Part shown: positions 1 to 42,881 of the stretch, piece after piece
Position numbering within the stretch: position 1 is the first letter of the stretch
How the letters are laid out: every line of letters starts with the position of its first letter
DNA from: Gemmatimonadales bacterium
Lineage (GTDB): Bacteria > Gemmatimonadota > Gemmatimonadetes > Longimicrobiales > Gaopeijiaceae
Reading direction: 5' to 3'
DNA length: 42,881 nt
NCBI GenBank assembly: GCA_007692665.1
Contig: REBP01000233.1
Location: 1-42,881, forward strand
Notes under the pieces: generated by a model
The model's input: the letters and a program-made list of their open reading frames with translations, nothing else
Databases searched by the model: none
Told to the model about the DNA's origin: nothing
Translations under genes and position numbers: made by a program

Positions 1-83
1 ATGCGGTCGTCGAAGATGCGAGGCTCCCCTTCGTGATGCGAAGAGGCGAGGGCGGCGGAGGAGGGATCCTTCCTGGCCGGCAT
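1..83 (-). CDS. Start of an unidentified gene running off the left edge
   Basis: Only the first 27 codons are present. They read MPARKDPSSAALASSHHEGE and then PRIFDDR, and continue past base 1. The case for a real gene is an ATG at 83 preceded by AGGAG with a 7-base spacer (bases 91-95), strong G/C preference at third codon positions, and a sigma70-like promoter about 165 bases upstream on the same strand. I do not recognise the family. The leader carries repeated GTGGAAA motifs, which would fit either a DnaA-box-bearing or a MraZ-type regulated gene, but the visible residues match neither DnaA nor MraZ convincingly. The product must be read from the neighbouring sequence. Confidence 0.5.
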   Translation of the reverse strand, partial: MPARKDPSSAALASSHHEGEPRIFDDR

Positions 84-105
84 GGGCTGGCTCCTGGTAC
101 GGGAT

Positions 106-198
106 GTGGAAAAGGGGGTGGAAATGATGTGGACTGGGCGTCCCGGGATGTGGAAAGCGCTGCAAGTTCCACTCGGGACCGCGGGTATGCCGTGGAAA
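106..198. repeat. Cluster of helically phased GTGGAAA direct repeats in a leader
   Basis: GTGG(A) motifs start at 106, 118, 129, 150 and 192 on the plus strand; four of the five read GTGGAAA. Their spacings (12, 11, 21, 42) are close to whole helical turns. The copy at 105-113 reads TTTTCCACA on the minus strand, which fits the loose DnaA-box consensus TTWTNCACA. The cluster lies between a minus-strand promoter and the start of the partial gene. I see no coding gene in 84-384. A reading frame open from the left edge to 269 on the plus strand loses coding-like third positions after about 20 codons. Confidence 0.5.
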
Positions 199-248
199 TC
201 TCCGGGGGAGGATCCGGGCGCATACCACTGAATCCAGTAGCGACCCTC

Positions 249-277
249 ATACTACGGCACCATATGTAGGGGGTCAA
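249..277 (-). promoter_or_regulatory. Sigma70-like promoter for the partial left-edge gene
   Basis: On the minus strand TTGACC (277-272) and TAGTAT (254-249) are separated by exactly 17 bases. Transcription would start near 242 and give a leader of about 160 bases that contains the GTGGAAA cluster. Confidence 0.5.
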
Positions 278-384
278 GGGTCATGTCACGCCATGTCAGC
301 ATCGCCGTCACATCCTGCGGCCGACCGTCGCCGGTCGTCCGGCGGCGGGCCCCTGGCTCCTCGCGGACGAGCGTCCCCGCGACC

Positions 385-3300
385 TCAGAACGACCACCCC
401 ATGGCCGCATAGACGGAGGCGCCCGGTCGTTTCCAGGAGGTCTCTCCCGCCCCGCCGCCTGCCACCCCCGAGAGGTGCATGCCCTGCAGCGGCACCGCAA
501 CGCCCACGCGCAGGAGCGCCTGCGACTGGAAGAGAAGCGAGTGAACCACCGCGATCTCCGCCCCCATCGAGGCCAGCGTGCGACCGGCGCTCTCCCCTTC
601 CCCGAGGGCCGAGGCCCCTCCCACCGTCCCCGCCACCCCGGCCGCATCCCCCCATAGCGAGCCCGCGATGCGGTCGGCGTGGACGGGAAGAACCCCTGCC
701 CCACGGTGCACGATGGCCAGGGGTACCCGAAGTTCGGCGCCGGCGCCCCAGGCCCGATCTCCCCCGCGGGTGCCCGCCTCGTAGCCCCGGACCTGGAAGA
801 CGCCGGGGATCCGGTCCCATGTCGCACCCAGGGGGCCTCCCCCCCCGCCCCCGCCCCCGCCGACGCGCAGCGTCGCTGCCCCCGCCCCCGGGCCTTCCGC
901 CGCTCCAGCCGCGCCCCGCAGCGCCAGCACGGGCGGAGCCCCGCCGGAGGCGGCGATTCCCCGGTCACCGAGGGAATGGAAGCTTCGGAGCGACAGGACG
1001 GCGTCGGCCAGGGACGCATCCCTCCCGGCCACGCCCCTCAGGGAATCCGGAAGCCCGGTTTCCTGCCGAGCCCGGAGGCGAAGGGTCACCTGGCTCCCCT
1101 GCTGGGGGCTCGGGTGGAAGGCATGGCTCCGCGCCGTCGTCCGGGCGAGGGTCGCCCCCAGCTGAACGAACTCCCGTACCGGACGCGCCAGGGCCGCCCG
1201 GTTCGAGAGGCTCCCGCCTTCCTCCAGCACCTGGATCTCCTGACGGATTCCCGAAAGGTCGAGAAGCGCCCGGTGCGAGGACCGGAATCGAGGGCGAAGG
1301 AGCGACGCCGACACCCCGGCGCTTCGCTCCCGGCTCGCGAGGTACAGGAAAGGCGACGCCCCGTCCGCGGCGGCCGGGCTGCCGGGGGCCTGCACCCGGG
1401 AAAGGGCGTCCCACCGCTGCCCCACCGAGGCACCCAGCACGGGGTTCCCGAGCCCCGCCCACGCCCACGACGCCGCGCCCTCCCACCGGCGCCCCGGGCC
1501 CCCGAGCGGGAAATCGACCCGGAGGTCCCACCGGTTCCGGTCCACGGCGTCGGCAGCCCAGCTCTCGAAGCCGAGGGTGGGCGCGAGAACCCTGGCCCCG
1601 CCCAGCGTCCCGGCAGCCTGCGCCGCAGGAAGCCAGTGGCGGGGACGGAGCGTCGAGATCGGAGACCAGGGGCGGACCTCCCCCTCGAGCCGCCCCAGGT
1701 GCCCGTCGGCCATGGCCCCCGCCGCGGGATCCCCCTCCCCGCCATGGGCGTGGTGCCGGGGGGCCAGGGGGAGGGGCGTGAACCCCCCGGGCCCGGCCAC
1801 CGCCCGCGTCTCCGCCTCGCCGAGCGGGAGGCGGGCCAGCTCCCACCCGTCGGCGGTGAGAAGGGAGAAGAGCACGTGACGTCCGTCGGGAGCGACCGTG
1901 GGGAACACCCCTGCCGTCACCAGGTCGGAAAGCTGGCGAATCCCGGATGCCGGGAAACCGTCGGCGCCGGCGGTGCCGACGTAGAGGTTCGCGACGCCGC
2001 TTCGCTCCGAACTCCAGACCACGTGCATTCCGTCGGGCATCCATGCGGTGCCGTGCACGGGCGCCCGGCCCTCCGACACGATGCGGATCACCGGTTCGGC
2101 AGGCGTGCGCCCGGCGCCCGCGGCACCTTCCTGCGGGGTCACCTCCACGATGGCCACGGCCCAGTTCCCCCCGGCGGTCCAACGGGTGAGCGCGAGCCTC
2201 GTGCCGTCGGGAGACCAGCGCGGGTGGGCCCAGTGGACGCCGGGGTCGGCCTCCGCGAGGGTACGGACGAGGTCGCCCTCCTCCGAGATCAGCACCAGCC
2301 GGTGAGATCCCGCCTCCTCGAGGACCGCCGCCAGGAGGCCTCCCTCCGGGTGGGCGTCGGCCATCGCCACCCGGAGACCACGGGTGACCTGGTGCCGACC
2401 ACCGTCGGGGGCGAAGCGCCAGAGGTCCGAACGGATCCGGTACCGGTCCACGTACTCCGGCTGCGCGGTCCAGAGGCTCCCGTCAGCCCCCCACGAGAGG
2501 GGTGACGCCATGTGGAGGGGGCCCAGGACGCGGTCCTCCGCCCTGTCACCCTCACCCCCGGCCCCACGCAGTACGACGGAAGCTTCCGTGCGTCCGTCGG
2601 ACCGCACCCAGGCCATGGCGCCGTCGCCGGGGCGGAAGACCGGGTAGAGGCCGACACGCGCACCTGCCGTCAGCAGTTCGGGGGCCGGAGCCAGGGCACG
2701 ACTGCGCACGACCTCCTCCAGCTCCCTCGCGTCTCTCTCGAGTTCGGCGATCCAGGTGGCGTGGAGCGCGTCCAGGGGCCGACCGAAGGCCTCCCGGGCG
2801 GTCGCGTTCAGCCGGAGCGGGTTGATGCGCCGGGCCTGGCGCCGGAAGAAGTCCCCGACGGCGTCCTCGCCCTCCGTCTCGGCAAGGTGATGGAAGAAGG
2901 GTCCACCCCATGCGTAGGGTCGCTCGCCCCCGGGAAAGACCGGGGAGCTTCCCATCACCTGATCGATGCGTTCTCCCTCGCCGGCCAGTACCCTGGCCCT
3001 GAGGATCGCATCGAAGCGCGCCCCGTGCATCCGGCCCCCGTCGGTTCCTGCCGATTCCGAATGGACCGCCACGCCCTCCACCGCCCACGTGGGGAGTGCG
3101 AACGCGGGAAAGTTGGGCCACGCGAGGGGGGCCCTGCCGAGGAGCAGGCGGCCCGCGCGTCCGAGGGGCCCCGTGAGCTCCAGGTGCAGGATGTGGACAA
3201 CCTCATGGGTGACCACGAGTTCGAGCCAGTCGTCGAACGGGATGGCCCCGGGACCCTCCACCGGCGGGCGGGCCCAGATGATGATCCGGGGATAGGGCGA

Positions 3301-3705
3301 AGCCCGCGCAAACCCGTTCGAGAGGTCCACGTGGTCCGTCACGACCAGCTGGATCCGCTCCCCCGGGCGGGCGCCGAACCCCTCCAGTCGCGCCATGGCC
3401 CGCTCCCCTCGTTCCGCGGCCCGGAAGGCCACCTCTTCCACCCCCTCGTGAAACACCACCTGGAAGTTCGGGGTTTGAAAGGTCAGCCACCGGGCATCGG
3501 GCGGAGGCGCCTGGCCTGCTGCACCCTCCGGAAGGGCGAGTGGGAGTGCCACGACCAGGGCCAGGACCGAGACCAGGACCGAGGCCAGCGCCAGGTCCAC
3601 GGCCCGGCGCCGTGGCACGGCCCGTGCAGGTCCGGGGAAGCGGCCGTGGCCGGCGACCGGGTGATTCTCCGGCTTCGTTCCAGTACCGCATTCCAGCTTC
3701 CGCAT
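385..3705 (-). CDS. Zinc-peptidase-like / TolB propeller / Omp85-like outer-membrane protein
   Basis: A 1106-residue exported protein with three parts. Residues about 36-65 form a hydrophobic signal segment. A gluzincin-like domain follows, with HEVVH at 167-171 and a downstream WAVEGVA whose Glu210 could be the third zinc ligand. The middle (about 340-660) holds PD40/TolB propeller repeats such as WSPDGTRLA, WMPDGMHVV and APDGRHVLF. The last 400 residues look like a beta-barrel: VRGY at 972-975 followed by AELRVPLA resembles the Omp85 loop-6 signature, and the chain ends in Phe (GWSF), as BAM substrates usually do. A nine-glycine run precedes the VRGY segment. The ATG at 3705 has a strong GAGGGAGGG ribosome site. 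Catalysis and barrel topology are inference; the domain order is seen. It lies only 32 bases from the divergent next gene. Confidence 0.8.
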   Translation of the reverse strand: MRKLECGTGTKPENHPVAGHGRFPGPARAVPRRRAVDLALASVLVSVLALVVALPLALPEGAAGQAPPPDARWLTFQTPNFQVVFHEGVEEVAFRAAERGERAMARLEGFGARPGERIQLVVTDHVDLSNGFARASPYPRIIIWARPPVEGPGAIPFDDWLELVVTHEVVHILHLELTGPLGRAGRLLLGRAPLAWPNFPAFALPTWAVEGVAVHSESAGTDGGRMHGARFDAILRARVLAGEGERIDQVMGSSPVFPGGERPYAWGGPFFHHLAETEGEDAVGDFFRRQARRINPLRLNATAREAFGRPLDALHATWIAELERDARELEEVVRSRALAPAPELLTAGARVGLYPVFRPGDGAMAWVRSDGRTEASVVLRGAGGEGDRAEDRVLGPLHMASPLSWGADGSLWTAQPEYVDRYRIRSDLWRFAPDGGRHQVTRGLRVAMADAHPEGGLLAAVLEEAGSHRLVLISEEGDLVRTLAEADPGVHWAHPRWSPDGTRLALTRWTAGGNWAVAIVEVTPQEGAAGAGRTPAEPVIRIVSEGRAPVHGTAWMPDGMHVVWSSERSGVANLYVGTAGADGFPASGIRQLSDLVTAGVFPTVAPDGRHVLFSLLTADGWELARLPLGEAETRAVAGPGGFTPLPLAPRHHAHGGEGDPAAGAMADGHLGRLEGEVRPWSPISTLRPRHWLPAAQAAGTLGGARVLAPTLGFESWAADAVDRNRWDLRVDFPLGGPGRRWEGAASWAWAGLGNPVLGASVGQRWDALSRVQAPGSPAAADGASPFLYLASRERSAGVSASLLRPRFRSSHRALLDLSGIRQEIQVLEEGGSLSNRAALARPVREFVQLGATLARTTARSHAFHPSPQQGSQVTLRLRARQETGLPDSLRGVAGRDASLADAVLSLRSFHSLGDRGIAASGGAPPVLALRGAAGAAEGPGAGAATLRVGGGGGGGGGPLGATWDRIPGVFQVRGYEAGTRGGDRAWGAGAELRVPLAIVHRGAGVLPVHADRIAGSLWGDAAGVAGTVGGASALGEGESAGRTLASMGAEIAVVHSLLFQSQALLRVGVAVPLQGMHLSGVAGGGAGETSWKRPGASVYAAMGWSF

Positions 3706-3737
3706 CCGTGCCGACCCTCCCTCTACAGGACGTTTCC

Positions 3738-4235
3738 ATGCGCCAGAACGACCTTCAGCGAGCCGCCATCATGGCCCTCACCGCCGCCGGCTCCACCGCC
3801 CTCAAGCGATGGGTGGGCAACCGCCGACCCCGAATGGGCCGCCTCCTCCGCGGAGCCGCGGCAGGCGCCGGGGCTGCCGGAGTCCTTGCGGCGTACCGGG
3901 CCCTCACTCGCCAGCACCAGCCTGCATCCGGGGAGCTCGTGGACGAAATCCTCGCCGGCGCCGGCAAGGGTGTAATCTACACCGCCATCCTGGATCCGCT
4001 TCTTCCCGGTCCGCCCCTGCTCCGGGGGGCCACGCTGGGCTCGGTGGAGTACCTCGCGGCACCGTGGGGAGGGCTGCTCCGGAAGATGTCCCACCTCTCC
4101 CCCGTGGAACGGATCCCCATCGTCGGCGCCCTCATGGACGCCGGGGAAGCCGAGGACGACCCGTTCCTGGCGTATCTCGTGTTCGGACTGGCGCTGGGCC
4201 TGCTCAGCGGAGACGACGAGGAGGGGGAGGGCTGA
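3738..4235 (+). CDS. Unknown 165-residue protein, probably membrane-associated
   Basis: I do not recognise a family. The start at 3738 is chosen because AGGA lies 7 bases upstream; the frame is open further 5' but that part is arginine/proline shadow sequence opposite the neighbouring gene. The N-terminus is basic, followed by an alanine/glycine-rich helix (LRGAAAGAGAAGVLAAYRAL), a hydrophobic middle, a final hydrophobic stretch (FLAYLVFGLALGLLSG) and an acidic tail DDEEGEG. That pattern fits a small membrane-associated protein. It is divergent from the large outer-membrane fusion protein with only 32 bases between start codons, so the two promoters must lie within each other's 5' coding DNA. 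Its 3' end overlaps the convergent glycosyltransferase gene by 32 bases. Confidence 0.7.
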   Translation: MRQNDLQRAAIMALTAAGSTALKRWVGNRRPRMGRLLRGAAAGAGAAGVLAAYRALTRQHQPASGELVDEILAGAGKGVIYTAILDPLLPGPPLLRGATLGSVEYLAAPWGGLLRKMSHLSPVERIPIVGALMDAGEAEDDPFLAYLVFGLALGLLSGDDEEGEG

Positions 4236-5952
4236 CCACGACGGGGATGCGGTGACCCCAGCGCCTCGCGGGCCGTTCGTCGCCGGGCAGCGTCCAGGCC
4301 TCGCCGCAGTCCACGAAGGCCCCGGTCTCGTCGATCCCCCGGGGTGACGAGGCCGGCGCGTCGGGCCCCACGATCCCCAGGAGGATGGCGTCCTCTCCCC
4401 AGTTCCGGATCCAGCAGAAGGCCTCGGGCCTGGACCGGAGGATCCCCGGAAGATAGCGTGGGGAGATCCCGTCGACGCGGTCGACGAGGAGGTAGCGGGC
4501 CCCGAGTTCCCCGGCCTGGTCCAGGAGGCGATCAGGGTCGTCGAAGAAGGGAAAGACCCGTCCGGGAGTGCCGCCCAGCGCGTGGAAGATGCGGGGCTTC
4601 CGGTTGATGACCACGGCGTCGCCGGGAAGATTGGCGCCGGCCCATGCCGCCGCATCCCGGAACCGCTGGAAGGGGGGCCCGTGGCACGCGAACGGGTCCG
4701 CCAGCCCCCACTCCCTGCAGGCCGCCGCCTGCTCGGCCCGCCCCAGGAGGCCGGGAGCCGCGGGAAGGAGCAGGAGGAGCAGCGCCGGAACGCCCAGCGC
4801 CCACGCGGCCCAGGGGGGCAGGAGGCGCCCGGTCGTCCTCGCGCGGAGACCGTCGAGACCGGCGCACACCGCCTCCGCTCCCCAGAAGAGCAGGAGCGGA
4901 TAGAGGGGAAGCACGAACCGGTCGCCGGACCAGACTTCGGGCCAGACCAGCACGAGGCCTCCGTAGAGGGGGAGGAAGAGTTCGGCGAGCCCGCCCTGGC
5001 CCCGGACGACGCGACGCCCCCACCCCACCAGGCCGAGGGTCAGGATGACCACCCCGAGGAAGGCCACCGGCCCGGGAGGGAGAGAGCTCCCCCACCACTC
5101 CCCGCCGAGCACGCTTGTCACGTAGAATTCGAGGTTGGTCCACGCACGTCCCGCGAGCCCCGCGACCCCGATGGTTCCCAACCCGGGGTCGTAGGGGTTC
5201 GCGAGCCAGAACTCGTCCTGGTAGGCCCCCTCTCCCGCCGCCCGGCCGCGGAGTATCCAGAGCAGGACCGGAAGGGCCGCCACGGCCACCGCGCTCCCCA
5301 GGGCTCGCCACCGCCGCCCCCACGCCAGCATGACCAGGAGGCCGAGGAGGAGGGGGAGTCCCGCTGTCCTCGTGAAGAGGGTCAGAAGCGCGGCCCCCGC
5401 CGCCACCGCGAGCCAGATCGCTTCGCGGGAGGAATCGGTCCGGGCCGGCGGCTCTGCCGGGAACCGCACCCGCAGCCACAGCCCCGCCCGATCCGCACTC
5501 CAGAGCGCCAGGAACACCGCCACCAGGAAGAGGGGCTCGGAGAGGATCCACCGCGAGGCCTCCACCCACCCCGTCGCCAGCACCGTCGCGATCGCCACGC
5601 CGGCACCGAAGGCGGGACCGCGCCGGGCCCCCGCCCACGCGAAGACCAGCAGCCCGGCCGTCGCCACGAGAACGGCGGACAGCAGCTTGAAGGCCCCCCA
5701 GGTGGAGGCGCCCGCAGCCATGAGGAGCGCCAGGAGGAGTGGGTAGGCCGGGGGGTACTTGGCGTGGGGAGGCTCGAAGGGGTCCCAGAGTTCCGTGTAA
5801 CCGGTGCCCGCGGCCAGCGAACTCGCCAGGGAGAGATAGGCCGCATTGTCCCCGCCGGAGTGGGGTGCGGGAAGGTGGACCGCCCAGAGAACGAGGCCGT
5901 GGACCAGCAGAAGCAGGCCCCCGGCAAGCCACCACCGCATCCCGGCGTTCAC
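4204..5952 (-). CDS. GT-C fold membrane glycosyltransferase (GT39/ArnT-like)
   Basis: A polytopic protein of about 582 residues with roughly ten hydrophobic segments, consistent with the GT-C superfamily that uses polyprenyl-phosphate sugars in the periplasm. The first extracytoplasmic loop has GGDNAAYL (33-40), where Asp35 would be the usual GT-C acidic catalytic residue, followed by KYPPAYPLLLAL (about 65-76). A soluble C-terminal domain of about 130 residues follows. I chose the GTG at 5952: it overlaps the anmK stop as GTGA and has GAGGGTGG 7 bases upstream; ATG at 5940 is the alternative. Coupling to anmK and murQ hints at a role linked to cell-wall sugars, but the substrate cannot be told from sequence. 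The 3' end overlaps a convergent gene by 32 bases. Confidence 0.8.
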   Translation of the reverse strand: MNAGMRWWLAGGLLLLVHGLVLWAVHLPAPHSGGDNAAYLSLASSLAAGTGYTELWDPFEPPHAKYPPAYPLLLALLMAAGASTWGAFKLLSAVLVATAGLLVFAWAGARRGPAFGAGVAIATVLATGWVEASRWILSEPLFLVAVFLALWSADRAGLWLRVRFPAEPPARTDSSREAIWLAVAAGAALLTLFTRTAGLPLLLGLLVMLAWGRRWRALGSAVAVAALPVLLWILRGRAAGEGAYQDEFWLANPYDPGLGTIGVAGLAGRAWTNLEFYVTSVLGGEWWGSSLPPGPVAFLGVVILTLGLVGWGRRVVRGQGGLAELFLPLYGGLVLVWPEVWSGDRFVLPLYPLLLFWGAEAVCAGLDGLRARTTGRLLPPWAAWALGVPALLLLLLPAAPGLLGRAEQAAACREWGLADPFACHGPPFQRFRDAAAWAGANLPGDAVVINRKPRIFHALGGTPGRVFPFFDDPDRLLDQAGELGARYLLVDRVDGISPRYLPGILRSRPEAFCWIRNWGEDAILLGIVGPDAPASSPRGIDETGAFVDCGEAWTLPGDERPARRWGHRIPVVVSPPPPRRLR

Positions 5953-7190
5953 GCCGTGTCCACCCTCTGTTCCCCCGGCATCCTCCGCGTTGCCGGGGTC
6001 GTTGCCGGGGTGAAGGACCCGAGGACCCGGGGCCCCGAGGCTCCGGTGACCTGCGGGAGGGAGCCGGGGATGCGGAGAAGGTGGGCCCAGGCGAGGAGGG
6101 CAAAGGCCGCCGCCTCCCGCGCATCCGGGTCGATCCCCAGCGCCTCCGCCCCGGTGAGCACGGGCACCGGTCCCACCTCGCGGGCGAGCGCCGCCCCGAT
6201 GGCCCGCACGAGGGTGGAATGCCGGGCGCCCCCCCCGGTGAGGACCACCTCGTCGACCTCCGCCACCGGCAGGTACTCCCGGTAGCTCCGGGCCACGGAA
6301 CGGGCCGTGACCTCCACCAGCGTCGCCAGGAGATCGTCCGGCGCGAGGTCCGGGTGGTCCCGCAGGATCTCCTCCATGCGTGCGTCCCCGAAGCGCTCCC
6401 GCCCCGTGGAGCGGGGGGGCGGCTCGTCGAGGAAGGGATCGGCGAGGAGCGCGTCGAGGAGCGCCGGGTGGACGGTTCCCCGGGCGGCTCGGCGGCCGTC
6501 CATGTCGAAGGGGAGCGCCATTTCCGGGCCGTCCCCACCGCGCGTCCGCATCCACGCGGCGTCCAGGAGCGCGACGCCGGGGCCGGTGTCGAAGGCCCGG
6601 ACGCGGTCCGGCTCCCCGTCTGCCGGCAGGAAGGTCACGTTCCCCATGCCGCCGAGGTTCTGGAGGGCCCGCCCCACGCCGGGGCGGTGAAGGAGCACGC
6701 GGTCGGCCCAGGGCACGAGGGGAGCGCCGTGTCCCCCGGCCGCCATGTCCCGGGCCCGGAAGTCGTGGACCACCGCGATCCCGGTGCGCTCGGCCAGCGT
6801 GGCGGGGTCGCCGAGCTGGAGGGTCCAGCCGCGGCCGCCTGCCGCCGGGGGCTCGTGCCAGATCGTCTGCCCGTGCGACCCGATGGCGTCGACCTCTTCG
6901 GGCGCGACGGCGGCGCCCCGGAGCAGCTCGAGGAACGCCGACGCGAAGCCCTCGCCGAGGGCCACATGCAGCCGCGAAAGTGCGCGGGCATCGGCCCCTC
7001 CGGGCGTCATGGCGCGTCGCATCTCCCCCAGGACCCCCGCGTCCCACGGGAAGGTCCCGAAGGCCACCACCTCCCAGCGGAGTGCGTCGGGACCCGAGCC
7101 TTCGACGCGCAGGAGAAGCGCATCGATGCCGTCCATGGAGGTCCCCGACATGAGCCCCCCGACCAGGCGCGAGCCGGAAACGGGCGTCAC
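5949..7190 (-). CDS. anmK: Anhydro-N-acetylmuramic acid kinase
   Basis: A 413-residue protein that matches the AnmK family in length and motifs. GLMSGTSMDGID at 12-23 is the family's N-terminal signature. SHGQTIWHEP, FDTGPGVALLDAAW and the late VVLTGGGARHSTL supply the sugar- and ATP-binding parts of the sugar-kinase/ASKHA fold. The enzyme phosphorylates and hydrolyses 1,6-anhydro-MurNAc to MurNAc-6-phosphate, which MurQ, encoded just upstream, converts to GlcNAc-6-phosphate. The GTG start at 7190 overlaps the murQ stop (GTGA) and has GGGGAAGGGG just upstream. The cytosolic kinase therefore sits in the middle of a coupled murQ-anmK-glycosyltransferase operon. Confidence 0.95.
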   Translation of the reverse strand: MTPVSGSRLVGGLMSGTSMDGIDALLLRVEGSGPDALRWEVVAFGTFPWDAGVLGEMRRAMTPGGADARALSRLHVALGEGFASAFLELLRGAAVAPEEVDAIGSHGQTIWHEPPAAGGRGWTLQLGDPATLAERTGIAVVHDFRARDMAAGGHGAPLVPWADRVLLHRPGVGRALQNLGGMGNVTFLPADGEPDRVRAFDTGPGVALLDAAWMRTRGGDGPEMALPFDMDGRRAARGTVHPALLDALLADPFLDEPPPRSTGRERFGDARMEEILRDHPDLAPDDLLATLVEVTARSVARSYREYLPVAEVDEVVLTGGGARHSTLVRAIGAALAREVGPVPVLTGAEALGIDPDAREAAAFALLAWAHLLRIPGSLPQVTGASGPRVLGSFTPATTPATRRMPGEQRVDTA

Positions 7191-8104
7191 GGCGCCCCTT
7201 CCCCGCCGGCGGCGATGCCCTCGATTCCGGCAACTCGCCCTCCCGCCCGGGCGATCTCGGCCTCGGCCGCCTCCCGGGGGACCCCCAGGTGCCCCATGAC
7301 GAGGGCCGTCTTCACCCGGCCCCCGGCGTCGTGGAGGAGCCTTCGGGCCTCGGCGGCCTCCACCCCCAGCGTGGCCCGGAGGATGCGCTCCCCCCGGTCC
7401 TGGAGCTTGGCACAGGTGACCTGGAGGTCGACCATGAGGTTCCCCCAGGTCTTCCCCGCGAGGACCATGGCGCCGGTGGTCAGCGTGTTCAGGACGAGCT
7501 TCGTGGCGGTGCCGGCCTTCATGCGGGTGGAGCCGGTGACGATCTCGGGTCCGGTAAGGGGCGCGATGACGACGTCATGGAGCGCCTGGAGCGCGGGAGG
7601 CGGCGGCGTGCAGAGGAGGAAGCCGGTGCGGGCCCCGAGTTCCCGGGCCCGGGCCAGCGCCCCGTGCACGTAGGGGGTGGTGCCGGAGGCGGCGATGCCC
7701 AGGACGAAGTCCCCGCTCCGCACCCCGCGGGCCTCGAGGTCGCGGGCGCCGTCCTCGGGGCGGTCCTCCGCGCCTTCCCGGGCCCGGACCAGCGCCTCGT
7801 ATCCCCCGGCGATGATCCCCTGCACGAGGTCCGGCTCGGTGCCGAAGGTGGGGGGCATCTCGGCGGCATCGAGGACCCCCAGGCGCCCGCTGGTCCCGGC
7901 CCCGACATAGAAGAGCCGCCCGCCCGCCGCGAAGGTGGAGGCCACGAGTTCCACGCCCCGGGCGATGGCCTCGCTCTCCGCCGCCACCGCCTCGGCCACG
8001 GTCCGGTCCTCGGCCTGGATCAGCGCCACCAGCTCGCGCGCCGACAGCCGGTCCAGGTTCCGGCTTCGGGGGTTCCGCTGTTCGGTGAGGCGGTCGTCGA
8101 GCAT
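7187..8104 (-). CDS. murQ: N-acetylmuramic acid 6-phosphate etherase
   Basis: MurQ cleaves the lactyl ether of MurNAc-6-phosphate, giving GlcNAc-6-phosphate and D-lactate. The 305 residues from ATG 8104 match the family length and begin with the typical LTEQRNPRSRNLD. The SIS domain shows GAGTSGRLGVLDAAE at 68-82, with Glu82 in the catalytic position, then ASGTTPY and GSTRMKAGTATK. The frame is open upstream (in-frame starts at 8170 and 8242), but those would overlap the divergent M20 gene or its start, and homology begins at 8104. Its ribosome site is weak. First gene of the murQ-anmK-GT operon; no recycling permease or NagZ is present in this window. Confidence 0.94.
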   Translation of the reverse strand: MLDDRLTEQRNPRSRNLDRLSARELVALIQAEDRTVAEAVAAESEAIARGVELVASTFAAGGRLFYVGAGTSGRLGVLDAAEMPPTFGTEPDLVQGIIAGGYEALVRAREGAEDRPEDGARDLEARGVRSGDFVLGIAASGTTPYVHGALARARELGARTGFLLCTPPPPALQALHDVVIAPLTGPEIVTGSTRMKAGTATKLVLNTLTTGAMVLAGKTWGNLMVDLQVTCAKLQDRGERILRATLGVEAAEARRLLHDAGGRVKTALVMGHLGVPREAAEAEIARAGGRVAGIEGIAAGGEGAP

Positions 8105-8186
8105 GGCGGGATCCGGGGGTCGGGTGTATGGTTTGCCGGCCGCCCGTGCCGGCGGCTCGAAGCTAACCATCCGTGCATGGAGACGC

Positions 8187-9461
8187 ATGACCCCGACGCC
8201 CCCCCGCAACGCCTCGACCGCCCACCCGACGGCCGACCCCACCTCGGACCTGCTTGTCCGCGCGAGGCACCTTGCCCCCGAACTCGTGGCGCTCCGCCGG
8301 GAGTTTCACCGGCACCCGGAACTGTCCTTCCAGGAGCACCGCACCGCGGCACGGGTGGCGGAGGCGCTGCGCGGCATGGGGTACGAGGTCCGGACCGGGG
8401 TGGCGCGCACCGGGGTCGTGGCCGAGCTTCGGGTGGGTCCGGAGGGGGGGGCGGACGCCGGCAGCAGCCGCACCGTGGCCCTTCGCGCCGACATGGACGC
8501 GCTCCCGATCCAGGAGGCCAATGCGCACGACTTCGTCTCCGAGACACCGGGGGTCATGCATGCCTGCGGCCACGACGCGCACGTGGCGGGCCTCCTGGGC
8601 GCCGCCCGCCTGCTCGCCGACCTCCAGCGGGAGGGGCACCTTCCGACAGGCCGGGTTCGTCTCCTCTTCCAGCCGTCGGAAGAGACGATGGATGCGGAGG
8701 GGAAGAGCGGGGGCCGGAGGATGGCAGAAGAGGGCGCCATGGCGGGGGTGCACGCCGTCGTGGGGCTGCACGTCGGCGCCCACCTCGAGTGCGGGCGGGT
8801 GTACCTCGCGCCGGGCCCCTTCTTCGGGGGCGCCGACACCATCCACATCCGGGTGGAGGGGCGGGCCGCCCACGCCGCGCGCCCCCACGAGGGGGTGGAC
8901 GCCCTGGTCCTGGCAGCCCAGGGCGTGCTGGCCGCCCAGATGGCCGTGTCCAGGCGCATCGCCCCGGAGCGGCGGGGTGTCGTCTCCCTCGGGACCATCC
9001 GGGGGGGCGTGGCCCACAACATCGTCTGCGACCGGGTGGAGATCGAGGGAACGCTCCGCTACTTCGAGCCCGAGGTCCGGGCAGCGCTCCGGCAGGCGGT
9101 GACCGAGGCCTTCACGGCCCTCGAGACCCAGGGGGCCACGGTGCAGGTGACCTTCGTCGACGGCTACCCCCCGGTGGTGAACGACGCGGCGACGACGACA
9201 AGGGTGAGGGCGGCCTCGGCGCGGGTGGCCGGGGCCGGCGTGCTCATGTCGGAGGAGGCCTCGGAAGCCGCCATGACCGCCGAGGACTTCTCGTTCCTCG
9301 CCGCCCGGGCGCCGGGCGCGTTCTTCTGGCTCGGTGCCGCCCTTCCCGACGCCCGGGAACACCATCATCCCCGGTTCGACATCGACGAGGAGGTGATCCC
9401 CCTGGGGGCCGCCCTCCTGGCCGGTGCGGCCATCGAACTGCTGAACCCCGAACCCCGTTGA
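8187..9461 (+). CDS. M20-family amidohydrolase (hippurate/IAA-amino acid hydrolase type)
   Basis: A 424-residue M20D metallo-amidohydrolase. It carries HRHPELSFQE (41-50), ADMDALPIQE (101-110), the metal site HACGHDAH (125-132, with Cys127 and His129), FQPSEE with the catalytic/metal glutamates 165-166, GLHV (His195) and a C-terminal EHHHPRFD. Such enzymes remove acyl groups from amino acids or cleave small amide conjugates; the exact substrate is not predictable. No clear signal peptide is seen, so it is probably cytoplasmic. ATG 8187 is preceded by GGAGA. Only 3 bases separate it from the downstream gamma-glutamyltransferase, so the two are probably co-transcribed and may act in sequence on imported peptides. 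It is divergent from murQ. Confidence 0.9.
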   Translation: MTPTPPRNASTAHPTADPTSDLLVRARHLAPELVALRREFHRHPELSFQEHRTAARVAEALRGMGYEVRTGVARTGVVAELRVGPEGGADAGSSRTVALRADMDALPIQEANAHDFVSETPGVMHACGHDAHVAGLLGAARLLADLQREGHLPTGRVRLLFQPSEETMDAEGKSGGRRMAEEGAMAGVHAVVGLHVGAHLECGRVYLAPGPFFGGADTIHIRVEGRAAHAARPHEGVDALVLAAQGVLAAQMAVSRRIAPERRGVVSLGTIRGGVAHNIVCDRVEIEGTLRYFEPEVRAALRQAVTEAFTALETQGATVQVTFVDGYPPVVNDAATTTRVRAASARVAGAGVLMSEEASEAAMTAEDFSFLAARAPGAFFWLGAALPDAREHHHPRFDIDEEVIPLGAALLAGAAIELLNPEPR

Positions 9462-9464
9462 TCC

Positions 9465-11306
9465 ATGCGCCTTCGTGACCTCGCTCCGTTCCCCGCCCTC
9501 CCCCCCCGGGGCGCCGTCCGCGCCGGTGGCGCCGCTCGCCTCCTTCTCCTGGCCGGGACGCTCGGCCTCGGCGCCGCTCTCTCCGCCTGCGGAGGCAGCG
9601 ACACCCGGGCAACGCCGGCCATGGCCCCGGAGGACGTGCCCCGGGCCGCCATCGTCTTCCCGGACGGCTGGCGGTTTCCCGCCGACGACCTCCCGGTGAC
9701 GGGACGGGGGGGTGCGGTGAGCACCACCGACGAGCTGGCCACGCAGGTGGGGGTGGAGGTTCTCGAGGAAGGCGGCACAGCCATGGACGCGGCCATCGCC
9801 GTCTCCTTCGCCCTCGCCGTCGTGAACCCCTCGGCCGGGAACATCGGGGGGGGCGGCTTCATGGTCACCCGCCTCGCCGACGGCACCACCAGTGCACTGG
9901 ACTACCGGGAGAAGGCGCCCCTCGCCGCCACCCACGACATGTACCTCGATGCCCGGGGCGAGCTCACCGACGCCTCGGTTCTCGGTCACCTGGCGTCCGG
10001 GGTTCCCGGGACCGTCATGGGGATGTGGGAAGCGCACCGGCGCTACGGCACCCTGCCGTGGGAGCGACTCGTGCGTCCCGCGGTGGAGCTCGCCGACGGC
10101 TTCGAGGTCCACGAGCGCTACGCCCGCTCGATCCGGGGATCCCGGCGGTCGCTGGAACTGTTCGAGACCACCGCGGCCACCTTCCTCCCCGGCGGGGAGG
10201 TGCCCGAGGTGGGGAGCACCTTCCGCCAGCCGGAGCTGGCGGCCACGCTCCGTCGCATCATGGAGGAGGGCCCCGACGGGTTCTACCGCGGCGAGACCGC
10301 AGACCTCATCGTGGCCGAGATGGAACGCGGGGGCGGGATCATCACCCACGAGGACCTCGCGGGGTACGACGCCCGGTGGCGCGACCCGGTGACCTTCACC
10401 TACCGCGGGTTCACCGTCACTTCCATGCCCCCGTCCTCTTCCGGGGGACCCACCATGGCGCTCATGGCCCACATGCTGGAGCCCCACGATATCGGGGCCA
10501 TGGGATTCCAGTCGGCGGATCACGTGCACATCTTCGCCGAGGCGGCACGCCGCGCCTATGCCGACCGCAACCAGGTCCTCGCCGACCCGGATTTCGTCCG
10601 CATCCCCATGGACCGCATGGTCTCGCGGGAGTATGCAGCCGAGCGGGGTGCCGACATCAGCATGGCCGGCGCGACGCCCTCCTCGGACGTGGGGCCCGGA
10701 CTGGAGATCGGGGAGTCGGTGGAGACGACCCACTATTCCATCGTGGACCGGATGGGGAACGCCGTTGCCGTCACGACGACCATCAACTCCTCCTTCGGGA
10801 GCAAGGTGACCGTGGCGGGCGCCGGCTTCCTGCTGAACAACGAGATGGACGACTTCGCGGCCCGCCCCGGGTTCCCCAACCAGTTCGGGCTCGTGCAGGG
10901 CGAGCAGAACGCCATCGAGCCGGGAAAGCGCATGCTCTCGGCCATGACCCCGACCGTTGTGGCGACACCGGAAGGCGAGCTCTTCATGGTCACCGGCACC
11001 CCGGGGGGCTCCACCATCATCACCACGGTGCTCCAGACCGTCATGAACGTCGTGGACTTCCGGATGAGCGTGAGCCAGGCCGTGAACGCGCCCCGCATTC
11101 ACCACCAGCACCTCCCGGACCAGCTCTACTGGGAGAATGCCGCCCTCGGCGCCGACGTCGTGGAAACCCTCGAGGCGCGGGGCCACACGATGTCCCAGCG
11201 CGGCGGCACGTCGGGCGACGTGCAGGCCATCCTCCGTCTCCCTGACGGGACGCTCTCGGCGTTCTCGGACCGCCGGCTGGGAGGCACGGCCGTCGCGCTT
11301 CCCTGA
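9465..11306 (+). CDS. ggt: Gamma-glutamyltransferase, lipoprotein form
   Basis: A 613-residue Ntn-hydrolase that transfers or hydrolyses gamma-glutamyl groups, for example from glutathione. The precursor is expected to self-cleave before Thr421 in TTHYSIVD, the position of the catalytic threonine in the family. TTINSSFGS, LLNNEMDDFA and PSSSGGPT (substrate pocket) are also present. The N-terminus has a long basic and hydrophobic signal ending in the lipobox LSAC (Cys42), so the enzyme should be a membrane-anchored lipoprotein facing the periplasm; better-known homologues are usually soluble secreted proteins. It follows the M20 amidohydrolase by 3 bases. A hairpin terminator lies about 110 bases downstream. 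Confidence 0.93.
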   Translation: MRLRDLAPFPALPPRGAVRAGGAARLLLLAGTLGLGAALSACGGSDTRATPAMAPEDVPRAAIVFPDGWRFPADDLPVTGRGGAVSTTDELATQVGVEVLEEGGTAMDAAIAVSFALAVVNPSAGNIGGGGFMVTRLADGTTSALDYREKAPLAATHDMYLDARGELTDASVLGHLASGVPGTVMGMWEAHRRYGTLPWERLVRPAVELADGFEVHERYARSIRGSRRSLELFETTAATFLPGGEVPEVGSTFRQPELAATLRRIMEEGPDGFYRGETADLIVAEMERGGGIITHEDLAGYDARWRDPVTFTYRGFTVTSMPPSSSGGPTMALMAHMLEPHDIGAMGFQSADHVHIFAEAARRAYADRNQVLADPDFVRIPMDRMVSREYAAERGADISMAGATPSSDVGPGLEIGESVETTHYSIVDRMGNAVAVTTTINSSFGSKVTVAGAGFLLNNEMDDFAARPGFPNQFGLVQGEQNAIEPGKRMLSAMTPTVVATPEGELFMVTGTPGGSTIITTVLQTVMNVVDFRMSVSQAVNAPRIHHQHLPDQLYWENAALGADVVETLEARGHTMSQRGGTSGDVQAILRLPDGTLSAFSDRRLGGTAVALP

Positions 11307-11414
11307 CCCCCCACGGAGGCCTCCCGTCGCCGTCGTCCCAGGGGCCCGGCGTCGTCACCAACAGCCTTCGCGAACAGTCCCCGACGCGACGCGGACAGAC
11401 CCGGGCAGCGCACG

Positions 11415-11460
11415 CGAAAAGGGGGCAGGGCCCGCAATGGACCCTGCCCCCTTCTTCGTC
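11415..11460. terminator. Bidirectional hairpin terminator
   Basis: A perfect 12-base inverted repeat (11419-11430 with 11442-11453) closes an 11-base loop. It is flanked by TTCTTC on the plus strand and TTTTCGC on the minus strand. It lies between the convergent ggt and glycine-zipper lipoprotein genes and probably ends both. The rest of 11307-11515 holds no gene apart from the 13-base tandem repeat. Confidence 0.75.
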
Positions 11461-11487
11461 CCGCCGTGATCGATGCCCGGATCACGC

Positions 11488-11525
11488 CGTCAGTTCACGG
11501 CGTCAGTTCACGGCGTCAGTTCACG
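11488..11525. repeat. 13-base tandem repeat spanning a stop codon
   Basis: The unit cgtcagttcacgg occurs almost three times in a row. Read on the minus strand it repeats the last codon and stop of the adjacent lipoprotein gene (GTGAACTGA), so three successive copies of the same gene end are present. This looks like slippage duplication. Confidence 0.85.
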
Positions 11526-12316
11526 ACCATCGGAGAGTCGAGACGCACCGTGACCTGGGACCCCTGTGCAAGGACCGCATGCCCGTCGCGCGTGGTAAGG
11601 GCGATGCCCAGCCCGGCGGCCGCTCCGGCCGCGGCTCCCGTCACCGTCGACCGGGTGTCCCGACCGATGACCTGGCCGATGATGGCTCCGGCCGCGGCGC
11701 CGGTGGCCACCTTGGCCACGGACCGCTGACCCGAATCACGCGCCTCGGACTTGAGGTCGGTGGACTCGATCCGGCCGTTCAGGTTCTGCTGCGTCCCGCT
11801 GACCTGGACGGACGAGATCCGGATTCCCAGGACCGCTTCCTCCTCGGCGCTCCTGCTCTCGCGCGAGTCGGTGACGACGCCCCGAGCCGTCGCGCCTGCC
11901 GGGATCAACGCCCCGTTGTCACCACGAACGTCACGCACGAGTCGCAGCGAAACCGGGTCACCGGCCTTGTGCGTGCTGGTGGACACGGTCTCCGTCACCT
12001 CGAACACGAGGAGGGTACCCGACGGAAGCGCCGGGGCGGAGGCGGCAGGGGCTGCCGACGAAGTCGCCGGAGTCCGGGGGGTTGCCGAGGGGGCAGCCGG
12101 CGAGGTCGCCGGTGGGGCGGCCGCCCCTGCAGATCCGCGCGGTGCTTCCGCGCCGACCGTCTCGTCGCTCGTCGGATCCTGGCCCTCCGGCCCCTCGGCG
12201 GCGTCGGAATCTCCGCCGCAGGCGCCGACCATCAGCGCGAAGACCAGCCCCAGCGCCACCCGCCCTGAAGTGGTGGTGCCGGAATATCCTGAACGCATAC
12301 CTCTGAACGTCTTCAT
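11516..12316 (-). CDS. Glycine-zipper lipoprotein, paralogue A
   Basis: A 266-residue predicted lipoprotein. The signal peptide ends with the lipobox VGAC (Cys33). A low-complexity Ala/Pro/Ser/Thr linker (about 40-95) follows, then a conserved beta-rich domain (about 97-195) starting LPSGTLLVFEV, and a glycine-zipper segment at about 204-241 with GAAAG and GAAAGAAAG. It ends TTRDGHAVLAQGSQVTVRLD. Glycine zippers of this kind insert into or associate with membranes in outer-membrane lipoproteins; the function here is unknown. ATG 12316 has AAGGAG 7 bases upstream. The C-terminal 150 residues are clearly homologous to the next gene, so the pair arose by tandem duplication. A 13-base repeat triples its stop codon. 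Confidence 0.85.
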   Translation of the reverse strand: MKTFRGMRSGYSGTTTSGRVALGLVFALMVGACGGDSDAAEGPEGQDPTSDETVGAEAPRGSAGAAAPPATSPAAPSATPRTPATSSAAPAASAPALPSGTLLVFEVTETVSTSTHKAGDPVSLRLVRDVRGDNGALIPAGATARGVVTDSRESRSAEEEAVLGIRISSVQVSGTQQNLNGRIESTDLKSEARDSGQRSVAKVATGAAAGAIIGQVIGRDTRSTVTGAAAGAAAGLGIALTTRDGHAVLAQGSQVTVRLDSPMVVN

Positions 12317-12461
12317 GCTGGAACTCCTTGGGTTGAGATTCCCGGCGATACCCGCGGTCAGGGAACCCTGTCCGGAGGTGAAGCCGAGGCCACACCCCCT
12401 TCACAGGGTCCGGACCGATGCCGGGACCCTCGAAAGGGGCAATGCACGTGCCACACAACGG

Positions 12462-12492
12462 AAAAGCCCGGAACCACGGGGGTTCCGGGCTT
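12462..12492 (-). terminator. Rho-independent terminator for the upstream lipoprotein gene
   Basis: A perfect 12-base inverted repeat (12464-12475 with 12481-12492) with a 5-base loop, followed on the minus strand by TTTT. It lies about 110 bases past the stop of paralogue B and before the start of paralogue A, so the two copies are separately transcribed units. The rest of 12317-12599 holds only the ribosome site of paralogue A; I could not identify a clear promoter in it. Confidence 0.8.
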
Positions 12493-12599
12493 CTCCCCTC
12501 CCCCGGACAGCGATCCGGGGGAAAAACCTGCCTGTTTCCGGGGAAGGGGATTCCGGTCGAGGGCGCCAGGTGCAGCGCCCTCGACAGGAAGCCGTCGGG

Positions 12600-13460
12600 T
12601 CAGGGGCGGGCAACCACCAGCGGCGCGTCGAGACGCACGGTGATGCGAGCGCCCTCGGCCAGCGATGCGTGCCCGTCGCGGGTGGTCAGGGCGATTCCGG
12701 CGCCTGCCGCGGCACCAGCCGCGGCGCCGGCGACGGTGGAGCGCGTGTCACGCCCCAGGATGCGGCCGACAACGGCTCCTGCCGCTGCCCCCGTTGCCAC
12801 GGTGGCCGCCGTGCGCTGCCCTGAATCACGGGCTTCGGACGCCAGTTCGGTCTGCAGCACCGTGGCCTGGATCGGGAAGGTCTCCCCGTTCACCACCAGG
12901 CTGCGAATCTCCAGCAGGAGCACAGCCTGTTCCTCGGCCGACGTGCTCTCGCGGGACTCCACCACGCGCCCCTCGAGGCGCGAACCTGCCGGAAGGATCA
13001 CCGTCCCGTCCGACGCGCGAACGGCGTCGCCGATGCGGGCACGGAAGGTCTCACCCACCTGGCTGGTGCGTGTCGAGAGGCCGGTCTCGAGAACACCCGT
13101 CACCTGCGTTCCGGAGGGGAGTACCGGCCCGGCCATGGCCGGATCGGGCTCCGGTGCCGGCACCGGGTCAGGCTCGGGAGCGGGCGCCGCAGCGGGCGGG
13201 GCCGGTGCGGGGGCGGCGGGAGGCGCCGCTGCAGGCGGGCGGGCGGAAGGCGGGGTGGCCGCCCGGGGCGGCGTACCGGCGTCGGGCGCGGTCACGGGCG
13301 GCGCGGTATCGGCATCCATCGCATCGCCTTCCCAGGCCTCCTCGGCGTAGGGGGTGCTGTCCAGGTCGCCGGCCGACTCCGCATCGCCTCCACAGGCCGT
13401 GAGACCTGCGGTGATGAACAGGGCAGCGAGCAGCGCGGGAACTTTCTCTGGGTGACTCAC
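12600..13460 (-). CDS. Glycine-zipper lipoprotein, paralogue B
   Basis: A 286-residue predicted lipoprotein from a GTG at 13460, chosen because AGAGGGAG lies 8 bases upstream and a signal peptide ending in the lipobox LTAC (Cys23) follows at once. A long Pro/Ala linker (about 55-115) resembles a cell-wall-spanning spacer. Then comes the shared beta-rich domain starting LPSGTQVTGVLETGLSTRTS, and the glycine zipper at about 222-259. The block SEARDSGQR, GRDTRSTV and GIALTTRDGHA is nearly identical to paralogue A. The function is unknown; membrane tethering in the envelope is inference. It is divergent from the ABC exporter across 182 bases in which I see no gene and no strong promoter. Confidence 0.85.
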   Translation of the reverse strand: MSHPEKVPALLAALFITAGLTACGGDAESAGDLDSTPYAEEAWEGDAMDADTAPPVTAPDAGTPPRAATPPSARPPAAAPPAAPAPAPPAAAPAPEPDPVPAPEPDPAMAGPVLPSGTQVTGVLETGLSTRTSQVGETFRARIGDAVRASDGTVILPAGSRLEGRVVESRESTSAEEQAVLLLEIRSLVVNGETFPIQATVLQTELASEARDSGQRTAATVATGAAAGAVVGRILGRDTRSTVAGAAAGAAAGAGIALTTRDGHASLAEGARITVRLDAPLVVARP

Positions 13461-13642
13461 GATATATTCTCCCTCTCTAGGGGTGTTTTCCACGGTTCGC
13501 CCCGGTCTCGGGAACGTGCACGAACAGGCGCACGGGTCCGGGGCTGTCTTTCCTTCTACACCGGAACCGGCTCCGAGGAGCCATCGGGTTCCGATGAGGT
13601 TTCGAAGGACCCCGCCCCGCGCTCCCCGGCCCACCGCACCCG

Positions 13643-15439
13643 ATGAAACACCTCCGGACCCTCCTTCCCTACTTTCGCCCGTACCGGGCCGGCCTCGTGG
13701 TCGGGCTGGTCCTGGTGGTGGTCTCGAACGTCTTCACCGTGGCGGCTCCGTGGCTCCTCCGGCTGGCCATCGACGCGCTGGGAGAGCCGGAGGTTTCGCG
13801 CGGGCGGATCCTCACCTATGCCGGGCTCATCGTCGTGGCGGCGATCCTCGGGGGCGCCGCGAAGTTCGGGATGCGGCAGCTCCTGAACGGCATCTCCAGG
13901 CGCATCGAGTGCGACCTCCGGGACACCTTCTTCCGCCACCTGCTTCGGCTGGACGCCCCCTTCTACGGCAGCTGGCGGACCGGCGACATCATGAGCCGCG
14001 CCACGAACGACACGCTGGCGGTCCGGCAGGCGGCGGGGCCCGCCGTCATGTACATGGTGAACACCACGGTGATCTCGATCTTCGCCCTCACCCTCATGGT
14101 CTGGATCAGTCCACGGCTGACGATGCTCGCCGTGATTCCCATGGTCCTCCTTCCGCCCGTGGTCCTGGGATTCGGGAGGGTCATCCACCGGCGCTTCGAA
14201 CGGATCCAGGAGCAGTTCTCCGCCCTCTCCACGCTGGTGCAGGAAAACCTCACCGGGGTGCGCCTGGTGCGGGCCTACGTGCAGGAGCGGGACCAGGCGG
14301 TCCGCTTCGGTACCATGAACCGGGAGTACCTGGAGCGAAACCTCCACCTGGTCCGCGCCCAGGGGCTCTTTCACCCGATCCTCTCGCTTCTCACCGGGGT
14401 GGCCATGGTCATCGTCCTCTGGGTGGGAGGCGGAGAGGTCATGCGCGGCGCCATCACGGTGGGGGACTTCGTGGCCTTCACCTTCTACCTGAACCTGCTG
14501 ACCTGGCCCCTCATCGCGCTGGGGTGGGTCGTGAACCTCTTCCAGCGCGGAGAGGCGTCCATGGGCCGCATCAACGCCGTCCTGCTCACCGAACCCGCGA
14601 TCCGGCCGGGCGCAGGACGGACGGTGGGAATGGACCAGGCCCGGGGGGGCATCGAGTTCCGGGGGGTCGGGTTCCGCTACCCGGGCACCGAGCGCCAGGT
14701 GCTCCGGGACCTGTCGTTCCGCGTCGAGCCGGGGGAGACGGTGGCGATTGTGGGGCCCACCGGTGCCGGCAAGAGCACCCTCGTGTCGCTCCTCCCCCGC
14801 ATCCAGGACCCCTCCACGGGGATCATCCTGCTCGACGGCGTTCCCCTCACGGAATACGACCCGGCCGAGATCCGCAGGCGCGTGGGCATGGTCCCGCAGG
14901 ACACGTTCCTCTTTTCGGACACCATCGAGGCCAACGTGGGCCTCGGGCTCGAGCTGGACCCTCCGGACGCGGCCGTCGACCCCCGGGTCACCCGGGCGGC
15001 GCGCATCGCGCAGCTTCACGAGCAGATCGGGGACCTCCCCCACGGGTACCGGACCCGGCTCGGCGAGCGAGGGATCAACCTCTCGGGCGGCCAGAAACAG
15101 CGGGCGACGCTGGCGAGGGCGCTGGCCCGGGACCCCATGATCCTGATCCTCGACGACGCACTCTCGGCGGTGGACACCCACACCGAGGCCCGCATCCTGG
15201 AGGAACTGAGGGCGGACCTGGCGGGGCGCACGGCCTTCATCATCTCGCACCGGGTCAGCGCGGTCATGCACGCCGACAGGATCCTGGTGCTGGAAGGCGG
15301 GGCGCTGGTGGAGACGGGGACGCACGCGGAGCTGCTGGCCCGCGGCGGCACCTACGCCGCCCTGCTCCGCCGGCAGCTCCTGGAGCAGGAGGTCGAGGGC
15401 GAGGGGCTCAGATCCGCTCCTGCAGGAAGTCCGGGGTGA
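13643..15439 (+). CDS. ABC exporter half-transporter, MdlA/BmrC-like
   Basis: A 598-residue fusion of a six-helix exporter membrane domain (about 15-310) and an ATPase domain. Walker A GPTGAGKST is at 371-379, the Q-loop at Gln419, the signature LSGGQKQR at 480-487 and Walker B LILDD at 501-505. The residue after the Walker B aspartate is Asp505 rather than the usual catalytic Glu, and the sequence ILDDALSAVD is typical of MdlA-type halves. Half-transporters with a weakened site usually pair with a canonical partner, but none is adjacent, so the partner may be elsewhere or the protein may be a homodimer. The exported substrate is unknown; lipid or drug export is the family norm. Its 3' end overlaps ccdA by 32 bases. 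Confidence 0.9.
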   Translation: MKHLRTLLPYFRPYRAGLVVGLVLVVVSNVFTVAAPWLLRLAIDALGEPEVSRGRILTYAGLIVVAAILGGAAKFGMRQLLNGISRRIECDLRDTFFRHLLRLDAPFYGSWRTGDIMSRATNDTLAVRQAAGPAVMYMVNTTVISIFALTLMVWISPRLTMLAVIPMVLLPPVVLGFGRVIHRRFERIQEQFSALSTLVQENLTGVRLVRAYVQERDQAVRFGTMNREYLERNLHLVRAQGLFHPILSLLTGVAMVIVLWVGGGEVMRGAITVGDFVAFTFYLNLLTWPLIALGWVVNLFQRGEASMGRINAVLLTEPAIRPGAGRTVGMDQARGGIEFRGVGFRYPGTERQVLRDLSFRVEPGETVAIVGPTGAGKSTLVSLLPRIQDPSTGIILLDGVPLTEYDPAEIRRRVGMVPQDTFLFSDTIEANVGLGLELDPPDAAVDPRVTRAARIAQLHEQIGDLPHGYRTRLGERGINLSGGQKQRATLARALARDPMILILDDALSAVDTHTEARILEELRADLAGRTAFIISHRVSAVMHADRILVLEGGALVETGTHAELLARGGTYAALLRRQLLEQEVEGEGLRSAPAGSPG

Positions 15440-16133
15440 AGGGCACGAGCCAGGTGGTCAGGATCGTGAAGGCCCCGGTGAGGAGAAGAATCCCGAGGAA
15501 GATGAGCAGCACCCCCGAGATCACCTGGACGGCGCCGAGAAACGGTCGGATCCGCTTGAAGGCATGGAGAAACCGGTCCAGGGCGAGGGCGGAGACGAGA
15601 AACGGGATCGCGAGCCCTGCCGAGTAGACGCCGAGGAGGCCCACCCCGCTCCAGAAGGTATCCTGCACGGTGGCGTAGGTGAGAATCCCCCCCAGGACCG
15701 GTCCGATGCAGGGGGTCCACCCCGCCCCGAACGCCATGCCGACGCCCACCGCACCCAGGGCTCCCACCGGTGTCCCCGACACGTGCACCCGCTTCTCGCG
15801 GAGGAGGGGGGTCAGCCGGAAGAGCCCGGCCAGGTGCAGCCCCAGCACGATGAGCACCACGCCTCCGATCCGGGCCAGCCAGTCCTCGTAGCTCCGGAAG
15901 AACTGCCCGAGGAAGGACGCCGAGGCGCCCAGCAGCATGAAGACGAGGCTGAACCCCAGCGTGAAGAGGAGGGCCGTGCGAAAGACACGGCCGCGCTCCA
16001 CGCCCTCCTCCAGGTCCTCGAGGCTCATGCCCGTGACGAAGGTCAGGTAGGAGGGGACCAGGGGGAGCACACACGGCGAGAGGAAGGAGAGCACCCCCGC
16101 CGAAAGCGCGATGAAGATTCCGACGTCAGTCAT
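15408..16133 (-). CDS. ccdA: Cytochrome c biogenesis protein CcdA
   Basis: A 241-residue, six-helix inner-membrane thiol oxidoreductase that passes electrons from cytoplasmic thioredoxin to periplasmic disulfide partners. The two redox cysteines are visible in the family motifs SPCVLPLVPSY (Cys21) and GWTPCIGP (Cys142). It is the minimal CcdA form, lacking DsbD's periplasmic domains. ATG 16133 lies within the end of the phospholipase D gene (8-base overlap), so it is the last gene of the long minus-strand operon. No cytochrome-maturation partner is adjacent. Confidence 0.93.
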   Translation of the reverse strand: MTDVGIFIALSAGVLSFLSPCVLPLVPSYLTFVTGMSLEDLEEGVERGRVFRTALLFTLGFSLVFMLLGASASFLGQFFRSYEDWLARIGGVVLIVLGLHLAGLFRLTPLLREKRVHVSGTPVGALGAVGVGMAFGAGWTPCIGPVLGGILTYATVQDTFWSGVGLLGVYSAGLAIPFLVSALALDRFLHAFKRIRPFLGAVQVISGVLLIFLGILLLTGAFTILTTWLVPFTPDFLQERI

Positions 16134-17622
16134 TGCGACTCCCCCGGCCGCGGCGCCGCGCCTCCCGCAGCGCCTCCGCGCGCTGCACGATGCCCCGGAC
16201 GGCCAGCACCCCGCCCAGCCAGCCCATGAGGAGAGCCAGCGTCCAGGCGAGGGGGCGGGGGAAGAGGAAGAGGAGCGCGGACCCGATGAGGAGCGCGAGG
16301 GTCAGCGTCAGGAGCACGGTCCGGTCTTCCCGACCCACCACGCGGCTGCCGGCGATGGCCTCCCCCAGCGTCGAGCCGGCCCGCACGAGGTCCGCAAGCG
16401 TCAGGCTCTGGGCACCCGGGGCGCCGCGGCCCCACCGCCGAAGCCTTCGGGTGATGGACGGGTCGTCGATGAGCTCCGTCTCCGCCCTGGCCACCGGGGC
16501 CCGGGCGTGATTCCGGGCCGCCGCCGCTCCGGGGAGGAGGATCTCCACCGCCGAAGCCAGGTCCGCCAGGAAGAGCCCCTGCACCTGCGACGCCAGGTTC
16601 GCATCATGGATCCCGGCGTCGAGTTCCCAGTTCCCGAGGAGGGATGCCGAATTCAGGTTGCTGGAACCGACCCGGCACCAGCTCGCGTCCACGACGGCGG
16701 TCTTGGCATGGATCATCGGGCCCTCCCATTCGAAGATGCGGACCCCGGCCTCGAGGAGGAAGCGGTAGCCGCTCCGGCTCAGGCTGCCGACCCAGGGCCA
16801 GTTGTTGTGGGCGGGCACCAGGATGCGCACGTCCACGCCGTCTCGGGCGGCCTCGGCGAGCGACTCCCGCACGGCCCGGGGGGCGACGAAATAGGGATCG
16901 GTGATCCAGATCCGTTCCCGGGCTGCCGCCGCCATGAGCTGGGTCACGCGGTAGACCCGGGTCCGCCAGGGGACGCCTTCGATGAGCCAGACCGGCGTGT
17001 CACCTTCGGGCGCCACCGTCGCGGGATCCACCGAGCATGCCGGGTCGACGGCGGTGCCCGTCTCGGCCCAGATCCGCTCGAAGGTGCGTCCCGCCACGGC
17101 CGCCCCGGGACCCCGGATCTCCACCCCCGTGTCGCGCCAGGGCGGTTCGGTGGCCGTGCCGGCCCACTCCTCCCCGATGCAGAACCCGCCCAGGAATGCC
17201 ACCTTCCCATCCACGACGACAAGCTTCCGGTGGTCCCGCTGGAGGATCCCGAAGGGGTCCCGGAGGGCGGGTCGATTGAAGGCCCGCACCTCGGCTCCTT
17301 CCTCCCGAAAGGGCTTCCAGAAGCTTCGGGGGGTGGCCCAGCAGCCCATCCAGTCGTAGAGGACACGCACCGCCACCCCGGCCCGGGCCCGCTCCACGAG
17401 CGCATCGCGGAAGCGCCGTCCCACCGCATCGTCCCGCAGGATGTAGTTTTCGAAGTGGATGAAGCTCTCCGCACCCTCGATGGCCTCGATCCAGAGGTCG
17501 AAGGCCGCAGGGCCCTCGAACTGGAGGGTGACCACGTTGCCCTCCACCACCGGGCTCCCCGCAGCCCGCCCCACGGCCCGGGCCGGAAGGGGAAGCGCGA
17601 GGGAGGACTGCGACGGGATCAT
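16126..17622 (-). CDS. Cardiolipin synthase-like phospholipase D protein
   Basis: A 498-residue protein with two HKD motifs: His131, Lys133, Asp138 in HRKLVVVDGK and His305, Lys307, Asp312 in HAKTAVVD followed by GSSNLN. Two such halves form the active site of bacterial cardiolipin synthases, which join phosphatidylglycerol units. Unlike ClsA it has no N-terminal membrane helices; instead the C-terminal region (about 435-480) has two hydrophobic segments and a basic tail. That resembles ClsB/ClsC-type enzymes with added membrane anchors. It starts at ATG 17622, 7 bases after the ureohydrolase stop. Another phospholipase D transferase activity cannot be excluded. Confidence 0.87.
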   Translation of the reverse strand: MIPSQSSLALPLPARAVGRAAGSPVVEGNVVTLQFEGPAAFDLWIEAIEGAESFIHFENYILRDDAVGRRFRDALVERARAGVAVRVLYDWMGCWATPRSFWKPFREEGAEVRAFNRPALRDPFGILQRDHRKLVVVDGKVAFLGGFCIGEEWAGTATEPPWRDTGVEIRGPGAAVAGRTFERIWAETGTAVDPACSVDPATVAPEGDTPVWLIEGVPWRTRVYRVTQLMAAAARERIWITDPYFVAPRAVRESLAEAARDGVDVRILVPAHNNWPWVGSLSRSGYRFLLEAGVRIFEWEGPMIHAKTAVVDASWCRVGSSNLNSASLLGNWELDAGIHDANLASQVQGLFLADLASAVEILLPGAAAARNHARAPVARAETELIDDPSITRRLRRWGRGAPGAQSLTLADLVRAGSTLGEAIAGSRVVGREDRTVLLTLTLALLIGSALLFLFPRPLAWTLALLMGWLGGVLAVRGIVQRAEALREARRRGRGSRND

Positions 17623-17629
17623 GGAGTGG

Positions 17630-18577
17630 TCAGCTTCCGGCGAAGAAGCGGTACCCGATGAGCTTGTAGACCAGTTTCGCCACGAGGAAGTCCGGGGCGT
17701 GGAGCCCGGGAATCGGCGCGAGTTCGACGACGTCGGCCCCCACCACCTTCCGCTCGGCGAAGACCCGCCTCAGGAACCGGAGCGTCCGGTACCAGTCGCC
17801 GCCCCCCGGCTCCGGCGTCCCCGTGCTGGGGACGAGTGACGGATCGAAGTAGTCCACGTCCACCGTCAGGTACACGGTCTCGCCCAGCGCCTCGATGGCC
17901 CGGTCCATCCAGGCGTCGTTCTCCCACATCTCGTCGGCCCAGATCACCGTCACGCCGTCCGGACGGTCGCGCATGACCTGCCGCTCCTCCGACGACACGG
18001 CCCGGATGCCCACCTGGACGTAGTCCGCCACGTCCAGCGTGCGAAAGGCGAAGGACGCATGGGAGAAGGGTGCCCCCTCGTACCCGTCCCGGAGGTCGGC
18101 GTGGGCGTCGAGCTGGAGGACCGAGAGGCGCCCGCCCCCGTTCGCCGCCACCCGCTCCGCCGTCGCCCGGACCAGCGGGGCGCTCACCGCGTGCTCCCCG
18201 CCCAGAACCACGGGGAAGCGGTCTCCCAGCGAGGCCAGCACCGAGGCATACGCCGAGAGCAGTTCGGCCGAGGCCGCCGTCGAGCCCTCCTTGGTGAGGG
18301 CGAGGGCGGGCAGGGTGTGGATGCCGACGTCGGCGATCTCCCGGTCCAGCTCCTGATCGTAGAGCTCGATGAAGCGCGAAGCCTCGAGGATGGACCGGGG
18401 GCCGAACCTCGTTCCCCCGGAGTAGGAGGTGGTCGCCTCGTACGGGACGGGGAGGATCACCGCCTGCGCCGACTCGAAGTCGGAGGTTTCCCGGTCGGCA
18501 CCGAGGAATCCGTGGGGGAGTTCCCAGGGGAGGTCACCCAGCGCGGAACGAAGGGCCGGAGGGAGGCGGTGGGGCAT
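17630..18577 (-). CDS. speB: Ureohydrolase, agmatinase-like
   Basis: A 315-residue arginase/agmatinase-family enzyme. Mn ligands are visible as His129 in GGEH, Asp157, His159 and Asp161 in LDAHADL, and Asp240 and Asp242 in VDVDYFDP; PSTGTPEPGG follows, as in agmatinases. The reaction is hydrolysis of a guanidino compound to urea plus an amine, most likely agmatine to putrescine; guanidinobutyrate or related substrates are possible. GGEH replaces the commoner GGDH. The start is ATG 18577; the frame is open further upstream into fur but homology begins here. It lies 41 bases after fur and 7 bases before the phospholipase D gene. Confidence 0.88.
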   Translation of the reverse strand: MPHRLPPALRSALGDLPWELPHGFLGADRETSDFESAQAVILPVPYEATTSYSGGTRFGPRSILEASRFIELYDQELDREIADVGIHTLPALALTKEGSTAASAELLSAYASVLASLGDRFPVVLGGEHAVSAPLVRATAERVAANGGGRLSVLQLDAHADLRDGYEGAPFSHASFAFRTLDVADYVQVGIRAVSSEERQVMRDRPDGVTVIWADEMWENDAWMDRAIEALGETVYLTVDVDYFDPSLVPSTGTPEPGGGDWYRTLRFLRRVFAERKVVGADVVELAPIPGLHAPDFLVAKLVYKLIGYRFFAGS

Positions 18578-18618
18578 GTGGGGGGGTCCTGTGTCGTAGG
18601 AAGATGCGGAGGCCCCGA

Positions 18619-19122
18619 CTATACCGCCTCGATGGGACAGGTCAAGCCCTGGTCGGGAAGCGTGGCCCCCGCGGCCTGGCACGCGGCGCACAGCCCGTAG
18701 ATCTCGAGCTTGTGGCGGGAGGGGAGGAACCCGGTCTCGCCTGCGACCCGGTCCTGGAGCCCCCGCAGCTCGGGTGACTTCACCTCGGTCACCCCACCGC
18801 ACTCCAGGCAGATCAGGTGGTCGTGGTCCGGCTGCCGGGAAAGGCGGTGCTCGTACCGCTTGAACCCCTCGCCAAAATCGTGCTCCTGCACGAGGCGACT
18901 CCTGACCAGGAGGTCGAGGGTGCGGTAGATCGTGGCCTTCCCGATTCGCTCGCCGGCGTCCCGGACCCGTCGTTCGATGTCGTCCACCGACAGGTGTTCG
19001 TCGGTGGCGAAGACGGCATCGGCGACCGCCTCCCGCTGCTGGGTCACGGGCAGACCCTGCTCGCGCAGGTAGCGTCCGAAGAGTCGGACGAACGGATGGA
19101 AGACGGGTTCCTCGATCTTCAC
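18619..19122 (-). CDS. Fur-family transcriptional regulator
   Basis: A 167-residue metal-dependent repressor. The winged helix is at about 25-85 with TQQREAV and the recognition helix KATIYRTLDLL. The dimerisation part has a His-rich HDH and two CXXC pairs, Cys105/108 and Cys145/148, which form the structural zinc site. Whether it senses iron (Fur), peroxide (PerR) or zinc (Zur) cannot be decided from the visible residues. GTG 19122 overlaps the stop of the upstream gene as GTGA. Its location inside a long housekeeping operon, away from any iron-uptake gene, is unusual. Confidence 0.92.
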   Translation of the reverse strand: MKIEEPVFHPFVRLFGRYLREQGLPVTQQREAVADAVFATDEHLSVDDIERRVRDAGERIGKATIYRTLDLLVRSRLVQEHDFGEGFKRYEHRLSRQPDHDHLICLECGGVTEVKSPELRGLQDRVAGETGFLPSRHKLEIYGLCAACQAAGATLPDQGLTCPIEAV

Positions 19123-19604
19123 GGTTCCAGATCCTTCAGCAGGGCTTGGAGGAGGTGGGCATCGCCGGCTACCGAAAGATAACGTGGTTCACCCGTCGCC
19201 TCATCCATGCGGCGCACGACGCCGGCCATGACACGGGGCAGGCGGTCCGGCGGCGCCTCGCCCTCCTCCTGGAAGGTGCTCTCGAACTCCACGCCCTTTC
19301 CCGTCTCCTCGGCCCGCCAGGAGAGGGTGACGAGAACGCGACGTCCGGCGGCGGGGTCGGCGGCCGGGGTGTCCCCGGCGGCGGCGGGGAAGATCCCTGC
19401 GGCCAGGAGGCCGCTCTCCTTCCGCCCCTTCCGGAGGGGGGGGAAGCGCCAGAGGCCGTCCACGCGTTCTGCCGGGACCCGCGCCAGGAGTTCGTTCAGG
19501 GCCCGGAACTCCGCCTCCGGCACTCCCGGGTCCCGGTCCACGTCGAGGACCGAGGGCGGGCGCGCTCCCGGGCGCGCTGCCGGGCGAGCCGCCGGACGTG
19601 TCAC
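19119..19604 (-). CDS. Unknown 161-residue protein
   Basis: I do not recognise a family. It begins at GTG 19604 with a repetitive RPAARPAARPGARP stretch, then a mixed alpha/beta sequence including VDGLWRFPPLRKGRKESG and VLVTLSWRAEE, with no membrane segment or metal motif. Both ends are GTGA overlaps: with the DHH phosphoesterase stop upstream and with the fur start downstream. That double coupling is the main evidence that it is translated. The Arg/Pro repeats at the start may be an unstructured nucleic-acid-binding tail, but this is speculative. Confidence 0.75.
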   Translation of the reverse strand: MTRPAARPAARPGARPPSVLDVDRDPGVPEAEFRALNELLARVPAERVDGLWRFPPLRKGRKESGLLAAGIFPAAAGDTPAADPAAGRRVLVTLSWRAEETGKGVEFESTFQEEGEAPPDRLPRVMAGVVRRMDEATGEPRYLSVAGDAHLLQALLKDLEP

Positions 19605-20824
19605 CGGGCGTTCCCCGTGGGGAGCGAAGTGGTGCGGGGATTCGCGCGCCGATCGGGCTCGGTCGGCCCCGACCGCCCGGGCCCTTCGCCGTCGAGGGCG
19701 CTGGACACCGCGGCCACCACCCGTTGGCGAACCTTTTCCAGGTCCCCCTGGACGAGGGCACCCGACGCCCGCACGTGGCCGCCGCCGCCGAATTCCCGCG
19801 CCACCCTGTTCACATCCACCGATCCGTTCGAGCGAAAGGAAACCTTGACCCCGTCATCCACCGGCCGGAAGAGGAGTGCGACCTCGGTCCCCTCGAGGGT
19901 GCGGGGGTAGTCGGTGAGCCCCTCCAGGTCCTCGGCGTTGCACCCGAGGGACCGAAAGGTGCGCTGGGGAACCGTCATCCACGCCACGCGGCCGTCGGGG
20001 GTCCTGTCGAGCGTTCCGAGCACCGCTTCCAGGAGCTTGTAGCGCCGCAGGGGTGCGGATCCGTAGATGCGGTCGTGGAGTTCATCGGGCTTCGCTCCCC
20101 GGGCGATGAGCTCCGCGGCCACCCGGTGTGCGAGGGGCGTCGCGTTCGAGAAGCGGAACGACCCGGTGTCGGTGAGGATGGCCACGTAGAGCCCGTCCAC
20201 GGCCCGCTGGTTCAGGGTGCCGCCGGCATGGTGAATCAGGTCGTGCACCATCTCGCCGGTGGCCGACGCCCCGACCTCCCGCCAGGCCACCCCCTCGATG
20301 GCGCGATCGCCGGCGGGATGGTGGTCGATGACCAGGTGGGGCAGATGTTCCACCATGGGCTTCACGCGCCCGATGCGCGGGATCTCGCCCGTGTCCAGCA
20401 CGATGACCAGGTCAGCCGTCCGGCACCACTCGGTCGCGGCTTCGGTGGATGCGTCCAGGATGGGGAAATCGCCGTCCCTTGCCAGGTCGGGGAAGAGGAA
20501 CCGGAAGAGGTCGGGAAAGGGCGTGGGGTTCACGACCCGGACCCGCACGTCCCGGGCTTCCAGGAAGGCGAACATGGCGGCCTGGGAACCTGTCCCGTCG
20601 CCGTCGGCATTCAGGTGCGTCGTCAGGACCACCCGCTCCACCCCGTCGAGGGCCTTGAGGATGGTCTCGATCCCCGGGATCCGCGCCGGATCCACCATGT
20701 ACCCGGGGCCCGGGACCGGGGCCTCGTCGGCCGAGGCGGAGGGAGAAGGGGTCGGGAAACGGTTCTGGGGCGTGGAGGTGCTCAACGGTTCACTCGGCGT
20801 CGCGGTCGGATGTGGGCGGATCAT
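19601..20824 (-). CDS. DHH/DHHA1 phosphoesterase, NrnA-like
   Basis: A cytoplasmic phosphoesterase of the NrnA group, which degrades nanoRNA, pAp or linear dinucleotides. DHH motifs are seen as HLNADGDGTGS, LDTGEIPR, VIDHHP and TDTGSF, and the DHHA1 substrate motif as GGGGHVRASG. The ATG at 20824 gives 407 residues with about 40 leading Pro/Ser/Thr-rich residues. ATG 20698 would start 365 residues just before the conserved domain and fits the family better; neither start has a good ribosome site. The last 40 residues are also low-complexity. It follows the PHP gene by about 63 bases and overlaps the next gene by GTGA. Confidence 0.88.
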   Translation of the reverse strand: MIRPHPTATPSEPLSTSTPQNRFPTPSPSASADEAPVPGPGYMVDPARIPGIETILKALDGVERVVLTTHLNADGDGTGSQAAMFAFLEARDVRVRVVNPTPFPDLFRFLFPDLARDGDFPILDASTEAATEWCRTADLVIVLDTGEIPRIGRVKPMVEHLPHLVIDHHPAGDRAIEGVAWREVGASATGEMVHDLIHHAGGTLNQRAVDGLYVAILTDTGSFRFSNATPLAHRVAAELIARGAKPDELHDRIYGSAPLRRYKLLEAVLGTLDRTPDGRVAWMTVPQRTFRSLGCNAEDLEGLTDYPRTLEGTEVALLFRPVDDGVKVSFRSNGSVDVNRVAREFGGGGHVRASGALVQGDLEKVRQRVVAAVSSALDGEGPGRSGPTEPDRRANPRTTSLPTGNAR

Positions 20825-20887
20825 GGGAGTCGGTACCCGACCACCCCGCAAAGGATCGCCCGACCCGCATCCCGGGGACCCCGGCCA

Positions 20888-21643
20888 TCACCTCCCCCGG
20901 AGCTTCTTCCAGAGCTTCGCGCCGTTCGAAAGGGCGAAGACGTGAAGCCCCGCCCGCTCGCCGTGAACCCTCACCGGGAAACCACCCAGGCGGCCACCGC
21001 TGCCCCCGCCGCCCGCCGCCGCCCGCCCCGCCAGCGCCGCGAGAAGCGCGTCCGGGCGGTTCGGGTGGTCCTGCACCTCCACCCAGGCGTTCCCGACCTC
21101 GCCGGGGGTGTGGGCATCGGAGCCGGCCCCCCGGAGTCGCCCCGTGCGGTCGGCCAGCTCGGCGGCCCGCCGGTTGGCGCGCCGGGACCGGAGCCGGGCG
21201 TTGAAGACCTCGATGACATCCACCTCCGGCGCCAGCTCCTCGGCGTAGCGCCCCGATCCGCCCTTTCCAGCGGCGTACGGGTGCGGAAGGTACACGATCC
21301 CGCCCTGGGCGCGGATCCGCCGGCAGGTCTCGACCATGGGCGTGCCCTTCGGGATCTCCTCCGACAGGTAGAGCCCGATGACGTCGATGCCCTCGGCGGT
21401 CTTCACCTCCTCGCCGGGAATCACCTCGTCCGGATGGCGTTCCGCCATGGCCAGCGCCACGTCGAGCCGGTTGTGATCGGTGACGGCGATCCGTCCGACC
21501 CCGCGCTGCCGGGCGCGCGCAAGCACGGCGTCCGGATCCGAGAGGCTGTCCCAGGAGCCCCGGGTGTGGAGATGCAGGTCGATGCGGAGAGATCGGGGCA
21601 TGGCGGCGTCCCCGGGCGCGGGGCCCGGGCCTGACGTGCTCAT
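20888..21643 (-). CDS. PHP-domain metal-dependent phosphoesterase
   Basis: A 251-residue PHP-fold protein related to the YciV/RnmB and polymerase/histidinol-phosphatase family. Metal ligands appear as DLHLHT (residues 22-27), TDHN, the glutamate in GEEVKT, LPHPY and GSDAHT, in the usual order. Likely roles are hydrolysis of nucleotides or short RNAs (for example 3',5'-bisphosphates); placement next to a DHH phosphoesterase supports nucleotide or nanoRNA turnover. ATG 21643 overlaps the coaE stop as ATGA. No polymerase or other fused domain is present. Confidence 0.87.
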   Translation of the reverse strand: MSTSGPGPAPGDAAMPRSLRIDLHLHTRGSWDSLSDPDAVLARARQRGVGRIAVTDHNRLDVALAMAERHPDEVIPGEEVKTAEGIDVIGLYLSEEIPKGTPMVETCRRIRAQGGIVYLPHPYAAGKGGSGRYAEELAPEVDVIEVFNARLRSRRANRRAAELADRTGRLRGAGSDAHTPGEVGNAWVEVQDHPNRPDALLAALAGRAAAGGGGSGGRLGGFPVRVHGERAGLHVFALSNGAKLWKKLRGR

Positions 21644-22299
21644 GCCCCCGCCTCCTGGCGGAGGTCGGCCAGCACCCCGTCCGCCCGGGCCTCGAGCTCG
21701 GCAAGGGACCCGTCATTGTCGATGACATGGTGGGACCGGGGCCGCTTGGCTGCGGGGTCGAGCTGCGCGTCGATGATCTGCCGGGCCTGGGCCGGATCGA
21801 GCCCCCGGTCCTCCACCAGGCGGCGGCACCGCTCCTCGCGGGGGGCATCCACCAGGACGATGCGGTCCACCGCGTCCTCCAGCCCCGCCTCGAAGAGGAG
21901 GGGGATCTCGCTCACGACCAGGCGGTGCCCCTCGCGGGTCCGGTCGGTCACCCAGGCGCTCCGGAGTCGGGCGATCCGGGGGTGAAGGATGCCCTCGAGC
22001 CGGGCCCGGGCCTCCGGGTCGGCGAAGACCGCGGCCCGGAGCTTCGGTCGATCCAGTTCGCCGGCACTGTCGAGCATCGCATCCCCGAAGGCCTCCACCA
22101 CCGCCTCGAGACCCGCGGAGCCCGGCGCCACCGCTTCCCGGGCCAGGTCATCGGCGCTCACCACCGGGACCCCGGCCGCTGCCCATCGCCGGGCCACCGT
22201 GGACTTGCCCGATGCGACGTTGCCCGTAAGCCCGACCTGGAGGGGGGGGCGCGGAGGCACGGGGGGCACGGGGGGCACGGGGGGCACGGACCGGCTCAC
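21640..22299 (-). CDS. coaE: Dephospho-CoA kinase
   Basis: CoaE phosphorylates dephospho-CoA in the last step of CoA synthesis. The P-loop is GLTGNVASGKST (about 23-34), followed by VVSADDLARE, FADPEARARLEGILHPRI and VVSEIPLLFEAG, all typical. The 219-residue length includes an odd N-terminus in which the triplet Val-Pro-Pro is repeated four times, encoded by a 9-base tandem repeat. Because each Val is GTG, several in-frame starts exist; GTG 22299, overlapping the DedA stop as GTGA, is the annotated one. In a minus-strand operon between the DedA and PHP genes. Confidence 0.93.
   Translation of the reverse strand: MSRSVPPVPPVPPVPPRPPLQVGLTGNVASGKSTVARRWAAAGVPVVSADDLAREAVAPGSAGLEAVVEAFGDAMLDSAGELDRPKLRAAVFADPEARARLEGILHPRIARLRSAWVTDRTREGHRLVVSEIPLLFEAGLEDAVDRIVLVDAPREERCRRLVEDRGLDPAQARQIIDAQLDPAAKRPRSHHVIDNDGSLAELEARADGVLADLRQEAGA
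22258..22290. repeat. 9-base tandem repeat at the coaE N-terminus
   Basis: The unit GGGGGGCAC is repeated three times and preceded by a diverged fourth copy. It encodes Val-Pro-Pro repeats in coaE and offers a ladder of GTG start codons. Confidence 0.85.
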
Positions 22300-22952
22300 G
22301 CGAGATCGCCGGGATGACCACGCTCACCGGCGTCCGACGCCGGGACTGCCTCGCGCGCGGCCCGGAGACGCCCCGCGATGACGGCGCCCATCCCGATCAG
22401 CACCAGCAGGAGGGCCCACCCGGTGCCGACGAGGCCGCTCGCCGCCTGCCATCCCGCACCGGCGAGGAGCCCGACGGAGGTGTAGAGGGTGAGCCAGGCC
22501 GCCACCCCCAGCAGGTCATAGGCGGCGAAGCGGGGAAACGTCATGCCGCTGCGGCCCACGGCGGCAGGCATCAGGGTTCGGACGAAGGACACGGTGCGTC
22601 CCAGGGTGACGGACCAGAAGGGGCGGCGCTGGATGACACGGGCGGTGGGGACCTCGTAGCGCCGGGCCAGGCGGCCCACGAAGCCCGGGGCCCGGTGAAA
22701 GACCGACGTCATCCGGTAGCGCCCGAGCCAGTATCCCGTCCAGTCTCCGGCCAGGCCACCGGCGCCGGCGGCCAGGATCACGGTGGGTAGCGGAAGGAGG
22801 CCTTCCCGGGCGAGAAACGCTCCCAGCGCGAGGGCCACGCCGGCCGGAACCATGAGCCCCACAGGGAGCGAGGTCTCGAGCCAGGCCATGATGGCGATGA
22901 TGCCGGGACCGAGCAGGAGCAGGAACTCCGGCGACGGAACGAGGGCGCTCAC
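22296..22952 (-). CDS. DedA-family membrane protein
   Basis: A 218-residue DedA/SNARE-associated (VTT) protein. Members are inner-membrane transporters, some of which recycle undecaprenyl phosphate or other lipid carriers. Seen are the N-terminal ETSLPVGLMVPAGVALALG, the signature GDWTGYWLGRY, and GRTVSFVRTLMPAAVG, with about five hydrophobic segments. The GTG at 22952 is the only start in the right place: the open frame further upstream overlaps the previous gene and has no homology. No Shine-Dalgarno is obvious. Lipid-carrier recycling would suit a genome with several GT-C enzymes, but that link is inference. Confidence 0.88.
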   Translation of the reverse strand: MSALVPSPEFLLLLGPGIIAIMAWLETSLPVGLMVPAGVALALGAFLAREGLLPLPTVILAAGAGGLAGDWTGYWLGRYRMTSVFHRAPGFVGRLARRYEVPTARVIQRRPFWSVTLGRTVSFVRTLMPAAVGRSGMTFPRFAAYDLLGVAAWLTLYTSVGLLAGAGWQAASGLVGTGWALLLVLIGMGAVIAGRLRAAREAVPASDAGERGHPGDLA

Positions 22953-22962
22953 GAGCGCGGGT

Positions 22963-23352
22963 TCAGCGGGAAGCGGCCGGAACCATGCTCCCCGTCCGGA
23001 GCAGGTCGTCCTCCGTGCCGAAGATGCCGTCCGGTCCGGCGGACATGACCTCGAAGGCGTTCCCCCGCACCCGAAGCTGGTAGCGCGTACCCCAGGCATC
23101 CTCCCGGGAGCGGGCCTGCCGGTAGCGCCGATCGAGCCAGCCGTCGAATTCCCCCCGGGCCACGGGCAACCGTGCCCCGGTGCCGAGGGAGATCTCGAGA
23201 TCGTCCACGATCTGGGTCATCTGCTGGTGGGACATCCACCGATACGCCGGGTTGGCGAGGGGTTGCGCCGCTTCGGCGATGGCCGCCCGCGACTCCGGCA
23301 CGTAGAGCGCGATGCCGAAGGCCACGAGGAGAAGCAGGAGGATCCGACCCAT
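22963..23352 (-). CDS. GspG-like C-terminal domain protein without a prepilin signal
   Basis: A 129-residue protein. Its C-terminal half (DAWGTRYQL, then SAGPDGIFGTEDD at 104-116) closely resembles the calcium-binding end of the type II secretion major pseudopilin GspG. The N-terminus is a plain hydrophobic segment (LLLLLVAFGIALYV) and lacks the prepilin peptidase motif and the Glu5 of pseudopilins. It probably folds as a membrane-anchored soluble domain outside the cytoplasm. ATG 23352 is supported by GGAG 6 bases upstream; an earlier in-frame start lacks this. No type II secretion genes are nearby. Function unknown. Confidence 0.75.
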   Translation of the reverse strand: MGRILLLLLVAFGIALYVPESRAAIAEAAQPLANPAYRWMSHQQMTQIVDDLEISLGTGARLPVARGEFDGWLDRRYRQARSREDAWGTRYQLRVRGNAFEVMSAGPDGIFGTEDDLLRTGSMVPAASR

Positions 23353-23421
23353 GAAGCGCTCCGGTGGGCGTGGATGGGGCAAAGCGCGCGACACATGGCA
23401 CTTTGCCCGGGTCGTCCGGGA

Positions 23422-23685
23422 TCATCTCCGGCGCCGTCGCTGCTGGCGACGCATGGCCCGGGTCCAGTGCAAGTAGCGAACCATTGCGCCGTCCGGGCCG
23501 GTGGCCCCGGCCTCCCCCCACGCCGTCTCGGAGCGCCAGGACAGGTACCCCCGGGGGGGGAGCGGGAGGAAGGGAGGGTGGCGCCACCACGCCTTCCTGC
23601 GCGAGGCCCAGGCAAGCCCCAGGAGTGCGGGAACCACGCCCGGATTCCGGAGGGCGAGCCCCATCATGGATCGATAGAGTCCCAT
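23422..23685 (-). CDS. Unknown 87-residue basic protein, first gene of the operon
   Basis: I do not recognise a family. A short hydrophobic start (MGLYRSMMGLALRNPGVVPALLG, allowing for its breaks, is moderately apolar) is followed by aromatic and arginine-rich sequence including RGYLSWRSETAWGE and MVRYLHWTRAM, and a run of arginines at the end. ATG 23685 is preceded by AGGAG with a 10-base spacer and by a sigma70-like promoter about 60 bases upstream, so it is probably the first gene of the minus-strand run reaching ccdA. The arginine tail could bind nucleic acid or acidic lipids. Confidence 0.65.
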   Translation of the reverse strand: MGLYRSMMGLALRNPGVVPALLGLAWASRRKAWWRHPPFLPLPPRGYLSWRSETAWGEAGATGPDGAMVRYLHWTRAMRRQQRRRRR

Positions 23686-23742
23686 GCGACGATGTCTCCT
23701 GGCGGGGGGGTGGCCGGCGGTGGCGGGGGACCGGGCGGCGGC

Positions 23743-23771
23743 AATGTAGCATGCCGCCCCTTCCACCTCAA
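23743..23771 (-). promoter_or_regulatory. Sigma70-like promoter of the long minus-strand operon
   Basis: On the minus strand TTGAGG (23771-23766) and TACATT (23748-23743) are separated by 17 bases. The predicted transcript starts about 50 bases before the 87-residue gene. It is the only good promoter match I found ahead of the eleven-gene run ending at ccdA. Confidence 0.5.
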
Positions 23772-23823
23772 CTCGGTCCGAACCTTGCCCCGAAGGGATG
23801 GTTCACATCACCTTCGAGGTACA

Positions 23824-24399
23824 ATGAATCCATCGCGAACCCACCTCAGCCCGGAATACCCGGTCCTCTTCTCCATCTCCACCTCGCCCCCGGAGGATCG
23901 GGGATGGGGCGGGACGGAGGGCGAGGGGACCGCCTACCTGTCGCTCGCCCTCCTCGTCGGGGGCATCCCCTCCTTCCTGGCCACCCTTCCCGTGGACGGG
24001 GAGCTGGTGGAGCCCCTGCGGGAATCCCTCGGCGCGGGAGATGTGCAGGTCGCCGTCGCCGGCATCGACGTGGATCCGCAGGACGTGGCCAATGCCGAGG
24101 GTGACGGCGACATGGCCGGGGAGCTGGAAGGGGGCGGCGGAGAGATGGCCCCGTGGCGGGCGTCCGCAGGCACGCCGGATCCCGATGCCTTCCACACCCC
24201 GTGGCCCTCGGGCGGCGCTTCGGCGGGCAAGGGGCGCTTCCCCGCCGCCTACCTCAGCCTGATCTGCCGGGACGGGCGGCGACTGGGCGTGGCCCGCATC
24301 GTGTCCCGTGACCGGCGGGCGACGCCGGAGGAAGTGGCGCGCTACGTCCTCAAGCAGATCACGAGCGGTGTGCAGATCCCGGACCTGGCCTCGGCATGA
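23824..24399 (+). CDS. Unknown 191-residue protein
   Basis: I do not recognise a family. The start is ATG 23824, with GAGGT close upstream. Third codon positions are strongly G/C from the first codons on, and the stop overlaps the next start as ATGA; both support real coding. The protein is soluble, with SPEYPVLFSIST at the start, a glycine/glutamate-rich low-complexity middle, and a more ordered end including AYLSLICRDGRRLGVARIVS and EEVARYVLKQITSGVQIP. No signal peptide, membrane helix or metal motif is seen. It lies just before the E1 dehydrogenase, but a functional link is unproven. Confidence 0.7.
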   Translation: MNPSRTHLSPEYPVLFSISTSPPEDRGWGGTEGEGTAYLSLALLVGGIPSFLATLPVDGELVEPLRESLGAGDVQVAVAGIDVDPQDVANAEGDGDMAGELEGGGGEMAPWRASAGTPDPDAFHTPWPSGGASAGKGRFPAAYLSLICRDGRRLGVARIVSRDRRATPEEVARYVLKQITSGVQIPDLASA

Positions 24400-24590
24400 A
24401 GATCACGCGCTTTCCCCGCGGCACCCGCATTCGCGTCCGGAAGGGCCGTTTCCCCATGGATCCCGCCCTCGTCGGCCGCACCGGCCTCGTGCTGCACCCG
24501 GACTGGCTGGTGGCCGAGAAGGTGGGCGTCCAGCTCGACGGTGAGGAGCGTCTCCGGACCTTCACCGAGGACGAACTCGAGGCCGTCTGA
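24396..24590 (+). CDS. Unknown 64-residue protein, SH3/KOW-like
   Basis: A very small basic-to-acidic protein starting at ATG 24396, which overlaps the preceding stop as ATGA. Sequence features are [31 protein letters not shown] and a Glu-rich end [10 protein letters not shown]. Alternating beta-strand residues and the Gly-Arg-Thr-Gly turn suggest a small SH3 or KOW-type barrel. This is a shape-level impression, not a family match. Translational coupling to the 191-residue gene is the main evidence for expression. Confidence 0.65.
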
Positions 24591-24711
24591 GGGCCCGGAC
24601 TCCGTCTGTCTTCCTTGGACCGCATCGATGGGCCTATCTTTCGGGGTTGGCCTTGAAGCCTGGTGTCCCCGGGCCGGGCCCCCCGGAACCGGAAACCCCC
24701 AGGAGTACCGA

Positions 24712-26898
24712 ATGTCAGCCGATACGACCTCGCCTCAGCTCGAAACCGCGTCCAGGACGTCCCCTCCGGCCACGTCGGACACCGCTGCCGAGAGCCCGGG
24801 GCGGGAGCGCCTCGATGGCGACACCCTCCTCGCGATGTATCGCACGATGGTCACGGCACGTCGCATCGATGACCGGGAAATGAGTCTCAAGCGGCAGAAC
24901 CGGATCTTCTTCCAGATCTCGGGGGCCGGGCACGAGGCCATCCAGGTGGCGCTGGCGGACCACACCCGCTCGGGCTCGGACTGGTACTACTTCTACTACA
25001 GGGACCGGGCCTTCGCGCTGGCCCTGGGGCAGACGCCCCTGGATCACCTCCTCCAGGCCGTGGGAGCGGAAGCGGACCCTGCGTCGGGCGGGCGCCAGAT
25101 GCCGGCCCACTTCGGGGACCGCCGGTACCGCATCATCAGCACGTCGTCGCCCACGGGAACCCAGTTCCTCCAGGCCGTGGGGAGCGCGGAAGCCGGCTGG
25201 CGCGCGAAGCAGCTGGACGGACTCCGGGACCAGATCGAGGCCTTCGAGGACGACGAGATCGTCGTGGTCTGCACCGGCGACGGGACGACGTCGGAGGGGG
25301 AGTTCTGGGAGGCGATGAACACGGCCTGCAACCTGAAGCTCCCCGTGCTCTTCCTGGTCGAGGACAACGAGTACGCGATCTCGGTCCCGGTGGAGGTGCA
25401 GACCGCCGGCGGGAGCATCTCGAACCTCCTGACCGGGTTCCCGAACCTGAAGATCATTCGCTGCGACGGAACGGACGTGGTGGACTCGTGGGAAAAGGCC
25501 GGAGAGGCGGTGGCGTGGTGCCGGAGCGGACAGGGTCCGGCCCTTCTCCACGCGAAGACGGTCCGGCCCTACTCCCACTCCATGTCCGACGACGAGCGCA
25601 TGTATCGGCCCGCCGAGGAACTCGAGTCCCAGGCCGCCCGGGACCCGCTCCTTCGCACCCGGCAGCTCCTCCTGGACAGGGGAATCGCCGACGAGGACCA
25701 GCTGGACGCGCTGGAGACCGGGATCGAGGCCGAGGTGGGCCGGGCCGCCGACGAGGCCCTCGAGTACCCGCAGCCCGATCCCTCCACGGCCATGAAGTGG
25801 CTCTACTCCGAGGAGGTGGATCCCACCTCCTCCGATTTCGACACCGAGGACGCCCCGGACTACGCGGATGACCGCCAGCTCACCGTGGTGGATCTGCTGA
25901 ACGCCTGCATGCGCGACGAGATGGAGCGCAACCCCGGCATCGTCGTCTTCGGCGAGGACGTGGCGGACGCCTCCCGGGAAGGGGCCCTCGAGGAGGTCTC
26001 CGGAAAGGGTGGCGTCTTCAAGGTCACCCACGGGCTTCAGCGGAAGTTCGGCGGCACACGGGTGTTCAACTCCCCGCTCGCCGAGGCCAACATCATGGGC
26101 CGGGCCATCGGCATGTCCCTCCGGGGCCTCAAGCCCGTCGTCGAGATCCAGTTCTTCGACTACATCTGGCCCGCCTTCCACCAGATCCGCAACGAACTCG
26201 CCACGATGCGCTATCGCTCGGCGAACAGCTGGTCCTCGCCGGTGGTGATCCGGGTAACGTACGGGGGATACCTGAAGGGTGGAGCGATCTACCACTCCCA
26301 GACCGGCGAGACCCTCTTCACGCACACGCCGGGGATCCGGGTGATTCTCCCGTCCAACGCCGAGGACGCCGCCGGACTCCTCCGTACGGCGATCCGCTGC
26401 GAGGACCCGGTCCTCTTCCTGGAACACAAGCACCTCTACCGCCAGGTCTACAACAAGGGGCGCAACCCGGGCAAGGACTTCATGATACCCTTCGGGAAGG
26501 CGAAGGTGGTCCGGGAGGGAACGGACCTTACCGTCGTGACCTGTGGCGCCCTCGTGAAGCGTTCCATGGATGCGGCCAGGGTTGCCGCATCGGAACATGG
26601 CATCGAGACGGAGGTCATCGACCTCCGGTCGCTGAGCCCGCTGGACATGGACCGGATCGGGGAGTCCGTGAAGAAGACGGGGAAGGTCATCGTCGTGCAC
26701 GAGGACTCGCTTTCCTGGGGGATCGGCTCCGAGATCGCCGCCCGGATCGCCGACGACCTCTTCCCCTGGCTGGACGGACCGGTGCGGCGGATCGCCTCCA
26801 TGGATACCTGGGTCGCCTACGCACCGCAGCTCGAGCAGGTCATCCTCCCCCAGACTGACGACGTCCTGAAGGGCATCGTGGATCTCGCCAGGTACTGA
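24712..26898 (+). CDS. Fused E1 alpha/beta 2-oxoacid dehydrogenase
   Basis: A 728-residue TPP-dependent decarboxylase component with both E1 subunits in one chain. Residues about 35-365 are the alpha part: the TPP/Mg motif runs from GDGTTSEGE (189-197) to EDN (Asn219), and [12 protein letters not shown] is the regulatory-loop region. Residues about 400-728 are the beta part: [33 protein letters not shown] and EHKHLYR. It would feed acyl groups from pyruvate or branched-chain 2-oxoacids to an E2, but no E2 or E3 gene is adjacent. ATG 24712 has AGGAG (24701-24705) upstream. A Ser/Thr/Pro-rich N-terminal tail precedes the catalytic core. Substrate choice cannot be read here. Confidence 0.92.
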
Positions 26899-26966
26899 CG
26901 GCCCCCTGCGAGTCTCCCGGGACCCGGGCATCCCTTCCCCTGTCGAGCCCCCGGGCTTGAGAACCC

Positions 26967-27491
26967 ATGCTGCGAGCCACCCGCCGGATCCTCGTTGTCG
27001 CACTCCTTCTCGGCGCCTGGATGGACGTTGCCGAAGCCCAGTCGGGCGGAACCCTGGGCTCGGTGCTCGCCGGGGTCCAGGGCACCGATCCGGAGCCCCA
27101 TCTCTTCGCGGGGGTCGGCGGAGGCTACCTCGTGAATGCCCGCCTGGGTGGTGAAGGCGTGGCCCTCCTCGGCGGAGGGGGCTACCGGTCCATTCTGGTC
27201 GGCGGGGGGCCGTCCGCGGTGGTGCTGGATGCACCCCGCGCGCAGGTGCGGCTCTGGGGCGGCCCTGCGTGGTACCGGGAATCGCTGGCGCCCTCGGACG
27301 CCGCGGCAGAGTCTTCCAGGGCGGTCCGGGGCACCGGCGCGGTCATGGCAGGGCTCACGGCCCGCGCCCCGATGGGCCGTGTCGCCCTCACGGGTGGGCT
27401 CCTCTTCTGGACCGGGCGCTTCGAGGAAACCGGCTTCGAGCGGAGCGAGGCCGTTCACGGATTTCGGGTCACCCTCGGGGTCTCCCGATGA
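26967..27491 (+). CDS. Secreted 174-residue protein, possibly a small beta-barrel
   Basis: I do not recognise a family. A signal peptide with probable cleavage after AEA (residues 22-24) is followed by glycine-rich, strand-like sequence: LFAGVGGGYLVNARLGGEG, VALLGGGGYRSILVGGG, AQVRLWGGPAWY and VALTGGLLFWTGRFEETG. Alternating hydrophobic/glycine strands and a final beta-strand with VTLGVSR suggest a small outer-membrane barrel or periplasmic beta protein. It has no strong ribosome site. Its stop overlaps the start of the 934-residue metzincin lipoprotein as ATGA, implying coupled production with that surface protein. Confidence 0.75.
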   Translation: MLRATRRILVVALLLGAWMDVAEAQSGGTLGSVLAGVQGTDPEPHLFAGVGGGYLVNARLGGEGVALLGGGGYRSILVGGGPSAVVLDAPRAQVRLWGGPAWYRESLAPSDAAAESSRAVRGTGAVMAGLTARAPMGRVALTGGLLFWTGRFEETGFERSEAVHGFRVTLGVSR

Positions 27492-30292
27492 GTGCCGCAC
27501 CGATGCGTTCCGCACCGAAGAGTCGAGCACCCCGCCTGCCCCCGTCCGCGCGCCTCGTCGCCCTCGTGCTGCTGGCCGCGGGCGTCGCCTCCTGCGACAG
27601 CTCCCCTCTCCTCTTCCCTTCGCCGGAGGGGCTGGAACTCGCTTCCGGGAACCACGGAAGCGGAACCATCCGGGGGACGGCGGGCGAGGTCCTGATTCCG
27701 GCCCTGCGGGTCCGCGTGGTGGACGGAAGCGGGAACCCGGTGCCCAACGCAACCGTGCGCGTCGAAGTGGAGGGAGGAGGCGGATCGGTGGCCAGGAGCG
27801 AGCTGGCATCAAACCGGCATGGGCAGTTGGTGGTGGAAGGATGGAGGCTGGGCGAGACCGCGGGGGCCAACCGACTGCGCCTCCAGGTGAGCGCCCACGG
27901 CAGTACCTCGCTCGGAGGTGCCGCGGGGCCGCAGCTCCTCCTGGAAGCCGACGGGGTACCCGGTGCGGCCAGCCGGATCCTTTCCGTCGGGCCGCCACCT
28001 CCGGCCCTCGAAGGGACCGTGGGAGAGCCGCTGCCGGCCGACGTGAGGTTCCGCATCGAGGACCGGTTCGGAAACCCGGTCCCTGGTGTCGACGTGACCT
28101 TTGCCCTCCCCTCGGGTTCCGGCACCGTGACCTCCGCTGCCGCCCGGACCGATGCCGCCGGCGAAATCACGCCGGGGAGCTGGACGCTGGGCCCGGAGGC
28201 CGGCCCGCAACTCCTTCGGGCGGTGGCCGTCGGCGTGGCGGGCGTCGCCATGGAGATCGAGGCACTGGCCCGCCCCGGAGTGGCCGACCGCATCCGCCTC
28301 GAAGGGGAGCTTCCGGAAACCGCTCCGGCAGGGGAACGGCTTGGCGATCAGGTGGACGCGCTACCCGGTGTACGGGTGGTGGACGCGTTCGGGAACCCGC
28401 TGCCCGACATCCAGGTGTCCGTGACCCCTCTGGCGAACTCCGGCACCGTGGACCCCTCCACGCTGGACACGGGCCCCACGGGTACCGAAGGCCGGCTCCC
28501 CGACTGGACCCTGGGCACGCGCCCCGGGAGGCAGGGCCTGCGCCTGGAAGCCCAGGGTCTTGCCGGCGTCCCCCCTCTCGATGTCGTCCTCGAGGCTACG
28601 GACGGGGAGGTCGGGGCCTGGCAGGTGAATGCCGTCCACGTGAACCAGGGAAACCAGACCTTCCGGGGGAGTGTCCCGCTGGTGGCCGGCAGACCGGGAC
28701 TTCTTCGGGTGTTCCTCCAGGGGAGCACCGGGTCCCCCCCGGGAATCCGTGTCAGGATCCGGATCCGGCAGGGTACCGCCGTCGTGCTCGACGAGGTCGT
28801 GAGCCGAGCCGGGGGGGGCGGCATCCAGGCTTCGGAGCCCGAACCCGACGACGAAGGGCGCTCCTGGAATCTGCCCCTCGCGGCGGGACTGCTTCAGCCT
28901 GGGGCCGAACTCCGGGTCGACGTGGATCCGGACGAACTGCTGCTCCCCGCGCCCCTGCTCCCCGTGACCTGGCCGGAGGGTGGCGGGTGGCAGCCGCTGG
29001 ACGTTCGGGAACTCCCGACCTTCCGCGCCACCTTCATCCCCATCCAGATCACCCAGTCCGGTCTTACGGGACGCATCACCCCCGCCAATCTCCAGGAGTA
29101 CGTGGGTCCCACCGTGGACCAGTTTCCCATCGGAGCCGTGGACTTCGAGGTCCGCACCGACCCCATGGTCTACGACGGCAGTTTCGATGCCCCGGGACCG
29201 GCCTGGGTGGCGATCCTCGAGGACATCCGGGACCTGCGCCTGGCGGAAGGGGGCCACGACCGCTACTACCACGGCATCCTCCGGCGCCCCCCCGGCCCGG
29301 GGATCGCCGGGATCGCCTACGTCGCCACCCGACCTCAGGGGATCGACAACCTTGCGGCGGTTTCCTTCGACGAGCTCCCCACGGCCGGCCCTGTCATCGC
29401 CCATGAATTCGGCCACAACTTCGGCCGCAACCACGCGCCCTGCGGAAACCTGATCGGGGTTGATCCCGCCTTCCCGCACCCGGGGGGGGAACTGGGAAGT
29501 CCCGGCTACTCGGCCGCCACGGGCATGCTTCGGCCCACCACCGGCTTCCGCGACGTCATGGGGTACTGCTTTCCCTTCTGGGCCTCGGACTACACGTTCG
29601 GCGCGATCCGCGCGATGCGCGAGGCGCGACCCCTCGGGATCTCGCTGGGAACGCACCTGGGCATGCGCACCGGACCGGGCCACGGCGTCCGGGAGGGGAT
29701 CCTGGTCGGGGGGAGCTGGTCCGGCAGCATGGCAACCCGCCTCCGGCCGGCGATCCGGCTGGAAGCCCCGGCGACACCCACCGACCCCGGTGGCGAGGTC
29801 CTCATCCAGGTCCTGGATGCCGGCGGCGCCGTCCTCTCCTCCGGCCGGTACCCCGGGGCCCGGCTGGACCATGCGGACGACCCCACGCTCCGCCATTTCG
29901 GGGCCGTCCTTCCGCTCCCCGCAGGGTCGGGAGCTCCCGCCGCCATCCGCGTGACGACCCCGGGGGGGGTGGCCGTCCTCGCCACCTCTCCGGCCCCGGC
30001 GGACGCGGCGCCGGTGGTGGTCAGCGTGGTGTCGGCGGCACCGCAGCCGGGCGCCGACGACCCGACGGCCTCGGGACCATGGACGCGCATCCGGTGGGAC
30101 GCGGAGACCTTCCCGGTCCTCGTGCTCCGAGAGGCCGAAACCGGCCGGATCCGCGGGTTCCTGCGATCAGGAGACGCGCTCGTTGCGGGTCCCAGCCCCA
30201 CCCACGGTGCGCCGGCCCTGCGGCTGGACCTCTCCGACGGGGTCCGCACGCTGGAGTCCGTCCCGACCCGTGCGGAGCCGCCTCAACGCTGA
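27488..30292 (+). CDS. Ig-like repeat lipoprotein with a metzincin zinc-protease domain
   Basis: A 934-residue lipoprotein (lipobox VASC, Cys36). Residues about 55-385 hold three Ig-like, Big_1-type repeats, each with a V.D..GNP.P core (GSGNPVPNATV, RFGNPVPGVDV, AFGNPLPDIQV). After a linker domain (about 385-510) comes a metallopeptidase region: HEFGHNFGRNH at 639-649 is the full metzincin HExxHxxGxxH zinc motif and VMGYC at about 690 is the Met-turn. The tail (about 740-934) is beta-rich. The protein is probably outer-membrane anchored and cuts extracellular protein or glycoprotein; M66-like enzymes are the nearest concept, but the exact clan family is uncertain. ATG 27488 overlaps the previous stop. 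Confidence 0.87.
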   Translation: MSAAPMRSAPKSRAPRLPPSARLVALVLLAAGVASCDSSPLLFPSPEGLELASGNHGSGTIRGTAGEVLIPALRVRVVDGSGNPVPNATVRVEVEGGGGSVARSELASNRHGQLVVEGWRLGETAGANRLRLQVSAHGSTSLGGAAGPQLLLEADGVPGAASRILSVGPPPPALEGTVGEPLPADVRFRIEDRFGNPVPGVDVTFALPSGSGTVTSAAARTDAAGEITPGSWTLGPEAGPQLLRAVAVGVAGVAMEIEALARPGVADRIRLEGELPETAPAGERLGDQVDALPGVRVVDAFGNPLPDIQVSVTPLANSGTVDPSTLDTGPTGTEGRLPDWTLGTRPGRQGLRLEAQGLAGVPPLDVVLEATDGEVGAWQVNAVHVNQGNQTFRGSVPLVAGRPGLLRVFLQGSTGSPPGIRVRIRIRQGTAVVLDEVVSRAGGGGIQASEPEPDDEGRSWNLPLAAGLLQPGAELRVDVDPDELLLPAPLLPVTWPEGGGWQPLDVRELPTFRATFIPIQITQSGLTGRITPANLQEYVGPTVDQFPIGAVDFEVRTDPMVYDGSFDAPGPAWVAILEDIRDLRLAEGGHDRYYHGILRRPPGPGIAGIAYVATRPQGIDNLAAVSFDELPTAGPVIAHEFGHNFGRNHAPCGNLIGVDPAFPHPGGELGSPGYSAATGMLRPTTGFRDVMGYCFPFWASDYTFGAIRAMREARPLGISLGTHLGMRTGPGHGVREGILVGGSWSGSMATRLRPAIRLEAPATPTDPGGEVLIQVLDAGGAVLSSGRYPGARLDHADDPTLRHFGAVLPLPAGSGAPAAIRVTTPGGVAVLATSPAPADAAPVVVSVVSAAPQPGADDPTASGPWTRIRWDAETFPVLVLREAETGRIRGFLRSGDALVAGPSPTHGAPALRLDLSDGVRTLESVPTRAEPPQR

Positions 30293-30342
30293 CCGCCCCG
30301 GGTACCGACCCCCGCGCCTGAGCCGCGGACGTCCCACCGGGG

Positions 30343-30813
30343 TCAGCCGGCGGAGGAACCCTCGATGATGCCGCCCTCGGGCGCCGGCTCGCGGGGGGGC
30401 GGCGGGTTCAGCCGGTCGCGCAGCGACCATTCGCCGGCACGCCGCTCGAAGTGATCCCATCCCCACCCGTCCAGGTGTTCGTCGTGGAAGATCACGGGGT
30501 TCACATCGTGGCGCGGCAGGTCCACGAGCTGACCCTCGGCCCCACGGCGCACCCACAGGACCTCGACGGTCTGACCTTCCACCAGGTAACGGTCCCGCTC
30601 ATATCCAACGATGAGCCGATCTGCATCACCGACCCTGGGTCCCACGGGGAGGGCCACCAGGACGTCGCCCCGCGGTGTGCCCGCGGCAAGCGTCTCCATG
30701 ATCTCGGAGGCGGGGGGAGGTGGTGTTTCTCCGCACCCTGACACGATCAGCAGGGCCAGTAACCCGGGAAGAAGTCGCGGGACGAAGGTGTGGAGAGGGG
30801 GGCGAGGGGTCAT
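30343..30813 (-). CDS. Small 156-residue lipoprotein
   Basis: A lipoprotein with lipobox VSGC (Cys27). The mature part resembles small envelope proteins of the SmpA/BamE or DUF3192 shape: a helix (SEIMETLAAGTPRGDVLVAL) followed by strands DRLIVGYERDRYLVEG and TVEVLWVRRG, then a more variable end with HDEHLDGWGWDHFERR. ATG 30813 has AGGAG 8 bases upstream; the frame is open further upstream but with no ribosome site. It ends 50 bases from the convergent metzincin gene. The function is unknown; an assembly or lipid-binding role is inferred from shape only. Bases 30814-31000 upstream hold no gene and no clear promoter. Confidence 0.78.
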   Translation of the reverse strand: MTPRPPLHTFVPRLLPGLLALLIVSGCGETPPPPASEIMETLAAGTPRGDVLVALPVGPRVGDADRLIVGYERDRYLVEGQTVEVLWVRRGAEGQLVDLPRHDVNPVIFHDEHLDGWGWDHFERRAGEWSLRDRLNPPPPREPAPEGGIIEGSSAG

Positions 30814-30999
30814 CCGGTGATCTCCTGAAACAGGAAGGTGGACATCGGGGAAAAGCTGAACGACGCAGGGGGACGGCCGGGGGACGGTGACAAAGATACC
30901 CAAGGCCCCCTCCATCCCGAAGTCCCCGCCGGAATCCCCCCCTGCGGATTCCCCGCTCCCAGAGCCCGCGCGTCCGCGCGACCGGGATGACCCAAACGA

Positions 31000-31031
31000 C
31001 AAACGCCCCCTCCTGGATGGAGGGGGCGTTC
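31000..31031 (-). terminator. Rho-independent terminator of the 918-residue lipoprotein gene
   Basis: A perfect 12-base inverted repeat (31002-31013 with 31019-31030) with a 5-base loop, followed on the minus strand by TTTGTCGTTTGG. It lies about 80 bases past the stop of the large lipoprotein gene. Confidence 0.78.
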
Positions 31032-31109
31032 ATCATCTGTCCTGCTGTCCCGGTGGGGGACCAGCCCGAGGGCCGGCCCCCACGCGGGGGTCTTTCAGCC
31101 TGCCGTCAC

Positions 31110-33866
31110 TCAGGGAGCCGTGACGGGCACACCAGCAGTGACGAGACCATCGGAGGTGGCGTTCAGCCCCACCGCGTGGATCTCGTTGCCAGCCGCGACA
31201 CCGGAGACCGTGAAGGTCCACCGGAAGTCGCGCCGCACGCCGTCGTCGGCGAACGGGAAGCCATCGGTCGGCGTGATGTTCGCCAGGGCGAGCACACGCA
31301 CGTTCGTGCCTTCACGCTCCACGATCGCGACGGCTGCGAAGGGGTTGGTGAAGGTCGAGGCAAGGCCCCGGGCCTGGACGTAGCCGGTCACCGTGCGGTT
31401 GTCGGCATCGTCACCGGTCTGGTTGGTCACGGTGAGCACCCAGCCCATGTTGTTCGTGGCAGGGTCACCGAAGTCGATGTCGTTCCAGGTATCGGCATCC
31501 GGCGCAGCAACCTGCTGTGCCGAGATCCCCGCGGTCGTCGCGGAGATGCCGGTTCCGGTCTGCCACGGACGCTCCACGGACGGGAAGCCCGAGTGGACGT
31601 GTCCGACGGCCATGTTCGGCCGCGAAGGCGCCGTCGCCACCGGGATGTCATCGCCACCCACACCCGTGAGGGAGCGGATCAGCGAACCGGTGTTGAAGGT
31701 GAGGAACTGCGGGCGCGTGATGATGTCGGTGAACTTCATCCCGTCGCTCTCGACCGGCGTGACGTCGTTCCACACCGTGAGGTCGACCCCGAAGATGCCG
31801 GGGTACTGGAGACCGAAGGACGTCGAGAGGATTTCCACCTCGTCGTCGGCCACGGCCTGGAACTCGATGTCATCGCCGCCGGCCCAGGGGAGGCTGATCG
31901 CCGTCTGGAGCTCCTGCACGATGGTCGGGCTCTCACCGTCGTTCACGTACACGAGGCGGGCCAGGATCGGGCTGGTGTTACCGGCCTGGTCACGGGCACG
32001 AACCTGGTAGATGTAGTACCCGGGCTCGGTTGCCACGGCGCCGAAGTCAAGGCTGTTCGTGATCAGCGTCGGCGAGTGGTTGTAGGTCGTGACCTGCGCA
32101 GGCACGACGGCCACGAAGGTGCCGCCGGCGACGGTCGCGAACGGAGTGGCGCCGACTGCTGCGCCCGTGCCAGCCACGAGAATCTCGCGGTTGAGCGCGG
32201 TCGGAGACGCCAGGTAGTTCCCGGTCACGCGGACCAGGTTGTGCTCCATGCCGGTACGCGTCAGCGCATCGGTCTGCGCGAACCCGGAGAGGTTGTCCAT
32301 GGCCTGGAAGTTGAACAGCGCCGTGTCCGAGGCCGAAGCCACGTCCACGGTGGTCGTGTCGGACCGGAACGTGTTGGCCGTCATCGTGTCCCACTGAACT
32401 TCGGGAACGTTCTTGTCCACGCCGAAGGTCGCAAGCGGGTTCACCGTTCCAACGGCCGTCTGGCTGATGACGCGGCTGTTCCCGAGGCGGTCCTGAACGA
32501 CGGCCTGAACGTTGTAGACTTCATTGGTCAGCGAGTTGGCCAGCGGCGACGGGGTGGTCACCCCGGTCTCGATGACGGTGGTCCCCTGACGCACGCGGAA
32601 GGTGCGCTCGGAACCGGCAGGCGTCGGCAGGCCGACACCCGTGTCCGTCGGAGCCGTGTAGCCCGCCGCGAAGCTGTAGTCGCCGCGCACCCAGTTGGCC
32701 CGGTTGCCGACGCTGGGGATCTGCGTGATGACGATGGCGCCGCCCTGCGGAGCCACGCGGTCGATACGCACCGGGAACGGATGCGCCGACAGCCCGAAGC
32801 GGGCCGTGTTGTTCAGGATTGCCGTCGGGCCGGTGTTGCCGGCGACCACGGAGGAGAACGTCGGCGCGAGGCCCATGGCCTCGATGTCGGCGCAGGTCCG
32901 CGTGAAGGTGTACGGAGCCGTGGTGTCCGTGCTCGTACCACAGAAGTTCATCGTCACGGAAGCCACGTCGCCGCCGTCGAAGAGCACGGGGAACGCGGTG
33001 ATGGTGGTGCTGAAGTCGTCACCGCCGTACCAGATGCGCCCCTGACTATCCGTGGCGCTGTTGTTCTCGGTCAGGTTGGTCTTGACGTGGAACCCGCTCG
33101 TGTTGTTGAAGCGGACCGGCACGGTGTTCGAGGGCCGGTTCGCATCGGCTCCCACCACTTCGAGGGCGGCGGAGATGACACGGTCGCCGTTCATGTGACG
33201 CGGCGTGGCCGTTCCGGCGGCTTCATTGATGGTGTAGAAGTCCGTCCGGAAGGAGAGGGTGATCTGCTGAAGGGCTTCGGCGATCTCGTCGGCAGACATG
33301 TCGGCCATGGCAGACGTGAAGACCTGCGAAGCAACCTCGACGCCGTCGACGTACAGCACGACGCGCTGGATGGTCTCGTCGCGGGGGTTCACGTTCAGCG
33401 TGACGTCGATCTGACCGGAGATGTTCTCGATGTCGACGGGCTCGCCACCCTGCTGGATGCTGGCGATGGTGATCGTGGCCGGAGCCACGGTCACGGAGGT
33501 GACGGTCACCTGGGCGCCGGCGTTTGCCGACTGGTTGCCCTTGGTCACCGTGACGGTGATGGAGGCGTTACCCGCGGCGACGCCGGTGGCACGGCACCCG
33601 GTGTCGGTGGTGGCGACGGACGCCACACCCGAGGCGGAGGAGGAGCAGGTCCAGGAAGCCTGGGTACCCGTGGCACCTCCGGTAACGCCAACGGCGAAGT
33701 CGGCGACCGCGCCCACGCCAATGGACTGGTTCGACGGGGTGAGGGTCACCGAGAGCGGCGGCGGCGGGGTGGGCTCGGGCTCGACGATGGTGACATCGTC
33801 TCCACAAGCGGCCACGCCCAGCGCCAGTACTCCGGCGAACAGAGCGGAACGGTAGAGCTTCTTCAT
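31110..33866 (-). CDS. Large Ig-like surface lipoprotein of unknown function
   Basis: A 918-residue lipoprotein (MKKLYRSALFAG, lipobox VAAC, Cys21). A short proline spacer leads to one Big_2-type Ig domain at about 33-125, with a cysteine pair (SWTCSS and GCRATG) likely to form a disulfide. The remaining 790 residues are a long beta-rich array without a recognised catalytic motif; phrases such as YYIYQVRARDQAGN and VVLYVDGVEVAS resemble tandem Ig/FnIII-like modules, and NFCGTST with RTCADIE could form a second disulfide. ATG 33866 has AAGGGGG 4 bases upstream; an upstream in-frame start is rejected because the signal peptide begins here. Probably a surface-exposed adhesin or structural protein; that is inference. 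Codon third positions look less G/C-biased than in the neighbours. Confidence 0.85.
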   Translation of the reverse strand: MKKLYRSALFAGVLALGVAACGDDVTIVEPEPTPPPPLSVTLTPSNQSIGVGAVADFAVGVTGGATGTQASWTCSSSASGVASVATTDTGCRATGVAAGNASITVTVTKGNQSANAGAQVTVTSVTVAPATITIASIQQGGEPVDIENISGQIDVTLNVNPRDETIQRVVLYVDGVEVASQVFTSAMADMSADEIAEALQQITLSFRTDFYTINEAAGTATPRHMNGDRVISAALEVVGADANRPSNTVPVRFNNTSGFHVKTNLTENNSATDSQGRIWYGGDDFSTTITAFPVLFDGGDVASVTMNFCGTSTDTTAPYTFTRTCADIEAMGLAPTFSSVVAGNTGPTAILNNTARFGLSAHPFPVRIDRVAPQGGAIVITQIPSVGNRANWVRGDYSFAAGYTAPTDTGVGLPTPAGSERTFRVRQGTTVIETGVTTPSPLANSLTNEVYNVQAVVQDRLGNSRVISQTAVGTVNPLATFGVDKNVPEVQWDTMTANTFRSDTTTVDVASASDTALFNFQAMDNLSGFAQTDALTRTGMEHNLVRVTGNYLASPTALNREILVAGTGAAVGATPFATVAGGTFVAVVPAQVTTYNHSPTLITNSLDFGAVATEPGYYIYQVRARDQAGNTSPILARLVYVNDGESPTIVQELQTAISLPWAGGDDIEFQAVADDEVEILSTSFGLQYPGIFGVDLTVWNDVTPVESDGMKFTDIITRPQFLTFNTGSLIRSLTGVGGDDIPVATAPSRPNMAVGHVHSGFPSVERPWQTGTGISATTAGISAQQVAAPDADTWNDIDFGDPATNNMGWVLTVTNQTGDDADNRTVTGYVQARGLASTFTNPFAAVAIVEREGTNVRVLALANITPTDGFPFADDGVRRDFRWTFTVSGVAAGNEIHAVGLNATSDGLVTAGVPVTAP

Positions 33867-34167
33867 GCATCCCCCTTGAGGGTGTTTAACGTGCCCTTTC
33901 GAGCACCGTGGATGTTGTCCGACCCGTCCGGGTCTGGACCTTCGGGTGTCGGACCACCTGGCCCGAACGGGTTCCCGCGTACTTCCGAGGTCGGAGAAGA
34001 GCACGTCCCGTGCCACGTTGACCCACCGCGAAAACCCGCGCCATTGTTGACGTTTCCCAGATACCGCGCGGGATTCCGGCGGCAGTACTCAGGATTTTTC
34101 GGGGGTGCCCCACGGATTTCCGAGGGGGGCTCGGCCAGCCCTCGTACCGTGAACCCTCCGAACCCGA
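33867..34167. other. Intergenic region upstream of the large lipoprotein gene
   Basis: About 300 bases without a supportable gene. It must hold the promoter of the 918-residue lipoprotein gene, but I could not find a good -35/-10 pair. Two overlapping minus-strand frames read across it without a ribosome site and with poor third-position bias, and are rejected. Confidence 0.6.
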
Positions 34168-34202
34168 AAGGCCCGCCCCGCACAAGGTGCGGAACGGGCC
34201 TT
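34168..34202 (-). terminator. Hairpin terminator after the outer-membrane protein gene
   Basis: An 8-base outer stem (34168-34175 with 34195-34202), a 2x2 internal loop and a 6-base inner stem closing on a 3-base loop. The T-run that follows on the minus strand is short (CTTTCGGG). It lies about 50 bases past the stop of the outer-membrane protein gene. Confidence 0.6.
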
Positions 34203-34254
34203 CGGTGCCTGCCGAACTCCCGGGGTTACCCGGAGAGTCCCTGTGTTCCTGGGA

Positions 34255-35283
34255 TCAGCCGCGAACCCGGGCCAGATCCGTCTGGTATGCCTGCCACACG
34301 CCCGGGCGGACCGGTACGTAGAGCCGCTCGTACGGGCTCTGTGCATTCGCATCAGCGAAGAGGGGCACGCCGCCGAACTCGCCGACCTGGCGAATGTTCG
34401 CGCAGTTGAGGCTCACCTCACCCCCGGACCGGAGGTATTCGCGCTGCTCGAATCTCACGGGCTCGTCATTCACGAACCAGTCACGGCCGGAGGCGTATTC
34501 ACCGGCAAAGGCAACGCCTGCTCCGAGCTGCGCCACTGACACGCGGCGCGGGCCCACGAGCGTGTCGCCCTGGGGCGTCACGTATACCGTAACCGTCTCA
34601 CCGGTGGCCAGGCAGAGCTGGGTCGGCGTGCCCTCGGGGAGGGGGGGCTCCACCGTCTCCCGGACAACGACCGTGTCCGGCGCAGGCGCGGGCAGCTGCT
34701 CCACCCTCGTTTCGACCCGGTTGCCGATCATGAAGGACAGGCCGGCCTGTGCACCGAGATTCACGGTCTGCGGCCGAATGAACGTCGTCGCTTCCGCGTC
34801 CTCGGGCACGTAGTACCCGAAGCCCTCGAGACGAGCCGAGAAGTAGTCGTTGAAGGTGAAGCGGAGGCCGAGGAGGCCGCCGGGGCCGCCCCCACGGGCT
34901 CCCACGTTCCGAACGCGGGAGTAGTTGTCGTACGAGTAGCCGGCTCCGAGGAGGAGGCCGACGGTCTCGCCCAGGCTGTGGTTGTACAGCAGCCGGGCCT
35001 GGACCAGTTCATGGGAAATGAACGTGCGACCCTGCCAGCCGGGCTGGTCTTCGAGCTCGGGCTCGGCATAGGTCCAGTCCACTTCCACGGACAGATTCGG
35101 AAGCACGAAGAGGCCGACGCGACCTCCACCTCCGAGAGAATTGTCAACGCCGACTTCGGAGTCGTAGACGGTAAAACGTCCGACGGCACCCAGCTCGATG
35201 GTCCCGGCCCGCTGGGCCACGGCCATCTCCGGAAGGAGCAGGGCAGCGGCGGCCGCCATCGCCAGGATGTAACGTCCCTTCAT
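34255..35283 (-). CDS. Outer-membrane beta-barrel protein
   Basis: A 342-residue protein with a signal peptide (cleavage after AVA, residue 23). Residues about 28-205 have the alternating strands of a small OmpA/OmpW-like barrel: RAGTIELGAVGRFTVYDSEV, VGLLLGAGYSYDNYS, GGLLGLRFTFNDYFSARLEG and LGAQAGLSFMIGNRVE. A proline-rich linker (LPAPAPDTVVVRETVEPP) leads to a C-terminal soluble region of about 110 residues with two cysteines (LCLATG and LNCANIRQ), not recognisable as OmpA's peptidoglycan-binding domain. ATG 35283 has GGGAGG upstream and a sigma70-like promoter about 140 bases before it. It may work with the adjacent large lipoprotein, but this is only positional. Confidence 0.83.
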   Translation of the reverse strand: MKGRYILAMAAAAALLLPEMAVAQRAGTIELGAVGRFTVYDSEVGVDNSLGGGGRVGLFVLPNLSVEVDWTYAEPELEDQPGWQGRTFISHELVQARLLYNHSLGETVGLLLGAGYSYDNYSRVRNVGARGGGPGGLLGLRFTFNDYFSARLEGFGYYVPEDAEATTFIRPQTVNLGAQAGLSFMIGNRVETRVEQLPAPAPDTVVVRETVEPPLPEGTPTQLCLATGETVTVYVTPQGDTLVGPRRVSVAQLGAGVAFAGEYASGRDWFVNDEPVRFEQREYLRSGGEVSLNCANIRQVGEFGGVPLFADANAQSPYERLYVPVRPGVWQAYQTDLARVRG

Positions 35284-35421
35284 GGAGCCTCCCTGAATGG
35301 TAGGAACTCGGTTGAGATCCGCGTTCAGCGCCCCGACCCAGCGTACTGCGGCCCGTCGGGGTTGAGGAGGCAGAGTCGCCATTCGGCGTGCTCTCCCATC
35401 CCTCGCCAGTTTGTCGCGAGG

Positions 35422-35450
35422 AATATACAGGCGCCGGGAAAGCCGCACAA
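35422..35450 (-). promoter_or_regulatory. Sigma70-like promoter of the outer-membrane protein gene
   Basis: On the minus strand TTGTGC (35450-35445) and TATATT (35427-35422) are exactly 17 bases apart. The -10 matches consensus in five of six positions. The predicted leader is about 130 bases. No gene is seen in 35284-35511. Confidence 0.55.
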
Positions 35451-35511
35451 CAGTTGACGGTTCCGGGCCCCCCGGACTTCTTACGACCGCGGTCAGGAAA
35501 AGCTGTTCCCC

Positions 35512-36807
35512 TCACCTCTCCGGGGCACGGGACCCCACGATGTCGGGAGGAACCGGCACGGACCGGGCATAGGGGAGAATGAGGCGGACCGCCCGATCGA
35601 AGAAGAGGTAGTTCCAGGCCCAGTTCACGAGCACCAGCATGCGATTGCGGAAGCCGATGAGCTTCGCGACGTGCACCACCAGCCAGAGCACCCACGCCGG
35701 GAACCCCCGGAGGTTGCGTCCCCCAACCCGGGCCACGGCGGCATTTCGACCGATGACGGCAAGCATCCCCGGATCCCGGTACCGGAACGGCTGGAGCGGT
35801 TCATTCCTGATGGTCCGCAGGATGTTTCGAGCGGCGGTGGTGCCCTGCTGGAGAGCCACGGGCGCCACGCCGGGGAGCGCCTCCCCCTCCTCCTCGAGGT
35901 AGGCCAGGTCCCCCGCGCACCAGAGTCCGGGCATCCCCTCGACCTCGAGATGGGAGGTGACCCGGACCCTCCCGGACGGACCCATGGGAAGACCCCATGC
36001 CTCCGGTCCGATGGCTCCCTTGACCCCCCCGGTCCAGACCACCGTGTCGGTGGCGATCTGGTCACCGCCCTCCAGCGTGACGGCGTGGGGCTGAACCCGG
36101 CTCACCGGGGTGCCGAGGCGCACCTCCACCAGACGTCGCTCGAGACGGCTTCGCGCGTAGTCGCTCAGCTCCTCGGGCATCTCCGACAGGACCCGGTCCA
36201 TGGCCTCCAGAAGGACAATCCGCACCTCGGAGAGATCCAGGTCCGGGTAGTCTCTCCCCAGGGGCCCGTGCACGAGCTCGGCCAGCGCCCCCGAGAACTC
36301 CACCCCGGTGGGTCCGGCCCCCACGATGGTGAAGGTGAGCATTCTTCGCCGGAGCACGGGATCGGTTTCCGCCGCCGCGGCCTCGAAACGCCCCAGGACG
36401 TGGTGCCGGAGGGGGACGGCCTCGTCCATCGTGCGAAGCGGGAAGGCATGCTCCGCGGCCCCGGGGACCCCGAAGAAGTGGGTCGTGGCGCCCATGGCCA
36501 GGATCAGGTGATCGTATTCGACGGGGTCGGCGTCGATCCAGGCCGTGCGGGTGGCAGGATCCACCTGCGTCAGGGAACCCATTCGAAAGGTGACGTTGCG
36601 CGACTTGCGCAGGACGGAGCGGATGGGGTAGGCGATATCGGTGGGCCCGAGTTCCGCCGCCGCCACCTGGTAGAGAAGGGGGAGGAAGGTGTGGTAGTTG
36701 TTCCGGTCGACGAGGATCACGTCCACCGGGGCATTCTGCAGTCTCTGCACGGCCCAGAGTCCGGCGAAGCCGGCCCCGGCGATGAGGACTTTCGGTCGTG
36801 GCACCAT
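35512..36807 (-). CDS. ndh: Type II NADH:quinone oxidoreductase (NDH-2)
   Basis: A 431-residue FAD enzyme that oxidises NADH and reduces quinone at the inner face of the membrane without pumping protons. The FAD-binding GAGFAG is at 11-16 and the NAD-binding GAGPTG at 163-168; ATGATTHFF-like LAMGATTHFFG, AGDLAYLEEE and VAPVALQQGTTAARN are typical of the group. The C-terminal region (WVLWLVVHVAKLIGFRNRM) is the amphipathic membrane-binding part. ATG 36807 is the first good start; its ribosome site is weak. It follows the MoeZ-like gene by 61 bases on the same strand. A sulfide:quinone reductase-like role is unlikely because the conserved redox cysteines are absent. Confidence 0.92.
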   Translation of the reverse strand: MVPRPKVLIAGAGFAGLWAVQRLQNAPVDVILVDRNNYHTFLPLLYQVAAAELGPTDIAYPIRSVLRKSRNVTFRMGSLTQVDPATRTAWIDADPVEYDHLILAMGATTHFFGVPGAAEHAFPLRTMDEAVPLRHHVLGRFEAAAAETDPVLRRRMLTFTIVGAGPTGVEFSGALAELVHGPLGRDYPDLDLSEVRIVLLEAMDRVLSEMPEELSDYARSRLERRLVEVRLGTPVSRVQPHAVTLEGGDQIATDTVVWTGGVKGAIGPEAWGLPMGPSGRVRVTSHLEVEGMPGLWCAGDLAYLEEEGEALPGVAPVALQQGTTAARNILRTIRNEPLQPFRYRDPGMLAVIGRNAAVARVGGRNLRGFPAWVLWLVVHVAKLIGFRNRMLVLVNWAWNYLFFDRAVRLILPYARSVPVPPDIVGSRAPER

Positions 36808-36868
36808 GGTTCCGGGCGCGGAAGGAATGAGGTCATGCCGCGAAGGCGGCAGGCGAGACTCCGGTGGG

Positions 36869-38038
36869 TCAGGCCACGGGAAGCCCGGGGTCCTGGGCCC
36901 GCGCCCACGCCACCAGACCTCCGGAGAGGTTCGACACCCGGGGGAACCCCAGGGAACGCAGACGCTCCGCCACGGCGAGGCTCCGCCCCCCCGCACGACA
37001 CATTACCACGACGCTGCGCCCTTCGTCGAGAGCGGGAGGGAGCGCGGCCGGGTCATCCAGGAGGTGAGGCGGAAGATGGATCGCCCCCAGTGCCGCGAGA
37101 TTCGAGACTTCCCATTCCCAGGGGCTCCGGACGTCCACCAGCAGGGGGGGATCCAGACCCTCGAGGGCCGTCCGGAGTTCCTCCGGCGAAATGGAAGGTG
37201 GAGAATCGGGAGCTGCCGGGCACGGCATCGCAGGTGCCGACGCCCGGGCCGGGACCCACCGCCGGCGGAACCGGGCCTCTCCGCACGCGGGACATGCCGG
37301 GTCGCGGCGAGGGCGGACTTCGCGCATCCGGAGACGGGCCGTGTCGAAGACGAGGAGTCGACCGACGGCCGATTCGAACCGGGTGGCGCCACCCGACCGC
37401 TCGGACTCCGGGCCGCCCGCAACGATCCACTTGATGGCCTCGAGGGCCTGGAGGCTCCCCACCACGCCCGGGAGCGCACCCATGACCCCGGCTTCGGCAC
37501 ATCCGGGAACGGCCCCTTCGGGAGGGGCGTCACGGAAGAGACAGCGGTAGCACGGGCCTCCCGGCGCGGCAAAGATCGCGAGTTGCCCCTCCCACCGGAG
37601 CACGGCACCGTAGACCCAGGGAATCCCCACCTCGAGGGCGGCGTCGTTGACGATGTAACGGGTCGGGAAGTTGTCGGAGCCATCCACCACGAGGTCGTAG
37701 GCCCCGAGGAGTTCAGACGCGTTGGACGCATCCAGCTGCACCGGGTGGGGCTCGATCCTGACCTCGGGATTCAGCACCGAGAGCCGCTCGGCGGCGGACG
37801 CTGTCTTGAGGCGCCCCACATCGGGGGTCCCGTGCAGGATCTGCCGCTGGAGATTCGAGAGCTCCACCCGGTCGGGGTCCACGATCCCCAGCGTTCCCAC
37901 GCCGGCGGCGGCCAGGTAGAGGGCCGCCGGCGACCCAAGCCCCCCTGCCCCGACGATGAGCACCCGCGCCTCGCCCAGCCGGGCCTGTCCCCCGGGCCCG
38001 ACCCCGGGAAGCGCGAGGTGCCGGGCGTAGCGGATCAC
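36869..38038 (-). CDS. moeZ: ThiF/MoeB adenylyltransferase fused to a rhodanese domain (MoeZ-like)
   Basis: A 389-residue cytoplasmic enzyme that adenylates a ubiquitin-like sulfur carrier (MoaD/ThiS/CysO type) and passes it sulfur. The E1-like domain has GAGGLGSPAALYLAAAGVG (30-48) for ATP, DGSDNFPTRY, the zinc pairs CYRC (163/166) and CPAC (249/252) and Cys180 in PGCAEAGV. The rhodanese domain (about 285-389) has the catalytic loop CRAGGRS with Cys347. Length and order match mycobacterial MoeZ and eukaryotic MOCS3/Uba4. The GTG at 38038 overlaps the stop of the DUF2723 glycosyltransferase as GTGA. The sulfur carrier is not in this window, so the pathway (molybdopterin, cysteine, thiamin or tRNA) is open. 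Confidence 0.9.
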   Translation of the reverse strand: MIRYARHLALPGVGPGGQARLGEARVLIVGAGGLGSPAALYLAAAGVGTLGIVDPDRVELSNLQRQILHGTPDVGRLKTASAAERLSVLNPEVRIEPHPVQLDASNASELLGAYDLVVDGSDNFPTRYIVNDAALEVGIPWVYGAVLRWEGQLAIFAAPGGPCYRCLFRDAPPEGAVPGCAEAGVMGALPGVVGSLQALEAIKWIVAGGPESERSGGATRFESAVGRLLVFDTARLRMREVRPRRDPACPACGEARFRRRWVPARASAPAMPCPAAPDSPPSISPEELRTALEGLDPPLLVDVRSPWEWEVSNLAALGAIHLPPHLLDDPAALPPALDEGRSVVVMCRAGGRSLAVAERLRSLGFPRVSNLSGGLVAWARAQDPGLPVA

Positions 38039-40305
38039 CCGCCCCCGACTCCGCCCATGACGCCGCCCTGGTACGTGAAGAGGAACTCGTCCCCCTTCGC
38101 CATCAGTTCGCGGGCGAACGCCTCCTCGCCCCCGGCCGTGATGACGGCATCGGCGAGCTGCAGATACATGTAGTAGAACATGAAGGGGATGTTCACCGAC
38201 GCGCGGTCCGGCCAGATCTCGCGGCTCGCGAGACCGCGGTAGCTGTGGACCTCGCGAGTGAGGCGGAGGGTGGTGTCGATGTCGACCCAGTCTCCTCCCA
38301 GTTGCGGGGAAGCCCGGATCACGCCGTCGGCCTCGGAAAGGTCCTCGATGCGGAGACGGAAGGAGAGTCCCTGGCGGACGGTCCACCGGTCGAGTCCCAG
38401 CGTCTCCGAGAGTCCGCCCGAAGAGCTGAAGTGGATGGGCCGATCCCCGAGGCTGTCCCGGATGAAGGCAAGCGCCATCCGCTCCCCCCGCCCCAGGAAG
38501 ACTCCCTGCTGGTAGCGGACCGGCTGTCCCCCCAGCGTGACCGTGAAGTCGGCCGGGAGGAAGCCGCTGTCCACCTGCCCCATCTCGGATGCGGAGAGCA
38601 GGGTCACCGCGCGCGTCGGAGGTGCCGTCGGTGCCGGGTAGAAGGCACCGGTACCGTCCGGGCTGCCTCGCGTGGGCTCGTAGGCACGCTGGCGCTCGGG
38701 CGCGGTATGGAAGGCGAGCTGACGCGGATACCATTCGGTGTAGAGGTACTGGGTGACGATGACCGACACGTCCTGCCGCACACCCTCCACCTCCTGCAGG
38801 TACCAGAGCGGGAAGGTGTCGTTGTCCCCGTTGGTGAAGAGAATGCCGTACGGCTCCACGCTGTGGAGGAGATTCCATGCCCAGTCGCGGGCGGACCAGT
38901 CGTCGCTTCGGTCCGCCCAGCTCCAGTTCAGGACCACGGGGACCAGCGCCACGAGAAGGATGGGGGACGCCAGCGCGAACCCACGGGGGTTCGGGACCCG
39001 CCCGGCGGCCCACCGCCAGGCCCCCGCGATCCCGATCCCGGCCAGGAACCCCCACAGGTGGAACGACCCGATGAAGAAGTAGTCCCGTTCCCGAACTTCC
39101 CGCATCCGCTGCGGGATCTCGGGCCCCGCGAGGGAATAGCCGTACTTGAAGTTCAGGTAGAGGGTCAGCAGCACCGAGAGCGTTGCCATGAGCCCGCCCA
39201 CATAGAGCCCGATACCCGGCCCGGCGCGCACCGACACGACCAGCCCCCATACCCCGAGGCCGAGAATCAGGAGGGTGACGGGGAGGCGACTGTTCCCCGG
39301 CGTGGAGTCGGAGGAGAGACTGCGGGCCCACTGCCAGTCGAAGTACTGGAAGTAGTTCAGGAGCTGGTGCCCGACGAGGCCGATCCCCCGGGGCGTGTTG
39401 CCGGACATGTCGGTGGGGTCTGCGAAGACCGACGGCTTGCCGTACTGCTCGCGCCCGATGTTGGCGGCCAGCGCCGGACAGCCTGCCCGGGCGTTGGAGT
39501 AGATGGCCACGGCCGCCCCCACCATGGACTCGCAGACCGGCTCCCCCTGGTTGATGCGCGGCTGCTGCTCCGAGCGGAGGGGCAGGAAGAACATCAGCGA
39601 GAGGCCCAGGACCGCCGCCAGGAACCCCCGGGCGAGGAAGCGGGTGTCCAGCAGGATGCGAGGCCTTTCGAGAAGAATCAGCATCCCCAGGGCCGGCGCC
39701 GGGAGGATGGACATCAGGTGGTTCGTGCTCCCGAGGACCATCAGGTAGATGGCGAGGACCAGGTACCACCCGGAGCCGGGTTCGTCCTTCCGGTCCCGCC
39801 AGCGGATGGCCAGCCAGGATACGGCGGCGATGGTCAGAAGGCTGATCGTGTAGACCTTCTCGTGCACGTTGGACTGGTTCCAGACCGTGTACGCCGACGA
39901 CGCCAGGATCGCCCCGGCCCAGGCGCCCACCAGCGGCAGCCGGCGTGCCCATACCTCGCCGACCTCCCGATCGCCCGCCAGCCACCCGCGGATGATGCGG
40001 TGGGCCACCAGGAAGAGGAAGCCCGTCGCCCCCGCCGAGGCCACCGCCGCAAGGAGGTTGATGCGCACAGGGACCGAGGCTCCGGTGAGCCCGAGCAGGA
40101 CACTCCAGGCCCGCCCGACGACCACGAAGAAGGGGTTTCCGGGCGGATGGGGAATCCCCATGATGTGCGCCGTTGCGGTGTACTCGCTCGTGTCCCAGAA
40201 CCAGATGGTCGGGGCCAGGGTCACGAGGTAGAGCGTCAGCGCCGCCGCGGCGGCCCCGAGGGCATGGGCGTAGGGAGGGCGTGCGTCGGTCCGGGGATCG
40301 GTCAT
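38035..40305 (-). CDS. DUF2723 (GT117-type) membrane glycosyltransferase
   Basis: A 756-residue polytopic protein. The first extracytoplasmic loop has the family hallmark FWDTSEYTATAHIMGIPHPP (37-56), with Asp38/Glu41 as likely catalytic acids of a GT-C fold and a Pro-rich loop. About eleven hydrophobic segments occupy residues 15-480, followed by a soluble domain of about 270 residues that includes LFTNGDNDTFPLWYLQ. Members are predicted to transfer polyprenyl-linked sugars to proteins or glycans in the periplasm; biochemical data for the family are limited. ATG 40305 lacks a clear ribosome site. It overlaps the moeZ-like gene by GTGA, an unexpected partnership. Confidence 0.87.
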   Translation of the reverse strand: MTDPRTDARPPYAHALGAAAAALTLYLVTLAPTIWFWDTSEYTATAHIMGIPHPPGNPFFVVVGRAWSVLLGLTGASVPVRINLLAAVASAGATGFLFLVAHRIIRGWLAGDREVGEVWARRLPLVGAWAGAILASSAYTVWNQSNVHEKVYTISLLTIAAVSWLAIRWRDRKDEPGSGWYLVLAIYLMVLGSTNHLMSILPAPALGMLILLERPRILLDTRFLARGFLAAVLGLSLMFFLPLRSEQQPRINQGEPVCESMVGAAVAIYSNARAGCPALAANIGREQYGKPSVFADPTDMSGNTPRGIGLVGHQLLNYFQYFDWQWARSLSSDSTPGNSRLPVTLLILGLGVWGLVVSVRAGPGIGLYVGGLMATLSVLLTLYLNFKYGYSLAGPEIPQRMREVRERDYFFIGSFHLWGFLAGIGIAGAWRWAAGRVPNPRGFALASPILLVALVPVVLNWSWADRSDDWSARDWAWNLLHSVEPYGILFTNGDNDTFPLWYLQEVEGVRQDVSVIVTQYLYTEWYPRQLAFHTAPERQRAYEPTRGSPDGTGAFYPAPTAPPTRAVTLLSASEMGQVDSGFLPADFTVTLGGQPVRYQQGVFLGRGERMALAFIRDSLGDRPIHFSSSGGLSETLGLDRWTVRQGLSFRLRIEDLSEADGVIRASPQLGGDWVDIDTTLRLTREVHSYRGLASREIWPDRASVNIPFMFYYMYLQLADAVITAGGEEAFARELMAKGDEFLFTYQGGVMGGVGGG

Positions 40306-40422
40306 GGTCCGGCGTCTGAAGGGTGGAGTCCGGGGAGGCGTGTTCCCCTAAGGTGGCGCTTCGGAGGTCGGAAGGGGAAGCCCACCCCTGACGGAGCCGG
40401 ATCTTCCCGCTTACTGTTCTCC

Positions 40423-41565
40423 ATGTCCCCTCGTGGATCCCTCGCAGCACTCCGGTTCGCCCGTGGGTGGAGCGCCCCGCCCGGGCCGAGCGTGCCGGCG
40501 GGGCTCGTGGAGGGCGTGGAAACCGTTCGTCTCCCCGGCGTGGACGGCGAGGTGCGGGCGCTCAGGGTGGCCCCTCGGGGCGGCGCTCCGCATCCCGGAT
40601 GGGTACTCCTGCACGGGATCACGGTTCTGGGGCTCGAACACCCCTCCCTCCTGCGCTTCGCCCGCGCCCTCGCGGGAGCGGGGAACCACGTGCTCGTTCC
40701 CGAGATCCGCGCCTGGACCCGACTGGAACTGTCGCCGGCCCAGGCCCAGCGCGTGGTATGCGGGTCCCTCGAGTTCCTGGCAACCGATCCCCGGATCACC
40801 CCCGGCGGCGTGGGGGTGGCGGGGTTCTCCTTCGGCGGACCGCAGGCCCTCGCCGCCGCCGGCGACCCGGCGGGGGGACCCCACCTCCGCAAGGTCCTCG
40901 CGTGGGGCAGCTACGCCCGGTTTCGGTCGGCCCTCGGCTTCTCCTTTTCCGGGGAACTCCAGCCGACCCATGGCTCCGATCGGGGAGCCCCGCTGACGAC
41001 GATCCACCCGGACCCCTATGCCCGCTGGATCGCCGGGGCAAACCTCCTCCCCCTGGTCCAGGGCTTCGGGAGCCTGGATGCGACGGCGTCGGCCCTCCGG
41101 ACGCTCTCCCGGCTCTGGGGAAAGAGCGCCATCGATGCGTACAGCTCCGACTCCGACCCGGTACGCATCCAGCTCCGGGAGGGGCTCCCACCGGGGGAGC
41201 GGGAGCTCTTCGATGTCTTTGCGCCCCCGGCAGGAAGGATCCCGGACCCGGCCGCCGGCGCCGAGATGTGCGAGCTCCTCGCCCGCACCGCATCCCGGCA
41301 CCATCCGCTGCTGGACCCCGTTCCTTCCCTGCCCCCCCTCGGCGTCCCCGTCCACCTCGTCCACGGACGCCAGGACGTCCTCATCCCCTGGACCGAGACC
41401 ACGCGTCTCGAGGCGCTGATCCGCCCCCGGGCCCCGAAGGTCCACGCCACGGTCACCGGACTCTTCGCGCATTCCGCAGGCGAAACGGGGCTTTCCCGTC
41501 GGGCGCAGCTCGTCGAGGGCGGCCGGCTCTTCCAGGCCGTGCGGAAGGTCCTCGCCTTCCGGTAG
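40423..41565 (+). CDS. Alpha/beta hydrolase
   Basis: A 380-residue serine hydrolase of the alpha/beta fold. The oxyanion-hole segment is LLHGITV (62-68), the nucleophile elbow is GFSFGG with Ser136, the acid is probably Asp318 in HGRQDVLIP, and the base His350 in LFAHSAG. The insertion between about 180 and 310 could be a lid. No signal peptide is visible. The substrate (ester, peptide or lipid) cannot be predicted. ATG 40423 has no Shine-Dalgarno; a weak CTGACG/TACTGT pair ends 5 bases upstream, which would make a leaderless transcript. It is divergent from the DUF2723 gene, with 117 bases between, and convergent with the M28 peptidase, 27 bases away. Confidence 0.85.
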   Translation: MSPRGSLAALRFARGWSAPPGPSVPAGLVEGVETVRLPGVDGEVRALRVAPRGGAPHPGWVLLHGITVLGLEHPSLLRFARALAGAGNHVLVPEIRAWTRLELSPAQAQRVVCGSLEFLATDPRITPGGVGVAGFSFGGPQALAAAGDPAGGPHLRKVLAWGSYARFRSALGFSFSGELQPTHGSDRGAPLTTIHPDPYARWIAGANLLPLVQGFGSLDATASALRTLSRLWGKSAIDAYSSDSDPVRIQLREGLPPGERELFDVFAPPAGRIPDPAAGAEMCELLARTASRHHPLLDPVPSLPPLGVPVHLVHGRQDVLIPWTETTRLEALIRPRAPKVHATVTGLFAHSAGETGLSRRAQLVEGGRLFQAVRKVLAFR

Positions 41566-41592
41566 GAGGCCCGGACGCGCGCCCCGCCGCCG

Positions 41593-42881
41593 TCAGGGCA
41601 GTTCCAGGCGTGCCCAGTCCCAGCCTTCGAGCCCGCCCGCCCCGATGGCCCGCACTTCCACCACGTCGCCGGCCTGCACGTCGGCCACGGTGAACCGGGG
41701 CTCCCCGGTCACCCCGAGTTCCCGCACCTCCCCGTCCGGCCGCCGCACCTGCACCCGGTAGCCGGTGACCCCGGACTCCAGCGCCGGCTCCCAGGCCACC
41801 GCCGCCGTCGACCCGGTGCGCGCGCCCTCCAGGCGAAGCTCCCGGATCCGGCTCGGCGAGTCGGCCAGCAGCATGATGCTCGCCACCGTGGTCCGGCTCA
41901 CCTCGGCCACCAGCCGGTGGTTGATGGTCTCCACCTGGTCGGTGCGCTGGTGGTAGTGGGGGTTCCCGAGCACCGGGTACGACCCGATCCCCCCGACGAT
42001 GTCGCCGTAGGCCTCGTAGAAGACGGCCCCGTCGGTGCCCCGGTAGTAGAGGGCGTCGTAGGTGATGAGGTCCGAGTAGCGCATGGCCGCCCCGTGCTGG
42101 ATCTTCATGATCCCCGGGTTCGAGTACCGGATCGTGTTGTCGAGCCGGTGGCTCCGGGTCCAGCCGATCATGTCGTTGTTCAGCACCCCCACCAGCTGCC
42201 GCCCCTCCTCCACCATGCGGCGCACGTACTCGCGCGCGCCGAGCAGCCCCGCCTCCTCGGCGGTGAGGAAGGCAAACTCGATGGTGGCCTTCCGGGGGGC
42301 CTGGGCCAGCACCCGCGCGGCCTCGAGGAGCGCCGTGGTCCCCGAGGTGTTGTCGTCGGCCCCGGGGCTCGGGAGCACCGAGTCGAAGTGCGACGAGATC
42401 GCGTAGATGAGCTCCGGGTTCTCGGTCCCCGGCAGCCGCGCGATGACGTTCGCGGCCCGCATCCCCCGGGGCTCGAACCACTCCATCGTGACCTCGTAGC
42501 CCCACCCCTCGAGGGTCTCGCGCAGGTACTCGGTGGCCTCGAGGTTCCCGGGCTGCCCGATGAACTTGGAGCCCATGCGGTAGAGCTGGTCGGCATGGTT
42601 GTGCACGCGCCCGGTCTGGATCGCTCCCGTCACCCGCGCCACCTCGTCGTGGAGGGGCGCGAACCGGAACTCGCCCTCGGCCACGAGCTCCCGCTCCCAG
42701 GCCAGGTTGGCCTCGAGCCGCCGGGTGAGCGCGTCCATCGTCACCTCGGCGCCCAGGTCGATGCGGAAGACCCCCCGCTCGGGCGAGATCGTGTTGCCGT
42801 CGCGCTCCGCCGAGACCAGGAGCGACCCGCCGTCGGGGCTCACCACCCACTCGTACTCCGGCGCGATGGTCCGGAGCGTGT
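41593..42881 (-). CDS. M28-family metallopeptidase with propeller and FnIII-like parts (5' end outside window)
   Basis: At least 429 residues; the frame has no stop up to the right edge, so the N-terminus is missing. The visible start EYEWVVSPDGGSLLVSAERD looks like the end of a PD40/TolB propeller. The M28 aminopeptidase core follows with zinc ligands in ISSHFDSV and PGADDNTSG, the Glu pair in TAEEAGLLGAREY, NNDMIGW and a late HYHQRTDQVE. The C-terminal 90 residues (RIRELRLEG to the end) resemble a fibronectin type III domain. M28 enzymes release N-terminal amino acids from peptides in the periplasm or outside the cell. A GTG at 42846 is an internal codon, not the true start, if the propeller is real. 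Confidence 0.85.
   Translation of the reverse strand, partial: TLRTIAPEYEWVVSPDGGSLLVSAERDGNTISPERGVFRIDLGAEVTMDALTRRLEANLAWERELVAEGEFRFAPLHDEVARVTGAIQTGRVHNHADQLYRMGSKFIGQPGNLEATEYLRETLEGWGYEVTMEWFEPRGMRAANVIARLPGTENPELIYAISSHFDSVLPSPGADDNTSGTTALLEAARVLAQAPRKATIEFAFLTAEEAGLLGAREYVRRMVEEGRQLVGVLNNDMIGWTRSHRLDNTIRYSNPGIMKIQHGAAMRYSDLITYDALYYRGTDGAVFYEAYGDIVGGIGSYPVLGNPHYHQRTDQVETINHRLVAEVSRTTVASIMLLADSPSRIRELRLEGARTGSTAAVAWEPALESGVTGYRVQVRRPDGEVRELGVTGEPRFTVADVQAGDVVEVRAIGAGGLEGWDWARLELP

Follow-up and report, generated by a model that had tools for sequence, protein, structure and literature searches.

A three-domain protein of the Gemmatimonadota with a gluzincin-like peptidase domain, a TolB-like propeller and an Omp85-type barrel

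Among the genes in the window, a stretch of 42,881 nucleotides that makes up the whole of contig C185 in a 4.23-Mb assembly of 258 contigs, is one whose product (P0001) combines a gluzincin-like zinc peptidase domain, a TolB-like beta-propeller and a C-terminal Omp85-type barrel. With relatives of the same layout in nearly every Gemmatimonadota genome sampled, this three-domain protein looks like a built-in protein-cutting device at the outer membrane. The reading that we prefer, with a probability of roughly 0.6, is that P0001 is an active, membrane-tethered peptidase facing the periplasm, its substrate being left aside. By analogy with known systems its likeliest job would be to process proteins of the outer membrane, or of the envelope at large, by proteolysis or to control their quality, a more tentative proposal to which we give distinctly less than even odds.

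The gene is an intact open reading frame of 1106 codons on the minus strand (385..3705) with an ATG start, supported by the open reading frame list, the translation and relatives in the genomes of the phylum. The initial annotation had placed it at 385–3705, and these coordinates proved exact; a plus-strand reading of the same interval is interrupted by stops and was discarded. Translation may in fact begin downstream of the annotated ATG. Residues 1–66 (3508..3705, minus strand) form an N-terminal export signal region, in which sequence and alignment reveal a hydrophobic stretch at about residues 36–58 and an AxA-Q-like cleavage region, with no lipobox, suggesting a signal peptide. A full-length AlphaFold2 model (pLDDT 79.9, pTM 0.82) recovered the three domains, in keeping with the anatomy first proposed, namely a gluzincin fold, a TolB-like propeller and an Omp85 barrel with no POTRA domain. 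All of the motifs that had been claimed are present: HEVVH (residues 167–171), WAVEG (207–211, containing E210), PD40, VRGY (972–975) and the terminal Phe1106. The closest named relatives of P0001 are in the Gemmatimonadota, at no more than 66% identity. Since orthologues of similar length and the same domain order lie on single-contig chromosomes (for example G017, G058, G069 and G070), an assembly chimera was ruled out, and the gene does not owe its structure to a joint made in assembly.

The gluzincin (clan MA) metallopeptidase domain (residues 67–345; 2671..3507, minus strand) was assigned from an AlphaFold2 model, PDB fold matches and residue invariance. About residues 67–345, aligned with 48 divergent family members (alignment A2), gave a model with a pLDDT of 89.2 and a pTM of 0.89. 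In a Foldseek search of the PDB, all 50 matches listed were zinc metallopeptidases, chiefly M9 collagenases and M1 aminopeptidases, the highest TM-score among these being 0.60 to lugdulysin (M30). The HEVVH zinc motif lies at 3193..3207 and E210, the predicted third zinc ligand, at 3076..3078 (both minus strand). On sequence grounds H167, E168, H171 and E210 are the HExxH...E set of the gluzincins; they are unvaried in 31 orthologues. Loss of the zinc residues in relatives was looked for as evidence against such a site and was not seen, all four being kept in 120 of 120 divergent relatives, across which only they, Y264 and G267 are fully invariant. The gluzincin-like character suggested initially is thus upheld by HExxH plus a downstream Glu in all 120 relatives and by fold matches to M9, M1 and M30. 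Y264 (2914..2916, minus strand) stands 54 residues past E210, presumably where M1-type gluzincins carry their transition-state tyrosine, and gluzincin topology makes it a candidate for that role. Compared with the orthologue at L008, this is the most conserved of the three domains (75% identity, dN/dS about 0.19). Some zinc-peptidase folds are non-catalytic, and the domain might serve as a scaffold or receptor that binds peptides without cutting them; we regard this as very improbable, for the H-E-H-E set and the Tyr are invariant in 120/120, including the base Glu168, which would be needless in a mere zinc-binding scaffold.

Sequence matches of the family's peptidase domain are weak only, to BSP, DUF1570, Peptidase_MA_2 and M9. 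P0001 itself matched neither Peptidase_MA_2 (PF13485) nor BSP (PF04450), for which the best values among relatives were a weak 1.1e-4 and 3.3e-5, respectively, and no curated peptidase family reached its cut-off in P0001. M48 (PF01435) gave no match in P0001 and weak ones in five of 49 peptidase domains (best 0.0048). PF00149, which we take to be the calcineurin-like phosphoesterase family and not a gluzincin, had no match in P0001 either. It is this last family that PMC4104836 assigns to a 'Metallo' Omp85 subfamily, named metalloprotease-Omp85.

The propeller (residues 346–640; 1786..2670, minus strand) carries PD40 repeats, detected by Pfam in P0001 (E-value=6.8e-9) and present in all 31 close orthologues. 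The family profile matches TolB structures (E-value=1e-21) and the P0001 model matches TolB by fold. P0001 and TolB have this fold and the PD40 repeats in common; their N-terminal domains differ, and P0001 scored 28.1 bits against the TolB equivalog TIGR02800, whose cut-off is 343. In addition, contig C52 encodes a full-length TolB-like protein (252.8 bits over positions 9–418, below the curated cut-off), so P0001 was ruled out as a TolB replacement.

The Omp85-type outer-membrane barrel occupies residues 690–1106 (388..1638, minus strand). Its best fold match in the PDB is Deinococcus radiodurans BamA (E-value=1.8e-9; TM-score 0.66 by target length). A barrel of 16 strands had been anticipated; the predicted structure contains about 15 clear strands together with short ones at residues 692–707, which is compatible with that number, and in the DSSP string the VRGY loop is followed by five strands, which is also the case in BamA. 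The VRGY motif of loop 6, which fits the Omp85 pattern [VI]RG[FY], is preceded by a VGG motif and the chain ends in Phe, an aromatic residue as in the Omp85 superfamily; in a strict search, the RG motif was found in 50 of 60 orthologues and the terminal F in 56 of them. PF01103 gave no match in P0001 itself; it matched 23 of the 31 orthologues (best 1.9e-9) and was above the cut-off in the paralogues P0002 and P0003. No POTRA domain was matched by Pfam in P0001. The initial annotation had drawn attention to the propeller and peptidase in the place of POTRA, and this part of its claim stands, but substitution of a propeller for POTRA had already been described in the WD40-Omp85 proteins (PMC4104836).

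A search for homologs with the same domain order found many in the Gemmatimonadota, so that P0001 does not stand alone as a fusion. Of 298 Gemmatimonadota genomes, 212 contain relatives, mostly one per genome, although some of the weaker matches among the 212 may be paralogues. The source genome carries three such proteins, P0001, P0002 (contig C78) and P0003 (contig C100), the latter two having the same domain order with HELVH and IRGY/MRGY motifs. Relatives of P0003 were found in 119 of 121 genomes of the phylum, some outside the class to which the window belongs, and in 58 of 59 genomes of near relatives. In a tree of the peptidase-propeller part the P0001 group stands apart from that of P0002 and P0003. 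A third, smaller subgroup combining HE[YF][GA]H with a propeller (L109:1402-4359:+, L113:529-3678:- and L115:1234-4407:+) is hosted by family f5 and related genomes; its divergent C-terminus of about 350 residues lacks PF01103 and a clear RGY motif, and mostly ends in RP.

A peptide-pattern search of genome contigs, which reaches close relatives only, gave matches in Gemmatimonadota only, and a plasmid search with P0001 gave none. With P0003, the plasmid search returned a 633-amino-acid protein of Salinibacter ruber plasmid pSR116 (WP_118831798.1; L170:4929-6830:+), annotated as 'basic secretory protein-like protein' and 45% identical to P0003, the sole relative found outside the Gemmatimonadota. 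It possesses a peptidase domain and a propeller but ends after the propeller, without a barrel, which indicates that the peptidase-propeller unit can exist without the membrane part. The next gene appears by eye to be of the serine carboxypeptidase type and not a split barrel.

WD40-Omp85 proteins without POTRA were described by Heinz and Lithgow in 2014 and likened to a BamA-BamB fusion (PMC4104836). P0001 has their layout, that is, a TolB-like propeller directly N-terminal to an Omp85 barrel and no POTRA; since the subfamily was already described, the replacement of POTRA by a propeller is not new. The difference lies in the invariant gluzincin domain ahead of the propeller, none being mentioned in the text of PMC4104836. 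A literature search covering few subscription journals revealed no WD40-Omp85 protein described as carrying an HExxH domain, and within the same scope the near-universal presence of gluzincin-WD40-Omp85 proteins in the Gemmatimonadota was not found described. Compared with the WD40-Omp85 description, the features for which this search found no earlier account are the leading, invariant peptidase domain and the phylum-core status. Proteins of the WD40 type were still considered not well characterised in 2024 (PMC11116518).

Like P0001, PlpD and other patatin-like Omp85 proteins carry an enzyme domain N-terminal to the barrel, probably in the periplasm (PMC11116518); PlpD has a lipase and POTRA where P0001 has a zinc peptidase and a propeller. 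Secretion of the PlpD enzyme domain had been expected, type Vd secretion having once been proposed, but the domain was then shown to be periplasmic (PMC11116518), which by analogy favours an enzyme domain that stays in the periplasm over one that crosses the membrane. The layout of an enzyme-Omp85 fusion could also be that of a secretion device, the barrel delivering the two N-terminal domains to the outer face of the cell for the digestion of external protein, and the barrel-less Salinibacter relative fits this in that the module can work apart. With the PlpD domain proved periplasmic (PMC11116518), a folded propeller and peptidase far too big for such a pore and no processing site seen, we consider surface delivery decidedly improbable.

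A further precedent is BepA, an M48 zinc peptidase with clients at the BAM complex (PMC8423444). It combines, as P0001 is predicted to, an HExxH...E zinc site, a place in the periplasm and action at an Omp85 protein (PMC8423444), and differs in being a separate M48 protein with TPR; P0001 is one chain without an M48 match, in which a propeller replaces the TPR. The source genome also encodes BamA-type POTRA proteins (BamA on contig C33) and four M48 peptidases, so that P0001 is not an obvious BepA replacement; as a BamA replacement it was ruled out by the BamA-type POTRA-Omp85 protein in the genome. P0001 might nevertheless be a self-contained assembly factor, with a BamA-like insertase barrel, a propeller in place of the BamB/TolB platform and a peptidase that trims or removes stalled clients. 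Omp85 members studied before PlpD function in OMP assembly or translocation, the family is near-universal in the phylum, and the comparison of WD40-Omp85 to a BamA-BamB fusion by Heinz and Lithgow (PMC4104836) points the same way. Set against this are the canonical POTRA-containing BamA in the same genome and PlpD, which suggests that an Omp85 barrel is not necessarily an insertase, and we think an assembly role unlikely.

P0001 lies in a conserved block with the order murQ, anmK, amidase or glycosyltransferase, P0001 gene and ribonucleotide reductase. In the window, all on the minus strand, these are murQ (N-acetylmuramic acid 6-phosphate etherase; 7187..8242, start approximate; TIGR00274 above cut-off), anmK (anhydro-N-acetylmuramic acid kinase; 5949..7190, start approximate; PF03702 E-value=1e-97, NF007148 above cut-off), a multi-TM glycosyltransferase-like protein directly upstream of P0001 (4204..5940; weak PMT_2 match in relatives) and the 5' end of the ribonucleotide reductase gene (1..83), of which the contig end leaves the first 27 codons only (MPARKDPSSAAL..., matching the ribonucleotide reductase start on contig C67). 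At the end of C67 (L071:5506-5934:-) lies the C-terminal part of a copy with 80% identity to P0001, followed by ribonucleotide reductase; as C67 aligns to the window end at 82–84% DNA identity, this is probably the same locus, contributed to the assembly by another strain or species.

Among 21 distinct relatives, ribonucleotide reductase is closely downstream in 20, and 16 of the 21 loci carry murQ, anmK or both no more than about 6 kb upstream. In the four f5-family loci examined, the upstream gene specifies an N-acetylmuramoyl-L-alanine amidase (Amidase_3). This neighbourhood hints at the cell wall, and these conserved genes, for peptidoglycan recycling and ribonucleotide reductase and not for OMP assembly, count against our preferred reading, as do the missing PF01103 match and the lack of any curated peptidase family above its cut-off in P0001, and the BamA-type and M48 proteins of the genome. 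P0001 might instead cut peptidoglycan peptides or wall-bound lipoproteins near the outer membrane and so feed MurQ/AnmK recycling, as the frequent murQ and anmK and, in one family, the adjoining Amidase_3 gene would suggest. Ribonucleotide reductase, the other constant neighbour, has no such role, however, and the block may be conserved synteny only; moreover, MurQ and AnmK are cytoplasmic, the paralogues P0002 and P0003 have different neighbours, and we know of no gluzincin that acts on peptidoglycan. A role as a cell-wall enzyme is accordingly doubtful.

Several other proteins were noted. Contig C194 of the source genome (L067:2737-5982:+) contains a 1082-amino-acid open reading frame with an alpha/beta hydrolase domain (PF00561, E-value=5.5e-15) and an Omp85 barrel (PF01103, E-value=1.9e-13), a further enzyme-Omp85 fusion without POTRA. 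On contig C163 (L070:5644-7566:-) a 641-amino-acid Omp85-like barrel protein with VRGY and no recognised N-terminal domain scored just below the PF01103 cut-off. In the window itself, the 1045-amino-acid product of 27155–30292 (plus strand) possesses Big_1 Ig-like repeats and a weak match to a reprolysin-like zinc peptidase, making it a possible surface metallopeptidase, and the sole match of a 992-amino-acid open reading frame at 31110–34088 (minus strand) is a weak Ig-like one (Big_2).

Under the preferred reading of P0001 as a periplasm-facing peptidase, the protein would be exported by way of its N-terminal signal and its C-terminal barrel would insert in the outer membrane, a step well supported by homology. 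Going by the topology of Omp85 proteins and by the case of PlpD, we expect the propeller and gluzincin domain on the periplasmic side, where other Omp85 proteins have POTRA. The propeller could provide docking or present substrates, and the zinc site (H167, H171 and E210) with E168 and Y264, a residue set defined by conservation, would hydrolyse peptide bonds. P0001 may in this way correspond, within one chain, to BepA working on BAM. The initial annotation had proposed that the protein captures, cuts or moves other proteins, which stays conjectural although the catalytic set is intact. A bolder version of our reading, which we consider rather unlikely, is a phylum-core envelope machine in one chain, with an Omp85 insertase barrel that brings along both a propeller for client docking and a zinc protease; if true, OMP assembly versus destruction would be decided within a single polypeptide.

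The outer-membrane biology of the Gemmatimonadota is little studied; that 119 of 121 genomes contain relatives, and some of these genomes several paralogues, suggests a basic envelope function. The invariant zinc site provides a testable biochemical activity for the WD40-type Omp85 proteins, and, next to PlpD, it would give a second enzyme class in favour of the view that Omp85 barrels can serve as anchors for enzymes of the periplasm, beyond their roles in insertion and translocation.
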